Positions 1 through 64,000 of a DNA stretch of 64,000 bases are shown one piece after another (position 1 is the first letter of the stretch; each line of letters begins with the position of its first letter). The DNA comes from Verrucomicrobiota bacterium. GTDB taxonomy: Bacteria; Verrucomicrobiota; Verrucomicrobiia; Chthoniobacterales; SZAS-18. A program made the position numbers and the translations under genes. Location: the NCBI GenBank assembly GCA_019241085.1, contig JAFAXH010000118.1, positions 1-64,000 on the forward strand, in the 5' to 3' direction. The notes beneath the pieces were generated by a model. The model searched no databases. It was not told where the DNA came from and saw only the letters and a program-made list of their open reading frames with translations.

Positions 1-1875
1 CGCGGCGGCGCGCTGGCGCTCGGCCGCGGCGCCAGCCGCTTGTTGACGCTCCGCAGCGGCGCCCTCGGTCGCGGCGCGACGTTCTTGCGCGGCTTCCGCT
101 TGCTGCTGGCGCGCGGCATCGGCGCGTTCGCGCGCGGCGCCTTGTGCTTGCTGCTGACGTTCAGCACGGGCGGCGGCGGCGGCTCCTTGCTGCTGCTGCT
201 CCTGCGCCCGGCTTTCCTGGCGGGCGCGCGCGGCATCGGTTGCGGCCTGTTGACGCTCCGCGGCTTGTTGACGTTCGGTCGCCGCTGCTTCCTGGCGGCG
301 CGTCTCCGCGCCGGCGCGCTGTTCCTCCGACTGCTGACGGCGCTGTTGTTGCGTCGCTTCCTGCTGCTGGCGGCGTTGTTCAACGGTCGCTTCCTGCTGT
401 TGACGCCGCTGCTGTTGCGCAGCCTCTTGTTGCTGACGCCGCGCCTCGGCGGCTTGCGCTTGTTGCTGACGCGCCTGTTCCGCGGCTTGCTGGCGTTGCG
501 TCTGCGCGGCCTGCCGGGCTTCGCGTTCCTGCTGCGCCTGCGCGGCGCGCTGTTCCGCGCGCGTCTGCTGCTGCTGCTGGTTCGCGCCTGCCGCAGCGGC
601 GTTATTATTGTTGTTCGGCTGAAGCGGCGGCAACCCGCGCTCGGCGCGCCGGGCGTTTTGCTCGCGCAACTGCGCATCGCGCCGGGCGATGCGCTCCTCC
701 TCGGTCGTTGCGCCGCGGCCATTGGGATTGGCGGGCGCCGGGTTGTTGTTGCCCGCAGCCGCGGCGTCCGGCTGGAAATTCGCCGGCGCGGGCTGACGCT
801 CGGCGACGGTGCGGGCGGGCGGCGCCTGCCGCGCCTGCTCCTGGATGCGGGTGCGCACACGTTGGATGGTCTGCGGATCGCCGCCGGCGTTGCGCCAGCC
901 GTGGATCTCGCGCACTTGGGTGAGGTTTTCACGCACCCGCGGCGGACGGATTTGCGTAAAATTCACCTGCCGCCGTGCGAGCACCGGCGCGGTGACTTGC
1001 AGCCGGTTGCCGTTGACGAAATTCAACGGCTGATTGCCACGCCCCCGGAAACTGGCCAGGGTGACATCCGTGCGCCGATCCAGCAGCAACCGAGGAATCG
1101 GCCGCTGGACGCGACCCGAGAGCACCACGTAATCCGGGCCGCCGTTATAGATGATCCGCGCTCCGCCGGGGCCGCGGCGATACACGATGTTCGTGATGTT
1201 GTTCGTGTTCTCGATGATGACGATGTTTTGCGAATACGGCACGATGACTTCGCGCAGATACGGCGCGCCGAACGAAGCCACCGGCACGAAGCAATAGTGC
1301 GCCGGCCCGATGTCGCACGTCTCGTCCACGGCGGCGTTGTAACCGACCTCGTAATCCTCCTCCACGTCGCCATAATCGACACTCGTGATCGCCGACGCCG
1401 GTGGCTCATAGACGCGCTCGCCACCCTCCGTGCTGGCAGCCGCCGGCGCGTGATGCCGCCGCGGCGGGATGGGCGCCCAGCCTACGTAATTGTCGTTCTC
1501 CCGCCAGCTCACCCAGCCCGGTCCCCATTCGTAGCCGGGCACCCAGACCCAGCCGGTGCCTTCCAGCTGCGTCCAGCGGCCGTAGTGATAGACCGCCCAG
1601 CCGAAATTTTCGTAGGAAACCCACGTCCAGCCGGCGTCGGTCTGCGCCCAGTAGCCGTCAGTGTAAGGCCGCCAAGCATCGTTCTTGTAAGCGATGGACG
1701 GCTGCCAGACGTAGCCGTATTCCGGCGTGTTATACCAATCGCCTTCGTCCGCCAGTGTGTTGTAAAAAATATCGAACGTGACCTCTTCGGCGGCGCGCGC
1801 CGGCGGAGTGAACGTTGGGGAAAGTAGCGCCGCCAGGGTCAAACAGCACGCCAGGAGCAGGGAGGGGAATTTCAT
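1..1875 (-). CDS. DUF6600-type secreted protein with Gln/Ala/Arg-rich tail (partial, C-terminus beyond window)
   Basis: Reading from the ATG at 1875, the frame stays open for 625 codons to the window edge, so the stop lies outside. It starts with a clear signal peptide (MKFPSLLLACCLTLAALL, then cleavage near ARAAE). About 100 residues rich in Trp, Tyr and Gly follow, with repeats such as GYVWQP, GWTWVSYENFGWAVYHYGRW and WVWVPGYEWGPGWVSW, the signature of DUF6600 proteins. From about residue 425 the protein becomes almost entirely Gln, Ala, Arg and Glu (QQQEAT and ERQQAA-type units), which should form a long charged coiled coil. The function is unknown; a periplasmic or outer-envelope structural role is an inference. 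It is divergent from the pyrophosphatase gene across about 150 bp. The opposite strand also has a long open frame here, which is a by-product of the biased codons. Confidence 0.8.
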   Translation of the reverse strand, partial: MKFPSLLLACCLTLAALLSPTFTPPARAAEEVTFDIFYNTLADEGDWYNTPEYGYVWQPSIAYKNDAWRPYTDGYWAQTDAGWTWVSYENFGWAVYHYGRWTQLEGTGWVWVPGYEWGPGWVSWRENDNYVGWAPIPPRRHHAPAAASTEGGERVYEPPASAITSVDYGDVEEDYEVGYNAAVDETCDIGPAHYCFVPVASFGAPYLREVIVPYSQNIVIIENTNNITNIVYRRGPGGARIIYNGGPDYVVLSGRVQRPIPRLLLDRRTDVTLASFRGRGNQPLNFVNGNRLQVTAPVLARRQVNFTQIRPPRVRENLTQVREIHGWRNAGGDPQTIQRVRTRIQEQARQAPPARTVAERQPAPANFQPDAAAAGNNNPAPANPNGRGATTEEERIARRDAQLREQNARRAERGLPPLQPNNNNNAAAAGANQQQQQTRAEQRAAQAQQEREARQAAQTQRQQAAEQARQQQAQAAEARRQQQEAAQQQRRQQQEATVEQRRQQQEATQQQRRQQSEEQRAGAETRRQEAAATERQQAAERQQAATDAARARQESRAQEQQQQGAAAAARAERQQQAQGAARERADAARQQQAEAAQERRAATEGAAAERQQAAGAAAERQRAAA

Positions 1876-2023
1876 GTCGGGTCGGTTGAATTTTCGCCGC
1901 AGGTGCGACAGCATGAGATAGACTGCGTTTGCCGCGCTTTTTATTCGATATGTTCTGCTTAATCGTTTTTACGGCGTAGCCCGCGCGCCCCTCGCGCCAT
2001 CGCCGAACCACGCTGCGATTTCC

Positions 2024-3679
2024 ATGCAAACCATCGTCATCGGCCACCGCAATCCCGACATGGATTCCGTGTGTTCCGCCGCTGCTTACGCCGCGCTGAA
2101 ACAAATCCAGGGCGACGCCGGCGCGGTCGCCGCACGGGCGGGCGAGCTGAACGCGCGCATCACCTTTGTCTTTGAAAAATTCGGCGTCCAGCCACCGATT
2201 TTGCTCACCGACGTGACGCCGCAGGTGCGCGATGTGATGACCGCGACGCCCGCCAGCGTGCGCCTCGACGCGCCGATTGCGCGCGCGGTTTCTTCCATCG
2301 AGGAACGCAAGCTGCGCGCCGTGCCGGTGGTCGATGCCGCCGGGCGCTGCCTCGGGCTGCTCAGCGCCTTCAAAGTCCTGCACCATCTTTTCCCGCCGCA
2401 GCCCGCGGTGGAAAGCTCGCGCATCGTCCGCGCCTCGCTCGCCGACATTGCGGAAACGTTCGACGGCGAAGTCATCGCCGGCGGCTGCGACGGCACGCTG
2501 CGCAATTATCTGCTGCTCGTCGCGGCGATGAAAGAGGAATCCTTTTCCGCCCGGCTCGAACGCTACGTGCCCGGCGAAGTCGTCGTCTTCGCGGGTGATC
2601 GCGACGGCATCCAGCGACGGGCGATTGATCGCGGCGTGCGCGCCATCGTCGCCACCGGCGGCCTGCCGTTTTTGCCCGAAATCATCGAGGCGGCGACGCG
2701 CGCCGGCGTCACGCTCCTGCGCTCCCGGCACGACACCGCGACGACCGTGCTCCAAGCGCGCGGCGCGGTGCGCGCGGAGTCGGTGGTTGACCGCGATTTT
2801 GTCTCGTTCCTGCCGGAGACGCCGTTGGAACTGGCACGCCATCGGGCGACCGATTTGCACGTGCCGGCGTTCCCGGTCATCGATGCCGCCGGCCGGTTGG
2901 TCGGCATTTTGAGCAAGAGCGATTTCATCAAACCAATCCCCCGCCAGCTCGTGCTCGTCGATCACAACGAGCTGACCCAAGCCGTGGCCGGCGCGGACAA
3001 GCTCACCATCAGCGAAGTCATCGACCATCATCGCATCGGCGGCTTCCGCTCGGACTCGCCGGTGCATTTTTGGAACAACCCAGTCGGCTCGACGAGCACC
3101 ATCATCGCGCTGCTCTACGAAAGCGCTGGCGTGCCGATTCCAGCGCCGACGGCCGGGCTGCTCATGGCGGGGCTGGTCTCCGATACCTTGAATCTCACCT
3201 CGCCCACCGCCACGCCGACCGACCGCGCCGTGCTCGGCCGGCTCGAACGCGCCGCAGGCATCACCGCCGCGCAGCTTTCCACGGAGATTTTCGCCGTCGG
3301 CTCGCCGCTGCAAACGCTGGCGCCGCGCGACGCCGTGGTGGCCGATTGCAAGGAGTTCGCCGAGTCCGGCGTCCGCTTTTCCGCCGCGCAGATCGAGGAG
3401 ATCGGCTTTAAAACTTTTTACGAAAAACAAGCCGAGATCGCCGCGGCGCTCGGCGCTTATCGCGAGTCGCGCGGACTCTATTTTTCTGTATTGCTCATCA
3501 CCGACATCAACACGCAAAACTCGCTCCTGCTCGTCAGCGGCCCGGCCGAGTTCTGCCAGCAGATCGATTACCCGAGCGAGGGGGAAAATCTCTGGCGTCT
3601 CGATGGCGTGGTCTCGCGTAAAAAACAATTGCTGCCATATTTGACCAATCGCCTCGAAGCCGCGCGGCTGGCGGCGTGA
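2024..3679 (+). CDS. ppaC: Manganese-dependent inorganic pyrophosphatase (family II) with CBS and DRTGG regulatory domains
   Basis: This 551-residue protein hydrolyses pyrophosphate to two phosphates in the cytoplasm. The N-terminus carries the DHH-superfamily metal motif GHRNPDMDS (residues 7-15). The catalytic domain is interrupted by a regulatory insert: a CBS motif at about 68-125, a DRTGG-like domain at about 130-245 and a second CBS motif at about 250-303. It then resumes with DHNE (about 313) and DHH (about 334-336), followed by the DHHA2 domain. Plain family II enzymes are about 310 residues, so the extra length is the CBS-DRTGG-CBS insert. In characterised relatives such inserts bind adenine nucleotides and tune activity. 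It is the first gene of a three-gene cluster with an ADP-ribosylglycohydrolase-like protein and a NUDIX enzyme, all of which handle nucleotide by-products. Confidence 0.93.
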   Translation: MQTIVIGHRNPDMDSVCSAAAYAALKQIQGDAGAVAARAGELNARITFVFEKFGVQPPILLTDVTPQVRDVMTATPASVRLDAPIARAVSSIEERKLRAVPVVDAAGRCLGLLSAFKVLHHLFPPQPAVESSRIVRASLADIAETFDGEVIAGGCDGTLRNYLLLVAAMKEESFSARLERYVPGEVVVFAGDRDGIQRRAIDRGVRAIVATGGLPFLPEIIEAATRAGVTLLRSRHDTATTVLQARGAVRAESVVDRDFVSFLPETPLELARHRATDLHVPAFPVIDAAGRLVGILSKSDFIKPIPRQLVLVDHNELTQAVAGADKLTISEVIDHHRIGGFRSDSPVHFWNNPVGSTSTIIALLYESAGVPIPAPTAGLLMAGLVSDTLNLTSPTATPTDRAVLGRLERAAGITAAQLSTEIFAVGSPLQTLAPRDAVVADCKEFAESGVRFSAAQIEEIGFKTFYEKQAEIAAALGAYRESRGLYFSVLLITDINTQNSLLLVSGPAEFCQQIDYPSEGENLWRLDGVVSRKKQLLPYLTNRLEAARLAA

Positions 3680-3703
3680 ACCCCAAGACGCACCGATTTT
3701 TTC

Positions 3704-4743
3704 ATGAACGAATCCTCCGTTTCCGCTGCCGCCGCCGCTGCGACTCCCCCCGCCTTGGCCGACCGTTTGCGCGGCGCAATCTGGGGTCAATTTGTCGGCG
3801 ACGCCTTTTGCCTCGGCACGCACTGGATTTACGATCTCGACGCGCTGGCGCGACAGTTTCCCAACGACGTGCAGGGCTTCGAGCCGCCCGCGCTGGGTCA
3901 TTACCACGCCCCGAAGGAGCCGGGGCAGCAGACGCATTACGGCGACGCGGCGCTCGTGTTGCTGGAAGCTGTCGCCGCCTGCGGCCGCCTGGACGTGGCC
4001 GATTTCGGGCGGCGGTTCGTGGAGCATTTCGGGTCGGCGGATTACACCGGTTATCGTGACAATACGATCCGCGGCACTTTGAAAAATTTTCAGGCTGCCG
4101 CCGACGCGCGCCCCGGCGAACCGTTTGATTTCCAACGCGGCGCCGACGATGCGGAGCCGGCCACAGCCGCGCGGCTGGCGTCGGTGGTCGTCGCCCACGG
4201 TGCGCTGTCCGACGCCGAATTGCTCGCGCTCGTGGCAAGCTACACGAAGGTCACCCAGAACAATGCGCTCGCCATCGCTTTCCTGCAGGCCGACGCGCTG
4301 GCGCTGCGCGATTTGCTCGCCGGCGATGCGCCGCGCGGCGCGTTCGCACGCGGTGCCGAGACGATTTATTTGCTCAACAAAAAATCGCGCGAGGGCAAGC
4401 AGGTCCACGAATTGATCGCCGCCGCGCTGGCGAACGTGGACCGCAGCGTGCACTACGTCACGACCGAGCTGTTTGGCCAGGCGTGCCCGCTGGAGCATTC
4501 GTTCCCCGCGGCGGTGCATTGCACCTTGCGGCACGCCGCCTCGTTTTCCGAAGCCATGCGCGAGAACGCCCGCGCCGGCGGCGACAACGCGGGCCGCGCC
4601 GCGATGATCGGCGGCTGGCTCGGCGCGCACCTCGGCGTCGGCGCCATCCCGGCCGCTTGGCGCGAACGGCTCCAGGCCAGGGCACGCATCGAGGCAGCCG
4701 TGGAAAAACTCGTCGCCGCAACGACCAGCGCCGCGGCGCATTC

Positions 4744-4747
<4 letters not shown>
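3704..4747 (+). CDS. ADP-ribosylglycohydrolase family protein, J1-crystallin-like branch
   Basis: The 347-residue protein has the all-helical ADP-ribosylglycohydrolase fold, recognised from GAIWGQFVGDAFCLGTHWIY near the N-terminus, DNTIRGTLKNF in the middle and GGDNAGRAAMIGGWLGA near the C-terminus. Typical hydrolases carry a T-D-D-T metal motif early and D-A-D-T late. Here these positions read THYGDAA and GGDNAGRA, which resembles the J1-crystallin/selenoprotein J branch, so classical dinuclear magnesium hydrolase activity is uncertain. The ATG at 3704 lies 24 bp after the pyrophosphatase stop. Its own stop overlaps the next gene in an ATGA arrangement, which suggests translational coupling. 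Removal of ADP-ribose from proteins or small molecules is the family role; the substrate here is unknown. Confidence 0.85.
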
Positions 4748-5213
<466 letters not shown>

Positions 5214-5217
<4 letters not shown>

Positions 5218-6344
5218 GCCTCGACGGAAGCGGCGTCCGCGTCGGGATTGCCAAAGAGCCGCCGGCCGCCGCCGGTCTCCGCTGCGAGTGTTTTCAACTC
5301 CGCCAACTCCGCTTCCAGCTTCTTCATTTTCTCGAGCAATTTCGGCAGCCGCCGCACGTTGACAAGATTCGCCCGCGCCTGCTGGATCGGCTCGCCGATC
5401 ATGCCAAAGAGCACGCTGTCCGGCGGCACGTCTTTGCTGGCGCCGCTCTTGGCGGCGATCACCGCGCGGTCGCCGATCTCGATGTGCCCGACGATTCCCG
5501 CCTGGCCGGCGAGCGTGACGTATTTGCCCAAGCGCGTGCTGCCGCTGACGCCGGCTTGCGCGACGATGAGGCAGTGCGGGCCGGTCGAGACATTGTGCGC
5601 GAGCATCACGAGGTTGTCGATCTTGGTGCCCTCGCCGATGTGCGTGTAGCCGAAGCGGGCGCGGTCAATCGTCGTGTTCGCGCCGATTTCCACATCGTCG
5701 TCGATCCGCACACCGCCGAGTTGCGGGATTTTAATGTGCCGCCCAGCGTGGAGTTGGAAGCCGAAACCGTCGCCGCCGATCACCGCGCCGGGCTGGATGA
5801 TGACGCGCCGGCCGAGGATCGTGCCTTCGCGCAAAACCACGCGCGGGTGCAATTGGCAATCCTCGCCGATGACGACGCCCTGGCCGACGAAGCAGCCGGC
5901 GCCGATGACCGTGCGGTCGCCGATCTCGGCGCCTGCCTCGATCACGGCTTGCGGCTGGATGGAAACCCCGGCGCCCAGCTTCACGTCGCGCCCGACCACG
6001 GCGCTCGGCGCGACGCCGGGCGCGTGCGAGGGAGCGGGCGGCGCAAATTTTTCCACCAGCTTTGAGAAAGCCAGCGTCGGATTTTCCACTTGGATCAACG
6101 TCGCCGCGCGCAACGGGTCATCTGCGGCCATGCCGGCCGTGTCGAAATCCACGGGCACCAGCACGACGCCGGCGCGCGTGCGCCTGAGCGCGGGCAGATA
6201 GCGCGCGTTGCCAAAGAATGCAGCGTCAGTCGGCGTCGCCTGCTCCAAGGAGTTCGCACCGGATATAGGACGTTCGGCGGGTCCGTGAAAAATCTCGCCG
6301 CCGACTAGCGCGGCGACCTCGGCAGCAGTCAAAGAAGGCATCAT
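5214..6344 (-). CDS. lpxD: UDP-3-O-acylglucosamine N-acyltransferase
   Basis: LpxD transfers a 3-hydroxyacyl chain from ACP to the 2-amino group of UDP-3-O-acylglucosamine, the third step of lipid A synthesis. From the ATG at 6344 (an ATG follows at 6341) the product has 376 residues. It has the N-terminal LpxD domain ([15 protein letters not shown]) and then a long left-handed beta helix of hexapeptide repeats (about residues 105-330). The catalytic histidine is probably His250 in [11 protein letters not shown]. An in-frame upstream ATG at 6407 would add 21 residues unlike the family and would run into the terminator region, so I prefer 6344. It belongs to the conserved bamA-skp-lpxD group, but a strong terminator separates it from skp, so it probably has its own promoter within 6345-6390. 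Confidence 0.95.
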
Positions 6345-6390
6345 GGGAAGACCAAAGCATAGCGCAAACCTTGACCGGCGGACAGCTTGC

Positions 6391-6424
6391 AAAAAAGAAG
6401 GACGCACCCAGCGCGGGTGCGTCC
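6391..6424 (-). terminator. Rho-independent terminator after skp
   Basis: On the minus strand the ten-base arm GGACGCACCC and its exact complement GGGTGCGTCC enclose a five-base loop and are followed at once by TTCTTTTTT. This is a textbook intrinsic terminator, 25 bases beyond the skp stop codon and before the lpxD start. Confidence 0.9.
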
Positions 6425-6449
6425 CTCTTGAGACTGGAGTTGATTCAAC

Positions 6450-7115
6450 TTATCGCCGCGGCGGAGCCACCGGCGCCGGGGTCGCGCCGCCGGCTGCGGG
6501 CGTCGGCGTCGCCGCCGTTTCAGCCGGCTTGTTGCGGTTGAGTTCCTTGATGACGACGTCGCTGAAATCCATGTTATCGCGGGCAAAAATGACGACGTTG
6601 ACGCCGTTCATGCTGTTGCCGCTGCGGTCGAAGATGAGGTCGAAATTCTCACTCTTCACCTTGTCGTTGACGACTTTCATGATGTCCTCAACCATCTGGT
6701 TGCGCAGCCGCACGATCTGCTCCTGAATCTGTTTTTCACGCGTCAGGCGGAAGTTCTCGATGTCGCGCTGCTGGCTCTGGTTTTCCGCGATGAGCGACTC
6801 GCGGCGCTTGCTCTTTTCCTCCTTGGCCGCCGGGCTGAGCGCCTTGTTGCTCTCCAGGTCTTTGTTGATCTGGGTGATCTCGTCGAGGCTCTTGCGGTAG
6901 CTGTCCATGCGCGAGTTAAACTCGGTCTGAGCCGCGGCTTTCTGCTCGTTGATCTTGGTTTCGGCGTCCTTCGTTTTGTAATAGTTGGAAAACACCTTGT
7001 TCATATCGACCGTGCCGATGCGGAGTTCGCCGTGCGCGGCGGGTGCCGCCGCAGCGGCAAACAGGGCGGTGCTGACGAGCAGGGCGGACAGGAACAAAAC
7101 GGGAGATTTCTTCAT
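6450..7115 (-). CDS. skp: OmpH/Skp family periplasmic chaperone
   Basis: The 221-residue product starts at the ATG at 7115 with a signal peptide (MKKSPVLFLSALLVSTALFA). It continues with ELRIGTVDMNKVFSNYYKT, the usual beginning of mature OmpH/Skp proteins. Residues about 45-150 are rich in Lys, Glu and Gln with heptad spacing and form the coiled-coil tentacles that hold unfolded outer membrane proteins. A conserved end domain (YDLIFDRSG-like: FDLIFDRSGNSMNGV) follows. The last 25 residues are a Pro/Ala/Thr tail not seen in the E. coli protein. It lies downstream of bamA, its usual partner, and ends at a strong terminator. An in-frame upstream ATG at 7280 would place the signal peptide internally and was rejected. 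Confidence 0.93.
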   Translation of the reverse strand: MKKSPVLFLSALLVSTALFAAAAAPAAHGELRIGTVDMNKVFSNYYKTKDAETKINEQKAAAQTEFNSRMDSYRKSLDEITQINKDLESNKALSPAAKEEKSKRRESLIAENQSQQRDIENFRLTREKQIQEQIVRLRNQMVEDIMKVVNDKVKSENFDLIFDRSGNSMNGVNVVIFARDNMDFSDVVIKELNRNKPAETAATPTPAAGGATPAPVAPPRR

Positions 7116-7350
7116 GGGAAAAACGGGAAGGTGACGGGATGGTAATATCAAACGATAACAAACTGGTGCTGAGTAGTATGGTAAGGTGATGAACAAGCTG
7201 CTGAACCCACACACGCAGCGTTGGCAGACCAGCCGGATTTGGCTCGAACGCCGTTGCGTTGCCACTTGTCTGGACCTCACGGTCCGCGGTGTGGAGAGGG
7301 CTTAGACTAAAGGCCGGACTGCCTGTTCAATCAACCCGGAAAATCACCAA

Positions 7351-7386
7351 GCCTGCGCACGCCGAAAAGCACCGGTGTGCGCAGGC
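7351..7386 (-). terminator. Probable hairpin terminator after bamA
   Basis: A perfect ten-base inverted repeat (GCCTGCGCAC and its complement), extended by three more pairs including one G-U, closes a loop of about ten bases 21 bases after the bamA stop. On the minus strand it is followed by TTGGTGATTTT, a weak T-tract. The rest of the 7116-7406 gap (291 bp) holds no gene I can support; the skp promoter should be there. Confidence 0.6.
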
Positions 7387-7406
7387 GGTTTTGGCGGGGT
7401 TTGGGA

Positions 7407-9941
7407 TTAAAACTGGTAGCCGACGTTGAAGTTAAACGCTCCGTTGTTCTTCTTGTTGAAGCCGTCGTTGGTCAGCGGGAAGCCGTAGTCGAGCCGCACC
7501 GGGCCGATGGGCAGGTCCAGACGCACGCCGATGCCGAAGTCCATGCCGATGCCGCCGCCGAAGAGCACATTCTTCGTGTCGTTCCGCGTCGGGTTGGGCA
7601 GAGGCGTCTTCGGATCGTTGTCAAAGCGATTCGGATCGATGCGGAAGTCGCTGCGGCTGTGCTCCGGATCGTCCGGGTTGAAGTTGAACGCATTCTTATT
7701 CACGTAGCCGACGTCATAAAACACGGCGCCGCGCACGCGCTCGATGATCGGATACGTGTATTCCGCCGTGGCGCGCGCCAGCGTGCGCCCGCCCACCGGG
7801 TTGCCGTTGTAATCCTTGGGACCGACCTTGCGGAAGGAATAGCCACGCAGCGAATTCGCGCCGCCGAGATAGAGCCGGTCGAACACCGGCACGCGTTCGC
7901 CGTTGCCGTAGGTATCGACCGTGGCTAGCTCTCCGTTGAAGAGCAGGATCGTGTCGCCCGGCAGGGAGAAATAGCGCGAAGCGGTCAAGTCCAGACCGAA
8001 GATTTCCGTGTTCCCCCCGAGCACTCCGCCGGTGATGAACGGCGAGAAATCAATGCGCGTGCCCCGGCGGGTCAGGAACACGCTGTCGCGCGTGTCAAAA
8101 CTGTAGCCGGCGCGCACGGCCGAGCGGGTGGTGGTGCCGGCCTCCTGCTGCAGGATAGTCGAGGAGCTGGCGACCTGGTTGATCGTGATTTCCTCCACGC
8201 GATATTCCACGCTGACCGAGCTGTAACGGCCCAGGCCGCGCCGGGCGTTGATGGCCGCGCCGATGTTGCGCTGGTTGTAGTCGTTGGACGAATAATTCGT
8301 CTCGCGATAGAACAGGTTGCCGCCGACGGCCAGCCGGTAATCGAGGAAATACGGCTCCGTCAGGCCAAGGTCGAAGTTCTTGCGCGTGATGCCGTATTGC
8401 AGCGAGAGACGGAACTTCTGCCCGCCGCCGGTGAAGCTCGGCCAGTTAAACAGGTCGAAGTTGCTCTGCGTCAGCTCGACCTGGCCGATGAGACTGTCGA
8501 TGGACGAAAAGCCGGCGCCGAACGAGAGCGAGCCGGTCTTCTTTTCCTCCACGATCACATCGAGGTCCTTGCGCCCCGGCACGAGCGTGTCGGTCGGCGT
8601 GGTCTCGACCTTGGTGAAATAGCCGAGGTTCTCCAAACGCCGCTTGGCCGCATCGACCAACACGGTGTTGTAAACGTCGCCCGGCGCCACGGGCAGTTCG
8701 CGGCGGATGACCTTGTCTCGCGTCACGGTGTTGCCGGTGACATTCACTTTCTCCACCGTCGAAGGCGTCCCTTCCTCGACCCGGTATTTCAGCACCACCT
8801 GCCCCGGCCCGGCCGGCTGGCCGTCGGGCGCGACCCGCATGTCCACGTAGCCGCGCGATCCGTAGTAGTCTTGGATGATTTTCACGTCGTCCTTCAACCC
8901 CTTCGGCGTGTAGAGCGCGCCTTCCTTCATCTTCAGGAAGCGCCGGATGTTGGCGTCGGTAAAGACGCGGTTGCCCTCAAAACTGAGATTGGAAACCCGG
9001 TATTGCGTGCCTTCGTCGATGGTGACGTAAAGGACCGTGCCACCGTTGGGCCGCCGGTCGGTCCGCGTCTTCACGACCTGCACGTCGATGTAGCCTTTGT
9101 TCTGATACAACTCGCGAATCGCTTCCAAATCCTCGCGCAGCTTGATGTCGTCCAGCCGGCCGCTCTTGTCGAGAAACGAGTAGAACGTCTTGCCGCGCGT
9201 CCCTTTCATCGCCTTGCGCAGCTCGCTGGTCTTGACGTGGGCGTTGCCCTCGAAAACCACCTCTCGCAGCACGCTCTTGCCGCCCTCGTTGACGGTGAAC
9301 GTCACCGCCGCGTTGCCGGCCTGTTCGTTCACATCGACCTGCGCCTGCACGTTGACATCGGAGAAGCCGCGATCCTGATAAAGCGACACGATCTTCTGCC
9401 GGTCCGTCTCCACGACCTCTTCGTTGAGCACGCCGCCGATCTTGCTGGTCAGCTTCCGTTTCAAGGCGCGCGGCTTGAGCTTCTGCGCGCCGACGATGTC
9501 GATCTGCCGGATCGTCGAGCGCGTCTGCACCACGACGATCACTTTGACTCCGTCGCCTTGCGGATCGGAAAAAATACGCACGTTCGTGATGTCACCCGTC
9601 GCGTAGAGGCTGCGGACATCATCCTCCACCGCGCTCTGCGTGAACGGCTGGCCGACCGTCGTGCGCATGTTGCCCAGCAACCGCTCGCGGCTGACCGTGG
9701 CCGGCCCGGCGTATTGAATCTCGATGGCGCGCACGATCGGCCCGGCGACCTGGGCCTGCGCCGAGACGGACCAGGCCGGCGCCAAGGCCGCCAGCGGACC
9801 CGGTGCGAGCAGCGGCAGCGTGACCGCCGCGGCGCTGGCCACCAGACCGAGGACCGCGACACGGCCCGGCGCGAGCCGGAGGCGGAAGGAAGCGGTGGTT
9901 CGCGCGCGGGAGGCCGCCAGCGAGGAGGAGCAAAATTTCAT
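7407..9941 (-). CDS. bamA: Outer membrane protein assembly factor BamA
   Basis: The 844-residue product inserts beta-barrel proteins into the outer membrane. From the ATG at 9941 there is a long, basic N-terminal signal region, then five POTRA domains (about residues 65-480) recognised by repeated patterns such as VVFEGNAHVKTSELRKAM and LSFEGNRVFTDANIRRFL. The Omp85 barrel follows from about residue 500, with DSVFLTRRGTRIDFSP and the conserved RGYSFRKVGP near the C-terminal third. The last residues are FNVGYQF, ending in Phe as expected for a Bam-inserted barrel. Genes for Skp and LpxD follow on the same strand. A longer frame beginning at 10175 has no family resemblance before 9941. Confidence 0.96.
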   Translation of the reverse strand: MKFCSSSLAASRARTTASFRLRLAPGRVAVLGLVASAAAVTLPLLAPGPLAALAPAWSVSAQAQVAGPIVRAIEIQYAGPATVSRERLLGNMRTTVGQPFTQSAVEDDVRSLYATGDITNVRIFSDPQGDGVKVIVVVQTRSTIRQIDIVGAQKLKPRALKRKLTSKIGGVLNEEVVETDRQKIVSLYQDRGFSDVNVQAQVDVNEQAGNAAVTFTVNEGGKSVLREVVFEGNAHVKTSELRKAMKGTRGKTFYSFLDKSGRLDDIKLREDLEAIRELYQNKGYIDVQVVKTRTDRRPNGGTVLYVTIDEGTQYRVSNLSFEGNRVFTDANIRRFLKMKEGALYTPKGLKDDVKIIQDYYGSRGYVDMRVAPDGQPAGPGQVVLKYRVEEGTPSTVEKVNVTGNTVTRDKVIRRELPVAPGDVYNTVLVDAAKRRLENLGYFTKVETTPTDTLVPGRKDLDVIVEEKKTGSLSFGAGFSSIDSLIGQVELTQSNFDLFNWPSFTGGGQKFRLSLQYGITRKNFDLGLTEPYFLDYRLAVGGNLFYRETNYSSNDYNQRNIGAAINARRGLGRYSSVSVEYRVEEITINQVASSSTILQQEAGTTTRSAVRAGYSFDTRDSVFLTRRGTRIDFSPFITGGVLGGNTEIFGLDLTASRYFSLPGDTILLFNGELATVDTYGNGERVPVFDRLYLGGANSLRGYSFRKVGPKDYNGNPVGGRTLARATAEYTYPIIERVRGAVFYDVGYVNKNAFNFNPDDPEHSRSDFRIDPNRFDNDPKTPLPNPTRNDTKNVLFGGGIGMDFGIGVRLDLPIGPVRLDYGFPLTNDGFNKKNNGAFNFNVGYQF

Positions 9942-10223
9942 AGAGTAGCGGGACGAGAAGAAAAGCAAGGCGACCGACGGACTGCCAGGCGGGCCGAAAA
10001 TGGAAAAACGCCGTGGAAACGTCAAGAAGCGATTTCCCGTTGTTTGCCGGCCCCGCCGCCGGGCGTCGCATCCGGTCTGCAAAGCGGGCTGCGAAGAAGA
10101 ATTTCTCACTGCGCACAAACGAATTAGAACCGAACAGGCCGACAAATCCGAAACAGCCGCAAGAGCCGGGGACAATTACCCCCGGCGGTGAAAACCATCA
10201 TTCAACCCTGCACTGTGCTATCC
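9942..10223. other. 282-bp divergent intergenic region between bamA and a small secreted protein gene
   Basis: No gene is supported here. It must hold the divergent promoters of bamA and of the gene at 10224. A compact GC hairpin (GCCGGGG at 10165-10171 pairing with CCCCGGC ending at 10186) is visible near the rightward gene; its role is unknown. Confidence 0.5.
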
Positions 10224-10628
10224 ATGAAAATCCCGTTTGCTTCCACCCTCACCACCCTCTTCGCCTGCGGCAGCCTGCTTTGCCTCGCCGCACCCGGCGC
10301 TTCGGCCGCCGCACCGGACAAGTATCAAGTCACCGGTTCCGTCACCGCGTTGACCGACACGACGATCACGGTGCTCAAGGGCAAGGAGAGCTTTGAAATG
10401 AACCGCGACGCGTCGCTGAAAGTCACCGGCGGCGAGTTGAAAATCGGCGCCAAAGTGACCGTGCAATACAAGATCACCGCCGTCACCGCCGAGGTAAAAG
10501 CCGACAAGACCGACACCAAGGCCAAGACGCCCAAGACGCAAACCACCGCGCCCGGCACCACGACCGGCAGCGCGCCGCAACAGCCGGGCGCCCCGGCCGC
10601 CGCGCCGAGCCAGCCCGCCGCGCGCTGA
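10224..10628 (+). CDS. Small secreted protein of unknown function
   Basis: The 134-residue product has a signal peptide (MKIPFASTLTTLFACGSLL, cleavage near ASA-AAPDK). A short beta-rich domain follows (YQVTGSVTALTDTTITVLKG, then MNRDASLKVTGGELKIGAKVTVQYKI), similar in style to small OB- or SH3-like periplasmic domains. The last 45 residues are a Lys/Thr then Pro/Ala-rich low-complexity tail. The ATG at 10224 is chosen because the in-frame ATG at 10188 would add 12 residues before the signal peptide. It is convergent with the exporter gene at 10654. I do not recognise a specific family; a periplasmic location is inferred from the signal peptide only. Confidence 0.7.
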   Translation: MKIPFASTLTTLFACGSLLCLAAPGASAAAPDKYQVTGSVTALTDTTITVLKGKESFEMNRDASLKVTGGELKIGAKVTVQYKITAVTAEVKADKTDTKAKTPKTQTTAPGTTTGSAPQQPGAPAAAPSQPAAR

Positions 10629-10653
10629 GCGTTCGTTGGGGGCAACCACGAGA

Positions 10654-13164
10654 TCACGCCACCGGCGGTGCGGCGCTCGGTCGCACAAAGAGCCGGTGGC
10701 TGATTTCGCAAAACAGCAGGTCGAAGCCGATCACCAGCGCGACCGTCAGGCAGATGTCGTGCAGCGCTTCGATCCGAGAAAAACTCAGCACGATAAACGA
10801 CATCAGCGCCGTGCCCGCCGCGAGGCGGATCGCGCGCCGCGTCGAGTGCGGCAGGTCGCCGGGGCTGCCGAGAAAAATGGAGTAATCGCTCGCGAGGCAG
10901 AACCCGAGCAGCAGCGCGACGACGTGCAGCAGCCCGAGCGCCTGACCGAGCGTCGCCAGCACGCCGACCGTCAGCAACATGCTCAGCGTCGGCACGACCA
11001 GCATGAACCCGCCGCGACGCCAGCCGTAGATCAACATCACCGCCGCGGCGATCAGCGCCAGCCCCAGCCCGCCGCGGCCGACCGCCGCGACGCGATAGCG
11101 GGTAAGCGCGCCGTTGAGCGTCTCGACCTGGTCAATCGGCGTGTGCGGCGGGCGCGACACGGCGGCGGGCAACTGGTCAAAATACGGCGTCGTCACGCGC
11201 GTGGCCAGCCAGGGCGCCGTGCCGGGATCGTCGTTCCAAAGATTGTGCAGCGGCAGCGGCAGCACCGCGCGCAAGCCCGCGATCAATCGCGCTGGCGTGG
11301 CGGATGGTTCATTCGCCGCGAGCGACGCCTGCCAGCGGTCCCACGCGGGCCAGAACTGCGCAAACGCGTCGGCGTTGAAATCCTGCTCCAGCGCCCGGCG
11401 CAACGCGTCGGCAAACTCCGGGTGCGCACGAAAATACGCCGCGCACCGCGCGCTGGCTTCCGCCGTCGGAAACAGCTTCGCCAGATTAAACGCCGGCACC
11501 GGCTGGCCATTCGCATTGGGCGGATGGACGCGCGCCTCGCGCAAAGTCGCATTCAGCCGGTCGGCGCTGGCAAAGGCGTCATTGAGGTCGCTTCCAAACG
11601 TGATGATGAGGTGCGTGTTCGGCGACTGGCCAAAGAGCTGGCGCAATTCGACCTGCTCCTGCGCCAACTCCGGCGGCATCGACTGGAGGGTGCGCACGTC
11701 GTCGTTCCATTTCGGCTGTGCCAATGCCACCCACGCGAGCGCCAGCGCCGTCGCGCCGAGCGCGAGCAGCGGGAAGCGCGTGCCGCCGAGTTCCAGCCGT
11801 CGCCGGCCGCGCAACGGCTCGGGATTAAAGGAACGCACCCCCAACGCCGGCAGCCACGGCAGGTAGAGGAAATCGAGCGCCAGCGCGAAGAGCAGCCCCG
11901 ACGCCACGGCGACGCCCATTTGCTGGAGCATCGGCAGGTTCGTCAAAATCATGAACACAAAACCGCCGACGCTCGTGAGGCAGCCGGCAACGAGCGGGCC
12001 GCGGATTTCGCGCAGCGACTGGCGCAGGCCGCCGGGTGTTTTCTGCGCGTGGACGAGCGCGTAAATGCCGTAGTCGAGCGCGACGCCGATGAGCACCGTC
12101 GTGAAAATGATGGCGACGACGTGGACGCGCTCGAAGCAAGCGAAGGAAACCACCGACGACCAGACCGCGGCGGTGACAATCGGCAGCAGCAAGTAAGCGA
12201 AGACGACGATGTTGCGGAACGCTACGAGCATGAGCGCGCACGAGAGCGCGAGCGAGATGTTCGAGAGCACGTTAATTTCGTGGTCGGCGCGCGCGCGGCT
12301 GTCGGCGGCGAATTTGTTCACGCCGCTGAAGCGCAGGGCGAGCGACGCGTTGGCCGGCGCGGATTTTTTGACTGCGGCCAACGCACGGTCGAGCGCCGCG
12401 AAGACCGGCTTTTGCCCGGCTTCGTCGAGCGGCGAGGCGCGAATCTCGGCGTAAATCAGCGCGTAGCGCACGCCGTCCGGCCCGCGGCCCGTGAGCGCGC
12501 CGCCGGCGACGCCCTGGGTCGATTTGTCGTCGCCGCTGAACTCGCCGAGCAAGCCCGGAATGAGCAAGAGCGGATCGCGCGGCAAGAGGTCCTGCGCGGC
12601 GAGCGCATCGGGCGTGGTTTGAAATTCATTCAACGCCGCGACCGCCTGCGCGGCGAGCCAGTCGGGGGGAGGGAGTTGGGAGTTGGGAGTTGAGAGTTGA
12701 GAGTCGGAGGCAGCGGCGGAGATCGAATTTTCCTGACGCCACTTTGCCGTTTGCGCGTCGAGCCACGCCGGCATCCGCAAGGGCAGCCGGCGCTCGAAGA
12801 ACCATGCGCTGAGCTTTTCCTTCCCCGCGTCCGTCAAGCCGGCAAACGTGCCCGCGAACGACGGGTCAGCCGCGAGCGCATCGGCCAGTTGACGCGCCGC
12901 GGCCACGGGCGGCTGGTCCGGGTGCGCGGAGTCGCCGAGGGCGAGCAGCATCGTTCGGCCAAAGCGGCCATTCGCCGTCTGGCGCGCGAGCGAGATCGTC
13001 GGGTCTTGCGCGTCGCGCGGCAGGAGGTCGAGCACATCGACGCTCAGCCGGTGCGCCGCACGCTCGGGGCCGAAGAGCAGCCCGACGCCGAGCAATAAAA
13101 ACAAGAGCAGCGCGCCCGTGGCCTGCCACGGAGCGAGGCGGAGGCGGGGCGGTTCGGCGGCCAT
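10654..13164 (-). CDS. MMPL/RND family lipid exporter (polyene cluster, first copy)
   Basis: The 836-residue membrane protein starts at the ATG at 13164 (MAAEPPRLRLAPW) and has an RND-like plan: one N-terminal membrane helix, a large periplasmic domain (about residues 50-250), a block of five or six helices, a second periplasmic domain, and a final helix block. The helix block around VLIGVALDYGIYALVHAQKTPG, and its counterpart GFCLASDYSIFLGSPG near the C-terminus, carry the acidic proton-relay residues typical of MMPL proteins. Such exporters occur in aryl polyene clusters, where they are thought to move the lipid-linked product. The gene follows a LolA-like gene and a dehydratase gene on the same strand. 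Residues about 153-164 are encoded by a 7-bp tandem repeat (12673-12707), suggesting an in-gene repeat insertion. Confidence 0.85.
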   Translation of the reverse strand: MAAEPPRLRLAPWQATGALLLFLLLGVGLLFGPERAAHRLSVDVLDLLPRDAQDPTISLARQTANGRFGRTMLLALGDSAHPDQPPVAAARQLADALAADPSFAGTFAGLTDAGKEKLSAWFFERRLPLRMPAWLDAQTAKWRQENSISAAASDSQLSTPNSQLPPPDWLAAQAVAALNEFQTTPDALAAQDLLPRDPLLLIPGLLGEFSGDDKSTQGVAGGALTGRGPDGVRYALIYAEIRASPLDEAGQKPVFAALDRALAAVKKSAPANASLALRFSGVNKFAADSRARADHEINVLSNISLALSCALMLVAFRNIVVFAYLLLPIVTAAVWSSVVSFACFERVHVVAIIFTTVLIGVALDYGIYALVHAQKTPGGLRQSLREIRGPLVAGCLTSVGGFVFMILTNLPMLQQMGVAVASGLLFALALDFLYLPWLPALGVRSFNPEPLRGRRRLELGGTRFPLLALGATALALAWVALAQPKWNDDVRTLQSMPPELAQEQVELRQLFGQSPNTHLIITFGSDLNDAFASADRLNATLREARVHPPNANGQPVPAFNLAKLFPTAEASARCAAYFRAHPEFADALRRALEQDFNADAFAQFWPAWDRWQASLAANEPSATPARLIAGLRAVLPLPLHNLWNDDPGTAPWLATRVTTPYFDQLPAAVSRPPHTPIDQVETLNGALTRYRVAAVGRGGLGLALIAAAVMLIYGWRRGGFMLVVPTLSMLLTVGVLATLGQALGLLHVVALLLGFCLASDYSIFLGSPGDLPHSTRRAIRLAAGTALMSFIVLSFSRIEALHDICLTVALVIGFDLLFCEISHRLFVRPSAAPPVA
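12673..12707. repeat. Five 7-bp tandem units (GAGTTGG/GAGTTGA) inside the exporter gene
   Basis: The units read GAGTTGG, GAGTTGG, GAGTTGA, GAGTTGA, GAGTCGG without a gap. The array is exactly 35 bp, so it does not make five whole units a frame-neutral insert, yet the exporter frame is open across it and reads as a Ser/Gln/Leu/Pro linker. A related heptamer (GTTGAGG/GTTGAGA) occurs at 24884-24911. Confidence 0.85.
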
Positions 13165-13220
13165 GAGCCGTGACCGCTCGCACCGGGCCGGAGCGGCGTC
13201 AAACCTCGCGCTCGGAGGGA

Positions 13221-13940
13221 TCACTCCCCGCGGAAATACGTCTTCATCTCCTCGGGCGTAAACCGCACGTTGTTCATCAACGGCCCGAGCGCCAGCGAGC
13301 GCGTCTCGCCGCTGGGCGAGATTGTGTCGATGCGCGTGATGTCCCGCCCGCGGCCATAGACCACGGCGCGGCCGATGCGGCGGGCGATGCTCTCGTCCTT
13401 CGCCACGAGGCCGAGCTGCCAGCCCGTGCCGCGTTCACCGGCGTAGTAGGCGTTGCTGGCGGCGAAGAGCTTGGCGCTGTTGCCCCGCAGCAGGTTGAGA
13501 TAGACATCCGTCAGCGCCGCCAGCTCGGGCCGATCGTTCACCGAGACCGAGCGCTCGTGCCCGCCGGCGCCGCGTTCGATCAAGCCCTGGTCGTCGATCA
13601 CCAGCACGCGGCCCGCCGCGCCGTCGTAGGCTATGCTCAAGCCGATGCTGCGGCCGTAGCGCAACGTGCCGATGGCGCGCACCGGGTTCTTGCTGATGGC
13701 AAACTTGCGCGTCTCGGTGAACGCGCGTTGCCCGGTCTCGGCGTGCGCCAGCCGGCGGAACACCGCGCGCAGGGTGAAGGGCGGCTGCGGCGTGGTGATT
13801 AAATAAGGCGGGGTGAAGAAAATGTTCACGTCCGCCGGCGGCGGCAGCGGGCCGGGCGCGGCGTGGACCGCCGCCGCAGCAGTCGTGAGGAAAACGGCGA
13901 GCACGGCGGCGCGCAGGAGGACGGACGTGGAAATTCGCAT
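13221..13940 (-). CDS. LolA-like outer membrane lipoprotein carrier (polyene cluster, first copy)
   Basis: The 239-residue product begins with a signal peptide (MRISTSVLLRAAVLAVFLTT, cleavage near VHA-APG). The body (FTPPYLITTPQPPFTLRAVFRRL, FAISKNPVRAIGTLRYGR, IAYDGAAGRVLVIDDQGLIER) follows the pattern of LolA-like carriers linked to aryl polyene exporters, which hold a lipid in a half-open beta barrel in the periplasm. It sits between a dehydratase gene and an MMPL exporter gene on the same strand, the usual LolA-MMPL pairing. It is divergent from the second LolA-like protein at 19834, so the two are not a recent duplication. The lipid carried is inferred from context. Confidence 0.7.
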   Translation of the reverse strand: MRISTSVLLRAAVLAVFLTTAAAAVHAAPGPLPPPADVNIFFTPPYLITTPQPPFTLRAVFRRLAHAETGQRAFTETRKFAISKNPVRAIGTLRYGRSIGLSIAYDGAAGRVLVIDDQGLIERGAGGHERSVSVNDRPELAALTDVYLNLLRGNSAKLFAASNAYYAGERGTGWQLGLVAKDESIARRIGRAVVYGRGRDITRIDTISPSGETRSLALGPLMNNVRFTPEEMKTYFRGE

Positions 13941-14006
13941 GGGAATGCCTACGTTGGGGAATCCGGGGCGAAGCGCAAGGCCACAAATGCGGCCCGCCGG
14001 GGCGAC

Positions 14007-14363
14007 TTACCCCACCGGCGCCGCCGGCTCGAGCCACGCGGAAGCGTGCATCCCTGCCGGGGAAATTAGCCGGGCGAGCAGGCGGCGCGTCGGGCCTTGC
14101 GGGATGATGCTCAATTCCAGCCCCGGTTGCCCCGGCAGGAGCACGACTTGGAACTTCACGTTGTGCAGCACCAGCGGCAGCGCCGGCTCGCCGCCGTGAA
14201 ATCGCTCCGCCGCCGCGAGCAGCCAGCCGAGCGCCACGACGCCCGGCAGCAACGGATGGCCGGGGAAGTGTCCGTTGAAAAATGGACTCTCCGCCGGCAG
14301 GTCAAAGCGCCAGCACAGCCCGGCTTCCGAACAGGTCTCCGTGATGGGAAAAGTGGGTCGCAT
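14007..14363 (-). CDS. Hotdog-fold 3-hydroxyacyl-ACP dehydratase (ApeI/FabZ-like)
   Basis: The 118-residue protein starts at the ATG at 14363 (MRPTFPITETCSEAG). It contains FFNGHFPGHPLLPGVVALGWLL, the FabZ/FabA-type active-site segment with the catalytic histidine in GHFPGHP, and LHNVKFQVVLLPGQ of the hotdog beta sheet. It is shorter than FabZ (about 150 residues), which matches the ApeI-type dehydratases of aryl polyene clusters. The reaction is removal of water from a 3-hydroxyacyl-ACP. It heads the minus-strand unit dehydratase, LolA-like carrier, MMPL exporter, and is divergent from the acyl carrier protein gene at 14528. The 164 bp between them should hold both promoters. Confidence 0.82.
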   Translation of the reverse strand: MRPTFPITETCSEAGLCWRFDLPAESPFFNGHFPGHPLLPGVVALGWLLAAAERFHGGEPALPLVLHNVKFQVVLLPGQPGLELSIIPQGPTRRLLARLISPAGMHASAWLEPAAPVG

Positions 14364-14527
14364 GGGCGCAGCAGACTGAGCTAGCCGATTGCTGCGCATA
14401 CGAAAGCAAAATCCGCCGGCCCGATGACGGCTGACCTAGCTCCGCCGCCCGCAACAGTTTGTGCCGGCAGAACTGTCCGCTTGACGCTGGCGACGCGCTC
14501 GCCCTACCTTGCCGGCTTTTCCGAAGA

Positions 14528-14797
14528 ATGGCCGCCCGTCCCCTTCCTGCCCCCGCCCTGCTCGAAGCGGAACTCGTCGTCCTCGTGCGCGAACGGCTGC
14601 TGGAAACGCCGCCCGGCTTCCACGCGGAGAGCAACCTTTACCTCGCCGGCCTGGACTCGATGTCGATCATGCAACTCATCATCCTGGTCGAGGAGGAATA
14701 CGGCGTCTCGCTGCCCGACGGCGCGTTGACGAAGGACAACATCAGCACCGTGCGCCAGCTCGCGCAGGTCATCCGCGCGCACGCGGCGTCCGCCTAG
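14528..14797 (+). CDS. Acyl carrier protein (polyene cluster, plus-strand unit)
   Basis: The 89-residue protein has the phosphopantetheine attachment motif GLDSMSIMQLI with Ser44, and the EEEYGVSLPDGALTKDNISTV helix pattern of carrier proteins. The ATG at 14528 gives a normal length; the frame is open upstream to 14459 but without family similarity. It is followed after 6 bp by the FAD oxidoreductase gene and then by the acyl ligase gene. That suggests the ligase loads a starter acid on this carrier and the oxidoreductase acts on the bound chain. It differs clearly from the second carrier protein at 24982. Confidence 0.88.
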   Translation: MAARPLPAPALLEAELVVLVRERLLETPPGFHAESNLYLAGLDSMSIMQLIILVEEEYGVSLPDGALTKDNISTVRQLAQVIRAHAASA

Positions 14798-14803
14798 CCG
14801 CGC

Positions 14804-16063
14804 ATGGAGTTTGACGTGCTCGTGGCTGGCGGCGGCAGCGCGGGGCTGGCGGCTGCCGTGGCCGCGGCCCGGGTCGGCGCCCGCACGCTGCTCGTCGAGC
14901 GCCACGGCGCGCTCGGCGGCATGGTCTCGGCGGCGCTGGTGCATTCCATCTGCGGCCTCTACCGCCTGCCGGCCAAGTGCGAATCCACGCCGCCAGCGCT
15001 GGCCCACGCCGGCTTTGCCGCGGAATTCTCCATCCGCCTGCTCGCGGCCGGCGGCGCGAGCGGCCCCGTGCGGATGGGCCGGGTGGACGTGTTGTTGCAA
15101 CGGCCCACGGCCTTCGCGCAACTGGCCGATCAAATCGTCCGCGAAACCCCGCGCCTCAACGTGCGTCTGCACACGGAGCTCCTCGCGGCAGAGGGCGAGT
15201 CCGTGACGCTCCTCTGCCGTGGCCAGCGCGAGAGCGTGCGCGCCGCTGCCTTCGTGGATGCCACCGGTGACGCCGCGCTGGCGGTGTTGCGCGGTGCGCC
15301 GTGCGAGCAAGCCGACCGCGCGCGCCTCCAGCGGCCGGCCTTTATTTTTGCCCTCGCCGGCGTGCCCGCCGCGGCGCTCGACGACACGGCGCGGCTGCAA
15401 CTCGCGCAACTCCTCGCCCGCGCCGTGCAAGCGGGCGCGCTGCCAGCCGACGCCCTCGGCGCGCATCTGCGGGCGTGCGCGCAGGAGGGCGAGGCGTTCG
15501 TCACGCTCGACCTCGACGGCGGCGGCGCGGCTTACGATCCGCTCGATCCCCATTGTTTGACCCAACTGGAAACCGCAGGCCGCGCGCTCGCCGGACAGCT
15601 CACGGATTTCCTGCGCCGCCAGGTCGAGGGCTTTGCCCACAGCTACGTCGCCGCGTGGCCCGCCCGCGTCGGTGTGCGCGAGAGCCGGCGCGTCATGGGC
15701 CGTTACCGCGTCGAAGCGGCGGACTTGGAACGCGGCGCCGCTTTCGCCGATGCCGTCGCCGTTTCCGCTTGGCCGATGGAATTGCGCGAAACCGCGCGCG
15801 GCCCGCGCTGGCGTTTCCCGACGAATGGCCAGCCGTGCGACATCCCGCTGCGCGCGTTGCAAGCGCGCGACGACGCGGCACTGTTCATGGCGGGCCGCTG
15901 CCTCTCGTGCAGCCACGAGGCGCAGGCGGCGTTGCGCGTCATCGGCACCTGCCTGGCCACCGGCGAAGCGGCGGGACTGGCCGCCGGCTTGCAAGCTTTG
16001 GGCAAGCCGTGCGACGCCAACGCGGTGAACACGGCGCGCGCGCAACTCTCGTCGCGGGGATAA
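14804..16063 (+). CDS. FAD-dependent oxidoreductase (FAD_oxidored family)
   Basis: The 419-residue protein starts with a Rossmann dinucleotide motif, VLVAGGGSAGLAAAVAAARV, followed by LLVERHGALGGMVS, typical of FAD-dependent oxidoreductases of the PF12831 type. The late motif HEAQAALRVIGTCLATGEAAGLAA is the FAD-ribityl binding region of that family. The Trp-x-Trp-x-Ile-Pro motif of flavin halogenases was not seen, so a dehydrogenase or oxidase role is more likely than halogenation. It lies 6 bp after an acyl carrier protein gene and abuts the acyl ligase gene (stop and ATG are adjacent), so it probably acts on a carrier-bound substrate. FAD enzymes are not part of the core aryl polyene set, which makes this a distinctive component. 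Confidence 0.75.
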   Translation: MEFDVLVAGGGSAGLAAAVAAARVGARTLLVERHGALGGMVSAALVHSICGLYRLPAKCESTPPALAHAGFAAEFSIRLLAAGGASGPVRMGRVDVLLQRPTAFAQLADQIVRETPRLNVRLHTELLAAEGESVTLLCRGQRESVRAAAFVDATGDAALAVLRGAPCEQADRARLQRPAFIFALAGVPAAALDDTARLQLAQLLARAVQAGALPADALGAHLRACAQEGEAFVTLDLDGGGAAYDPLDPHCLTQLETAGRALAGQLTDFLRRQVEGFAHSYVAAWPARVGVRESRRVMGRYRVEAADLERGAAFADAVAVSAWPMELRETARGPRWRFPTNGQPCDIPLRALQARDDAALFMAGRCLSCSHEAQAALRVIGTCLATGEAAGLAAGLQALGKPCDANAVNTARAQLSSRG

Positions 16064-17419
16064 ATGAATCTCGTCGAAACCATTTTCAAGAACGCCGACC
16101 GCCGCGCCGTCGCGCTGGTCTGCGAGGACGAGGAGATTTCCTACGGCCAGCTCATCGCCCGCGCCGAGACCGCCGCGCGCGCCATCGCCAAAGTTGCGCC
16201 CACGGCGCAACGCGTCGGGCTGGATTGCCCGAACGGCGTCGCGCACGTCGTCCTCGCCCTCGCCATCGTGCGGGCCGGCAAATGCCTCGTGCCGCTGGCG
16301 GGCGAACTCGCCCCGCGCGAGCGCGAGCGCGTCGTGCTCGAAACCGGCCTCGGCGCCATCGTCGATGCCACCGGCGCGGTGCGCGCCGTGCCGCCGCCGG
16401 CGGATGGTTTCCTGTTCAACGAAACCACGCTCGCCGCGCTCAACCCGGCGTTCATCCGCTTCAGCTCCGGCACGACCGGCACGAGCAAAGGCGTCGTGCT
16501 TTCTCACGAAAGCCTGCTCGCCCGCGTGACCGCCGCCAACCGCGGCTTGCGCATCAGCCCGGCGGATCGCGTCGTCTGGATTTTGCCGATGGCGCACCAT
16601 TTCGCCGTGTCGATCATGCTCTACCTTTTGCACGGCGCGGCGACGGTCATCGTCAATCCGCACCTGGCCGAAGACATCCTTTCCGCCGCCTGCCGGCACC
16701 ATTGCACCGTGCTCTACGGCGCGCCGTTTCACCACGCGCTGCTCGCCGCGGAAAATTCCGGCCGCGCGTGGACCGACCTGCGACTGGCGATTTCCACCGC
16801 GGCGGCGCTGCCCAGCGCGACGGCGACGGCGTTTGACGCGCGCTACGGCCTGCCGCTCACGCAAGGACTCGGCATCATCGAAGTCGGCCTGCCGTTGCTC
16901 AATCTCCAGTCCGCGCGCGCAAAGCCGGCATCCGTCGGCCGGCCGCTGCCGGATTTTCAAGTCGAGACGCGCGGCGAAATCGGCGAGCTGTTCCTGCGCG
17001 GGCCGGGCATGTTCGACGCCTATCTGCACCCGTGGCGACCGCGCGCCGAAGTGCTGACCGCCGACGGCTGGTTTCGCACGGGCGACCTCGCGCGCATCGA
17101 CGCGGAGGGCGACATTTTCCTGCTCGGCCGCAGCCACAGCGTCATCAACGTCGGCGGCTTGAAATGTTTTCCCGAAGAAATCGAAGCCGTGCTCAACGCC
17201 TGTCCCGGCGTGGCGGCCGCGCGGGTTTTTGGGAAAGAAAACGCCCGCTTCGGCGCCGTGCCCGTCGCCGAAATCGAGCCGCGCAATCCCGCGCAACCGC
17301 CCAAGGCATTCGCCCTCGCCGCCGCTTGCCGCGAAGCGCTCGCGCGTTACAAAGTGCCCGTTGATTTCCGCTTCGTCGAACGCATCCCGCGCACCGCCAG
17401 CGGGAAAATCCAACGGTGA
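16064..17419 (+). CDS. AMP-dependent acyl ligase (ANL superfamily)
   Basis: The 451-residue enzyme activates a carboxylic acid with ATP and transfers it to a thiol, here probably the neighbouring carrier protein. It shows the P-loop-like A3 motif FSSGTTGTSKGVVLSHE, the GWFRTGDLARIDAEGDIFLLGR motif with the conserved aspartate, and the terminal TASGKIQR in which Lys448 is the catalytic lysine. The start codon directly follows the stop of the FAD oxidoreductase gene. The enzyme is shorter than typical acyl-CoA synthetases (500-600 residues), matching the compact ligases of aryl polyene clusters that load aromatic or fatty starters. It converges on the MMPL gene at 17423 with a gap of only 3 bp. 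Confidence 0.88.
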   Translation: MNLVETIFKNADRRAVALVCEDEEISYGQLIARAETAARAIAKVAPTAQRVGLDCPNGVAHVVLALAIVRAGKCLVPLAGELAPRERERVVLETGLGAIVDATGAVRAVPPPADGFLFNETTLAALNPAFIRFSSGTTGTSKGVVLSHESLLARVTAANRGLRISPADRVVWILPMAHHFAVSIMLYLLHGAATVIVNPHLAEDILSAACRHHCTVLYGAPFHHALLAAENSGRAWTDLRLAISTAAALPSATATAFDARYGLPLTQGLGIIEVGLPLLNLQSARAKPASVGRPLPDFQVETRGEIGELFLRGPGMFDAYLHPWRPRAEVLTADGWFRTGDLARIDAEGDIFLLGRSHSVINVGGLKCFPEEIEAVLNACPGVAAARVFGKENARFGAVPVAEIEPRNPAQPPKAFALAAACREALARYKVPVDFRFVERIPRTASGKIQR

Positions 17420-17422
17420 TAA

Positions 17423-19837
17423 TTACGCGCCTGCCGCAGGCCGCAGGCGGCTGCGTCGATGAAGAATTCGCCAGCCGACGGGCAGCAGGAAGATCGAAAT
17501 GGCGGCGTCGAGCAGCAGACCGAGCGCGCACGTTTTGCCGAGGCTGGCGAGGCCGAGATGGTTGGCCCAACTGATCGTGCCGAATCCGGCCGCGGCGGAC
17601 GCGGCGCACAGGCAGATCACGAGGCCGAGTTCGCGTTGCGCCGCCGGCACGTCGCCACCGTTTCGCCGCAAAGCGAGCAGGAGCAAGATGCTGTAATCCG
17701 TGCCCGTGCCGAGCAACAGCAAAATGGCGGCGAGGTTGAAAAAATTCCACGTCATGCCGAGCAGCGACATCAATCCCGCGAGGCAGGCGAACACCAGCGC
17801 CGTCGTGGCGACGAACAACCCGACCGCGCGCGCGCTGCGGAACGCCACGGCCAGCAGCGCGAGCACGGCGAGGGTGAGCGCGACGATGACCTGCAAGAAT
17901 TCGCGCGGGATGACGCGCTGCAATTCCGCGCCGAGCGCGCTCCAGCTCACGAGAAAGACGCCGTCGAGATTTTTCACCGCGTCATCCAGCGCCTGCTCGC
18001 GGCCGGCGGCGGGTTTGACCAGACCGAGCGCGAGCCATTGGCCGTCGGCCGTGCGGCTGACGGCGCGGCGGAAAATCCAGCGGCTCGCCGCGTTGTCGGG
18101 CCAGACCGGCAAAGCGTGCGCGGACCACGCCGACCATTGGGTTAACACCGACTCCGTGAGCGCGAACGCTTCGTCTTGAAAACCGGCGTCGCGCAACGCC
18201 TGCCGCAAGCGCGGAATTTCCGCTGCCAGCGGCGCGAGCACGGGCAGATTCGCGCGCTGGTGCGCCACGTCGGGCCAGAGCGGCAGCGCGGAACGGTAGC
18301 GGACCACGTCGCCCCGCGCCTGCGCCGCCGCGAGCCGCGACTCGGCGGCGCGCAGGCGGGCGACGGTTTCTTCCACGCTGCCGCCCCGCACGACGAGGCT
18401 GCGCAAGCCGTGCTCGTCAGTGAGGCGTTCTTCCATGCGTTCGAGCGCCGCGTAGGCTTCGCTGTGGCGCGGACGCAACGGCCGGTCGGTGAAATCGGTC
18501 TGCGGCAAGCCTTTCACCGCCAGCGCGCCGAGGAGGACGAGCACGACGGCCAGCGTGAGCCACGCGCCGGTGCGTTGAAAATTCGTGGAAGCGACGAGGC
18601 ATTCCACCACCGACGGCGGACGCGGCGCGGCGCGGCGCTGGAAACGGCGCGTCAATGGCGCATAGACGACGAGCATCACCACGGCGCCGATGAGCACGCC
18701 CATGCCGACGAGCGTGCCGAGTTGCGACAGGCCGGGCAGGCTGCTGAGGTTCAGTGCGAAGAACGCCGCGGCCGTCGTGCCGGCGGTCCAGGCGATGTAT
18801 TGCACGCATTGTTTTTGCAACTCGCGCACCGTGCCGCCGTGAAGCTGCGAGCGTTGAAAAACGAAGTAACCGTAATCGACGCTCAGCCCGATCATGATCG
18901 CCGCGCAACCGACGCCGATGACGGTGAGCTGGCGCAGGAACAAGCCGGCGGTCGCCAGCGTCAACGCGAAGATGAGCAGCAGCATGAGCTGCAAATCCAG
19001 CAACGGCCGCGCGCGCCGGTAGCACAACCAGAAAATGAGCGCGATGACTCCCAGCGTCATGACGCCCGAGGACGCCATGTCCCACTCCATGCTGCCGGCG
19101 ATGGACGCCGCAAACGCCGGGTCGCCGGTGTAGCCCAGCCGCAGTCCCGGCCGGTCGCGCCAAGGCGCAAGGACGCGCTGGATTTCCTTCATCCAGGCGA
19201 TGGTTTCCTTGTAGTTCCCAAACGGCTTCGCCGCCTCGACGTAGATCACGCGGAACGTGCCGTCGGCGGAGGCGAATTCCGACTGCTGCTGTTGCTGTTG
19301 CGCGCCGGTCAGCAGGCCAATGCCGGCGAGCGAGCCGGTGAGGTCAAATGGATCGTAGCCGCGCAGGGCGATCTCCTGCGGCGAGACGGATTCGGTCAAC
19401 AAATCGAGCGTCGCTTGCAGCGTGGCCGGCGCCTGCGCCGGCGCGAGCCGGGCGGCCAGCGCGCGGATTTCCTCCGGCGGCTGGTTGAGCACGAGATAGG
19501 CGAGCAACTCCGCGAGTTCGCCTGGATTTTTTTCCCAAGGCGGCCGGGCGACGGCGCGCTTCACGAGCCGCGGTTGTTGCGCGAGCGCCGCGGCGATGGC
19601 GTCGGCTTCGGCCTCCGCCGTTTCGGCCGTGGACGCTTCGAGGGTGACGATCAGTTCGTTCGATTGCGCGAAATGTTTGAGCAACAGTGACAGCCCCTCG
19701 ACCTGCCGCAAGTGCGTGGGCAGGAGCTTGAGGATATCGACGTTGAAGCTGATGCGCGACAGCCCGGCGACGACGTAAATGAGCAGCAACAGCCCGCCGG
19801 TCGCGACCCAGCCCCAACGCGCGGCGCGGCTCCTCAT
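17423..19837 (-). CDS. MMPL/RND family lipid exporter (polyene cluster, second copy)
   Basis: The 804-residue protein has two RND half-repeats: an N-terminal helix (WVATGGLLLLIYVVAGLSRI), a periplasmic domain, a helix block with IMIGLSVDYGYFVFQRSQLHGG, then a second periplasmic domain and the block with GTGTDYSILLLLALRRNGG. The Asp in SVDYG and GTDYS are the likely proton-relay residues. A tract of six consecutive glutamines lies in the first periplasmic domain (around 19283-19303). Its start overlaps the stop of the LolA-like gene in an ATGA arrangement. It is only distantly similar to the exporter at 10654, so the cluster holds two different LolA-MMPL pairs. Confidence 0.88.
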   Translation of the reverse strand: MRSRAARWGWVATGGLLLLIYVVAGLSRISFNVDILKLLPTHLRQVEGLSLLLKHFAQSNELIVTLEASTAETAEAEADAIAAALAQQPRLVKRAVARPPWEKNPGELAELLAYLVLNQPPEEIRALAARLAPAQAPATLQATLDLLTESVSPQEIALRGYDPFDLTGSLAGIGLLTGAQQQQQQSEFASADGTFRVIYVEAAKPFGNYKETIAWMKEIQRVLAPWRDRPGLRLGYTGDPAFAASIAGSMEWDMASSGVMTLGVIALIFWLCYRRARPLLDLQLMLLLIFALTLATAGLFLRQLTVIGVGCAAIMIGLSVDYGYFVFQRSQLHGGTVRELQKQCVQYIAWTAGTTAAAFFALNLSSLPGLSQLGTLVGMGVLIGAVVMLVVYAPLTRRFQRRAAPRPPSVVECLVASTNFQRTGAWLTLAVVLVLLGALAVKGLPQTDFTDRPLRPRHSEAYAALERMEERLTDEHGLRSLVVRGGSVEETVARLRAAESRLAAAQARGDVVRYRSALPLWPDVAHQRANLPVLAPLAAEIPRLRQALRDAGFQDEAFALTESVLTQWSAWSAHALPVWPDNAASRWIFRRAVSRTADGQWLALGLVKPAAGREQALDDAVKNLDGVFLVSWSALGAELQRVIPREFLQVIVALTLAVLALLAVAFRSARAVGLFVATTALVFACLAGLMSLLGMTWNFFNLAAILLLLGTGTDYSILLLLALRRNGGDVPAAQRELGLVICLCAASAAAGFGTISWANHLGLASLGKTCALGLLLDAAISIFLLPVGWRILHRRSRLRPAAGA

Positions 19838-20511
19838 TTCGCTTCGACGATTTCGTAGCCGGCGAGGTCGAAGTCGAACACACGGCGCTCGATTTTTTGA
19901 TTCAACCGCACGTTGGAAAATTCATTGCGCAGCCACGAGCCGTCGCGCAACGCGATCTCGAACGTCAGCAGATGGCCGGTCGTCGTATCGAAGTCGAGCT
20001 TCAGCGCGGTCAGCATTTTTTTCGCGCTGGCGTCGCGGGGGATGATTTCGAGGTGGCAGCGATTTTCCTGCGTGCTGACGGCGAGCACTTCAAACTGGCG
20101 GTTGAAGTCGGCGTAGTCTTTTGCTAGCGGCATCTTCATCATGGCAAACGCCTGCGCGCTGTTTCTGCTGTCGGCCCTGCCGCCGAGATGATCGGCGGGC
20201 AAACGTTCGGCGCGTTTTTTTCCGGGTTGAATCAAATACGCCGTGTCGCCGTTGCGCAGCAGGATGGCCTTGGCCGGGTCGCCCAATTCCCAGCGCAACG
20301 ATTGCGGCGCGCTGAACCACAGATGGCCGGGGATGGCGACAGGACTTTGCAACGCGCGGAAGGCGCGAGTTTGCGTGAAATCGGCCTGCACGGTGCGCAC
20401 TTCATCCTGGCGGGCGATCCATTTTTTCACCGGCGTCAGGTCAAAATTTTCGGCCGCGAGCAACGCCGGGCTTGGGCCAAACAACAAAATAAGAAAGACG
20501 AGCAAACGCAT
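19834..20511 (-). CDS. LolA-like outer membrane lipoprotein carrier (polyene cluster, second copy)
   Basis: The 225-residue product starts at the ATG at 20511 with a signal peptide (MRLLVFLILLFGPSPALLAA). Its mature part (WIARQDEVRTVQADFTQTR, then ALQSPVAIPGHLWFSAPQSLRWEL) is a clear LolA pattern: in LolA this region lines the hydrophobic cavity that holds lipid. The stop codon overlaps the start of the MMPL exporter (ATGA), so the two are translationally coupled. A much longer open frame continues upstream to 20895 but has no LolA similarity. This copy is closer to canonical LolA than the one at 13221. Confidence 0.85.
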   Translation of the reverse strand: MRLLVFLILLFGPSPALLAAENFDLTPVKKWIARQDEVRTVQADFTQTRAFRALQSPVAIPGHLWFSAPQSLRWELGDPAKAILLRNGDTAYLIQPGKKRAERLPADHLGGRADSRNSAQAFAMMKMPLAKDYADFNRQFEVLAVSTQENRCHLEIIPRDASAKKMLTALKLDFDTTTGHLLTFEIALRDGSWLRNEFSNVRLNQKIERRVFDFDLAGYEIVEAK

Positions 20512-20605
20512 GGATCGAGTCGAAGGGCGCACAAATTCCGCAAGCAACCGCGTCGGCGCAAACAAATAAGCGAAAAACTCTGCGGCACGGGGAAACCGCC
20601 CGCGG

Positions 20606-21622
20606 TCACAGAAATTTTGCGATGAGCCTTTTGAGCACCGGCCGCACGGCGCGGGCGAGGTGCGGATTCGCGTAGCCCATCCACGCGACGGACGACGTGG
20701 TGTCGAGCGGCGCGCGCAACGGCTTGCCGTCGGGCGCTTCGACGACGCCGCCCGCCTCGGCGAGCAGGAACGCGGTGCAAAGATCGTAGGGATGACACGC
20801 GAGCGCCGTGCGCAGTCCGAGCTTCGCAAAGACGAGCGGGCGCAGGTCGCCGAGCATCCGGTCGTGGCCGACGAGCAGTTCGTAAATCTGGCCACCGCTC
20901 GCGATGTATTGATCGTCGAAAATCAACGGCGAGCGGTTTGCGTTGTGGCCGTAAAGTCCCTGCCACAGCGCTTCCTCGATCTGCGCGGTCAGCGCCTTGC
21001 CTTCGGGAAAAAATCGCGCGAGCGAGGCAAAGCCGTGCTGGAAATCCCGCGCCCGCGAGGGCCGCGCCGCGAAGCGTTGCCGCGAGCCATCGAGCACGTT
21101 GATCGCCTCCGCAAGCACCCGGCCTTCGCCGCGCACGCCGCTGAGCTGATCGGCGCGCCATTGCTTGCTCGTCGGCAGTTCGGTCATCGCCGCGACGACG
21201 AGATCGCCGAGATGATTTTTCGGGCCGCGCTGCGGCGCGAGCGCGGCCAGAATCCACGCGCTGCGTTTGTCATACATCAAGCCGCGCGTGCCGTCGATCG
21301 GATCGAGGATGCATTTGAAAAGGGTTTTCGCCACCGGCGTGCCCCGCGGGAAAGTCCCCGCCTCGCTGTCTTCGAGACCTTCCATCACCAGTTCGACCGG
21401 CCAAGCGCGCGGCCAATGCGCGTCGAACCACGCGAGGATTGCCGCCTCGCTGATCCGGTCGATTTCGTAAATCGTGTCCGCCGCCGTGACCGCCGCGATT
21501 TTGGTGAAGGACGACGCGGAGCGTTTGCGCCGCGTTGCGAGCAGCGTGTCGCGGATGTGATCCTGCAACGCGCAGAGCAGGCGCCGGGCGTGGTGGAGCT
21601 GCCGGGTGGTCGTCGTCGTCAA
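20606..21622 (-). CDS. Inositol monophosphatase family protein
   Basis: The 338-residue protein carries ILDPIDGTRGLMYDK, the metal-binding D-x-x-D-G-T motif of inositol monophosphatases and 3'-phosphoadenosine phosphatases, plus a first acidic segment (LVMEGLEDSE) and the late motif HPYDLCTAFLLAEAGGVVEAPDG. The likely start is the TTG at 21622, whose TTGA overlaps the stop of the acyltransferase gene. The frame is open further upstream only inside that gene. Ligands look intact, so a lithium-sensitive-type phosphatase is plausible. The substrate is unknown. The coupling to an acyltransferase suggests it dephosphorylates a head group or a nucleotide by-product of 4'-phosphopantetheinylation; both are inference. 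Confidence 0.75.
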   Translation of the reverse strand: MTTTTTRQLHHARRLLCALQDHIRDTLLATRRKRSASSFTKIAAVTAADTIYEIDRISEAAILAWFDAHWPRAWPVELVMEGLEDSEAGTFPRGTPVAKTLFKCILDPIDGTRGLMYDKRSAWILAALAPQRGPKNHLGDLVVAAMTELPTSKQWRADQLSGVRGEGRVLAEAINVLDGSRQRFAARPSRARDFQHGFASLARFFPEGKALTAQIEEALWQGLYGHNANRSPLIFDDQYIASGGQIYELLVGHDRMLGDLRPLVFAKLGLRTALACHPYDLCTAFLLAEAGGVVEAPDGKPLRAPLDTTSSVAWMGYANPHLARAVRPVLKRLIAKFL

Positions 21623-22731
21623 GGCGCGGGTGCTCCCGATGGCACTTCCAAAACGTCGCGCCGCGGCGCACACGAGGAAGCTGGCAGCAACGTGGACGCA
21701 GCCGGTTGCGACGACGCGACGACCGGATTCAGCGGCGTGAAGTTGAACCACAGAAACGGCCGCAGCCGCAGCAACGCCTCGACTTTATCGAGCACGGCTT
21801 GGAAATGCGCGCGGGCGGCTTGCAAATTTTCCTCGCGGCTCCAATCGGCGCGCGGCTCGAAGATCGGCGGCACCAAAATCTCGCTCGCGCCGGGATCGTG
21901 CGCCGCCGGCACGGCGAAGGCGAACGCCGCGGGCAGGCCGTGCATGATGGCAACGTGATAAATCGTGAACGGCATCTGCCGCGTGGCGTTCAAAAAATGA
22001 AACGGCTCGCGCTTGGCGCTGTATTCAAAACGGTCGCACTGCATCGCGAGCGAGCGGCCGGCGCGCAAGGCTGCGTTCATCGCGAAGACACGGTCGGCCC
22101 AGGAATTGATCCACAAATACGTGACGTTCGCGCCGTAGCGTTGCGCCAGCCGCTCGGTGTCCGCGGAGTTGCCGACGCGCTTGCGGATCATGTGAACTTT
22201 TGCGCCGAGGTCGCCGAGGAAATAGCCGAGCAAATCGGAGTGCCCGACGTGCATCGTGCCGTAGAGCGCCGGCCGTCCGCTGGCGGCAAGCTCGCGCAAC
22301 GCGCGGTCGTCTTCGCCGGGCGCGGGACGAAGCCGCGGCGCGCGGCCGTGGGCAATTTCGAGCCGTAGGAAAAGGTATTCGGCGAAGGCGTGAAAGTGCT
22401 GCCAGATTTCGCGCTGGCCCGGCGCGCGTCCGAGGATCACGCGCAGGTATTCGCGCGACGCGGCGCGTTGTCGCGGCATGAGCACCGTCGCCAGCCAGGC
22501 GCCGTAACGCAGCCCGGCGCGATTGAACCAGTCGGGCATTTTTTCCAGACAAAAACCGAGGAAGGCGTAGCTGCCCGGCGGACCGGGATTGCGCGCGGTT
22601 TGCTCAGCTTCGCTCACCTGCCGCCGGCGCACGCGGCTCCAGCCGAGCCAAAAGCCGAGCGGCGCGGCGGTCAGCACAAAAATGCCGACGGCAAACGGCA
22701 AAAAGTCGAAGGCGAAAAACAAGGCAGCCAT
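21619..22731 (-). CDS. LpxL/HtrB-like lipid acyltransferase
   Basis: The 370-residue protein starts at the ATG at 22731 with an N-terminal membrane anchor (MAALFFAFDFLPFAVGIFVL). It has GTMHVGHSDLLGYF, containing the H-x4-D catalytic motif (His161, Asp166) of LpxL-type acyltransferases, followed by MIRKRVGNS and later AMQCDRFEYS. Homologues are standard in aryl polyene clusters, where they attach the polyene chain to a lipid or sugar on the inner membrane. It is downstream of the ketosynthase-like gene and overlaps the next gene by 4 bases (TTGA). A role in ordinary lipid A acylation is an alternative, but the neighbours favour the polyene product. Confidence 0.82.
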   Translation of the reverse strand: MAALFFAFDFLPFAVGIFVLTAAPLGFWLGWSRVRRRQVSEAEQTARNPGPPGSYAFLGFCLEKMPDWFNRAGLRYGAWLATVLMPRQRAASREYLRVILGRAPGQREIWQHFHAFAEYLFLRLEIAHGRAPRLRPAPGEDDRALRELAASGRPALYGTMHVGHSDLLGYFLGDLGAKVHMIRKRVGNSADTERLAQRYGANVTYLWINSWADRVFAMNAALRAGRSLAMQCDRFEYSAKREPFHFLNATRQMPFTIYHVAIMHGLPAAFAFAVPAAHDPGASEILVPPIFEPRADWSREENLQAARAHFQAVLDKVEALLRLRPFLWFNFTPLNPVVASSQPAASTLLPASSCAPRRDVLEVPSGAPAP

Positions 22732-22781
22732 GCGGGCAGGACAACAGCAGCAACTCACAGCAAGTTGCTTTCAACTTATTT

Positions 22782-23477
22782 TTAATACCACGTCAACTCG
22801 ACCTCGCCACCGGCCGGGCTGCGCCAGCGCGCGGCGCGGCGTTCCTGGATGGCGAGGAAGAGTTCGGGCAACTCGCCGCCCGCGGAAGCAGCGCCGTTTT
22901 TTTCGTCCGCCGCGACAGCCGACGGTTGGAAACTGAGTTCGCCGAGCGCGTCATCACCGCCGGCGGAATCGAGTCGGAGGGCAAAGGCGAAGGCGACGGG
23001 CGAGGCCGCGCCGATGTCCGTCAGCCAGGTTGCGATCTCCTCGCCGCCGGTGAGAAAGACGCGCTCGCCCGGCGTCGTCAGCGCGCACAGCGCGGCGTGC
23101 GCGGCGACGCCCGCGCGGCCCGCCAGCGGCGTGAGTTCGCGCACCGGCCAGCCGCGATTGATGAGCACCTGCTCGATGGCGCTCGGGTGGATGCTGGTTT
23201 GAAAAAACAACGGGCTGGCGGCGGGAAAACTCGCCAGATAACGCTCGGTCGCGCTCGCCTCGCCGAACGTGCTGGCGTAGATGACGGCGTCGGCGGGCGC
23301 GACGGAAAAATCGCGCAACGCGTGCCCGAGCAACAGGCCGAGCCGCGTCATGCGCCGCGCGACGTTGGGCGGGAAATTTCCCATCCAAGCGCGCACGTCG
23401 GTGTCGGCCATCGGCGCGTGGAAAATGCCCTCGGCGCTGGCTTTCTTTAAATAACGACGCAAGGGCGCGGGCGGCAT
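22782..23477 (-). CDS. Ketosynthase-like chain length factor (Ketoacyl-synt_2 type)
   Basis: The 231-residue protein from the ATG at 23477 matches the short, catalytically degenerate ketosynthase family seen in aryl polyene clusters. It shows NFPPNVARRMTRLGLLLGHAL, the VIYASTFGE beta strand, and FFQTSIHPSAIEQVLINRG, where a true ketosynthase would carry the active-site Cys segment. No Cys-His-His triad is present. Such proteins pair with an active ketosynthase and help set chain length. It follows the ketosynthase gene on the same strand. The GTG at 23492 would add five residues and overlap the repeat element at 23486. Confidence 0.78.
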   Translation of the reverse strand: MPPAPLRRYLKKASAEGIFHAPMADTDVRAWMGNFPPNVARRMTRLGLLLGHALRDFSVAPADAVIYASTFGEASATERYLASFPAASPLFFQTSIHPSAIEQVLINRGWPVRELTPLAGRAGVAAHAALCALTTPGERVFLTGGEEIATWLTDIGAASPVAFAFALRLDSAGGDDALGELSFQPSAVAADEKNGAASAGGELPELFLAIQERRAARWRSPAGGEVELTWY

Positions 23478-23485
23478 GGTTTCAT

Positions 23486-23590
23486 TTAACACAGAGGCGC
23501 GGAGGAGCAGAGAAGCACAGAGGAAGGCAGGTTGGTTTTTCTATAAAAAAGTTTCTTCCTCTGCGCATCTCCGTGCCTTTGCGTTTAAAA
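23486..23590. repeat. Palindromic element with 8-bp period arms (ACAGAGG type)
   Basis: Between the ketosynthase and chain-length-factor genes, a left arm built of units such as GCGGAGGA, GCAGAGAA and GCACAGAG is mirrored by a right arm CTCTGCGC, ATCTCCGT, GCCTTTGC. The centre is AT-rich. The transcript would fold into a long imperfect hairpin. Confidence 0.7.
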
Positions 23591-23608
23591 TCACCCATCG
23601 CTCCACGC

Positions 23609-24823
23609 TCAACCGTGCCCGAGCAAAAACGCGTAATGCGCGCCGCCGAACGCGTAGGAATTCAGCACGCAGCCGGTGAATTCGCCGAGCGCAAACGGCG
23701 CGGTGGCGACCTCTGCCGAGAAGCAAGGCTCGCCCTCGCTGCCGATGGTCCCCGGCGCCTGGCCACGACGGATAAATTCCATCGCCAGCGCCAGCTCGAC
23801 CAAGCCGCACGAGCCGAGCGTGTGCCCGAGCGCGCCTTTCCAGCTCACCAGCGGCGCGCCGGGAAACGCTTCGCTCATGTGCCGCGCCTCCAGCCGACCG
23901 GCCTCAATCGTGCCGGTGCCGTGGCCTTTGACCCAGACCCGCTGGCCGCGCGCTTCGGCCGCCGCACGCATCGTGACGGCAAGCTGGCCCATGCCGATGC
24001 CGTCGGGATGGTTGCCGGTGAAATGATACATCTCGTTTGCGCCCGCCTGCGCCTCGAGGCGGAATCCGCTGTCGCCGCTCGACCGCGGGCGGGTGAGGAC
24101 CGCGAACGCCACGCCGTCGCCCAGGCCGACCGCGCCAAATTCCCGCTCGGCATACGGCGCGGGCAGGGCGTTGAATAAAATTTTCAACGCGTGAAAACCG
24201 GCCGCGACAAACGGGCTGAGAAAATCGTAAGTCACCACGAGCGCCTCGTCCGCCAGCCCGGCGCCGACCTGGCGCGAGGCGTAGAGCAAGCCGAGATTCG
24301 ACGACACGCAGGCGTGGGAAAAATGCGTGACGTTCCCGCCCCAGCCGAGCCGCGCGCCGAACCACGCGGTGAGCTGGTGCGGGAGCAGATACGGCAGCCG
24401 CGCGTCGGCGCGATCTTGAAAATACGCATACAGCTCGCCGATGCCGAAATTGCTGCTGGTGATGAACACTGGAAAGCGCGGCTGGCCCCACGGACGATCC
24501 GGCACGCTGGTCTGGAGAAATTCGAGCAACGGCTTTTCCCAGCGCGGCTGGCCGTCGCTGGCGGCGGCCCCGGCGGCGGGCTGCCAGTCGTCGATGAGAC
24601 CGAGCGGCACGAGGTCGCCGCCGTCCTGGCCGCGCACGGGCAGCATTTGCAACGCGCGCTGACCGCGCAGGAGCGCGTCCGCCGTGGCGCGCGTGTCGCC
24701 CAGCGGCGTGCGGCAGCCCGCGGCCGCGAGCGCGACGACGGGCGCGTCGTTGCCACGGTCGGCAGGTTGGGGAAAAACCGCGGCGGAGGTGGCGCTGGCG
24801 GGAGCGAGAAGCACGGGAGTCAT
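23609..24823 (-). CDS. Beta-ketoacyl-ACP synthase (FabF-like, aryl-polyene type)
   Basis: The 404-residue enzyme extends a carrier-bound acyl chain by two carbons. The active-site set is complete: Cys172 in SHACVSSN, His301 in KGHGTGT, and Lys329/His334 in KGALGHTLG. The usual A-C-A-S-S of FabF reads A-C-V-S-S, and the N-terminal third (about 110 residues) is unusually Ala/Gly-rich. This is the only complete ketosynthase in the cluster, so iterative elongation is implied. It lies between the acyl carrier protein gene at 24982 and the chain length factor at 22782, all on the minus strand. Both neighbouring gaps contain short-period palindromic repeats. Confidence 0.87.
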   Translation of the reverse strand: MTPVLLAPASATSAAVFPQPADRGNDAPVVALAAAGCRTPLGDTRATADALLRGQRALQMLPVRGQDGGDLVPLGLIDDWQPAAGAAASDGQPRWEKPLLEFLQTSVPDRPWGQPRFPVFITSSNFGIGELYAYFQDRADARLPYLLPHQLTAWFGARLGWGGNVTHFSHACVSSNLGLLYASRQVGAGLADEALVVTYDFLSPFVAAGFHALKILFNALPAPYAEREFGAVGLGDGVAFAVLTRPRSSGDSGFRLEAQAGANEMYHFTGNHPDGIGMGQLAVTMRAAAEARGQRVWVKGHGTGTIEAGRLEARHMSEAFPGAPLVSWKGALGHTLGSCGLVELALAMEFIRRGQAPGTIGSEGEPCFSAEVATAPFALGEFTGCVLNSYAFGGAHYAFLLGHG

Positions 24824-24857
24824 CGCAACGTTACAAACGTCTTACCCGATTTTTTTA

Positions 24858-24970
24858 CCACCAAGACGCCAGGACGCCAAGCAGTTGAGGGTTGAGAGTT
24901 GAGGGTTGAGAGAAAAAGGCAGTCCCTCAATTCCCACTATCTTCTTGGTGCCTTGGTGTCTTGGTGGTGA
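24858..24970. repeat. Nested palindrome: 8-bp CCAAGACG arms around a 7-bp GTTGAGG array
   Basis: The left arm reads CCAAGACG, CCAGGACG, CCAAG. The right arm reads CTTGGTGC, CTTGGTGT, CTTGGTGG. Between them lie four perfect heptamers (GTTGAGG, GTTGAGA, GTTGAGG, GTTGAGA) at 24884-24911. It fills the gap between the carrier protein and ketosynthase genes. Confidence 0.8.
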
Positions 24971-24981
24971 ATCCCGCTGCC

Positions 24982-25260
24982 TCACACGCCACTGGCGACA
25001 CCGCGCGCGCGTTCGATGAACGCCGCCAGCGTCGTCACGCTTTGAAACGCCTGCATCGCCTGCTCACTGTTGGCGATCTTCACGCCGTATTCTTTTTCCA
25101 CGTTGAGCGTCAATTCCAAGGCGTCGATGGAGTCCAGGCCGAGGCCGGTTTTGAACAAAGGCGTGTCGTCACCGATGTCTCCGGGCTGCACGTCGATGAG
25201 GTTGAGGCGTTCGACGATGAGATGTTTGAGGTTGTCCTTCAGTTCGGCGGTAGTGCTCAT
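24982..25260 (-). CDS. Acyl carrier protein (polyene cluster, minus-strand unit)
   Basis: The 92-residue protein has the phosphopantetheine site GLGLDSIDALELTLNVEKEYG with Ser44, and begins with a normal carrier helix (ELKDNLKHLIVERLNLIDV). It is the first gene of the minus-strand unit that continues with ketosynthase, chain length factor, acyltransferase, inositol-phosphatase-like protein, LolA-like carrier and exporter. It ends with a Gly/Val-rich tail. The valS stop lies 86 bp upstream on the same strand, so this unit may begin in that gap. Confidence 0.9.
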   Translation of the reverse strand: MSTTAELKDNLKHLIVERLNLIDVQPGDIGDDTPLFKTGLGLDSIDALELTLNVEKEYGVKIANSEQAMQAFQSVTTLAAFIERARGVASGV

Positions 25261-25346
25261 TGGCTCAGGGCGACGGCACGACGGCCGGCGGCGGGAGAGT
25301 GCAAAGCAGAAAAACTAATCGCGCGCTATCCCAAACGCAAGGCATC

Positions 25347-28226
25347 TCACTCGTCCGCACCGAGCGCCGCGAGCATCGTGCGCAGCTTGGCGAGCCGTGC
25401 TTCGGTGTCGGCATGGCGCTGGCGATGTTCGGCGACTTTTTCCGCCGGCGCACGGGCGATGAAGTTCGGGTTGGAAAGTTGTTTGAGCGCGGTTTCGCGG
25501 TCGGCTTCGGCGCGGGCGATTTCTTTCTCGATGCGCGCCCGTTCCGCCGCGACATCGACCAAGCCGGCCAGCGGCAAAAACAAATCGCCCAGCGGCGTGA
25601 CGGCCGACGGCGTGCCGCGCGGCGGCTGGTAGTCCGGCTGCAAGGCGAGGTCTTCGGCGTTAACCATCCGCGTCAGCGCGCGGATCGACGCGGCAAACGG
25701 CCAGGCGTCTTTTTCCGCGGCGGCGATCACCTCTTCGCGCAAGCGCAGGATGAACTTCGCCGGCTTGTTCGTGGCGACGCCGTATTCGGCGCGCAAATTC
25801 CGCGCGAGGCGCACCGTTTCATAAAGGTCCGCCGTGGTCCGTTGCGCCGCGGCCGTTTCTTCGGCGGAGCCGGAAAGTCCGACCGGGCCGGCGAGCCGTT
25901 GGAAGGAAAGGAACTTCGCGCGCCGCCGCAGCCGACGCGCGGGCGACTCGTCTTCCTCCGCTGCGGAGGCTGCCTCGGGCGCGGCGTCCGTCGCAGCAGC
26001 AGCAGCCGTCGCCGGGCGCGGCGGGAACGTCAGCCGCTCGAAGAGTTCCTCGCTCAAGTGCGGCATGAACGGATGCACGAGGTGCAAAAATTCCGTCAGC
26101 ACGCGATACATCGTGAACAGCGCCGCTTCCTTCGCGATCGCGCGCTCGGTCACCTTGCCCGCTTCGGGCGCCTCGACGCCGACGATGTCCACCTTTGCCG
26201 CTTCGACAAACCAATCGCAATAGTCGCTCCAGAAAAAATCGTAGAGCGCCTGCGCCGCTTCGTTGAAGCGAAACTCGTCGAGCGCCGCGCCGACTTTTTC
26301 CTGCGTCGCGCGCAGCTTCGCCTCAATGTCGAGGATGTAAGGCGCGGGCCGGTAGGAAATGCGCGTGCCGAACGGCAGCGCCGGCTCCTGCATCTGGTAA
26401 AAGCGCGCGGCGTTCCAGATTTTGTTGGCGAAATTGCGGCCTTCCTCGATCTGCTTTTCGTCAAAGCGAATGTCCTGGCCTTGCGGTGCGATGCGCAGGA
26501 GTCCGAAGCGCAAACCGTCGGCGCCGTATTTGGAAATGAGTTCGAGCACGTCGGGCGAATTGCCGAGCGACTTGCTCATCTTGCGCCCTTTCGCGTCGCG
26601 GATGAGGCCGGTGAAATAAACGTTGCGAAATGGGATGTCGCCGGCGAACTCGCAGCCGGCCATGATCATCCGCGCGACCCAGAAAAACAGGATGTCCGGC
26701 CCGGTGACGAGATCGGTGGTCGGATAAAATTTCGCGAGCGTCTCCGTCTTCTCCGGCCAGCCCATCGTGGCGAACGGCCAGAGCCAAGAGCTGAACCAGG
26801 TGTCTAGGACATCTTCTTCCTGCCTCCAATTACCCGAATCATCAGGTGGTTCCAGACTGACAACCGTTTCCACAGCATAACCTTCGCCGGGTCGATGGAT
26901 GCCAGGAAGAATATGAACCTTATGCCATGCGGGAATGCGGTGTCCCCACCAAAGCTGCCGCGAAATGCACCAGTCTTGGATGTTCTCCATCCAGTGGTCA
27001 TAGACCTTCGTCCAGCGCTCGGGGAAAAATTTCAGTGCGCCGTTGGCCACGATTTCGCGTGCTTTTTCTACGCTTGGATATTTCAAAAACCATTGCTCGC
27101 TTAGCATCGGTTCGATTGGCACGTCTGTGCGCTCAGAGCAGCCAACGTTGTTTTGATATGGCTCCTCCTTCGTTAAAGCGCCAAGTTCACGCAAGCGTTC
27201 GGCAGCAACATTGCGTGCTTCAAAACGGTCCAGACCAACGAGCGATTCACCGGCCGCTGCGTTCATACAACCAGTGGAATCGATCACTCCAATCGCGAGA
27301 AGTTTATGCCGCTGGCCGATCTCGAAATCGGCTTTGTCATGCGCCGGCGTCACTTTCAACACGCCGGTGCCGAACTCGAAATCGACCGCGTCGTCGCCGA
27401 CGATGGGAATTAATTTTTGCTCGCGCGGCAGCTCCTCCGGCAGCGGACGCACGACGTGTTGGCCGATGAGATGCGCGTAGCGCGCGTCGCGCGGATTGAC
27501 CGCGACGGCCGTGTCGCCTGGGATCGTTTCCGGGCGCGTCGTGGCGATGGTCAACCACGTGCCCGGCTGCTCGGCGACTTCGACTTTGAAGAAATACAGC
27601 GTGCCGTTTTGCGGCTTCATGATGACTTCCTCGTCGCTCAGCGCGGTGAGCGAGACCGGGTCCCAATTCACCATGCGCTTGCCGCGATAAATCAGCCCTT
27701 TTTTGTAAAGCTCGACGAAGACCCGCTGCACGCAGCGCGAGTATTCGGGGTCCAGCGTGAAGCGCTCGCGTGACCAGTCGCACGACGCGCCGAGCTTTTT
27801 GAGCTGCTCGGTGATGATGCCGCCGTGCTTTTCTTTCCACTCCCAGACTTTTTCCAAAAACTTGTCGCGCCCGAGATCGTCGCGATGACGGATGACGCCG
27901 GCTTTTTTCAACGTCCGCTCGACGACGGTTTGCGTCGCGATGCCGGCATGGTCGGTGCCCGGCAGCCAGAGCACTTCCTTGCCCTCCATGCGCGCGCGGC
28001 GGGCGAGGATGTCCTGAATTGTGTTGTTGAGCACATGCCCAAGCGTGAGCACGCCGGTGATGTTCGGCGGCGGCATGACGATGGAAAACGCGGGCTTGCT
28101 CGACTTCGGATCGGCCTCGAAACAGCGCGACCGCGCCCAGCGCGACTGCCACTTCGCCTCCACGGCGGCAGGCTCGTAGGCTTTGGGAATCTCGGAGGTA
28201 GCGGTGGAAGACGGCGGCGCGCTCAT
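25347..28226 (-). CDS. valS: Valyl-tRNA synthetase
   Basis: The 959-residue class I synthetase charges tRNA-Val and edits mischarged threonine. The HIGH motif appears as PPPNITGVLTLGHVLNN at about residues 50-66 and the KMSKS loop as GRKMSKSLGNSPD at about 545-557. The CP1 editing domain lies between them (TRPETIPGDTAVAVNP). The C-terminus has the tRNA-binding coiled coil (VDVAAERARIEKEIARAEAD) typical of ValS. Length and order agree with the family. Around residue 750 there is an Ala/Glu-rich insertion (TAAAAATDAAPEAASAAEED). It is divergent from the Y-family polymerase gene. Confidence 0.97.
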   Translation of the reverse strand: MSAPPSSTATSEIPKAYEPAAVEAKWQSRWARSRCFEADPKSSKPAFSIVMPPPNITGVLTLGHVLNNTIQDILARRARMEGKEVLWLPGTDHAGIATQTVVERTLKKAGVIRHRDDLGRDKFLEKVWEWKEKHGGIITEQLKKLGASCDWSRERFTLDPEYSRCVQRVFVELYKKGLIYRGKRMVNWDPVSLTALSDEEVIMKPQNGTLYFFKVEVAEQPGTWLTIATTRPETIPGDTAVAVNPRDARYAHLIGQHVVRPLPEELPREQKLIPIVGDDAVDFEFGTGVLKVTPAHDKADFEIGQRHKLLAIGVIDSTGCMNAAAGESLVGLDRFEARNVAAERLRELGALTKEEPYQNNVGCSERTDVPIEPMLSEQWFLKYPSVEKAREIVANGALKFFPERWTKVYDHWMENIQDWCISRQLWWGHRIPAWHKVHILPGIHRPGEGYAVETVVSLEPPDDSGNWRQEEDVLDTWFSSWLWPFATMGWPEKTETLAKFYPTTDLVTGPDILFFWVARMIMAGCEFAGDIPFRNVYFTGLIRDAKGRKMSKSLGNSPDVLELISKYGADGLRFGLLRIAPQGQDIRFDEKQIEEGRNFANKIWNAARFYQMQEPALPFGTRISYRPAPYILDIEAKLRATQEKVGAALDEFRFNEAAQALYDFFWSDYCDWFVEAAKVDIVGVEAPEAGKVTERAIAKEAALFTMYRVLTEFLHLVHPFMPHLSEELFERLTFPPRPATAAAAATDAAPEAASAAEEDESPARRLRRRAKFLSFQRLAGPVGLSGSAEETAAAQRTTADLYETVRLARNLRAEYGVATNKPAKFILRLREEVIAAAEKDAWPFAASIRALTRMVNAEDLALQPDYQPPRGTPSAVTPLGDLFLPLAGLVDVAAERARIEKEIARAEADRETALKQLSNPNFIARAPAEKVAEHRQRHADTEARLAKLRTMLAALGADE

Positions 28227-28305
28227 TGGGGTCGGACGGACAAAATCCGCCGAGCCTCGGGGAATGCAAGGCGCGGCGGCATCCGGAATCGGCGCCGGCT
28301 TCGTT

Positions 28306-28323
28306 AGTGTTCAAAAGAACACT
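28306..28323. promoter_or_regulatory. LexA (SOS) box of the Verrucomicrobia type
   Basis: The 18-bp sequence AGTGTTCAAAAGAACACT is a perfect inverted repeat with a four-base centre. Its core TGTTC-N4-GAACA is the motif I recall as described for LexA in Verrucomicrobia. It ends seven bases before the polymerase start codon, where a bound repressor would block transcription or initiation. Confidence 0.8.
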
Positions 28324-28330
28324 CGACCTC

Positions 28331-29605
28331 ATGTGCCTGCGCACGCTGTTCCTCGACTTCAATTCCTACTTCGCTTCCGTCGAGCAGATGGACCGGCCGG
28401 AGTTGCGCGGGCGACCCGTCGCGGTCGCGCCGCTCAAAGCCGAGACGACTTGCTGCATCGCGGCGAGCCAGGAGGCGAAGGCGCGCGGCATCCGGACCGG
28501 CACCCAAATCGCCGAGGCGCGCCGGCTTTGTCCCGGTCTCGAAGTGATCGAGGCGCGTCCGCAGCTTTACGTGGAAACCCACAATCAACTCGTCAAAATC
28601 ATCGGCGCGATTTTGCCGGTCGAAGCGGTCGTTTCCATTGACGAAATGCACTGCAAGCTCTGGGGCGAATGGACGCAGCCCGAGCAGGCGCCGTGGATCG
28701 CGCGGGAGCTCAAGCGCGCCATCGCGGAGCAAGTCAGTCCGGTCCTGACCTGCTCCATCGGGCTGGCACCGAATCCGTTTCTCGCCAAGACAGCGTCCGA
28801 CATGCAGAAGCCCGACGGCTTGATGATGATCTGCCCGGAGGATTTGCCGCGTTGTCTTTATCGTCTCGAACTGCGCGACCTTTGCGGCATCGGCGGCAAC
28901 ATGGAGGCGCGGTTGCAACAACGCGGCATCACGACCGTCGAACAGCTCTGCGCGGCGTCGAAGGAAACACTGCGCGCCGTGTGGGGCGGCGTCGGCGGCG
29001 AGTATTTTTACCGACATCTGCGCGGCGAGGAAACCGTGCATCTCCCGACGGTGCATCGCACTGTCGGTCATAGCCATGTGCTGCCGCCGGAATTGCGCAA
29101 CGAAGCGAGCGCCCGCGCCGTGCTGCATCGGCTGACGCAAAAGGCCGCGATGCGTCTGCGCGCGATGAAGCACGTGGCCGGCGGCATGGCGCTCTACGTG
29201 CGCGGCTACGAGAGCGCGCGCGACCGGCCGAACTGGAGCGACGATGTGCGCTTTGCCCACACGCAAGACACCATCGAGTTGTTGCACGCGCTCGACCTGC
29301 TCTGGCGTCGTCGCGCCGCCGCGCCGGCGCACACGCGGCCGACGCCGCCGCTGGCCGTGGGCGTGACGCTGCTGCACCTGGCCGCCCTGACGAACGCGAC
29401 GCCCTCGCTCTTTGGCCGCGAGGAACGCCGCCGACGGCACGCGATGCTGCGCGCCGTGGACGCAATCAACCGGCGCTACGGCATCAACGCCGTGCATTTC
29501 GGCGGTGCCACGTCGGCACTGGCGTATGCGCCGATGCGCATCGCCTTCAACCACATTCCCGACGTGGATTTTGAACATAACGGCCCGGCGCCGGATGCCG
29601 TGTGA
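28331..29605 (+). CDS. Y-family translesion DNA polymerase (DinB/UmuC-like)
   Basis: The 424-residue protein begins LFLDFNSYFASVEQ, the first catalytic aspartate motif of Y-family polymerases (Asp9). The S-I-D-E motif follows at about residues 102-106 (VVSIDEMHCKLWG) with both acidic residues. The finger region SIGLAPNPFLAKTASDMQKPDG and the thumb helix-hairpin motif (LRDLCGIGGNMEARLQQRGI) are present. The rest fits the little-finger domain, but the sequence departs from E. coli DinB (SIDE is normally followed by A-Y-L-D), so I use the general name. The ATG at 28331 is chosen because the palindrome ends just upstream; the frame upstream lacks similarity. SOS control is indicated by the adjacent LexA-type box. 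Confidence 0.85.
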   Translation: MCLRTLFLDFNSYFASVEQMDRPELRGRPVAVAPLKAETTCCIAASQEAKARGIRTGTQIAEARRLCPGLEVIEARPQLYVETHNQLVKIIGAILPVEAVVSIDEMHCKLWGEWTQPEQAPWIARELKRAIAEQVSPVLTCSIGLAPNPFLAKTASDMQKPDGLMMICPEDLPRCLYRLELRDLCGIGGNMEARLQQRGITTVEQLCAASKETLRAVWGGVGGEYFYRHLRGEETVHLPTVHRTVGHSHVLPPELRNEASARAVLHRLTQKAAMRLRAMKHVAGGMALYVRGYESARDRPNWSDDVRFAHTQDTIELLHALDLLWRRRAAAPAHTRPTPPLAVGVTLLHLAALTNATPSLFGREERRRRHAMLRAVDAINRRYGINAVHFGGATSALAYAPMRIAFNHIPDVDFEHNGPAPDAV

Positions 29606-29647
29606 TGCGACAAAAAGCCGATGTCCTGCGGAGAAACGGACACCGAT

Positions 29648-31105
29648 TTATTTCGCGACCGACGCTGGAGAATTTGGCAGGTGAATTTGCACTTCCAATC
29701 CGCCGGCCTTGCGGTTGCGGGCGGAGACCGTGCCGGAGCACGAGTCGATGCAGGCTTTCACGATGGCAAGACCGAGACCGGTGCCGCCAGTTTCGCGGGC
29801 GCGGGCCACGTCCACGCGATAGAAAGCGTCGAAGATTTTGGAAAGTTCCGCCTCGGGAACTCCGGGGCCGGAGTCGGCCACCGTGATGGTCACGCCGCCG
29901 TCCGCGACCGCGTGCGACGCGCGGATGATGATGGGACCGGCGGAGGCGCTGTAACGGATGGCGTTGCGCAACAGATTGTCGAGGGCGCGGACTAACAATT
30001 CGGGGTCGGCGCGGACGGTGAGTTGCGGCGGGATGTCGAGCTGCAGGTCCACGCTTTCATCCGGCGCCTCGCGCTGGATGGCTTCGGCCACGGCATCGCG
30101 CACGAGCACGGTCTCGCAACGCACGGCCACGGTCCCGCCGTGCGACGCGCGCGAGAAGGCGAGCAGTTCATCGACCAGGCGGGCGATTTGATCGGCTTTT
30201 TCGCTGGCCGCCTTGGCGTAGGCTTTATGCCCGTCGTCGGCGCGTTGCTCGATGATGCCCAGGGCTATCTGCAAGCGCGCCAGCGGCGAACAAAGCTCGT
30301 GGGCCACGTCGCCGAGGAAGCGCCTCTGCCCTTTCATCAGGCCATCGAGCCGTTCGGCCATGCGGTTGATGGCGGCGGCGAGCGCGCCGAGTTCATCGCG
30401 GCGCTGCGTCTTGACGCGGGCGTCGAAACGGCCCTCGGCGATCTCACGCGTCGCGTGGGTGACTTGCTGGATCGACCGGGTCAGCCCGCGCAGGAGCGGC
30501 AGCCAGAAAAGGACGGAAAAAATCACCGCGCCAACCGCCAGCCACGGCCACGGCGCGGGGTCCGCGATCAACCCGCCTACGCTCGGCGTGCTCGACTCGA
30601 TCACGAGGCGGACGAGCAGAGGACCGCCGAGTTGCGGATTATCCACCCGTGCGCTGATGAGCAGCCAGTAGTCGTCGGGATTGGTGGTGTGAATCAAGGC
30701 GTGCCCCGCCCCATTATTTTGCTGGGCGGCCGGCGCTGCCGGCGAAGACTGACGCGGAACTGGGGTGTGTGAGGGCAGTTGGGCGCGGACTTCCTCGGGC
30801 AATGCGTCCACGGCGCCGATGAGGCGTTGTCCTTTCTCGTCAAAAAGCGCGAAGCGCGCGCGGTAGGCTTCGCTGAAATGTTCGAGCACACTCTCCCAGT
30901 CGTCGGGCGACGTGTTGTTGAGTTCGTCCACGAGCAGGTGGCGGATCGTCTCGACGCGATGCCGTGAGTGGCTGGCAAAGGGACGTTCGAGGTTGACGGG
31001 AAATTGCGCCTTGAACAGCAGGAGAAACACCGCCGTCAGCACCGCGAGGTTCAGGAAGAACCAGAGGAGGATTTTGGCGGAAAGTGGCAGGCGCGGAAAC
31101 ATCAT
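29648..31105 (-). CDS. Sensor histidine kinase, CpxA-like
   Basis: The 485-residue inner membrane kinase has two membrane helices (about residues 11-31 and 186-207) with a periplasmic sensor domain of about 150 residues between them, a HAMP domain (about 207-259), a phosphoacceptor helix with His269 in GDVAHELCSPLARLQ, and a catalytic domain with NLLRNAIRYS (N box), DSGPGVPEAELSKIFDAFYRVD (G1 and F boxes) and GGTGLGLAIVK (G2). The H-box sequence and spacing are closest to CpxA, which senses envelope stress. It lies 13 bp after the response regulator gene. The sensor domain has a Gln/Ala/Pro-rich stretch of unclear meaning. Confidence 0.9.
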   Translation of the reverse strand: MMFPRLPLSAKILLWFFLNLAVLTAVFLLLFKAQFPVNLERPFASHSRHRVETIRHLLVDELNNTSPDDWESVLEHFSEAYRARFALFDEKGQRLIGAVDALPEEVRAQLPSHTPVPRQSSPAAPAAQQNNGAGHALIHTTNPDDYWLLISARVDNPQLGGPLLVRLVIESSTPSVGGLIADPAPWPWLAVGAVIFSVLFWLPLLRGLTRSIQQVTHATREIAEGRFDARVKTQRRDELGALAAAINRMAERLDGLMKGQRRFLGDVAHELCSPLARLQIALGIIEQRADDGHKAYAKAASEKADQIARLVDELLAFSRASHGGTVAVRCETVLVRDAVAEAIQREAPDESVDLQLDIPPQLTVRADPELLVRALDNLLRNAIRYSASAGPIIIRASHAVADGGVTITVADSGPGVPEAELSKIFDAFYRVDVARARETGGTGLGLAIVKACIDSCSGTVSARNRKAGGLEVQIHLPNSPASVAK

Positions 31106-31118
31106 CGGGCGGCGCGAT

Positions 31119-31835
31119 TTATTCCGCAGCGGGATTGATGAGCATGTAGCCGACGGCGCGCACGGTGCGGATGAAGCGCGGATTTTTCGGGTCGTCGCCG
31201 AGCTTGCGGCGCAACGACCAGATGTGCACGTCGATGGAACGGTCCAGACCGTCGTAAAGCCGTTCGCCGAGGGTTTCGATCAAATGCTCGCGGGTCTTCA
31301 CCCGGCCGCGCGCGCGGGCGAGCGCTTCCAACAGATCAAACTCCAGCGCCGTGAGCTTGAGCGGCCGGTCTGCGAGCACGGCGACGCGGGCTGCCGGGTT
31401 GAGACGCAGCGGGCCGACGACGATTTCCGCCTCCTCTTTCTGCGGCGACGCCGCGGGATCGGCGGCGGCGGGAGCGCGGTCCGCACGACGGACGACCGCG
31501 CGCAGTCGGGCCAGTAATTCACGTGAGGAAAATGTCTTGGGCAAGTAGTCGTCCGCGCCCATTTCCAAGCCGACGATGCGGTCGGTCTCCTCGCCGCGCG
31601 CCGTGAGCATGAGCACGGGCACGGCGGACTTGGAGCGGATGCGCTTGAGCACTTCAAAACCGTCCAGCTCCGGCAGCATGACATCGAGGATGAGCGCGTG
31701 AAACGACTCGCCCAACGCGCGCTCGACGCCAGCCGGCCCGGTGTGCTCGGCGACCACCTCGTAGCCGAGCGGCGCGAGGTAGTCTTTGATTAACGCACAA
31801 AGCTCCCGGTCATCGTCGATTACGAGCACTCGCAT
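31119..31835 (-). CDS. OmpR-family response regulator, CpxR-like
   Basis: The 238-residue protein has a receiver domain with the acidic pair in VIDDDRE, the phosphoacceptor Asp51 in LILDVMLPE, the Thr in MLTARG and Lys100, followed by a winged-helix DNA-binding domain (LTALEFDLLEALARARGRV to IRTVRAVGYML). After Lys100 there is Thr instead of the nearly universal Pro, a substitution at the end of beta-5 that may alter the phosphorylation-dependent switch. The start at 31835 (MRVLVIDDDR) is the family start; the frame is open upstream. It is the first gene of the two-gene operon with the kinase. GTTAA boxes upstream suggest autoregulation. Confidence 0.92.
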   Translation of the reverse strand: MRVLVIDDDRELCALIKDYLAPLGYEVVAEHTGPAGVERALGESFHALILDVMLPELDGFEVLKRIRSKSAVPVLMLTARGEETDRIVGLEMGADDYLPKTFSSRELLARLRAVVRRADRAPAAADPAASPQKEEAEIVVGPLRLNPAARVAVLADRPLKLTALEFDLLEALARARGRVKTREHLIETLGERLYDGLDRSIDVHIWSLRRKLGDDPKNPRFIRTVRAVGYMLINPAAE

Positions 31836-31876
31836 AGCGGTCTCTCTAACACGCTCCAGCCAGCGTGCGGCGCGGC

Positions 31877-31925
31877 TTAACGCAAAATTAACAATTTTGC
31901 GCTTCGGCTTAAATACGATCTTAAC
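31877..31925. promoter_or_regulatory. Phased GTTAA boxes, probable operator of the OmpR-family regulator
   Basis: On the minus strand GTTAA occurs at 31881-31877, 31892-31888 and 31925-31921, spaced 11 and 33 bp, with a TTTAA variant at 31913-31909. OmpR-family regulators bind direct repeats about 11 bp apart. The first two boxes also form a 21-bp palindrome (31881-31901, arms CGCAAAATT and AATTTTGCG). The element lies in the divergent region between the regulator and the Gly-rich protein. Confidence 0.65.
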
Positions 31926-32018
31926 GTTGGCGTTGTTGATTGTCGTCGTTGCGGATGCCGCAGCGCCAGCCTGCCGATGCAGGTTTGGAACCAAAAAACA
32001 GTGACCACACTACCACGC

Positions 32019-32660
32019 ATGAAAATCTACCAATACACCACGCTCGGCGCGGTCTTTGCCGGCGCCCTCTTCCTGCAAACCTCGCTCGCGTCCGCGCAAA
32101 CCAGCGCGCCAGCGCCAGCCGATGCCACGGCGAATGCCAACGGCGGTGATCCCCGCGCGCAATTCCGCCAGCGGATGGCCGACCAGCTCAAGGCATCGCT
32201 GAAGGCTACTGACGACGAGTGGGCCATCATCCAGCCGTTGCTGGAAAAGGTGCAAACCTTGCAGCGTGAAGTCAGTGGTGGCGGCGGTCGTATGTTTGGC
32301 GGCGGCCCTGGTGGCCCCGGTGGGCAAGGCGGACAGGGCGGCGGCCGGCGGCAGCAACGTGGCGCTGGCACCGACCAAGGCAACACCAACGCGGGCGGCA
32401 ATAGTAACAACCCCGGTGGCGGCGGCGGTGGCTGGCAGCGCGGGATGCGCGGCGGTGGAAATACGCCGGAAGCGCAGGCGCTGCGGACCTCGCTGGAATC
32501 GGACAGCGCTTCGCCCAGCGACATCAAAACCCAGCTCCAGGCATTGCGCGACGCGCGCCTCAAGGCCGCAGCCCAGTTGGAACAAGCTCGCGCTGACTTG
32601 AAAAAGGTGTTGAACATGCGCCAGGAAGCGCTGCTCGTGCTCATGGGCGTGCTGGACTAA
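32019..32660 (+). CDS. Gly-rich secreted protein, possible CpxP/Spy-like stress protein
   Basis: The 213-residue product has a signal peptide (MKIYQYTTLGAVFAGALFLQ, cleavage near ASA-QTS). The mature form has a helical part (FRQRMADQLKASLKATDDEW, IIQPLLEKVQTLQREV), a Gly-rich linker (about residues 90-145), and a second helical part (LKAAAQLEQARADLKKVLNM, then RQEALLVLMGVLD). The last segment resembles the end of LTXXQ/Spy-type periplasmic proteins. It is divergent from the CpxR-like gene with shared GTTAA boxes between them, the same place cpxP has relative to cpxRA in enterobacteria. Sequence identity to CpxP is not evident, so the functional parallel rests on location, helix pattern and context. 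Confidence 0.55.
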   Translation: MKIYQYTTLGAVFAGALFLQTSLASAQTSAPAPADATANANGGDPRAQFRQRMADQLKASLKATDDEWAIIQPLLEKVQTLQREVSGGGGRMFGGGPGGPGGQGGQGGGRRQQRGAGTDQGNTNAGGNSNNPGGGGGGWQRGMRGGGNTPEAQALRTSLESDSASPSDIKTQLQALRDARLKAAAQLEQARADLKKVLNMRQEALLVLMGVLD

Positions 32661-32839
32661 AGGCATCCCCGGCCGAGCAAAGTCGAGACATCTCGCGTAA
32701 ACCTTGGGCTACGCCGCTTCCTTGGTATAAACAAGGTGATGGCGCCCCTCGGTTGCACGCGGGATGCGTCGCAAGCTCGGCATGACAGCCGGCGCAAAAG
32801 CAGGAAGGTTTGCGCCGTGCATTAAAGTTAATTACCCCC

Positions 32840-34585
32840 ATGACCGAAACTCCCCTCGCTTCGGACCACCACGCTACGGCGGCCACCCTGACTGCCGCGC
32901 CGGCAACCGGCGGCCGCGCGGAACTCGTCGCGCGCATGGTCGAGAGCCGTCAGCTCTCCGCCATGGATGCCACGGCGTTGGAAGAGTTGCCCGCGGGACC
33001 GGAGACCGAGGAGGAAATTTTGCAATGGCTGGCCGGCGAATACGGGCTGGCCTACACGGCGCTGGAAAACGTGGACCCGGATCGGGCGATTCTCGCGCGC
33101 TTTCCCGCCCGCATTTTGCTGCGCGAAGAAATGCTGCCTTTGCGGCAGGAAAATGGCCACGTCGAGGTCGCGCTCAGCCGGCTTTTCGCGGCGCCGGGTC
33201 TCGACAGTCTCAAGGCATTCACCGATCTCAAATTGCAACCCGTGCTGGCGCCCAGCGCGGCGTTGCAGCGGGAGATAAAAAAACATCTCGGCGTCGGCGC
33301 GGACACGCTGAACCTGCTCGAACAGGAGGAAGGCTTCCAAGTCCTCGCGGATGAACACCAAGACGAAGGCGATCTCGACAAGGCGGCGGAGGACGCGTCG
33401 ATCATCCGGTTCGTCAATCAAATCCTCGGCGACGCGGTCTCCATGCGCACGTCCGACATTCACGTCGAGCCGTTCGAGCACGAATTGCGCATCCGCTATC
33501 GCATCGACGGTTTGTTGCAGGAAGTGCCCGTGCCGGGTCAGATCAAGCGTTTCCAGCCGGCCATCGTTTCGCGCATCAAAATCCTGAGCAACCTCAACAT
33601 CGCCGAGAAGCGCGTGCCGCAGGACGGGCGCATCAAAATCCGCGTGAAAGGCAGCGATGTGGACATCCGTGTTTCCGTCATCCCGATGCTGCACGGCGAA
33701 GCGGTGGTCATGCGTTTGCTGCGGCAGGACGCGGGCCTCGTCGCGCTCGAAAAACTCGGCATGGATCGGCGCGACAGCGAGCATTTCAGCCGCGTGCTGG
33801 AGATGCCCCACGGCATCGCCCTCGTCACCGGCCCGACCGGCTCGGGCAAGACGACGACGCTCTACGCGGCGTTGAATCAGATCAATGATTCCGTGCGCAA
33901 GATCATCACCATCGAAGACCCGGTGGAATATCAGCTCCGCGGCATCAACCAAATCCAGGTGGCGGAAAAAGCGGGGCTGACGTTTGCGCGCGGGCTGCGC
34001 GCGATTTTGCGGCACGATCCAGATGTCGTGCTCATCGGTGAAATCCGCGATCAGGAAACCGCGCAGATCGCCGTGCAGGCGTCGCTGACGGGTCACATGG
34101 TTTTTTCCACCCTCCACACGAACGACGCGCCGGGCGCGCTCACGCGCCTCGTTGATATGGGCGTCGAGCCGTATCTCGTCGCTTCGTCGCTCGAAGCCGT
34201 GATGGCCCAGCGCCTCGTGCGCAAGCTTTGTCCATTGTGCAAAGAAGAAGACACGACGGTGCGCACCCGCCAGTTGCGCCAGCGCGTCCCAGCCATCGCG
34301 AACGCGACCCTCTATGGCGCCGTCGGCTGCCGCGAATGCCGCATGACCGGCTACACGGGCCGGCAGGCGTTGTTTGAATTGATGACCATGAGCCCGGCCA
34401 TCCGCGAGGTGCTCCTGCGCGGCGGATCGAGCCTGGAAGTGAAAGAGGTCGCGCGCCGCGAAGGGATGCGCACGTTGATCGAAGACGGCTGGCGGTTGGT
34501 GCGCGAAGGCATCACCACGCCGGCGGAAGTCTTGCGCGTGTCGAAGGACGAAGACGCGTCGTTCACGTTTGCGACCGAGGCATAA
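32840..34585 (+). CDS. gspE: Type II secretion ATPase GspE
   Basis: The 581-residue cytoplasmic ATPase drives pseudopilus assembly. The N-terminal GspE/PilB domain (TEEEILQWLAGEYGLAY) is followed by Walker A GPTGSGKTTT at about residues 331-340, the Asp box with EDPVEYQL, Walker B LIGEIRDQETA, the His box FSTLHTNDAPG and a C-x2-C zinc element (CPLC and CREC) near the C-terminus. All catalytic parts are intact. The ATG at 32840 is preferred to 32810, as the family start begins there. It heads a 12-gene operon running to 45514. No gene for the prepilin peptidase GspO is in the window. Confidence 0.95.
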   Translation: MTETPLASDHHATAATLTAAPATGGRAELVARMVESRQLSAMDATALEELPAGPETEEEILQWLAGEYGLAYTALENVDPDRAILARFPARILLREEMLPLRQENGHVEVALSRLFAAPGLDSLKAFTDLKLQPVLAPSAALQREIKKHLGVGADTLNLLEQEEGFQVLADEHQDEGDLDKAAEDASIIRFVNQILGDAVSMRTSDIHVEPFEHELRIRYRIDGLLQEVPVPGQIKRFQPAIVSRIKILSNLNIAEKRVPQDGRIKIRVKGSDVDIRVSVIPMLHGEAVVMRLLRQDAGLVALEKLGMDRRDSEHFSRVLEMPHGIALVTGPTGSGKTTTLYAALNQINDSVRKIITIEDPVEYQLRGINQIQVAEKAGLTFARGLRAILRHDPDVVLIGEIRDQETAQIAVQASLTGHMVFSTLHTNDAPGALTRLVDMGVEPYLVASSLEAVMAQRLVRKLCPLCKEEDTTVRTRQLRQRVPAIANATLYGAVGCRECRMTGYTGRQALFELMTMSPAIREVLLRGGSSLEVKEVARREGMRTLIEDGWRLVREGITTPAEVLRVSKDEDASFTFATEA

Positions 34586-34600
34586 TGTTGTCGAAAAGCC

Positions 34601-35878
34601 ATGCCCGTTTTTGAATACAGAGCCGTTGGCCCCAACGGTGCGATCATGCAAGGCAAGCTCGATGCCGAGGGCCGCGGCGACGCGTTGCGCATCGTCGAAG
34701 AGCGCGGGCTGAAGCCGTTGAAGTTGACGGAAAAAAACGCCGCTCCGGCCAAAGCCGCCGCGCGCAGCACGGCAGGCGAAGGCAGCGGCAGCGGCTTGAA
34801 GCTGCCGCCCGCGCTCGCGGGGTTGAAGCTCGGGGCGAAAAAAGTCAATCACGCGGCGCTCGAAGATTTCACCCGCTCGCTCGCCAGCCTGCTCGCGGCG
34901 AACGTGCCGCTGAGCCGCGCGCTGACGATTCTTTACAAGGAATCCTCCAATCCCGCCGCGTCGGTGAAGTGGAAGGAACTCCACGATTTCGTGGTCGATG
35001 GCGTGCCGCTGGCCGAAGCGATGAGCCGTTCGCCCGACGTGTTTCCGCGCGTTTACATCGCGATGGTCGAGGCGGGCGAGGCGGGCGGCTTTTTGGATGT
35101 CGTGCTCGAGCCGGTCGACGATTTTCAGGCGCGGGAAAAAGAGCTACGCGCCAAGGTCATCGCGGCGCTGATGTATCCGGCAGTGTTGCTCTTTCTCGCC
35201 GTCGCGGTCGTGATTTTTCTGCTCGTCTTTTTCATCCCGCGTTTTCAGACGTTATTCGAGGGCTTCGACGCCGCGCTGCCGGCGCTGACGCAGATCATCG
35301 TGGCCACGAGCAACTTTGTGCGGCACTACGGTATCTTCCTGGCCGTCGGCGTCGCGGCGGCGATTTACTTCGGGCGCGCGTGGCTGCGGCAGGACAGCAG
35401 CCGGCGATTGTGGGAGAATTTTTTGCTCAAAACTCCCGTCATCGGGCCGCTCATGGCGCAGATCGCGATGGCGCGTTTTTGCCGGATGCTCGGCACCTTG
35501 CTCGGCGCGGGCGTGTCGCTCATCACCGCGCTCGATGTCGGCCGGCGCTCGCTCGGTTATCAAACGCTGGTCGATCTCGTGGCCAACGCGACCGAACGGG
35601 TGAAAAAAGGCGAGCCGCTCGCCGCGAGCCTCGCCGACAGCCGCGCGTTGTTTGGCGGTTCGACGCTCGAAATGATCTCGGTCGCCGAGGAAAGCGGCCG
35701 GCTCGATCAAGAGCTGGTGCGTCTCGCCGGCGTCACGGAAGTCACGCTCGATCGGCAGTTGAAAACCGCCGTGTCGCTGGCCGAGCCGATCATGCTTTTC
35801 GTCATCGCCGGTTTCATTGGTTTGATCTTTATCGGCATGGTCATCCCGATCTTCACCATCCAGGACTATATTAAGTAA
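34601..35878 (+). CDS. gspF: Type II secretion inner membrane protein GspF
   Basis: The 425-residue protein is the polytopic platform of the secretion machine. It has two repeats of the GspF domain (FTRSLASLLAANVPLSRALT from about residue 86 and FCRMLGTLLGAGVSLITALD from about 290) and membrane helices at about 185-210, 240-260 and 395-420. The 15-residue gap to GspE and the same strand fit one transcript. It ends at an AT-rich palindromic region before gspG. Confidence 0.94.
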   Translation: MPVFEYRAVGPNGAIMQGKLDAEGRGDALRIVEERGLKPLKLTEKNAAPAKAAARSTAGEGSGSGLKLPPALAGLKLGAKKVNHAALEDFTRSLASLLAANVPLSRALTILYKESSNPAASVKWKELHDFVVDGVPLAEAMSRSPDVFPRVYIAMVEAGEAGGFLDVVLEPVDDFQAREKELRAKVIAALMYPAVLLFLAVAVVIFLLVFFIPRFQTLFEGFDAALPALTQIIVATSNFVRHYGIFLAVGVAAAIYFGRAWLRQDSSRRLWENFLLKTPVIGPLMAQIAMARFCRMLGTLLGAGVSLITALDVGRRSLGYQTLVDLVANATERVKKGEPLAASLADSRALFGGSTLEMISVAEESGRLDQELVRLAGVTEVTLDRQLKTAVSLAEPIMLFVIAGFIGLIFIGMVIPIFTIQDYIK

Positions 35879-35929
35879 CTCAGTAACTCTTGAAGTAACC
35901 CCACCACTCAACATCTATCTCCGCTCTCC

Positions 35930-36036
35930 GCAGCTTAATCGTAATCCTGATCTTAATCCTTCTGCGCTCGCCGCGCGTGGCTCAAACTCTTGCCTCCGGC
36001 GGCAGAGACTATGATTAGGATTAAGACTATGATTAA
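35930..36036. repeat. Imperfect palindrome built of TTAATC/GATTAAG units
   Basis: Between gspF and gspG a left arm (CTTAATCGTAATCC, then CTTAATCC) faces a right arm (GATTAGGATTAAGACTATG, then ATTAAG). About 40 bp of GC-rich sequence separate the arms. It may attenuate transcription within the operon; no gene is visible in 35879-36066. Confidence 0.7.
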
Positions 36037-36066
36037 GCCATCGAAAGAACGGAGAAGCCAAGCTCT

Positions 36067-36516
36067 ATGAAACCATCCATCCACCTCAAACAGAAACAGC
36101 ATCATCGCACAGCAGCCTTCACGCTCGTCGAAATGCTCCTTGTCCTCGTCATCCTCGCCACGCTGGCGGCCATCGTCATTCCCAAGATGGCCGGTCGCAG
36201 TCAGCAGGCGAAAGTGACCGCCGCGCAGTCGCAAATCTCCAGCATCGAACTGGCGCTCGACGCGTTTGAAGTGGACAACGGCTACTACCCGAAAAGTGGC
36301 AATCTCGGCGATCTACTCGATCAGCCCGCCGGCGCGCCGAATTGGAAGGGGCCTTACCTTAAAAAAGGCATTCCGCTTGATCCGTGGGGCAACGCTTATG
36401 TCTATGAATATCCCGGCAAGCATCACACCAACGGCTACGACCTGATGTCGCCGGGACCGGACGGCCGCGCGGGCACCGACGACGACATCACCAACTGGGA
36501 GTCAGGCCGGAAATAA
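36067..36516 (+). CDS. gspG: Major pseudopilin GspG
   Basis: The 149-residue pseudopilin polymerises into the piston of the type II system. After 17 leader residues it has FTLVEMLLVLVILATLAAIV, with Glu at position +5 of the mature protein (Glu22). The pre-cleavage residue is Ala17, not the usual Gly. The C-terminal calcium-binding loop region reads DGRAGTDDDITNWESG, and DPWGNAYVYEYPGKH is the conserved GspG block. Length is normal. It is followed by four minor pseudopilins. Confidence 0.95.
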   Translation: MKPSIHLKQKQHHRTAAFTLVEMLLVLVILATLAAIVIPKMAGRSQQAKVTAAQSQISSIELALDAFEVDNGYYPKSGNLGDLLDQPAGAPNWKGPYLKKGIPLDPWGNAYVYEYPGKHHTNGYDLMSPGPDGRAGTDDDITNWESGRK

Positions 36517-36525
36517 TAAAGAGCA

Positions 36526-37044
36526 TTGACCGCCCGACGGCCATCTTCTTCTTCTTGCAAGTCGTTTGCGTTCACGCTGGTCGAGTTGATCCTCGTCATG
36601 GCTTTGCTCGCCACGATCCTCGCGTTGGCCGCGCCTTCCTTGTCCCGCTCGTTGCACCAGCGCAACTTGGAACAAGAGGCCGCGCGCTTGCTGGCGTTGA
36701 CGGAATACGGCCGGGATGAAGCCGTGTCGCAAGGCGTGCCGATGGTCATCTGGGTGGATCCGGAGAGCCGGCGGTTCGGAGTGAAAGCGAAGGCTGGTTT
36801 TACGGACGACAGCCGGCGCGAAAAGGAATACGCGCTGAACGCCGATCTCCACTTCGAGCCGATGACCGGCACGATCACGAAAGACCGCGTCGTGAACGCC
36901 GCCGAGTTCGCGCCCGACGGCACGCTCGATCCCGCCAGCGCGGCGTCCGTGCGCATCGGGGATCGCTTCAAGTCCACTGTCACCTTGGCGCGCACGACCG
37001 ACGGCTGGGGTTACGAAATCGTGAAGGAGGGGACGACGCGGTGA
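36526..37044 (+). CDS. gspH: Minor pseudopilin GspH-like
   Basis: The protein of 172 residues has a prepilin leader of 15 residues ending in Ala15, then FTLVELILVMALLATILALA with Glu20 at +5. The start must be the TTG at 36526: no ATG or GTG precedes the leader, and the next ATG lies inside the membrane helix. The globular part (MVIWVDPESRRFGVKAKAG) fits a minor pseudopilin of the GspH type. The gap to gspG is 9 bp. Low similarity in the C-terminal half makes the H assignment rest on position in the operon. Confidence 0.82.
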   Translation: MTARRPSSSSCKSFAFTLVELILVMALLATILALAAPSLSRSLHQRNLEQEAARLLALTEYGRDEAVSQGVPMVIWVDPESRRFGVKAKAGFTDDSRREKEYALNADLHFEPMTGTITKDRVVNAAEFAPDGTLDPASAASVRIGDRFKSTVTLARTTDGWGYEIVKEGTTR

Positions 37045-37478
37045 TGATGCAGCAACGGCATCATTTTTCGCGCGGCGGCTTCACGTTCGTGGAAGTCCTC
37101 GCGGCGTTGTTTTTCCTCGCGCTCGTCGTGCCGGCGATGCTCGGCGGGCTGACCATCGCCAACCGCGCTGCGTCGATGTCGGAGCGTCGTGCGGCGGCGG
37201 GCGAGCTGGCCGAGAACAAGCTGAACGAGTTGCTCCTCGAAACCGCGGACAACGCGTCGAGCGCGGCGGCCACGCGCGGCGACTTCGGCGCGGACCGTCC
37301 GGGCTACCGCTGGGAAATGAGTTCGGCCTCGTGGGACGCGGATGCGACGAACAAGATGACCGTGCTGACGGTGGAGGTTTTCTTCAAGGTGCAGGGACGC
37401 GAATACAGCGTGCAGCTCAGTTCGCTGCTCAATCCCGCCAGCGGCGGCACGCAAAGCGGTTCGGGGACATTGCCATGA
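37044..37478 (+). CDS. gspI: Minor pseudopilin GspI-like
   Basis: The 144-residue protein begins at the ATG at 37044, overlapping the gspH stop by one base (TGATG); a GTG at 37041 would add one residue. The cleavage site is Gly12/Phe13 with FTFVEVLAALFFLALVVPAM and Glu17 at +5. The rest (AENKLNELLLETADN) has the GspI/PilV-type helix followed by a beta-rich C-terminal part. It is coupled to gspJ through an ATGA overlap. Confidence 0.85.
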   Translation: MMQQRHHFSRGGFTFVEVLAALFFLALVVPAMLGGLTIANRAASMSERRAAAGELAENKLNELLLETADNASSAAATRGDFGADRPGYRWEMSSASWDADATNKMTVLTVEVFFKVQGREYSVQLSSLLNPASGGTQSGSGTLP

Positions 37479-38323
37479 AAATCACCACGTCCCGGCTTTC
37501 ATTCTCCCGCGTGGCTGCTCGCCGCCGCCGATGCGGATTTACCTTGTTGGAAATCCTGCTGGCTTCCTTCGCCGCCGCGATGATCCTCGTGGCGATCTAC
37601 GGAATTTTTTATCGCGCCCTCAAGCTGCGCGACAACGCCACGCAGCGCACGCACGAAGCGCGGTTGCAAGCGCGCGCGGCGAAGGTCATCCGCAACGACC
37701 TGCGCAACGCGCTCGTCTCGGGCGGCCTGCTCGCGTCCACGTTGATGGGCAGCAGCACCGGCAGCGACGGCCCCAGCACGGGCTTTCCGGGTTATCTGAA
37801 AATCACCGCCACGACGGGCCGGGATGTGCCCGACCAGTATTACGGCGACGTGCAGCAGGTGGAATATTACATCGTTCGGGACAACAACTCCGCCGGCTCG
37901 CTCAACGCCGGCACGCTCGTCCGCGCGATCAACCGCGACCTGCTCTCCTCGGTGCAGCAGAATGCGACGGAGGAGCAAATTTTAACCGGCGTCCGCTCGC
38001 TGCAAGTCTCCTTCTACGACGGCTCGAACTGGCAGCCGAGCTGGCAATATACCAGCCCGACGACTGGTGGCAGCAGCAGCAGCGGCAGTTCGACGAGCAG
38101 CAGCACCTCGTCAGGGAACAGCACGGCGGCGCAAAATTTGCCGGAGGCCATCCGCATCGACATCGAGCAGCTCCCGCCCGCGCCGCCGTTGGAAATCCTC
38201 GTGCCCTGGCCGACGCAGCCTTTTGCGGCGGCGACCGCGGCTCCATCCACGCCGCCGTCTTCAGCCACCGCCACGCCAACTCCCCGGCCCACTCCCACGC
38301 CGGCGGCTCCTGCGACCCGATGA
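37475..38323 (+). CDS. gspJ: Minor pseudopilin GspJ-like
   Basis: The 282-residue protein starts at the ATG overlapping the gspI stop. The leader ends with Gly21, then FTLLEILLASFAAAMILVAI with Glu26 at +5. The globular domain (VIRNDLRNALVSGG, IRIDIEQLPPA) resembles GspJ. It has two low-complexity insertions: a Ser/Gly/Thr stretch near residue 205 and a Pro/Thr/Ala tail of about 30 residues, so it is longer than usual (about 200). Confidence 0.85.
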   Translation: MKITTSRLSFSRVAARRRRCGFTLLEILLASFAAAMILVAIYGIFYRALKLRDNATQRTHEARLQARAAKVIRNDLRNALVSGGLLASTLMGSSTGSDGPSTGFPGYLKITATTGRDVPDQYYGDVQQVEYYIVRDNNSAGSLNAGTLVRAINRDLLSSVQQNATEEQILTGVRSLQVSFYDGSNWQPSWQYTSPTTGGSSSSGSSTSSSTSSGNSTAAQNLPEAIRIDIEQLPPAPPLEILVPWPTQPFAAATAAPSTPPSSATATPTPRPTPTPAAPATR

Positions 38324-39645
38324 ACGCGCCGTTTCGCATTCCACGTCATCGCCAGCGCCGGGCAGCGCGCGCGTCGTCCACGCGCGGCGCAGTCCTGATT
38401 GTCGTGCTCGTGATCTGCCTCGGGCTGGTCAGCCTCACGCTGGCGTTTGGCCACGCGATGTTGCTGAACTATCGCGGCGTGGACAACGAACTCGCCGGCC
38501 GCCAGGCCGACCTCGCCATCGAGGGTGCCGCGCGCTACGCCGAGGCGTTGATGTCCAACGCGACCCATCCCGGCGACTTCCCCGACCACGCGAGTTATCA
38601 GAGTAGCGCCGTGCCTGTGGGCGAGGCCAGCTTTTGGTTCATCGGCAAACCCTCCTCCACCGATCCGCAGGACCAGCCTTATTTCGGTCTCGTGGACGAA
38701 GCGTCGAAGCTCAATCTCAACACCGCCAGCCAGACGATGCTGCTCAATCTGCCCGGCATGACGCAGGACCTCGCCGCGGCCATCGTCGCCTGGCGCAAGT
38801 CGCCGAGCAATGCCACGAACACGCTGATGATGTCCGGCGCGACGGCGGTGAAATACGCGCCGTTTGAATCCGTGGAAGAACTGGCCTTGGTGAACGGCGG
38901 CACCGATCCGGGCATTCTCTACGGCGACGACGCCAACCTGAACCACGTCTCCGATCCGCAGGAACTCAGCGGCGGGCTGGGCCAGTTCAATCCAGGGCTT
39001 TTTGAATACGTCACCGTTTTCAGCCGCGAGCCGAACACGCTCAGCGACGGGACGAAGCGGACGAACGTCACCGGCAACGTGGGCGCGCTGGGGTCGTTGC
39101 TGAACACGCAACTCGGCGCCGCGCGCGCCCGCGAGGTCGAGGCGCGCCTGCGCGGCGGCGGCATCCGCAGCGTGCTGGAATTTTATCTGCGCAGCGGACT
39201 GACGGCGGATGAATTTGATAAAGTCACACCGTATCTCACGATGCAAAACGGCCCTTACAGCGTTGGCTTGATCAACGTGAACACCGCGGGCGAGACCGTG
39301 CTGGCGTGCGTGCCCGGCATTGGTCCCGACAACGCGCAAAAGATCGTCGCCGCGCGCACGCAGCAGGCGCAGGCTTCCACGAACCTCGCGTGGGTCGCGA
39401 CGATCCTCGGCCGTCAGGCCGCCATCACGGCGGGACCGTATCTCACGACGCAAAGTTACCAGGTCAGCGCGGATGTCGCCGCGGTCGGGCGGCACGGACG
39501 CGGCTACCGGCGCACGCGGTTCGTCATCGACGCCAGCGCCGGCACGCCGCAGATCGTTTATCGCCGCAACCTCGCCGCCCTCGGCTGGGCGCTGGGCGAT
39601 AGCGTGCGGCAGACTTTGGCGAACAAGAAAGGAGCGACGCCATGA
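38320..39645 (+). CDS. gspK: Type II secretion minor pseudopilin GspK
   Basis: The 441-residue protein overlaps the gspJ stop (ATGA). Its leader ends in Gly23 before AVLIVVLVICLGLVSLTLAF; Glu at +5 is missing, as is usual in GspK, which caps the pseudopilus tip. Two helix-hairpin-helix segments follow: DEASKLNLNTASQTMLLNLP with AAAIVAWR and LINVNTAGETVLACVPGIG. Length and motifs fit the family. It overlaps gspL. Confidence 0.9.
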   Translation: MNAPFRIPRHRQRRAARASSTRGAVLIVVLVICLGLVSLTLAFGHAMLLNYRGVDNELAGRQADLAIEGAARYAEALMSNATHPGDFPDHASYQSSAVPVGEASFWFIGKPSSTDPQDQPYFGLVDEASKLNLNTASQTMLLNLPGMTQDLAAAIVAWRKSPSNATNTLMMSGATAVKYAPFESVEELALVNGGTDPGILYGDDANLNHVSDPQELSGGLGQFNPGLFEYVTVFSREPNTLSDGTKRTNVTGNVGALGSLLNTQLGAARAREVEARLRGGGIRSVLEFYLRSGLTADEFDKVTPYLTMQNGPYSVGLINVNTAGETVLACVPGIGPDNAQKIVAARTQQAQASTNLAWVATILGRQAAITAGPYLTTQSYQVSADVAAVGRHGRGYRRTRFVIDASAGTPQIVYRRNLAALGWALGDSVRQTLANKKGATP

Positions 39646-41108
39646 AGCTGCCCGACGCGGCCGAACTGCGCAAAAAGCTGGAAACCTCCGAGCTGGCAAA
39701 ACGGCTGCAAACGCGCTCCGTGCTGGCGTTGACCATCGAGTCGGACTGCCTGCTCGCCAGCGTCGTGCGGCGGGTGGAAAATACGGTCAGCGTGGCCGCC
39801 GGTCCGCTCGCCGTGCCGGTCGGCGCGGAGGAGATTTTACGCGATCCGGAGAAGGCTGGCCGCGTGCTGGCGGAGTCGCTCGACTCGGCGGGCTGGCGCG
39901 AGCGGCGTTGCGTGGTCGCCGTGCCACCGGGCTGGGCGCTCACGGCCTCGACCGAGTTGCTCGAAGTTTCGCCGGAGGATTTGCGCGGCTACCTGGAATT
40001 GCGCGCCGAGCGTGAGTTTCCCATCCCGGTGGCTGACCTGCGCCTCGCGCACAGCGCCTACCAACTGGCGGATGGCAAGCCGCGCGCCACGCTGGCCGCG
40101 GTGCCCGCCAAACGGCTGGACGCCGTCACGGCGCTGCTGGCCGTCGCCGGTCGCCGCGCCGTGTCGATCTCGCTGGCGCTGGATCATTGTTTTACCCAAC
40201 CGACCGAGGCAGCGTTGCACTTCCTCGCGAACGGCAATCTCCACACCGATGTCGTCGTCACCGCGGGCGGCGGCGTGGTGGCGTTGCGCTCGCTTTCGCA
40301 CAACGCTGGCACGCCTGCGGGCGAGGACACCACCGCCGCCGCGTTCGATCCAGCCGGTTTTTGCCGGGAAGTCCGCATCACCCTCGGCCGGCTGCCGACC
40401 GGCGTGCAGGCTGAGGTGCGGCAGGCGCACTTCGGCGGAGCGACGGCGGCGGCGCAACGGCTGCTCGAACAAACGCGCGCGCCGTTGCAAAAAATGGGCA
40501 TCGAGGCCGTCGGCGACCGCGGGCTTCCCGACGACACCGATGCTGGTGCTGGCGCCGCGGCGGAGACCGCTGGGCGCGTGTTGCGCAAGGCGCCGGTGCC
40601 CTTTGAATTTGTCGTGCCGGAGCCGAAGAAGTGGGAGCCTGTGCTCCAGCGGCTCAACACCAAACGGCGGCGCTGGATGGCGGCTGCCGTGGCCGGGTGC
40701 ATCCTGCTCCCGGTGCTGATTTTCTTCGTCCGTTCGCGGATGGAAAGTTCCTACACGCGCGAGTGGGAAGGCATGCGCAACAAGGTCGCGGACCTGGATG
40801 TTTTACAATCAAAAATCCGCCAGTTCCGCCCGTGGTTCGAGCCGGCGCCGCAGAATTTGCAGGTGCTCGACGGCCTCATCTCGGCCTTCCCGGAACAAGG
40901 CGATGTCTGGGCCAAGAGCATCCAGATCGGCGCCGGCTACAAAGTCACCTGCACCGGCTTCGCGCGGAACCAACCCGCGTGGCTGGGCCTGCTCGACCGC
41001 CTGCGCGGCCGGCCGGACATCACGGCGCTGACCGTGCAGCAGGTGCGCGGAGATAATCCGCTCCAGTTTTCCTTCACTTACAAATGGGAGCCACGCCATG
41101 AAAAGTAG
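39642..41108 (+). CDS. gspL: GspL-like assembly protein (PilM/PilN-like domains)
   Basis: The 488-residue protein has an actin-like N-terminal domain (VLALTIESDCLLASVVRRVE to LEVSPEDLRGYLELRAEREF), a second subdomain, one membrane helix at about residue 346-366 (WMAAAVAGCILLPVLIFFV) and a C-terminal periplasmic ferredoxin-like part similar to PilN. This is the architecture of GspL, which links the ATPase to the pseudopilus. It overlaps both neighbours: 4 bases with gspK and 11 bases with gspM, which signals tight coupling. Confidence 0.85.
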   Translation: MKLPDAAELRKKLETSELAKRLQTRSVLALTIESDCLLASVVRRVENTVSVAAGPLAVPVGAEEILRDPEKAGRVLAESLDSAGWRERRCVVAVPPGWALTASTELLEVSPEDLRGYLELRAEREFPIPVADLRLAHSAYQLADGKPRATLAAVPAKRLDAVTALLAVAGRRAVSISLALDHCFTQPTEAALHFLANGNLHTDVVVTAGGGVVALRSLSHNAGTPAGEDTTAAAFDPAGFCREVRITLGRLPTGVQAEVRQAHFGGATAAAQRLLEQTRAPLQKMGIEAVGDRGLPDDTDAGAGAAAETAGRVLRKAPVPFEFVVPEPKKWEPVLQRLNTKRRRWMAAAVAGCILLPVLIFFVRSRMESSYTREWEGMRNKVADLDVLQSKIRQFRPWFEPAPQNLQVLDGLISAFPEQGDVWAKSIQIGAGYKVTCTGFARNQPAWLGLLDRLRGRPDITALTVQQVRGDNPLQFSFTYKWEPRHEK

Positions 41109-41646
41109 CGACCGACTGATGTTTCTAAAAATCGGCGCCGCGGCCGTCGTCGGGTTGTTCCTGCTCGACAAGATCGTGCTTTCCCCGGCGATTGCCAGTT
41201 GGAACGACCAGAGCGAGCGCATCGACGCGTTGCGCAAAAAAGTCGAGCGTGGCCGGCAACTCGTGCAGCGCGAAGACGCCATCCGGCAGCGCTGGGCGGA
41301 GATGCTGCACGCGAACCTGCCGGCGGACATGTCGGCGGCGGAGAGTGACGCGTTCAAGGCGCTTAGCCGCTGGGTGCGCGACAGCGGCGTGGCACTGACG
41401 AGCCTGACGCCGCAGTGGCAGACGCACGAGGAAGGCTACGAATCGTTCGAATGCCGCGCCGCCGCCACGGGCGATCAGGTTTCGCTGGGCCGGTTCATTT
41501 ACGAATTGGAAGTGGACCCGATGCCGGTGAGCCTGGAGGAGTGCGAGATCACGACGCGCGACGCGCGCGGGGCGCAGCTCAACATGACGGCACGCTTCAG
41601 CTTCGTTCGCCTGACGACGGAAGGAGGCCGGAGCAGCCGCCGATGA
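41098..41646 (+). CDS. gspM: GspM-like assembly protein
   Basis: The 182-residue protein has one N-terminal membrane helix (FLKIGAAAVVGLFLLDKIVL), a short coiled coil (DALRKKVERGRQLVQREDAIR) and a C-terminal ferredoxin-like domain (FIYELEVDPMPVSLEECEIT), the layout of GspM/PilO proteins that pair with GspL in the inner membrane. It overlaps gspL by 11 bases and the following gene by 4 bases. Confidence 0.8.
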   Translation: MKSSDRLMFLKIGAAAVVGLFLLDKIVLSPAIASWNDQSERIDALRKKVERGRQLVQREDAIRQRWAEMLHANLPADMSAAESDAFKALSRWVRDSGVALTSLTPQWQTHEEGYESFECRAAATGDQVSLGRFIYELEVDPMPVSLEECEITTRDARGAQLNMTARFSFVRLTTEGGRSSRR

Positions 41647-42281
41647 AACGCTTTTTTTCCCCGCTCCTGCTGCTCGCCGCGTGGCTGCTCGGCTGCGTCG
41701 CCTTTCTCCACGAGGCCGCGGCGCAACAATCGTCGCCGACGCCGGCGCCCGTGCCGCGCCAGGGCCAGGGCTACGAGGCGTTCCGCATGGTGCGGACCCG
41801 CAACGTCTTCGACCCCGAACGCAAGGCGCTGCCGCCGCAAAATGGCGCCCGCCAGGCGACCACGCCCGCGCCGACGCGCGGCGATTACGTCGCGCTCACG
41901 GGCACGATGGTGACGCCGGATAAAGCGCTCGCCTTTTTCTCCGGTTCAAGGCCAGACTACAACAAGGTGCTGCCGCCCCAGGAGCGCATCGTGGGCGCGA
42001 CGATCCTCAAAGTCACGCCGACGGACATCGAAGTAGAACGTGACGGCAAGCGCTTCACCGTCGCCGTCGGCCAGACCGTGCCTTTGGATAATGCCTCCGC
42101 GCCCGCGGCTGCTCCCGCGCCCGCGGCCGGCGACGCCAGCAGCACCCCGGATGCCGCCTCAGCCGCGGCAGCACCGCCGCCGTCGGGTGTGAACACTGCA
42201 CCAGCCAATAATCCTCCCCCCGCCAACAAAGACGAAGTCCTCCGCCGCTTGATGGAAAGACGCCAACAGGAACTCAAATGA
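41643..42281 (+). CDS. GspC/PilP-like periplasmic protein with HR-type domain
   Basis: The 212-residue protein begins MKRFFSPLLLLAAWLLGC. The last four residues (Leu15-Leu16-Gly17-Cys18) form a lipobox, so it may be a lipoprotein like PilP and unlike the membrane-anchored GspC. A conserved beta domain follows: ALTGTMVTPDKALAFFSG, PQERIVGATILKVTPTDIEV and RDGKRFTVAVGQTV. This matches the homology region of GspC/PilP that binds the first secretin domain. The last 70 residues are Ala/Pro-rich. It lies between gspM and the secretin genes, exactly where the inner membrane complex must contact the outer channel. Confidence 0.72.
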   Translation: MKRFFSPLLLLAAWLLGCVAFLHEAAAQQSSPTPAPVPRQGQGYEAFRMVRTRNVFDPERKALPPQNGARQATTPAPTRGDYVALTGTMVTPDKALAFFSGSRPDYNKVLPPQERIVGATILKVTPTDIEVERDGKRFTVAVGQTVPLDNASAPAAAPAPAAGDASSTPDAASAAAAPPPSGVNTAPANNPPPANKDEVLRRLMERRQQELK

Positions 42282-44083
42282 AAACCTCGCGCCCCTGCTC
42301 GATGAACTCTCTCAGCCTCTGCTCCGCGCTGCTGCTCCTGCTGCTGCTGCCCACCTGGGCCAGCGCGCAAACCGACGAGCAGCCGCCGATGATGCCGCCC
42401 GGTGAAGCCGCCTACCCGGACACGCTGCCGCCGGTCATCAACGCACAGGAACAACAAATGCCCGCGCCCGAGCAGGCAGCGGCGTCGCCGAGTGCCGATG
42501 CGTCGCCCAGCGCCGTCGCTTCGCCGAGCGCCGCCGCTTCGCCGGCGGCGACGCCCCTCGCGCGTGACGGGAATCGCGCGGCGCGGAGAAATCTCGCGCA
42601 ACAATTGCCTACGACGGCGACGACCACCACGACCACCACGACAACTGCCGCCCCCGCGCCAGCGGATGTGGCGGCTTCCGCGCCGTTGCCCCAACCTGAT
42701 GCGGCGGACAAAAAAGACATCCGCCTCAATTTCCAAGGCGCCGCGCTTTCCGAGGTGCTGAATTATCTCAGCTCCGCCGCCGGTTTCATCATTCTCCAGG
42801 AAACGCCCGTGACGGGCACGGTCAACGTCGTCAGCCGCCAGCCGATCAACGCCGAGGAAGCCGTCGATTTGCTGAACGCGGTGCTCAACGAGAAAGGCTA
42901 CATCGCCATCCGCAACGGCCGGATTTTGAAAATCGTCAGCCGGCAGGACGCCGAGAAGCGTGATCTGCCGGTCGTCACGGGCAGCGATCCCGACAAAATC
43001 CCACGGCGCGATTCGATGGTGACGCAAATCCTGCCGGTGCGTTACGTCGAGGTCGCCAAGCTGGTGGACAATCTGCGGCCGCTGCTCTCGCCGCGGGCGT
43101 CGATCAGCTCGAATGCCAACAGCAACGCGATCCTGCTCACCGACACGCAGGCGAACATTCACCGCGTCGCCGAGATCATCCGCGCGCTGGATACTTCCAT
43201 TTCCAAAATCTCGGTGATCCACGTTTTCGGCTTGCACTACGCGGACGCGAAGGCGCTGGCCGACGTGTTGACGGAGCTGTTTGCGCCGCCGCAACGACAG
43301 GGAAATCAGCCGCAGCAGGGACCGGGAGGCTTCCCGGGATTCCCCGGCTTCGGCGGCGGCCAGGGACGCAACGCCGTCGCGGGCGGCACCTTGACGCCGG
43401 AGAGCGAGGCGCGGCAGGCGGCGTCGCGCGTGGTGGCGGTGCCGGACGCGCAGAGCAACTCGGTCATCGTCAGCGCGCCGGATGAATACATGGACACGAT
43501 CACCGAGGTCGTGAACCGGCTCGACACGAGCATCAGCGACATCACGGAGACGCGCATCTTCGCGTTGCGCTTTGCCGATGCCACCGAGCTGGCCGGCCTC
43601 GTGACGACGCTCTACGCGGACAACGCGACGACGGCCAGTCAGCAGAACGGGCCGCAGCAGGGAGGGCGCAACCCATTCTTCCAGCAACAAAATCAGCGGC
43701 AACAAAACCAAGCGCCCAGCGCGCGCACGCTCTTGCAGTCACGCGTCGCCGCGGTGGCGGACCCGCGCACGAACGCCATCATTGTCAGCGCCTCGCACGC
43801 AACGATGGACCAGATCGCCCAAACCATCGCGCGGCTGGACGCGACCGACGTGAAAAAGCAGCGGGTGCAGGTGCACACGCTGGCGCACGCGGACCCGGAC
43901 AACGTGGCGGTGATCTTGCGCGGCATGTTTGGCGTCGATACGAGCACGACCGGCACGGCGCAGCAGCCTTCCACCAGCCGCTTGACGAACCGCACGCAGA
44001 ACGGTGCTTCGAGCGACATCTCCAGCACGCTGAACAGCAACAGCAGCTCCAACGGCCGGTCGTCGGGCGCGGGACTGCGCTAA
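42278..44083 (+). CDS. gspD: Secretin N-domain protein (N-terminal half of a split GspD)
   Basis: The 601-residue protein has a signal peptide (MKTSRPCSMNSLSLCSALLL, cleavage near ASA-QTD), a Pro/Ala/Ser/Thr linker, then four to five secretin N-domains: IRLNFQGAALSEVLNYLSS (about 145-220), ILPVRYVEVAKLVDNLRPLL (about 247-310), HVFGLHYADAKALADVLTEL (about 315-410) and IFALRFADATELAGLVTTLY (about 420-525). A last beta-alpha unit (VHTLAHADPDNVAVILRGMF) begins a fifth domain and then runs into a Ser/Asn tail and stops. The membrane pore domain of GspD is absent from this polypeptide and is encoded by the next gene. Gly/Gln-rich loops interrupt the third and fourth domains. Confidence 0.85.
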   Translation: MKTSRPCSMNSLSLCSALLLLLLLPTWASAQTDEQPPMMPPGEAAYPDTLPPVINAQEQQMPAPEQAAASPSADASPSAVASPSAAASPAATPLARDGNRAARRNLAQQLPTTATTTTTTTTTAAPAPADVAASAPLPQPDAADKKDIRLNFQGAALSEVLNYLSSAAGFIILQETPVTGTVNVVSRQPINAEEAVDLLNAVLNEKGYIAIRNGRILKIVSRQDAEKRDLPVVTGSDPDKIPRRDSMVTQILPVRYVEVAKLVDNLRPLLSPRASISSNANSNAILLTDTQANIHRVAEIIRALDTSISKISVIHVFGLHYADAKALADVLTELFAPPQRQGNQPQQGPGGFPGFPGFGGGQGRNAVAGGTLTPESEARQAASRVVAVPDAQSNSVIVSAPDEYMDTITEVVNRLDTSISDITETRIFALRFADATELAGLVTTLYADNATTASQQNGPQQGGRNPFFQQQNQRQQNQAPSARTLLQSRVAAVADPRTNAIIVSASHATMDQIAQTIARLDATDVKKQRVQVHTLAHADPDNVAVILRGMFGVDTSTTGTAQQPSTSRLTNRTQNGASSDISSTLNSNSSSNGRSSGAGLR

Positions 44084-44119
44084 CTCCGCCGCGCGACGCC
44101 GTTTTTCCTTCTTCGTTTT

Positions 44120-45514
44120 ATGATGATGAGCCGTTTCCCGCTTCGTTTCGCGCTGGGTTCGCTTTGCGCTTCCGCTGTCTGGCTGCCGCTGGTTTCGGTG
44201 CTGGCGCAGACGAGCATCCGTCCGACGACCACCACGCGACCGACCACGCAGAACGCCACCACCGGGGCGGGCCGCTCGACGACGGGCGGAGGTTCCTCGT
44301 CGAATGCCAGCTCGGCCTCGGCGACGCGCCAGTATCGCAACAACACGATGCTCGGCGACGCGTTGATCCAGGTCGATCCCGAGACGCGCTCGCTCGTCAT
44401 CGTGGCGGATGAACGCACGCAGGCCGAGATCGCCAAGGTCATCCACAACCTGGATCGGCCCAAGCCGCAGGTGCTCATCAAAGTGCTCTTCGCGCAGGTG
44501 ACCTTGGACAACTCGACCGACTTTGGCGTCGAGGGCAGCTACCAGTTCAACGTCGGCCAGCCGCCGCTGACGCAGTTGTTGAACTCGGCCACCGGCGGCA
44601 CGACGACCACGGCGCCGTCGCAGACGACCACGACCACGACCACGACGCCCACGGCCAACGGCGGCTCGCGGCAAGTGGTCACCACGGCGACCCAGGGATT
44701 CAACCCCGCCACCACGGGCACCGCCGGCCCTTCCACGGCGTTTGGCCTGGCCAACCAGACGACCGGCGGTTTTTTCAAACTCAACACTTACAACGCCACC
44801 GCGACGCTCTATGCCCTGGCACAACGCGGCAAGGTCAAGGTGCTCTCGCGGCCTTCCATCCTGGCGCGCAACAATCAGGAAGCCGTGATGGTCGTCGGCC
44901 AGGAAGTGCCATTCATCACCAACAGCCAGATCACCGAAAACGGGCAGACGATCAACACGATCCAATACCAGGACGTCGGCATCATCCTGCGCGTCACGCC
45001 GTTCATTACTTCCAAGAAAACGGTCGAGATGATCGTCTCGCCGGAAATCTCGTCGCTCTCCAGCCAGACGGTGCCGATCTCGCCGACGGTGAACGCGCCG
45101 TTGATTAACAAAACGTCCGCGGAAACCGTGGTCGTCACGCCCGACGCCACGACGGTCGTCATCGGCGGCATGATGCAGAAGCAGGAGACATCGACGGTGA
45201 ACAAAGTCCCCTTGCTCGGCGACATCCCGGTGCTCGGCTACGCCTTCCGGCACACGGTCAAGAGCGACACCAAGACCGAGCTGTTGATCTTCCTGACGCC
45301 TTACATCGTCGAAGGCACCGACAAGCTGGAAGACCTCAGCGTGGACCAGATGAATCGCACCGATCTGCCGCAGAATTTGACGGAAAGGGAGATGAACAAA
45401 TACTTGGACAACACGCTGGAACTCATCCCGCCGCCCGCCCCGAAACAACCGAGCACGACGATAACGACCACGCGCCGCACGACCACCACGACCACCAAGA
45501 ATAACGGGAAATAA
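44120..45514 (+). CDS. gspD: Secretin pore-domain protein (C-terminal half of a split GspD)
   Basis: The 464-residue protein has its own signal peptide (MMMSRFPLRFALGSLCASAV, cleavage near VLA-QTS) and a Thr/Ser-rich linker. It resumes in the middle of the last N-domain (QVDPETRSLVIVADERTQAE) and continues with the secretin barrel: VLIKVLFAQVTLDNSTDFGV, VKVLSRPSILARNNQEAVMV, VGQEVPFITNSQ, RVTPFITSKKTVEMIVSPE and VVIGGMMQKQETSTVNKVPL, the secretin signature. It is the outer membrane channel of the type II system. Thr-rich tracts arise from ACC/ACG repeats. The gene starts 36 bp after the previous stop in the same frame, so fission is by one TAA plus a new signal peptide. Confidence 0.9.
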   Translation: MMMSRFPLRFALGSLCASAVWLPLVSVLAQTSIRPTTTTRPTTQNATTGAGRSTTGGGSSSNASSASATRQYRNNTMLGDALIQVDPETRSLVIVADERTQAEIAKVIHNLDRPKPQVLIKVLFAQVTLDNSTDFGVEGSYQFNVGQPPLTQLLNSATGGTTTTAPSQTTTTTTTTPTANGGSRQVVTTATQGFNPATTGTAGPSTAFGLANQTTGGFFKLNTYNATATLYALAQRGKVKVLSRPSILARNNQEAVMVVGQEVPFITNSQITENGQTINTIQYQDVGIILRVTPFITSKKTVEMIVSPEISSLSSQTVPISPTVNAPLINKTSAETVVVTPDATTVVIGGMMQKQETSTVNKVPLLGDIPVLGYAFRHTVKSDTKTELLIFLTPYIVEGTDKLEDLSVDQMNRTDLPQNLTEREMNKYLDNTLELIPPPAPKQPSTTITTTRRTTTTTTKNNGK

Positions 45515-46687
45515 TCACGTGCTCAACGCCACCATCTCGCGGTAAAGATCGGCCTTGCCCTCGAAGCCGATGCCGGGCAGCTCGGGCATTGTGATGTAGC
45601 CGTTCTCCACGTTCACGCCGTCGGGGAAACCGCCGTAGGGCTGGAAGAGATCGGGATAGCTCTCGTTGCCGCCGAGGCCGAGACCAGCGGCGATGTTGAG
45701 GCTCATCTGATGGCCGCCGTGCGGGATGCACCGGCGTGGCGACCAGCCGTGGGCGCGCAACATCTCCAGCGTGCGCAGATACTCGACGAGGCCGTAGGAA
45801 AGCGCGCAGTCGAATTGCAGCCAGTCGATTTCCGGCCTCATGCCGCCGTAGCGGATGAGGTTCCGCGCGTCCTGCATGGAGAACAGATTCTCGCCCGTCG
45901 CCATCGGCTTGGGATAATGGCTGGTGACCTCGCGTTGCAGCTCGTAGTCGAGCGGGTCGCCCGCTTCTTCATACCAGAATAAATCGTAAGCCCGCAGCGC
46001 CTCGGCATACGCGACCGCCGTCCGCACGTCAAAGCGCCCGTTGGCGTCCACCGCCAACTGGCAGCCACGCGGCAACATGCCGAGCACCGCTTCGATGCGC
46101 TGGAGATCGTCCGCCAGCGGTGCGCCGCCGATCTTCATCTTCACCACCGAATAGCCGCGGTCGAGGTAGCCCTGCATCTCGGCCTTGAGGTTGTCCAAGC
46201 CTTTGCCCGGATAATAATAGCCGCCCGCCGCATAGACAAAGACCCGCGGGTCGGCGCTCGCCCTGCCACCGCCGTAACGCTCCGCCAGCAACCGGAAAAG
46301 CGGCTGCCCGGCGATCTTCGCGCAGGCATCCCAGAGCGCCATGTCGATGGTGCCGATGGCCACCGAGCGTTCGCCGTGGCCGCCCGGCTTTTCGTTGGTG
46401 AACATCACCGCCCAGAGCTTGTGCGGATCGAGATTGTCGCCGCCGGCATCGAGCAGCGTCTCCGGCGGCGCCTCCAGAATGCGTGGGATGAACCGCTCGC
46501 GCATCAGCGCGCCCTGACCGTAACGGCCGTTGGAATTAAAGCCGTAGCCGACGACCCGCCGGCCGTCGCGCACCACGTCGGTGAGGACCGCCACCAGGCT
46601 CAGCGTCATCTTGCTGAAGTCGATGTAGGCGTTCGCGATGGGCGAACTGATTGGCGCGGTGCGTTCGCGGATTTCGAGAATGCGCAT
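45515..46687 (-). CDS. tarD: D(-)-tartrate dehydratase (enolase superfamily)
   Basis: The 390-residue protein matches TarD of Bradyrhizobium through its whole length, for example ISSPIANAYIDFSKMTLSLV, GYGFNSNGRYGQG and PHGGHQMSLNIAAGLGLGGN. The enzyme removes water from D-tartrate to give oxaloacetate. Catalytic residues are in place: Lys183/Lys185 in VVKMKIGG, metal ligands near Asp214 (VDANG), Glu240 (YEEAGD) and Glu266 (TGENL), and His324 in IPHGGHQ. The start at 46687 (MRILEIRERT) is the family start. There is no transporter or regulator beside it; the neighbours are the secretion operon and a divergent methyltransferase gene. Confidence 0.93.
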   Translation of the reverse strand: MRILEIRERTAPISSPIANAYIDFSKMTLSLVAVLTDVVRDGRRVVGYGFNSNGRYGQGALMRERFIPRILEAPPETLLDAGGDNLDPHKLWAVMFTNEKPGGHGERSVAIGTIDMALWDACAKIAGQPLFRLLAERYGGGRASADPRVFVYAAGGYYYPGKGLDNLKAEMQGYLDRGYSVVKMKIGGAPLADDLQRIEAVLGMLPRGCQLAVDANGRFDVRTAVAYAEALRAYDLFWYEEAGDPLDYELQREVTSHYPKPMATGENLFSMQDARNLIRYGGMRPEIDWLQFDCALSYGLVEYLRTLEMLRAHGWSPRRCIPHGGHQMSLNIAAGLGLGGNESYPDLFQPYGGFPDGVNVENGYITMPELPGIGFEGKADLYREMVALST

Positions 46688-46829
46688 AAGGTGGGTTTCG
46701 GGAACGAGCAACCATGGCCGCGGTCGCCTGCCGCCGCCGTCTGGAGAGAATACGTGCGATTCCTCCGCCGCGGCGGCACGATGGCACCGCGCGCCGCACC
46801 TCACCCCCGCTCCCCCCCGCCCCGCCGCC

Positions 46830-47636
46830 ATGCCCTCCGCCGACACTTGGAACCCCGCCCTCTATCTGCGCTTCGCCGACGAACGCACCCAGCCCGCGCG
46901 CGACCTCGCCGCGCGCGTCGTGCTGCCCGACACCGCCCAGTCGCCGCGCATCATCGACCTCGGCTGCGGACCGGGCAACAGCACCGCCGTCCTGCGCGCA
47001 CGCTGGCCCGCCGCCCGCGAGCTGACCGGCCTCGACCACTCACCCGAGATGATCGCCGCCGCCCGCGCGCAGTTCCCGCAAACCGACTGGCAGCTCGGCG
47101 ACGTGGCCACCTGGCGCGACCCCACCGGCACCGGCTACGACCTCGTCTTCTCCAACGCCGCCCTCCACTGGCTGCCCGACCACGCCGCCCTCTTCCCCCA
47201 CCTCTTGCAACAAGCCCGCCCTGGCGGCGGCGTCCTCGCCGTGCAGATGCCCGCCCAGGCCTATCCCGCCCTGCAAACCATCCTCCTCGCCGTCGCCGAC
47301 TCCGAACCCGCTTGGCGCGAGCGCACCCAGGCCGCCCGCCACGCCATCCGCGTCGCGTCGCCGGGGGAATACTACGACTGGCTCGCCCCCTACGCCGCGC
47401 GCCTCGAACTATGGGAAACGCGCTACCACCATGTGCTCGACCACGCCCGCGCCATCGTCGATTGGGTGCGCGCCACCGGCCTCCACCCGTATCTCGACGC
47501 CCTGGAGAGCGACGCCGACCGCGCCCGCTTCGAGGCAGCACTCCGCGCTGGCGCCGCCCGCGCCTACCCGTCCCAAGCTGACGGCCGGGTGCGCTTCCCC
47601 TTCGGCCGCCTCTTCCTCCTCGCCTACCGCCGCTGA
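46830..47636 (+). CDS. tam: SAM-dependent methyltransferase, trans-aconitate 2-methyltransferase-like
   Basis: The 268-residue protein has the Tam beginning (TWNPALYLRFADERTQPARD), motif I IIDLGCGPGNSTAVL with the SAM-binding glycines, the acidic LTGLDHSPEMI, FSNAALHWLPDH and a C-terminal helical part (TRYHHVLDHARAIVDWVRAT). Tam esterifies trans-aconitate, an inhibitor of aconitase, at one carboxyl. The ATG at 46830 gives the family length. The upstream frame is open but overlaps the divergent tartrate dehydratase gene. The substrate is inferred from family similarity. Confidence 0.88.
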   Translation: MPSADTWNPALYLRFADERTQPARDLAARVVLPDTAQSPRIIDLGCGPGNSTAVLRARWPAARELTGLDHSPEMIAAARAQFPQTDWQLGDVATWRDPTGTGYDLVFSNAALHWLPDHAALFPHLLQQARPGGGVLAVQMPAQAYPALQTILLAVADSEPAWRERTQAARHAIRVASPGEYYDWLAPYAARLELWETRYHHVLDHARAIVDWVRATGLHPYLDALESDADRARFEAALRAGAARAYPSQADGRVRFPFGRLFLLAYRR

Positions 47637-47674
47637 CGCCGCCGCGCGCCACCCTCCTCGCGGGAGCGCCGGGG

Positions 47675-47905
47675 TCAGGCGGCTTGGGTCTGCACAGGCT
47701 CTGGATCAACGGTGAGCTTGGCGATGAGCAAGGCAGAGACTAGGATCGTGCTGTCGTCGTCGGCAAACACGATGACGCGCGCCCCGGTGGGCGAGACTGC
47801 GATGTGATCGACGGTGGGCACGCGCGCTTGGCTGCCATCGGCGGAGTGGATGGTAAAAGGCACGAAGGGCCGGGCGGCGATGAGGCGGCGCAGGTCTCCG
47901 ATCAT
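47675..47905 (-). CDS. Small conserved protein of unknown function
   Basis: The 76-residue protein starts at the ATG at 47905 (MIGDLRRLIAARPFVPFTIH) and continues with DGSQARVPTVDHIAVSPTGA and VIVFADDDST. The pattern of a short helix, then FVPFTIHSADG and a beta-rich stretch with an acidic loop, is common among small hypothetical proteins of Planctomycetes and Verrucomicrobia. Its role is unknown and no ligand residues stand out. It is convergent with tam and lies next to a probable attC site, but it is not clearly part of that cassette. Confidence 0.62.
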   Translation of the reverse strand: MIGDLRRLIAARPFVPFTIHSADGSQARVPTVDHIAVSPTGARVIVFADDDSTILVSALLIAKLTVDPEPVQTQAA

Positions 47906-47955
47906 GTGTGAAGCGTAGCGCAACGAGCGGCCTGCGACAAGCACAGCGCGCTGCC

Positions 47956-48047
47956 GTCTAACGTGACAAAGCTCAGCGACGGCAGCCACGGGACGCACCG
48001 CGGGCGGCCGCGTCGGCTGCCCCGTTTGTTGGAACGCGTGGTTAGGC
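47956..48047 (-). other. Probable integron attC site
   Basis: On the minus strand the element begins with GCCTAAC (48047-48041), the R'' core RYYYAAC, and ends with GTTAGAC (47962-47956), the R' core GTTRRRY. The length is 92 bp, within the usual 57-141 bp. Between the cores, ACAAA/TTTGT and GGCAGCC/GGCTGCC pair as inner arms, giving the expected hairpin. The element starts 13 bp after the stop codon of the gene at 48061-48396, which is where a cassette carries its attC. Confidence 0.65.
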
Positions 48048-48060
48048 GTCAGGGTTGGAT

Positions 48061-48396
48061 TCAGCGTGCTGTAGAGCCAGAAAGATAGTGAACAATCTCT
48101 TGGTTATAGGCTTTCGCGTAATCAATCGCTTCTGTTGCGTGAGGGTCGGTGCATCCGCTCGGGAGTCGATGCGAGCGGGGCAGTGCAGCAACCAAAGCGC
48201 GAGCGCTCTCTGGAACACCGACTTCATAGGTTCCGCGGGTGCCAGCGAGGTAGAGCTTCAAGTGCTTGGACTGAATGTCCCGGCGTGCTTCCTGCCGTGC
48301 AGCCGTTGGAGAAAGGCTTCCTACAAACGGCGTCGCCGCACATGAACACGTTAGCCACAACACGAACAAGACCAGAAAGTGATGTTGCGATTTCAT
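48061..48396 (-). CDS. Putative lipoprotein gene of an integron-type cassette
   Basis: The 111-residue product starts at the ATG at 48396 with a short hydrophobic signal (MKSQHHFLVLFVLWLTCSC), whose end resembles a lipobox (Thr-Cys-Ser-Cys). The rest (QEARRDIQSKHLKLYLAGTR, VGVPESARALVAALPRSHRL, TDPHATEAIDYAKAYNQEIV) has no family I recognise. Base composition is less GC-rich than its neighbours. The stop codon is followed 13 bp later by a probable attC site, so I read it as a gene cassette. A second boundary upstream was not found. The function is unknown. Confidence 0.55.
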   Translation of the reverse strand: MKSQHHFLVLFVLWLTCSCAATPFVGSLSPTAARQEARRDIQSKHLKLYLAGTRGTYEVGVPESARALVAALPRSHRLPSGCTDPHATEAIDYAKAYNQEIVHYLSGSTAR

Positions 48397-48758
48397 GGGC
48401 GGCGGATGAGGCCAAACTTGGAAACAGGCGAACGGCGCTTTCGCCTCGCGTGATCCTTCGCCTCCGGGCGCGGCTTGGCAAGGCGAAAGGGGTCTTCTAG
48501 ATGTGGCGGCTGCCACCCCAGAAATAGGCAACGACCTTGTCCAAGTTACCCAAAGCCTTCGCCCATGTTACCCGCAGACCTCGGGCAACCTAGGCAGCGA
48601 CCTCGCGGGAGCGCGACGGGTGCAGAAAGCGCGGCGCGTAGTGGGGGAAAGCCGCGGGCACGCCCGGCTTTGCCCGGCGGCACGAAGGAAGTGGAGGGCA
48701 GCCCACCGTCTCCCCGCGCGCGCCTCAGCGTGGCCGGCCACCGAAAACTCCTCCCGCC
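48397..48758. other. 362 bp without a supportable gene
   Basis: Two or three short frames cross it, all without similarity. CTTTCGCCT at 48438-48446 and its complement AGGCGAAAG at 48481-48489 form a hairpin with a 34-base loop. The region lies between the cassette gene and the isolated kinase domain, and may hold the cassette promoter or remnants of a broken neighbour. Confidence 0.45.
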
Positions 48759-49067
48759 ATGCCTGCGCCAAAACGTTCGCCCGCTGCTGCCTCCACCGGC
48801 CGGAATGCTCACCAACCACCGCCGCGCCGCGACGCTGCGCTCCGGCGCGAGCGGCGGCGTATCGCGCAGGCGTTGCACGACACGGTTTGCCAGGAGCTGA
48901 CCGGAATCGGTCTGCTGGTGAACGCGGCGGCTTATCGCTACCGCGCACTCAGTCCCGAGGCGGAACAGAAGCTCCGGGAAATCGCTGAGTTAATCCAGCG
49001 CGCGAGCACGACCCTGTCGCAATTCACGCAAGCGTTGCGCGGGCCGCCGCCGCCGGGGGGCGGTTAG
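48759..49067 (+). CDS. Isolated HisKA_3-type histidine phosphoacceptor domain
   Basis: The 102-residue protein contains [20 protein letters not shown], the dimerisation helix of NarL-type sensor kinases with His40 as the phosphoacceptor, followed by a second helix ([20 protein letters not shown]). It then ends in Pro/Gly. There is no ATPase domain and no membrane segment, so it cannot phosphorylate itself in cis. It could be a remnant of a kinase gene or a phosphotransfer partner. The N-terminus (about 25 residues) is low complexity. It converges on thrC with a 4-base overlap of ends. Confidence 0.55.
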
Positions 49068-50161
49068 TTTTCATCCAACGCCGCGAGGATCGCTTCGCGC
49101 TTGGCGGGGACGGGCGGCGCCAGCGCGGCGGCGCGGTCGAGCACGGTGACGGTGTCTTTTAAGCCGTGGCCGGTGACGGTGCAGACGATGGTGCCGCTGG
49201 CCGGCGCGTGGCATTCGCCCCCTTGGCGCACGCACTTCAACAACCCGGCGACGCTCGCGGCGCTGGCAGGCTCGACGAAGATGCCCTCATGGCGCGCTAG
49301 CCAGCTTTGCGCGGCGAGAATCTCGTCGTCGCTGACGATGTCCACCGCGCCGCCGCTCTCGGCGACCGCGGCGCTGGCGAGCGACCAACTGGCCGGGTTG
49401 CCGATGCGGATGGCACTGGCAACGGTCTCGGGCTTTGCCACCGGCTGCCCGTGAAAAATCGGCGCGGCGCCGGCGGCCTGCCAGCCGATCATGCGCGGCG
49501 CGCGGGTGGCCCGGCCGAGCGTGAGCCATTCACGGTAGCCGCGGTGGTAGGCGGAGATGTTGCCGGCGTTGCCGACGGGCAGGAAATGGGCGTCGGGCGC
49601 GTCGCCGAGTTCGGCGATGATCTCGAACGACGCGGTCTTCTGGCCTTCGAGCCGGTGGGGGTTGATGGAGTTGACGATGGCGATGGCGGGATCGTCGGCC
49701 AGCTCGCGCACGAGCTGTAGGGCGTCGTCGAAGTTGCCGTCGATGGTGACGATCTTCGCGCCGTAGGCGATGGCTTGCACGAGTTTGCCGAGGGCGATCT
49801 TGCCCGCGGGCAGGAGCACGATGCACGCGAGGCCGGCGCGCGCGGCATACGCGGCAGCGGCGGCGGAGGTGTTGCCGGTCGAGGCGCAAAGGATCGAGCG
49901 CGCGCCGGCTTCGAGCGCCTTCGACACGGCCACGGTCATGCCGCGGTCTTTGAACGAACCGGTCGGATTCAGCCCTTCGTATTTCAGGAAAACCCGCACG
50001 TCGCGCCCGACGAGCGCGCTGAGCCGCGGCGAATGGATGAGCGGCGTCGAGCCTTCGTTGAGCGAGACGACGGGCGTGGCGTCGGTGATGTCCGGCAGCC
50101 ACGCGCGCCAGCGGGCGATGACGCCGCGGTCGTGGAGCGTGGGCGGGAAGATTTTCTGCAC
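49064..50161 (-). CDS. thrC: Threonine synthase
   Basis: The 365-residue PLP enzyme converts O-phosphohomoserine to threonine. The PLP lysine is Lys71 in [16 protein letters not shown]. The [20 protein letters not shown] segment and the phosphate-binding PVGNAGNIS are conserved. Length matches the shorter bacterial type. It follows hom by 17 bp on the same strand, so the two form an operon for the last steps from aspartate semialdehyde to threonine; homoserine kinase is not here. Confidence 0.95.
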
Positions 50162-50178
50162 GGCGGTGGAATCTTTCT

Positions 50179-51549
50179 TTAACTCCCAAAGGTCTCCACC
50201 CGCAAGAGCGCGCCGGGCGGATGCACGCAGGCCAGCGCGGCGATCTCAGCCAGCGCGGCGTTGACCTGGCGGTGCGTGGCGCGGTCGAGCATGAGCACGA
50301 GTTGCGCGCGGCCGGCGGCGTCGTGCGTCTCGGGTTGGACGACGGAGGAAATGCCGATGCCGTGGGCGCCAAGCGCGCCGGCGACTTGCGCGAGCACGCC
50401 CGGCCGGTCGTCCACGGCGAGGCGCAAATAATAGCGCGAAACGATTTCTTCCAACGGCAGGCACGCGCCGTAAAGTCCGTGCGGCGTGAAGCCGTAGCAA
50501 CGCCGGCGCAGATCGGCGCCCGCGTCCGGCGCTTGCTCATTCGCGGGCCGCAGGGCGAAGGCCGCCTCCGCGAGGTCGCTGAGCACGGCGCTGCTCGTCG
50601 GGTCCTGCCCGGCGCCGCGGCCGTAGAACAACGTCTCGCCGACGACATCACCGCGCACGGCGACGGCGTTGAAAACTCCCGACACGCTCGCGAGCACGTG
50701 CGTTTTTGGAATCAACGTCGGATGCACCCGCACTTCGATGGGACCGCCCGCCTGGCCGGTCTCGGTCGCGGCGGCTTTGATGATGGCGAGCAGCTTGATG
50801 CGGTAGCCGAGTTCGCCGGCGAAGTGAATGTCCGTCGCGCTGATTTTTTCGATGCCTTCCACAAACACCCGGTCCGCCGGCACCCAAAATCCGTAGGCGA
50901 GCGAGGCGAGGATGATCGCCTTGTGCGCGGCGTCCCAGCCGTTGATGTCGAGCGTCGGGTCGGCCTCGGCGTAACCGGCGGCCTGCGCGGCGGCGAGCGC
51001 GTCGGCAAAGTCGAGGCCCGGCTCGGCGGTCATGCGGCTGAGGATGTAATTGCTCGTGCCGTTAATGATGCCGTGGATGCTGACGATGTGGTTGGCGATG
51101 AACGCTTCGCGGATCGACTTGATGATCGGGATGCCGCCGGCGGTCGAGGCTTCAAAAAACACCGGCACGCGCTGCGCCGACGCGAGCGCAAAAATCTCCT
51201 GCCCATGCTCGGCGAGCAACGCCTTGTTGCCCGTGACGACCGTCTTGCCCGCGGCGATGGCCGCGCGGATGAGCGCCAGCGGCGTGTCGATGCCGCCGAG
51301 CAATTCGACGACGATCTCGACCGCCGGATCGTCGATGAGCACGCGCCAGTCTTTGGTTAAAATCGACGCCGGCGGCAAGGCCGCGAGACCGGCGCGCGGC
51401 TTCGTCAAATCGCGCGCGACGACGCGGCGCACGACGAGTTCGAGGCCGAGCCGCTCGACGAGCAGCGCGCGGTTTTGCGCGAGATGTTTGTAAACGCCCG
51501 CGCCCACGGTGCCGAGGCCCGCGAGGCCAATGCCGATTTGAAGACTCAT
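50179..51549 (-). CDS. hom: Homoserine dehydrogenase
   Basis: The 456-residue enzyme reduces aspartate semialdehyde to homoserine. It has the NAD(P)-binding motif [15 protein letters not shown] at the N-terminus, [12 protein letters not shown], the family signature [20 protein letters not shown] and a C-terminal ACT domain ([20 protein letters not shown]) for feedback control by threonine. The start at 51549 ([11 protein letters not shown]) fits better than 51567, which adds six residues. It is first in the hom-thrC operon. The sequence upstream (51550-51692) is a 7-bp period palindrome. Confidence 0.95.
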
Positions 51550-51554
51550 AATTT

Positions 51555-51690
51555 TTAAAAAGCTCAAAGCTCTAAGTTCTAAGCTCTAAACAAATTTCAA
51601 ACTTCAAGTTCCAACCTTCAGTCACCGGCTGCCATTTGAATTTCGAGCTTTGAACTTGTTTAGAACTTAGAACTTCGAGCTTAGAGCTTT
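51555..51690. repeat. Palindrome of 7-bp AAGCTCT/TTAGAAC units
   Basis: The left arm reads AAGCTCA, AAGCTCT, AAGTTCT, AAGCTCT. The right arm reads GTTTAGA, ACTTAGA, ACTTCGA, GCTTAGA, roughly the reverse complement. About 60 bp lie between the arms. It occupies the 143-bp gap between the amidase and hom genes. Confidence 0.8.
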
Positions 51691-51692
51691 CT

Positions 51693-52487
51693 TCAATGAT
51701 GCCTCCGCCGGCTGCGTTTGCCGCCGCCACTGCTCCGCGCCGAACGCGCGTCGGCCTCGCTGGAAAGTGGCGCCTGGATTTCCGGCACCGGCGCGATGCC
51801 GGCGTCGCCGCGTTCGTGCTGCTCGACGATGCCGGTGGCGATGCCGCGCGCGACGCTTTGGCGGAAGCCCGCGTCGGCGGCGCGGCGCGCTTCGCCCGGA
51901 TTCGTCACGTAGGCGCATTCCACGAGCACGCAAGGAATTTGCGGATTGCGCGTGAGCCGCAACCGGCGGCGCGTGACGCCGTGATTTTCGGTGCCCGCCG
52001 CGGCGACGAGTCCCTGCTCGATGCGTGTGGCGAGGCCGTGACTGTTGGCGTGCCAGAAAAATGTTTCGCTGCCGCTGGCGCTGCGGCGGCTGGTGGCGTT
52101 GTAATGGATCGACACGAGCACGGCGCCGCGTCCGACGTAGTGGTCGGCGAAGGCGACGCGGTCATTGAGTTCGACGAAATGATCGTCCTCGCGGGTGAGC
52201 ACCGCGCGCAGCCCGGCGCGGCGCAGCTCGGTGCGCACCCGCAACGCGGTATCGAGCGTGAGGTCCTTTTCGCGCAAGCCGTTGCCCGTGCCGCCGTTGT
52301 CCATGCCGCCGTGCCCGGCGTCGATGATGACGGTCGAAAAACTCCCCGCGCCCATGCCGGTGGATGCCGACGGCACCGTGGTGCAAGCAGGCAGCAGCCA
52401 CGCGCTGGCGACGCCCAGTGCGAGGGTCGCGACGAGACGGCGCGCGACGGTTGGATTAAAAACAAAGTTGGATCGAAAAAAACGCAT
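51693..52487 (-). CDS. N-acetylmuramoyl-L-alanine amidase (Amidase_3), lipoprotein
   Basis: The 264-residue enzyme cleaves the amide between muramic acid and the stem peptide. A lipobox (LLPAC, about residues 31-35) suggests an outer membrane lipoprotein. Zinc ligands and the catalytic Glu are seen in VIIDAGHGGMDNGG, SIHYNAT and CVLVECAYVTNPGEA. The last 25 residues are a Ser/Gly/Arg tail ending in RSRRRHH. The sequence is typical of AmiC-type enzymes that act on the septal cell wall, but without an AMIN domain, so the target is unclear. Confidence 0.9.
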   Translation of the reverse strand: MRFFRSNFVFNPTVARRLVATLALGVASAWLLPACTTVPSASTGMGAGSFSTVIIDAGHGGMDNGGTGNGLREKDLTLDTALRVRTELRRAGLRAVLTREDDHFVELNDRVAFADHYVGRGAVLVSIHYNATSRRSASGSETFFWHANSHGLATRIEQGLVAAAGTENHGVTRRRLRLTRNPQIPCVLVECAYVTNPGEARRAADAGFRQSVARGIATGIVEQHERGDAGIAPVPEIQAPLSSEADARSARSSGGGKRSRRRHH

Positions 52488-52555
52488 GGCGCGGCAAGGG
52501 CGATGAGAAGGGCCGAACCATTAACGGCGGAGCCAACAGGCGTCAACGCCCGCGC

Positions 52556-53734
52556 CTACCCGCGCGGCGTGAAGACATGCGGCACGAAGCGGCTGCGGTT
52601 ATCCGTGATCGGCCCGTCGCCTTCGCGGATGCCGATGCCGGCGGCGTGTTCGCCGATGATCCACGAGCCAATCACCGGCCGGCGCCAATCGAAATCCGGC
52701 AGCGGTTGAAACGCCTGATAAACGTAGCGCGCCGCCGCCTCGGCATACGGCCCGCCGCGGCTCGCCAGCGCGACGCTGCGGCCCGGTTGCGTGATCTCGA
52801 TGTTCGCGCCCTCGCGCCCGAGCAAGGGCTTGCGCACGACGCCCGCCTGCGTGCTGGCAGCGGGCAATTTCTCCGGCTCGAAGGCGGCGGGCAGCAGGTT
52901 CGGATGCTCGGGAAACAGGTGCCAAAGCACGCCGAGGATCGCTTTGTTGCTCCACAACATTTTCCAGATCGGCTCGATCAACCGCAGCGCCGTGCGCGGC
53001 AGCAGCGCGCCGTAACGGTCGCGCACGAGCCATTCCCACGGATACAGTTTGCAGAGCGTGCGGATGGGCCGATTGCTGGCGTCAAAAAATTCCGCCGTCG
53101 CCTCGCGCGCGCCGATGTCTTCGATGAAAAGAAATTCGCCCTCCAGCCCAGCCTGGAGCGCCGTGTCGCGCAGATACGTCACCGTCATCTCGTCCTCCGC
53201 GCTGCCGCGCAAACAGGTGAAATGCACCGGCCCGCGGCCCGCGAGGTCCAGCTCCCGCCAGCGGGCGACGAGCCTTTCGTGCAACGAGTTGAATTGATCC
53301 TCGCCGGGGAAACGATCTTGCAGCCAATACCATTGCGCCACGGCTGCTTCGAGCAGCGCGGTCGGCGTGTCGGCGTTGAACTCCAGCAGCTTCGGCGCGA
53401 CGCCGCTCGCCTCGCCGCCCCACGAAAAATCGAACCGCCCGAGCAACGCCGGCTCACGGCGTTCCCACGACGCGCGGATCAAATCGATCCACGGCTGCGT
53501 CAGGCCGAAAAGCTCGAACGCCCCGTGCTCGATCACCCATTGCGCCGCTTCGCGGCAACGGGCCGTCAACTCCTCCGTGGCCGCCTCCAGCGTGTCAATC
53601 TCGTCGGCGCTGAACTGGTAATACGCGCGCTCTTCCCAATACGGCTTGCCGTCGTCGAGCGTGTGAAAACTGAGGCCGACTTTCTCGACGGCGCGCTGCC
53701 AGGCTGGCCGCGGATTGGTGAGAACGCGTTGCAA
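52556..53734 (-). CDS. Glutathionylspermidine synthase-like ATP-grasp protein (YgiC family)
   Basis: The 392-residue protein has the C-terminal ATP-grasp domain of glutathionylspermidine synthase: LLEFNADTPTALLEAAVAQW, KLYPWEWLVRD, WKMLWSNKAIL, VVRKPLLGREGANIEI and IGSWIIGEHAAGIGIREGDG. It lacks the N-terminal amidase domain and thus belongs with YgiC/YjfC, for which the substrate is uncertain (peptide or polyamine ligation). The partner gene upstream is YgiB-like, a pairing also seen in E. coli, with a 33-bp gap. The start at 53734 (MQRVLTNPRPAWQ) fits the family. Confidence 0.9.
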   Translation of the reverse strand: MQRVLTNPRPAWQRAVEKVGLSFHTLDDGKPYWEERAYYQFSADEIDTLEAATEELTARCREAAQWVIEHGAFELFGLTQPWIDLIRASWERREPALLGRFDFSWGGEASGVAPKLLEFNADTPTALLEAAVAQWYWLQDRFPGEDQFNSLHERLVARWRELDLAGRGPVHFTCLRGSAEDEMTVTYLRDTALQAGLEGEFLFIEDIGAREATAEFFDASNRPIRTLCKLYPWEWLVRDRYGALLPRTALRLIEPIWKMLWSNKAILGVLWHLFPEHPNLLPAAFEPEKLPAASTQAGVVRKPLLGREGANIEITQPGRSVALASRGGPYAEAAARYVYQAFQPLPDFDWRRPVIGSWIIGEHAAGIGIREGDGPITDNRSRFVPHVFTPRG

Positions 53735-53767
53735 GTGATTTGCAAAAAATTCCGTTCGCCCGCTCGC

Positions 53768-54253
53768 TCAACTCCCGCTGCTGCTCGACGAATACGAATG
53801 TCCCGTGCTGCCAAAACCGCCGCGCGAAGTCGCACCTGATGAAGCGGAGCTTTCGCCACTGCCGCTGCCGCTGCTGCCGCCGCCAACGATCGTGACGTGG
53901 GAAAATCCGCTCCGCATTGGAGACGTTGTCGTGGTGGTGCTCGACGAGTTGGACCCTCCGCTGCCGGGCGAAGGCGACGGCGATTGCAAATCATCGCCCC
54001 AGTTGGCATTCGCGTTTCCACCACCACCACCGCTGGTCACGGTCGGCGGCGACTGACGCCGGCTGCAACCGGCGCCCAATGCCGCGACGGAAACGAGCGC
54101 GGCTCCCGTGATGACCAATGGCACGAGCCGCGACCGTCTCCATGCCACTGGCAATCTGGCGGGCGGCGGAGCGCTGAGCGCGGGCACGGATTCTTCCACT
54201 CGGCGAATCTCTTCAAGCTCAGCGCCTTGGTCAATCCTCGACCGCAAATCCAT
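53768..54253 (-). CDS. YgiB-like Ser/Gly-rich envelope protein
   Basis: The 161-residue protein has a hydrophobic segment (LVPLVITGAALVSVAALGAGC, about residues 43-63) after a 40-residue N-terminal extension. An alternative TTG or GTG start near codon 34-36 would place this segment at the very beginning, as in YgiB lipoproteins. The rest is Ser/Gly/Thr-rich and ends TSRGGFGSTGHSYSSSSSGS, close to the T-R-G-G-F-G ending of E. coli YgiB (DUF1190). Association with a YgiC-like gene supports this. The function is unknown. Confidence 0.65.
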   Translation of the reverse strand: MDLRSRIDQGAELEEIRRVEESVPALSAPPPARLPVAWRRSRLVPLVITGAALVSVAALGAGCSRRQSPPTVTSGGGGGNANANWGDDLQSPSPSPGSGGSNSSSTTTTTSPMRSGFSHVTIVGGGSSGSGSGESSASSGATSRGGFGSTGHSYSSSSSGS

Positions 54254-54370
54254 CCGCCGCGCCGCCTGCCCGATAGAGAGTTAGCCGTCGCCAAAACTTC
54301 TCGCTGGCACCGGGGTTTCCTATTACGCTTGACAACGCCGCCGACGCCGTCCGCTCCGCGCGTGCCCGCC

Positions 54371-57300
54371 ATGCTGTTCGCCCGCTCCAGTCCGCAGACC
54401 TTGCTGCGCTCGTCCCTCGCCCGAGTGTGTCTGGGCTTGTTTGCCGCCGCGTGGCTGCTGGCGTCGAGCGCCACGGCTGCCATCAACGAAGTCCCGCCGC
54501 TGCCGCCCAGCGCGGAGGACGTGGCCGCCAGCTTTCTCACCCGCCGCGCCACGCTCTGGCTCGGCCGCACGCAAGTGCTCCCGGTGCGGCTCGCGGCAGC
54601 TCCCGCCAACGGAAGCGCGTCACCGCAGCGACCGTGGACTTTCCCGGTGGCAGTCGCCGATCCGACCGTCGTGGAAATCATGCGTCCCGCCCAGGTCTTG
54701 CCCGGCGAAACGCTCGGGTATTTGCGTCTGCGCGCGCTGCGTCCCGGCCACACGCGTTTGTCGCTGCTGCCGGCGGGAGCCAGCGGCGACACGGCGGTGG
54801 CTCCCGCCGGCGGCACTGCGCCGACTTCCACGCTGGAGATCGACGTGCGCGCCGATCCGGTCGCGCGCTTGTTGCCGACGGCCCGGCCGCAAATTGTCGG
54901 CCCGGCGGCGGGCGCGGCGCTTTGGGGGAAAATAGCCGTCGGCGTCGAGGTGTTCGACGAAGCGCTCGGCGACCCTCCGGCGGCGACAACGGTTGCCGCC
55001 GCGCCCCTGCGCGTGCAGGTCCGGCTGCCCGATGGCCGCACCTTGAGTCCGCTCGCCGCAACCGGTCCGGAGCAAGGTCCGGTGCGCCGTTTCACTTTTG
55101 AATTTGACGCCGACTCGCTGCCGCCCGGGCCCCTGCGTCTCGTCGCTGTCGCCTCGCGCGCGGGGGAATCCGATTTATTGGAAGAAAGCGAACCGGTAGT
55201 CGCGCAAGTCGTGCGTCCAGCGGACGACGCGCTCATTGCCGGCGGCCCGTGCGCGATGCCGGGAGCGCTCGGCGACGCGCCGGAAAGCCTCGCGCCGCTG
55301 CGTCCGCACCGTTTCGGCACGCGCCAGCCAAAGGCCGCGCCGCGCGCCGGGACGTGGAGCGAGCGCGCGGTGCTCATGCCTTCCAACGATCCAGCCTGGT
55401 GCCTGCCGCTGGTGGTGCCGGCAGCCGGCCGTTATCAGCTCATGCTCCGCGCGCAGGGCGATCAAGCCGTGGGCGCGCTGCCGAGCGTCGCGCTGTATCT
55501 CAACGACGCCGAGCAACCCGTCACCCTCGCCCGGCTGGTTCACGCGGGCTGGCACCGCCTGCCGCTCGGCGCGCCGGTGAAACTCGACGCCGGTCCGGCG
55601 GTGTTGACGGTGCAATTCAAAAACGATTTCGCCCACGGCAAAGAAGATCGAAATCTGTATCTCGACCGCTTTGAGCTGATGCGCATCGACGGCAGCGCCG
55701 AGGAAACCGGCAAGCCCGCAGGCGTGGTGTTGATAAACAACAATGTTGCAGCCCCCTCCCCGCCCGCGTCACCGTCGCAAACGCCGGTGCTCAACCGCAA
55801 CCCGCCGCCGTCCGCGCTCGCCGTCGCCTTGCTCTATCCGCGCAACGGCCAGGATATTTTTGGCACGGACGCGGTCATCGCGCGGGTGAACGCCAACGCG
55901 GGCAGCGGCGACGCGACGGCGCGTCCGCTCGCCTGGGCCGACGTGTTGCTCGACGGCCAGCCGCTCGGCGTGCGCCTGGAAAATCCGCCGCCAGGTCAGC
56001 CGCTCGTTTTTCCCTTGCCCGCGCGCGGCTTGGTTGGCAATGGCCATCATCTCGCCGTGCGCGCGGCCGAGGCAGGCGCCAACGCCGGGTTGACGACTGA
56101 TTCGCCCGCGCAGCTCGTCAATTTTCTCCCTGCGCCGCCGCCGGCCGCCGCGCCCGGACCTTACGAACGCGCGTTGCGTTTGCTCGACCGCTTCGGCTAC
56201 GGCCCCGAGCCGCGCGAGTTGACGGCCATCCTGACGCAAGGCGAAGCCGCGTGGCTCGACGCCCGTTTGCGCGAGAGCGCGGACAACCCGCGCGAGAATG
56301 CGCTGCACGCGCTGGCGGTGACGCGTTATCCGAAGCTCGACGACGGCGGGCAGACCGTGGCGCGCGCGCTCCTGCAAGCGATGGCGACCGACAACCCGGT
56401 GCGGGCGCGCTTCACGGCGTGGGTGGAAAATCATTTCAGCACTTGGCTGAACAAAACCGGCCCGGCGTTGAAATGGCAGGAGCACCGCGCATTTCACCGG
56501 CTCGGCATCGCGCCGTTTGCCGACCTGCTCAACGTCAGCGCGCACTCGCCGGCGATGCTCGTTTATCTCGATCAGGAGAAAAGTTTCGCGAACAAGCTCA
56601 ATGAAAATTACGCGCGCGAAATCATGGAGCTGCACACGCTTGGCGTGCACGGCGGCTACGCGCAGGCGGACGTGACCGCGCTGGCCGGCTTGCTCAACGG
56701 CTGGACGCTGGCGGAAGAGGCGCGCGTGCCCTTGGCCGACGAGGAGGCGATGCAGATCAACAACAAAAACGAGTCGGGTTTGGAGAAAGAATTTCGCTTC
56801 GATCCGGCATTGAACGACGGCCGCCCGCGGCGCATTTTCGGTCTCGATTTCGACGCCGCGCCGGACCCTTGGGACCGCTACGACCGCGTGCGTTTCGCGC
56901 TCGAAATGCTCGTCGCGCACCCGGCCACGGCCGAGCACGTCTGCCGCAAGCTGGCTGCGCACTATGTCGGCAGCCCGCCGCCCGAGGCGCTCGTGCGCGA
57001 CCTGGCGCGGGTGTTCCTGGAAAATGGCGGCGACCTCCGTGTGGTGCTGCGCGCGCTGGCGGCACACCCGCTGTTTTGGAGCGCGCCGCCGCGGCTGGCG
57101 ACGCCGCAGGATTACGCGCTGCGCCTGACGCGGCTCTTGCGCGCGGCGGACCCGACACCGGACGGCGCAAAGTCGCCGAAGCCTGAGCAGGTGAACGATT
57201 TCATGCGCAAGAGCGGCATGGGACTTTTTGACCGCGCGACGCCCGACGGTTATCCCGAAGGCGACGCGAATTATTCCGATTCCAACGCGCTGCTCCAGCG

Positions 57301-57574
57301 CTGGCGCTTCGCGCAAAACCAGGCCGGCGCGCTGCTCGCGCTCGTGCCCGCAGCGTGGCGCCAACCGCCGGTGCCGGGCGAAGGCTCGACGCTGCCCGCG
57401 GTTGATCCGGCGCAACGCATCATCGACCTTGCCGCCATCCGGCTGACTGGCCGTCTGCTCACGCCCGGCTCGAATGCCGCCGCGCGCGAGCTGCTCGGCG
57501 ACGCGCCGAAACCGGAACAGGTGCAGGCGGCCATCGTCTTCGTCGCGCTGCTGCCGGAGGCGAACTTGCGCTGA
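54371..57574 (+). CDS. DUF1800 domain secreted protein with carbohydrate-binding-like insert
   Basis: The 1067-residue protein starts at the ATG at 54371 with a signal peptide (MLFARSSPQTLLRSSLARVC, cleavage near ATA-AIN). The first half contains immunoglobulin-like and CBM6-like segments (WCLPLVVPAAGRYQLMLRAQ, FAHGKEDRNLYLDRFELMRI). The second half is DUF1800: RALRLLDRFGYGPEPRELTA, WLNKTGPALKWQEHRAFHRL, LDQEKSFANKLNENYAREIM, ELHTLGVHGGYAQADVTALA. DUF1800 proteins pair with DUF1501 proteins, as here. The biochemical role of the pair is not established. The frame is open upstream to 53897 without similarity. Confidence 0.85.
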   Translation: MLFARSSPQTLLRSSLARVCLGLFAAAWLLASSATAAINEVPPLPPSAEDVAASFLTRRATLWLGRTQVLPVRLAAAPANGSASPQRPWTFPVAVADPTVVEIMRPAQVLPGETLGYLRLRALRPGHTRLSLLPAGASGDTAVAPAGGTAPTSTLEIDVRADPVARLLPTARPQIVGPAAGAALWGKIAVGVEVFDEALGDPPAATTVAAAPLRVQVRLPDGRTLSPLAATGPEQGPVRRFTFEFDADSLPPGPLRLVAVASRAGESDLLEESEPVVAQVVRPADDALIAGGPCAMPGALGDAPESLAPLRPHRFGTRQPKAAPRAGTWSERAVLMPSNDPAWCLPLVVPAAGRYQLMLRAQGDQAVGALPSVALYLNDAEQPVTLARLVHAGWHRLPLGAPVKLDAGPAVLTVQFKNDFAHGKEDRNLYLDRFELMRIDGSAEETGKPAGVVLINNNVAAPSPPASPSQTPVLNRNPPPSALAVALLYPRNGQDIFGTDAVIARVNANAGSGDATARPLAWADVLLDGQPLGVRLENPPPGQPLVFPLPARGLVGNGHHLAVRAAEAGANAGLTTDSPAQLVNFLPAPPPAAAPGPYERALRLLDRFGYGPEPRELTAILTQGEAAWLDARLRESADNPRENALHALAVTRYPKLDDGGQTVARALLQAMATDNPVRARFTAWVENHFSTWLNKTGPALKWQEHRAFHRLGIAPFADLLNVSAHSPAMLVYLDQEKSFANKLNENYAREIMELHTLGVHGGYAQADVTALAGLLNGWTLAEEARVPLADEEAMQINNKNESGLEKEFRFDPALNDGRPRRIFGLDFDAAPDPWDRYDRVRFALEMLVAHPATAEHVCRKLAAHYVGSPPPEALVRDLARVFLENGGDLRVVLRALAAHPLFWSAPPRLATPQDYALRLTRLLRAADPTPDGAKSPKPEQVNDFMRKSGMGLFDRATPDGYPEGDANYSDSNALLQRWRFAQNQAGALLALVPAAWRQPPVPGEGSTLPAVDPAQRIIDLAAIRLTGRLLTPGSNAAARELLGDAPKPEQVQAAIVFVALLPEANLR

Positions 57575-57585
57575 AAATTTATTGC

Positions 57586-57665
57586 CCGCAAAGACGCGAA
57601 AAGACGCAAAAAACTGATTTTCATCCCTCTTTTCTTTTGCGTTTTTTCGCGTCTTTCGCGGGCAC
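57586..57665. repeat. Palindrome of AAGACGC-type units between DUF1800 and DUF1501 genes
   Basis: The left arm (CGCAAAGACGCGAAAAGACG, then CAAAA) faces TTTTGCGTTTTTTCGCGTCT, then TTCGCGGGC. The gap centre is T-rich. It may act as a terminator or attenuator in the pair. Confidence 0.75.
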
Positions 57666-57692
57666 TTCCTCACTGCTCTCGCTTTTCTATTT

Positions 57693-59024
57693 ATGAACGT
57701 CACCCGCCGCTTCTTCCTCAAGTCCTCCGCCGCCGTCGCAGCTTACACGGCGCTCACGCCCGCCCGCATTTTGGCCGAGGCTGGTTTGGGCGCGGGCGAC
57801 GTGCGGGCGGTGCGCCGTAACAAGACGCTCGTGGTCATTTTCCTGCGCGGCGGCATGGATGGATTGAACTGCGTGGTGCCTTACGCCGACCCGGCCTACG
57901 CGGCGCTGCGCAAGAGCCTTGCCGTGCCGACGCCGGGCAAGCCGGGCGGCGCGCTCGATCTCGACGGCTTTTTCGGCTTGCACCCGCGCGCGGCGGCGCT
58001 GCTGCCGTGGTTTCAGCGCGGCTCGGCCGTGGCCTTGCAAGCGGTCGGTTATGATCGCAACACGCGCTCACATTTTGAGGAGCAAGACACCTGGGAAACG
58101 GGCGTCGCCGGCACGACGATCCATTCCGACGGCTGGCTCAACCGGCACTTGCTCACCAGCAAAGGCCACGGGCCGATCCGAGCCGTGAGCATCGGCGATC
58201 AGCTCCCGCGCATCTTGCGCGGCCAGGCGCCGGCCTTCGCGGTGCGCGGCATCACGGACCTCAGTTTGTTCCCCGGAAAAAAGGAAGCGGAAGCCGACAC
58301 GCCCGCGCAGACACGACTGGCCGCGGCGCTCGAACACGCCTATGCCTGTTGCGACCCGCGGGTGCAAGCAGCCGAGGCGCACGGCGCGAGCGAACTGTTG
58401 CGCGGCACGGCGCAAACGACGTTTGAAGGCATCGCGGAACTGCGCGCGGTCGTGAACCAGCCGTATCAAGCCGCGGCGAAATATCCGGAGAACAACGAAC
58501 TTGCAAAACGCTTGCAACAAGTCGCGCGTCTGGTGAAAGCCGGTATCGGCCTCGAAGTCGCCGAGATCGACTACGGCGGCTGGGACACGCATCAAAATCA
58601 AGGCGCGCTTGCCAACGGCGACGCGAGCGGCGGCAACTACGGCCGGCTGCTCGGCGGGCTGGCCGACGCGCTCGCGGCGTTCGCGGCGGATTTGGAGGAA
58701 CGGCTCGACGATGTGCTGGTCGTCACACTCAGCGACTTCGGCCGCACGGCGGCGGAAAACGGCACCGGCGGCACGGATCACGGCTGGGCCAATTGCATGC
58801 TCGCCCTCGGCGGTCCGGTCTTTGCCGCGGGCAGCGGCCGGTCGCGCTCGGTGCTGGGTCAATGGCCGGGACTCGGCCCGGAGCAGTTGCACCAAAAACG
58901 CGATCTGCTGCATACGACCGATTTCCGCGACGTGCTCGGCGAACTGGTCGGCACGCACCTCGGCAACCGGCAGTTGCAAACGATCCTGCCGGACCATGTG
59001 TTCAAGCCGGTGGGGCTGATTTAA
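57693..59024 (+). CDS. DUF1501 domain secreted protein (Tat substrate)
   Basis: The 443-residue protein begins MNVTRRFFLKSSAAVAAYTA, with twin arginines (residues 5-6) followed by FLK, a Tat signal. DUF1501 features follow: LVVIFLRGGMDGLNCVVPYA, LHPRAAALLPWFQRGSAVAL, VGYDRNTRSHFEEQDTWETG, VAEIDYGGWDTHQNQGALAN and TLSDFGRTAAENGTGGTDHG. The D-G-x-N and G-G-W-D-T-H segments resemble alkaline phosphatase/sulfatase-type metal sites, but the activity is unknown. It forms a cassette with the DUF1800 gene, separated by a palindromic repeat. Confidence 0.9.
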   Translation: MNVTRRFFLKSSAAVAAYTALTPARILAEAGLGAGDVRAVRRNKTLVVIFLRGGMDGLNCVVPYADPAYAALRKSLAVPTPGKPGGALDLDGFFGLHPRAAALLPWFQRGSAVALQAVGYDRNTRSHFEEQDTWETGVAGTTIHSDGWLNRHLLTSKGHGPIRAVSIGDQLPRILRGQAPAFAVRGITDLSLFPGKKEAEADTPAQTRLAAALEHAYACCDPRVQAAEAHGASELLRGTAQTTFEGIAELRAVVNQPYQAAAKYPENNELAKRLQQVARLVKAGIGLEVAEIDYGGWDTHQNQGALANGDASGGNYGRLLGGLADALAAFAADLEERLDDVLVVTLSDFGRTAAENGTGGTDHGWANCMLALGGPVFAAGSGRSRSVLGQWPGLGPEQLHQKRDLLHTTDFRDVLGELVGTHLGNRQLQTILPDHVFKPVGLI

Positions 59025-59057
59025 ACAAGCCGAACGGCGGGTTGTTAAATTTTTCGG

Positions 59058-59405
59058 TCAAGGCGTGCCGCCGCTTTTGAACGCGAAGGCGAAGAAGGCG
59101 GCGAGGGCGAGGCAGAGAAAGGCGGCGAGGTAGTTCCATGCGAGCTTTTCCTTTAGGAAGCCCAAGGCAAAGACCACGAAGACGATCAGCGTGATGACTT
59201 CCTGCAAAATCTTGAGCTGAAAGCCGGAAAAGGCGCCGAAGCCTAGGCGGTTGGCCGGCACGGCGAAGCAATACTCGACGAACGCGATGCACCACGAGAC
59301 GGCGATGGCTTTCCACAGGGGCCAGGCATGGCCGTATTTGAGGTGGCCATACCAGGCGAAGGTCATGAAGACGTTGGAGCAGCAGAGCAGCAGGACGGTA
59401 AGCAT
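59058..59405 (-). CDS. DUF486 family small membrane protein
   Basis: The 115-residue protein has four predicted helices and the DUF486 start SNVFMTFAWYGHLKYG, followed by CIAFVEYCFAVPANRLGFG and LKILQEVITLIVFVVFALGF. It is related to the small multidrug/EamA-like transporters by overall shape only. The ATG at 59405 (MLTVLLLCCSN) gives the family length; 59447 would add 14 residues. Transported substrate, if any, is unknown. Confidence 0.87.
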   Translation of the reverse strand: MLTVLLLCCSNVFMTFAWYGHLKYGHAWPLWKAIAVSWCIAFVEYCFAVPANRLGFGAFSGFQLKILQEVITLIVFVVFALGFLKEKLAWNYLAAFLCLALAAFFAFAFKSGGTP

Positions 59406-59443
59406 GGGATTGGAGGAGCGGACAAGGAAAACGGCAATTTGAA

Positions 59444-60771
59444 TCAAGCGGCAACGTCAGGCGCGTGGTTTCTCGCGGTCGCTTCGGCGGCGTGATTTGC
59501 CGGCTGGGTTTCCGGCATGAGGAGCGCGAAGAATGTCAGCGCGCAAAGGGCGCAGGCGGCGAGAAAAAGAAAGCCGGCGTTGTCGCCGAAACGCTCGACG
59601 ATGAAGCCGTCGAATAAATTGCTCAACCCCGCGCCGAGGCCCGCGCACAAAGCGACCATGCCTTGCGCGAGGTTGAAGCGGCCGGTGCCGCGCGTCAGGT
59701 CGGCGGCGATGACGACGGCGATCACGCCGAAAATGCCCGCGCCGATGCCGTCGAGCGCCTGCACGCCGACGAGCCAGAGCGCGTTGTGCGAAAATGTGTA
59801 AAGCAACCCGCGCACAGGCAATACGGCGAAGCCCAGGAGAAAGATCGTCTTGCGCCCGTAGCCGGCGCGCATCGCGCGGCCCACCGCCGCGGCGACGGCG
59901 ATCATGATGAGTTGCGCCAGGATGATGCAAACCGAGATGCACAGCGTGGCGATCTGCGGCCGCGCCTCGGCGAGCACCTGGCCCACGAGCGGCAGCATCG
60001 CCGCGTTGCCGAGGTGAAACAGCGCGCAGGAAACGAGAAACACGAGCAAGGTGCGGTTGCGCAACAATCGGCCGACCGGCTCCGGCTTGCCTTGGGTTGC
60101 CCCTTCCTCGGGCGACTCGCTGCCGCGCGCGAGTTCGTGGTCGATTTCGCTTTCGCGAATGCGCAGCACCGCGGCAATGCTCAACGCCGCAAAAACGGCG
60201 ACGAGCTAAAAATCCAGCGCGGGCCGATGTATTGCCCCATCACGCCAGCGAGCAGCGCGGCGGTGAAGTTGCCGGAATGATTGTAGGTTTCGTTCCGGCT
60301 GACGCGCGCCGGCAGGCGGCAATGACCGACGAGGCCCAGCGTCAGCGCCGCAATGGCCGGCGGCATGAAAGCCGACGCGCCGCCGAGCAGGGCTTTGGCC
60401 GACACGACGGCGAGCAGCGTCGGGTAAGTGCCCATGGCCACGCAGCCCAACGCCACCAGCGCGCACGCCAGGCTGACAAGCCCGCGTTTATAGCGCGTGT
60501 AATCCACGAACAGCCCAGCGGGAATCTGGCAAATCGCAGCCGTGACGTTCGACGCGGACATCGCGATGCCGACTTGCGCCGGCGCCCAGTGCTGGATTTC
60601 CCGCAGATACACTGCGAGGAATGGCCCGACGCCGTCGCGCACGTCGGCCATCAAAAAATTCAGCGCGCTGAGCGCGTGCAGGCTCTGCGGCGAAGGCGAG
60701 GGATCGGCTCGCGTGGCCGGCTCTGGCGCGCGTGAGTCCGTCTCGGCATTTCGTTCCCATGAGTGTCGCAT
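59444..60771 (-). pseudogene. MFS transporter gene broken by a single-base frameshift
   Basis: Two frames together encode one 12-helix MFS protein. The first (ATG at 60771, to stop at 60181) gives ADVRDGVGPFLAVYLREIQH, the MFS motif region and helices up to GQYIGPRWIF. The second (59444-60184) gives AALSIAAVLRIRESEIDH and the remaining helices. The frames differ by one base. Adding one T to the T5 run at 60191-60195 (minus strand) joins them with the right length. It may be a true mutation, slippage regulation or a sequencing error. A TTG at 60184 could allow separate translation of the second part. The substrate is unknown. Confidence 0.75.
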
Positions 60772-60998
60772 CTCGGAAAAAACCGCACGCATCCATGCAC
60801 GCGTTTGGAAAAAAATTTGCCCTGCGCTCAACGCCTGGCGCGTTGGAAAGCAATACGCGATTTACCGAATTTTGGTTGCCAGTCGCCGCGCATTGCGTGA
60901 GGCGGAAAACGTGCGCGCTCGCGGACACTGCCGTTCCTTCACCCACACGGAACCGTGATGCGATCCAGGCACGCGCGTTGTCCGCGCGCCGCGCGGCC
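60772..60998. other. 227-bp intergenic region between MFS and hydrolase genes
   Basis: No gene or known RNA is visible. It is slightly AT-richer near 60850-60880 (ATACGCGATTTACCG), where a promoter for the minus-strand MFS gene could lie. Confidence 0.4.
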
Positions 60999-62072
60999 TC
61001 AAATTTCGCGCGCCGCGACGGGTTGGGCGCAGCCGTTTTCCGCCGCCGCGAATTCCTCGCGCAAGACCGCGGCCAGCGTTTCGGGCGCTTCGAGCGCGGC
61101 GAACAACGGGCCGCCGTCGGACAAGGTGCGCGGCGGGCCGGCGACCGCGCGAGGATTGATCGCGGCGAGGCGCGCGGCGGTTTCCTTATCGTGGATCGTC
61201 GAGCCAGCGGCCAGCAGGAGCGTGGTCGGGCAGAGGAGTTGCGCGAAATTTTTTTCCAAATCCACGTCGAGCCAGCCGGCCCACCAGGCGCGCACGGCGA
61301 TGCCGGCCAAGTATTGCTGCGCGCAAAGGGTGAACACCTCGACCATTTCGTCGGTGACGCGCGCCGGATCGGCGAAAGCCGTGGTTTCGAGCGAATGGCG
61401 CAACCGTTCGCGCCGGGCGGAAACGTTGCGATACAAGTAGCATCCGAGATTCGGCACGCGCACGGCAATCCGACGCCACCACACGATGCCAGCGCGAGCG
61501 CGCGGCGCGAGCAGCACGAGCCGGCGCACGAGCGCGGGATGCTCGGCGGCGAGCTGCGCGCAAAGCGCCGCGCCGCCGCCGCTGGCGATGAGCACCGCGC
61601 CGGAATCGTAGAGGGTTGCTTGCAAAAATTCGGCGAGCACTGCGACGTGACCGGCGGGGCGCAGCGCGACGTGCGGCCGCTCGGATTCGCCGAAGCCGAT
61701 GAGGTCGGGCGCGAGCACGCGGTGCGGTCCGGCGAAGGCGGCGGCGACTTTCGACCATTCGTAGGAAGAAACGCCGACGCCGAAATCGTGCACGAACACG
61801 AGCGGCGGAAAACCTTCGGATTCTACGCTGTCCGGGTCGGGAAAGAACACCGACTCGTGATAGACCACTTGCCCGTGGCTGGAGGCAAAAACGCGGGAAC
61901 GAAAAGCCGGCCCGGCGGCCGTGTCGGGCAGACGCGCCTGGACCGGCGGCCGGATGAAATAGCGCAACCCGAGCATGACTGCTCCGCCGAGCAAGCCGGC
62001 GCCGAGACCGATGCCGAAGAGCCGGCGCGGCGGGCGGCGGCCGGTGAGCGCGATGTATTTCCAGGGAGTCAT
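60999..62072 (-). CDS. Alpha/beta hydrolase fold protein, membrane-anchored
   Basis: The 357-residue protein starts at the ATG at 62072. An N-terminal hydrophobic segment (LFGIGLGAGLLGGAVMLGLR) probably anchors it in the membrane. The hydrolase fold follows: PLVFVHDFGVGVSSYEWSKV, RVLAPDLIGFGESERP and the nucleophile elbow VLIASGGGAALCA, in which Ser is the nucleophile. In the final block, where a catalytic His is expected (G-x-G-H-L-P), the sequence reads SDGGPLFAALEAPE, so the His seems to be missing. Activity is therefore uncertain. It lies between the MFS gene and purM without a clear functional link. Confidence 0.75.
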   Translation of the reverse strand: MTPWKYIALTGRRPPRRLFGIGLGAGLLGGAVMLGLRYFIRPPVQARLPDTAAGPAFRSRVFASSHGQVVYHESVFFPDPDSVESEGFPPLVFVHDFGVGVSSYEWSKVAAAFAGPHRVLAPDLIGFGESERPHVALRPAGHVAVLAEFLQATLYDSGAVLIASGGGAALCAQLAAEHPALVRRLVLLAPRARAGIVWWRRIAVRVPNLGCYLYRNVSARRERLRHSLETTAFADPARVTDEMVEVFTLCAQQYLAGIAVRAWWAGWLDVDLEKNFAQLLCPTTLLLAAGSTIHDKETAARLAAINPRAVAGPPRTLSDGGPLFAALEAPETLAAVLREEFAAAENGCAQPVAAREI

Positions 62073-62156
62073 CGGGGCGCGGCGGCAGTGTAGGAAATTT
62101 GCGTCGCGGCGCAAACGGTGTGCCTCGCCCACGCGGCGCTGGCCTTCGATTGAATT

Positions 62157-63239
62157 TTACGCCGCGAGCCGCGTGCGGCCGGCACCGCGTTCGATCCGGC
62201 CGATACGGCGAACGCCGCGCAACGCGGGCGCGGCGAGCACGCGGGCGGCGTCTTTTTCGGCCACGACGAGCGCCATGCCGATGCCCATGTTGAAGACTTG
62301 ATACATCTCGTCGCGGGCGACTTCGCCGTGTCGCGCGAGCAGTTGAAAAATCGCCGGCGGCGTCCAGCTCGCGAGGTCGATGATGGCGTCGCAATCCGCC
62401 GGCAGCACGCGTGGCAAATTATCGACCAGCCCGCCGCCGGTGATGTGCGCGAGCGCCTTGAAAATCCCAGGTCCGAGCGCGTCGCGCGCGGCGGCGAGCG
62501 CGGGCTGGTAGTTGGGATGCACGCGCAGCAATTCTTCGCCGAGCGATTTTTTTAAATCGGGCAGCCGGGCGTCAAGCGGGAGCTGCATTTTGTCGAAAAA
62601 AATCGCGCGGGCGAGCGAGTAGCCGTTGGTGTGCAAACCGTGCGCCGGCAGGCCGAGCACCGCATCTCCGGGGCGGATGCGCGCGCCGTCGATGATCGCT
62701 TTTTTATCCACGACGCCGACGATGCAGCCGGCGAGGTCGTATTCGTTTTCCTGATACAATCCCGGCATCTGCGCCGTCTCGCCGCCGACGAGCGCGCAGC
62801 CAGCCGCGCGGCACGCTTTGGCGAGGCCGGCGAGAATCTGTTTGAAGACCGGCGGCTCGAGTTTGCCGGTGCCGAGGTAGTCGAGGAAAAAGAGCGGCCG
62901 GGCGCCGAGCACGGCGATGTCGTTGACGCAATGGTTGACCAAATCCTGGCCGATGGTGCCATGCTGGTTGAGCGCAAAGGCGAGTTTCAACTTGGTGCCG
63001 ACGCCGTCGATGCTGCTGACGAGCACCGGCTCGCGCAGCCCGCGAAAATCGGCGCGAAAAAGTCCGCCGAAGCCGCCGACTTTGCCGAGCACCTGCGCAT
63101 TGTGCGTGCCGGCGAGCGCGCGCTGCAGTCCGCCCTTGAGCCGGTTGCCGAGGTCCACGTCCACGCCGGCGCGAGCGTAGGCTTTTTTGGGCGGGGAAAT
63201 TTTGGATTTTGGATTTTGGATTTTGGCGCGGCTGGGCAT
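62157..63239 (-). CDS. purM: Phosphoribosylformylglycinamidine cyclo-ligase (AIR synthetase)
   Basis: The 360-residue enzyme closes the imidazole ring in purine synthesis, using ATP. Motifs include YARAGVDVDLGNRLKGGLQR, SSIDGVGTKLKLAFALNQHG, NDIAVLGARPLFFLDYLGTG, LVGGETAQMPGLYQENEYDL and ALAHITGGGLVDNLPRVLP. The N-terminus MPSRAKIQNPKSKISPPKK is coded by a 7-bp TTTTGGA repeat and does not resemble the family, yet no other start codon precedes the conserved part. It is downstream of purF on the same strand, with an ORF6N gene between them. Confidence 0.96.
   Translation of the reverse strand: MPSRAKIQNPKSKISPPKKAYARAGVDVDLGNRLKGGLQRALAGTHNAQVLGKVGGFGGLFRADFRGLREPVLVSSIDGVGTKLKLAFALNQHGTIGQDLVNHCVNDIAVLGARPLFFLDYLGTGKLEPPVFKQILAGLAKACRAAGCALVGGETAQMPGLYQENEYDLAGCIVGVVDKKAIIDGARIRPGDAVLGLPAHGLHTNGYSLARAIFFDKMQLPLDARLPDLKKSLGEELLRVHPNYQPALAAARDALGPGIFKALAHITGGGLVDNLPRVLPADCDAIIDLASWTPPAIFQLLARHGEVARDEMYQVFNMGIGMALVVAEKDAARVLAAPALRGVRRIGRIERGAGRTRLAA
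63200..63226. repeat. Three and a half 7-bp TTTTGGA units at the 5' end of purM
   Basis: The units are perfect copies and run from 63200 to 63226. They lie inside the purM coding sequence near the start codon, coding for a Lys/Asn/Ser/Ile-rich stretch of about nine residues absent from other PurM proteins. Confidence 0.85.
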
Positions 63240-63257
63240 GCGCGAAGGTGGTAACGT

Positions 63258-63282
63258 TTAAGGTCGCATTTTGCGACCTCAA
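63258..63282. repeat. Palindrome overlapping the stop codon of the ORF6N gene
   Basis: Arms TTAAGGTCGCA and TGCGACCTCAA (one mismatch) surround TTT. The element is a variant of the palindrome at 63593-63623 and, like it, is followed on the plus strand by GTTTGCAA. The stop codon of the ORF6N gene (63279-63281) lies inside it. Confidence 0.8.
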
Positions 63283-63821
63283 GTTTGCAACGCGTGCTGC
63301 TCAAAGCCGATGCGCGGTCGCGCCGGCGCCGGCGGCGGAGTCATGAGCTGGCGCACCGCGTCCACGAGCACGCGCAAGCTTTCATCGTGCTCAGCCACCT
63401 TGCGTTCCAATTCTTCCAGGCGCAGGAGAATTTCCTTATTGTCCGCGATGGCTGCGCGCAAACGCACAAATGCGCGCACGACGAAGACGCTCATCTCGAC
63501 GGCGCGCGGGCTGTTGAGCACGCTGGCGAGCATCAGGGCGCCGTGCTCAGTGAAGACAAACGGAGCGTATCGCCGGCCGCCGTATCCAGTTGAACTTGAG
63601 GTCACAAATTGTGACCTCAAGTTTGCAAGTTCCTCGGAATTAAGCTGAAACGCGAAATCTTCGGGGAACCGGCTCGAATTCCGCCGGACCTGCTGAAGCA
63701 TCTGCTTGACTGTCACCCCATAGATTTCCGCCAAGTCCGTGTCGAGCATGACACGGTGCCCGCGAATGATAAAAATCCGGGATTCGGCCTTGGCGATGGC
63801 GGCGGGCGCGTCGTTGCTCAT
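63279..63821 (-). CDS. ORF6N domain DNA-binding protein
   Basis: The 180-residue protein has the ORF6N domain: IFIIRGHRVMLDTDLAEIYG, VKQMLQQVRRNSSRFPEDFA, FQLNSEELANLRSQFVTSSS and RYAPFVFTEHGALMLASVLN. A coiled coil (LLRLEELERKVAEHDESLRV) and a Pro-rich end follow. ORF6N proteins are related to phage KilA-N/antirepressor proteins and occur in mobile elements and defence islands. Here it is inserted between purF and purM, in the same direction. A 31-bp perfect palindrome lies in its coding sequence, and a second variant at its stop codon. Confidence 0.88.
   Translation of the reverse strand: MSNDAPAAIAKAESRIFIIRGHRVMLDTDLAEIYGVTVKQMLQQVRRNSSRFPEDFAFQLNSEELANLRSQFVTSSSTGYGGRRYAPFVFTEHGALMLASVLNSPRAVEMSVFVVRAFVRLRAAIADNKEILLRLEELERKVAEHDESLRVLVDAVRQLMTPPPAPARPRIGFEQHALQT
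63593..63623. repeat. 31-bp perfect palindrome inside the ORF6N gene
   Basis: Arms AACTTGAGGTCACAA and TTGTGACCTCAAGTT (15 bp each) flank one central A. On the minus strand it codes for Asn-Leu-Arg-Ser-Gln-Phe-Val-Thr of the ORF6N domain, so coding constraint and palindromic structure coincide. Confidence 0.9.
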
Positions 63822-63838
63822 CGTGGCGGATTTCAGCG

Positions 63839-64000
63839 CTACTTCAAACTCTCGAACAAACTCGGGTGTTCGTCGGCGACGACGAGCGTGTTGGCGCGGC
63901 CGTGGCGGCGTTCCATGATGTATTTGTCCAAATTCGGATCGACCGGCACGGGATAGTTGCCGTTGAAACAGGCGAGGCAGAAATTTTCCTTGGGCAGCTC
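63839..64000 (-). CDS. purF: Amidophosphoribosyltransferase, C-terminal fragment (window edge)
   Basis: Only the last 53 residues are in the window. They read ELPKENFCLACFNGNYPVPV and continue DPNLDKYIMERRHGRANTLV to the stop at 63839. The F-C-x-A-C-F-x-G-x-Y-P motif is the C-terminal signature of PurF, which makes phosphoribosylamine in the first step of purine synthesis. The gene begins beyond 64000. It is upstream of the ORF6N gene and purM on the same strand. Confidence 0.9.
   Translation of the reverse strand, partial: ELPKENFCLACFNGNYPVPVDPNLDKYIMERRHGRANTLVVADEHPSLFESLK

Follow-up and report, generated by a model that had tools for sequence, protein, structure and literature searches.

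Secretins are regarded as single chains spanning the distance between the inner-membrane side and the outer-membrane pore. Canonical GspD of the T2SS (PulD, XcpQ, EpsD; PDB 5WQ7, 5WQ9, 6HCG) is one chain with an N0 domain, Secretin_N domains and the secretin pore. Within it N3 is structurally grouped with the pore, with a flexible joint between N2 and N3 (PMC5646246), and constriction sites in the channel are formed by N3 (PMC6882859). In the open-access PMC literature, split secretins were found only in the T3SS: in rhizobia and in P. syringae T3SS-2, RhcC1 and RhcC2 (PMC3973906, PMC3574062) come from separate genes for the N-terminal part and the pore, which lie apart within the T3SS locus, and in B. 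elkanii there are even three ORFs. RhcC2, which has a BON domain, derives from a Tad locus, and RhcC1 is the remnant of an older secretin (PMC3459982); the pair thus has two origins, with no fission inside a domain. For the T2SS, no split secretin was found described in that literature.

The window, meaning the whole analysed stretch of 64,000 nucleotides from a Verrucomicrobiota draft genome (170 contigs, 86.9% complete), holds a T2SS operon that, unlike those encoding the canonical single chain, ends in two adjacent secretin genes, gspD1 and gspD2. ORF and Pfam analysis upheld the sequence-only reading of 42278-44083 (601 aa) and 44120-45514 (464 aa) as separate genes for a secretin N-part and pore, and the TAA, the 36 bp gap and the 614-codon offset between the starts that it had described were all confirmed. 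The features are as follows:

32840, plus strand: gspE (Pfam match above cut-off)
34601, plus strand: gspF (Pfam match above cut-off)
36067, plus strand: gspG (Pfam match above cut-off)
36526, plus strand: gspH (Pfam match above cut-off)
37041, plus strand: gspI (weak Pfam match)
37475, plus strand: gspJ (Pfam match above cut-off)
38320, plus strand: gspK (Pfam match above cut-off)
39642-41108, plus strand: gspL-like gene (by position; a related gene precedes the split pair in 55 of 63 loci)
41098-41646, plus strand: gspM-like gene (by position; a related gene precedes the split pair in 55 of 63 loci)
41643..42281, plus strand: gspC-like gene directly upstream of gspD1 (by position and sequence reading, with no family match)
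42278..44083, plus strand: gspD1, 601 aa (ORF, Pfam and NCBIfam)
43853..43933, plus strand: first half of the split N-domain, in the last part of gspD1, KKQRVQVHTLAHADPDNVAVILRGMFG (match to profile positions 4-57 of 102; 5WQ9 alignment)
44084..44119, plus strand: intergenic gap between gspD1 and gspD2, 36 bp
44120..45514, plus strand: gspD2, 464 aa (ORF, Pfam and NCBIfam)
44120..44209, plus strand: predicted signal peptide of gspD2, MMMSRFPLRFALGSLCASAVWLPLVSVLAQ (hydrophobic N-terminus, common to relatives)
44360..44467, plus strand: second half of the split N-domain in gspD2, ALIQVDPETRSLVIVADERTQAEIAKVIHNLDRPKP (Pfam, relatives and GspD alignment)
44813..45313, plus strand: secretin pore domain, PF00263 (Pfam)

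Upstream of the gspC-like gene the operon spans 32840..41646 in the same direction, running from E to M and then to C, D1 and D2; the genes at the gspL and gspM positions gave no Pfam match at all. Surroundings were compared for about 60 relatives, and of 63 related loci 53-55 have genes related to gspK, gspL, gspM and gspC upstream of the pair (53 for the gspC-like gene) within the 6 kb compared, a distance that leaves gspE to gspI mostly outside. The conserved order is gspK-L-M-C-D1-D2, closed by the two secretin genes.

GspD1 consists of a signal peptide, a low-complexity linker, an N0 domain (type_II_gspD_N0, PF21305, residues 150-219, 44.7 bits against a cut-off of 27), three complete Secretin_N domains (PF03958, E 1.8e-39) and the first half of a fourth, a beta-alpha half-domain followed by a G/S/N/T-rich tail and a TAA stop codon. 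GspD2 has its own signal peptide, a G/S/T-rich linker, the second half of the split domain and the secretin pore (PF00263, residues 232-398, E 9.6e-49). Its residues 83-117 match the Secretin_N model (69 positions) only from position 35 to 69, in agreement with the earlier proposal that the break lies inside the last N-domain, and the rest of the split domain, between the G/S/T-rich stretch and the pore, is RQYRNNTMLGDALIQVDPETRSLVIVADERTQAEIAKVIHNLDRPKP. The earlier assignment of a signal peptide to each protein also stands, both N-termini reading in this way from their sequence (..PTWASAQ in GspD1, ..VSVLAQ in GspD2).

With N0, three N-domains and the split one, the pair has one N-domain more than canonical GspD. 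Because the number is canonical in 16 of 59 relatives, the split domain is taken to be the equivalent of N3, and alignment with the solved GspD chains 5WQ7 and 5WQ9 pairs the end of GspD1 with the first half of N3 and the start of GspD2 with the second half. By these alignments the break lies in a loop inside N3. The flexible joint described between N2 and N3 (PMC5646246) makes that junction the natural place for a cut; here the chain is cut inside N3 instead.

Both proteins find their best NCBIfam family in TIGR02517 (type_II_gspD), the separate halves scoring 212.5 and 251.4 bits and not reaching the single-chain cut-off of 351.35. PilQ, MshL and Amuc_1098-type secretins, which have a homologous pore and N-domains, gave lower scores than GspD for both parts. 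Fused GspD proteins of the phylum, including one of 866 aa in the window genome (G000:C144), share N0, N-domains and pore with the pair, but they are single chains, their pores are about 30% identical, and they fall outside the clade of split secretins. A plasmid search returned matches that were all below 60% identity, the best (about 29%) being to ordinary gspD. The window genome contains three more secretin genes, in G000:C144 (L039), G000:C98 (L040) and G000:C117 (L041): the 866-aa fused GspD, a gene truncated at a contig edge and one of 933 aa.

The published explanation of RhcC1 and RhcC2 is partial gene replacement (PMC3459982), and an N gene and a pore gene drawn from different secretins, as in the rhizobial T3SS, could in principle produce a similar arrangement. 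We regard this origin as very unlikely for gspD1 and gspD2, because gspD1 encodes one half of a domain and gspD2 its complement, the genes are neighbours in collinear order, and both are best matched by GspD; moreover, GspD2 has no BON match. Compared with the T3SS precedent, GspD1/GspD2 belongs to another machine and arose by another route, in which one gene was split within a domain.

To establish how far the split extends, genomes of Verrucomicrobiota were scanned; most members of the split clade are metagenome (draft) assemblies. A Spartobacteria MAG of this phylum (JAJPII010000047.1, L035) encodes the same pair, 64% and 68% identical and separated by 15 bp, and two genomes of the same family (L036 and L037) both have a separate pore gene, the L036 contig ending at the start of that gene so that the N gene region is outside it. 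A profile of four pores, searched against genomes of the order, a sample of the class and further classes of the phylum, detected orthologs in 12 of the 213 genomes from the order and matches in 65 of the 384 sampled from the class, a few of the latter being giant secretins (described below); orthologs were also present in the further classes. Against the split-pore profile, 66 of 172 distinct secretin ORFs scored 435-567 bits and the next best at most 299. All 66 orthologous pore ORFs, which are spread over 32 families, carry only the second half of one N-domain. As the sequence-only reading had proposed looking for in genomes of the same class, the neighbouring N gene was found directly upstream of the pore gene wherever the contig reaches that far, the intergenic distance lying between -40 and +70 bp in 54 of 59 loci (median 31 bp). 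Long ORFs that resembled fused secretins (e.g. L131, 942 aa) were rejected, as they represent another frame open across the N gene.

In a tree of 170 pore regions, where rows were marked as split by pore score and architecture was checked separately through ORFs and upstream N genes, the split rows occupy one side of one branch (SH-aLRT 100), corresponding to one change, and no fused member lies within the split-pore clade. A single clade with this support and without a fused member indicates that gspD was split once, long ago. On these sequence comparisons the split was probably one ancient event in an ancestor common to many Verrucomicrobiota. As an observation apart, the secretins of five loci (L213-L217, in genomes G399, G263, G504, G256 and G385) are fused and GspD-like, measure 914-1115 aa, contain four to six N-domains and group as one clade; a split pair is present as well in four of the five genomes.

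The distribution bears directly on the possibility that a recent nonsense mutation, a pseudogene or an assembly error divides gspD in the window genome, as might be imagined for a draft assembly in which the two genes share one frame. Every ortholog is split in the same way and has the second signal peptide, and both parts are 61-68% identical to those of near relatives, leaving this explanation a vanishingly small probability. A single uninterrupted gspD in the closest relatives had earlier been named as a result that would overturn the two-gene reading; no intact gene was found at the locus in close relatives, and a pseudogene was rejected accordingly. The argument that a second signal peptide speaks against simple mutation held up as well, since that peptide is kept in orthologs at 61-68% amino-acid identity.

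The shared frame also invites the suggestion that programmed stop-codon readthrough or a frameshift yields one fused GspD. The gspD2 ATG lies 1842 bases (614 codons) past the gspD1 ATG. Here, and likewise in the two closest relatives whose contigs include both genes, the pair is in one frame and no further stop codon intervenes. However, frame offsets of 0, 1 and 2 occur in 20, 20 and 19 of the 59 loci, the stop codons are 30 TAA, 22 TGA and 7 TAG, and a fused product would place a signal peptide within the N3 domain. Random offsets and the use of all three stop codons rule out readthrough as a general mechanism, and the shared frame is due to chance; we consider a fused GspD made in this way extremely improbable. 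The earlier observation of same-frame halves is therefore true of the window and carries no information about the system.

Searched with a profile of N-domains, all 59 N proteins end in a partial N-domain match that starts at positions 2-5 of 102 and stops at 40-63. Across 57 loci the first half of the split domain has a mean pairwise identity of 46%, compared with 53, 46 and 54% for the first halves of intact domains (intact N2 being equal to it at 46%), and the second half has 58%, compared with 54, 51 and 55%, making it the best conserved of the second halves. The pore has 59% in the same loci and the flanking tail of the N protein only 27%. Since both halves are conserved about as well as the halves of uncut N-domains, the data fit assembly across the break. 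A signal-like hydrophobic N-terminal stretch was present in 61 of 61 pore proteins versus 14% of control windows in the same proteins, a comparison in which the start codons of relatives were chosen by a heuristic favouring hydrophobic N-termini (the 61 of 61 is thus partly by design) and the controls were fixed windows; a plausible cleavage motif followed in 59 of 61. AlphaFold2 runs on two-row alignments, with L035 as the only partner, gave mean pLDDT values of 29.5 and 44.7 for the two chains, too low for the models to be used.

We read the two genes, with the signal peptides seen in their sequence, the position of the cut, its single origin, the conserved halves and the operon around them, as a real T2SS secretin, GspD1 plus GspD2, derived from one ancient split of gspD and completed by pairing of the half-domains between chains, and put the probability of this reading at about 77%. 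Each protein would be exported through its own Sec-type signal peptide. GspD1 would supply the periplasmic vestibule (N0, N1 and N2, with an additional N-domain in this protein) and the beta-alpha half of the N3 equivalent, and GspD2 the remainder of that domain and the pore. Many copies of both may then assemble at the outer membrane, where pairing of the half-domains would restore a composite N3 ring under the pore, in the periplasm, to give a complex active in secretion. With the chain cut in mid-domain, the ring under the pore is probably pieced together from separate chains.

It is also conceivable that a minimal pore is built from GspD2 only and that GspD1, as a periplasmic ring of its own or as an adaptor, docks to this pore with the split domain left incomplete. 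Such an arrangement would suit the bipartite build of solved secretins, in which an N0-N1-N2 unit is apart from N3 and the pore (PMC5646246), the proposed role of RhcC1 as a linker between RhcC2 and SctD (PMC3459982) and the G/S-rich tails that flank the break. However, the break falls inside N3 rather than between N2 and N3, and both halves are kept in all 59 loci and conserved like those of intact domains, although docking alone needs neither. Because the half-domains would be unnecessary, docking without domain completion is the weaker account and we judge it unlikely.

Five genomes from three families (L113, L243, L244, L245 and L247) carry the secretin in three pieces. At the L113 locus (G515, 3930-6789) the genes are:

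3930-4742: piece 1, with signal peptide, N0, N1 and the first half of N2
4764-5585: piece 2, with signal peptide, the second half of N2, another N-domain and the first half of N3
from 5620: pore gene

The same three-gene order occurs in L243 (G786), L244 (G787), L245 (G801) and L247 (G789), and every piece has a signal peptide-like start. N2 is cut at the same loop as N3. On the tree the three-piece state requires three changes, at least two of them forced by well-supported branches, and repeated cutting at the same loop would, on the sequences, be a simpler reading than gains followed by later re-fusion. That one helix-to-strand loop is used again, that neither half-domain is lost and that every piece has a signal peptide fits separate export and mutual domain completion by the chains. 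We lean towards the view that secretin N-domains can be split repeatedly at the loop joining their first helix to their second strand, and that a cut there together with a signal peptide may give working multi-chain secretins, every divided domain being re-formed from two chains; two chains would have arisen by one ancient event and three by at least two later ones, leaving vestibule and pore as separately made modules joined at the N3 ring.

A further group of secretins in the phylum departs from the usual form by its length. Seven giant secretins (L149:3008-14857, minus strand; L148:1990-14415; L226, L227, L228, L229 and L230) are single ORFs of 2928-4142 aa in which many Secretin_N domains precede the C-terminal secretin pore; 32 and 36 Secretin_N stretches were matched by Pfam in the two examined, and one of 3950 aa begins with a signal peptide. 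They form one clade (SH-aLRT 99), score next below the split pores, and one search of the literature found no description of them. Were every N-domain to form a ring, these proteins would have an extremely long vestibule.

For the organisms concerned, full-length GspD cut-offs in annotation can miss or misname the T2SS in many Verrucomicrobiota. A clade whose chain is cut in the ring domain beside the pore suggests that chain continuity is dispensable in a secretin, and it offers a natural two-part (and three-part) system for vestibule and pore assembly, for N3 ring formation and for the separate making or changing of the parts. If the loop is indeed a repeatable fission point, vestibule and pore may possibly be assembled or released separately.
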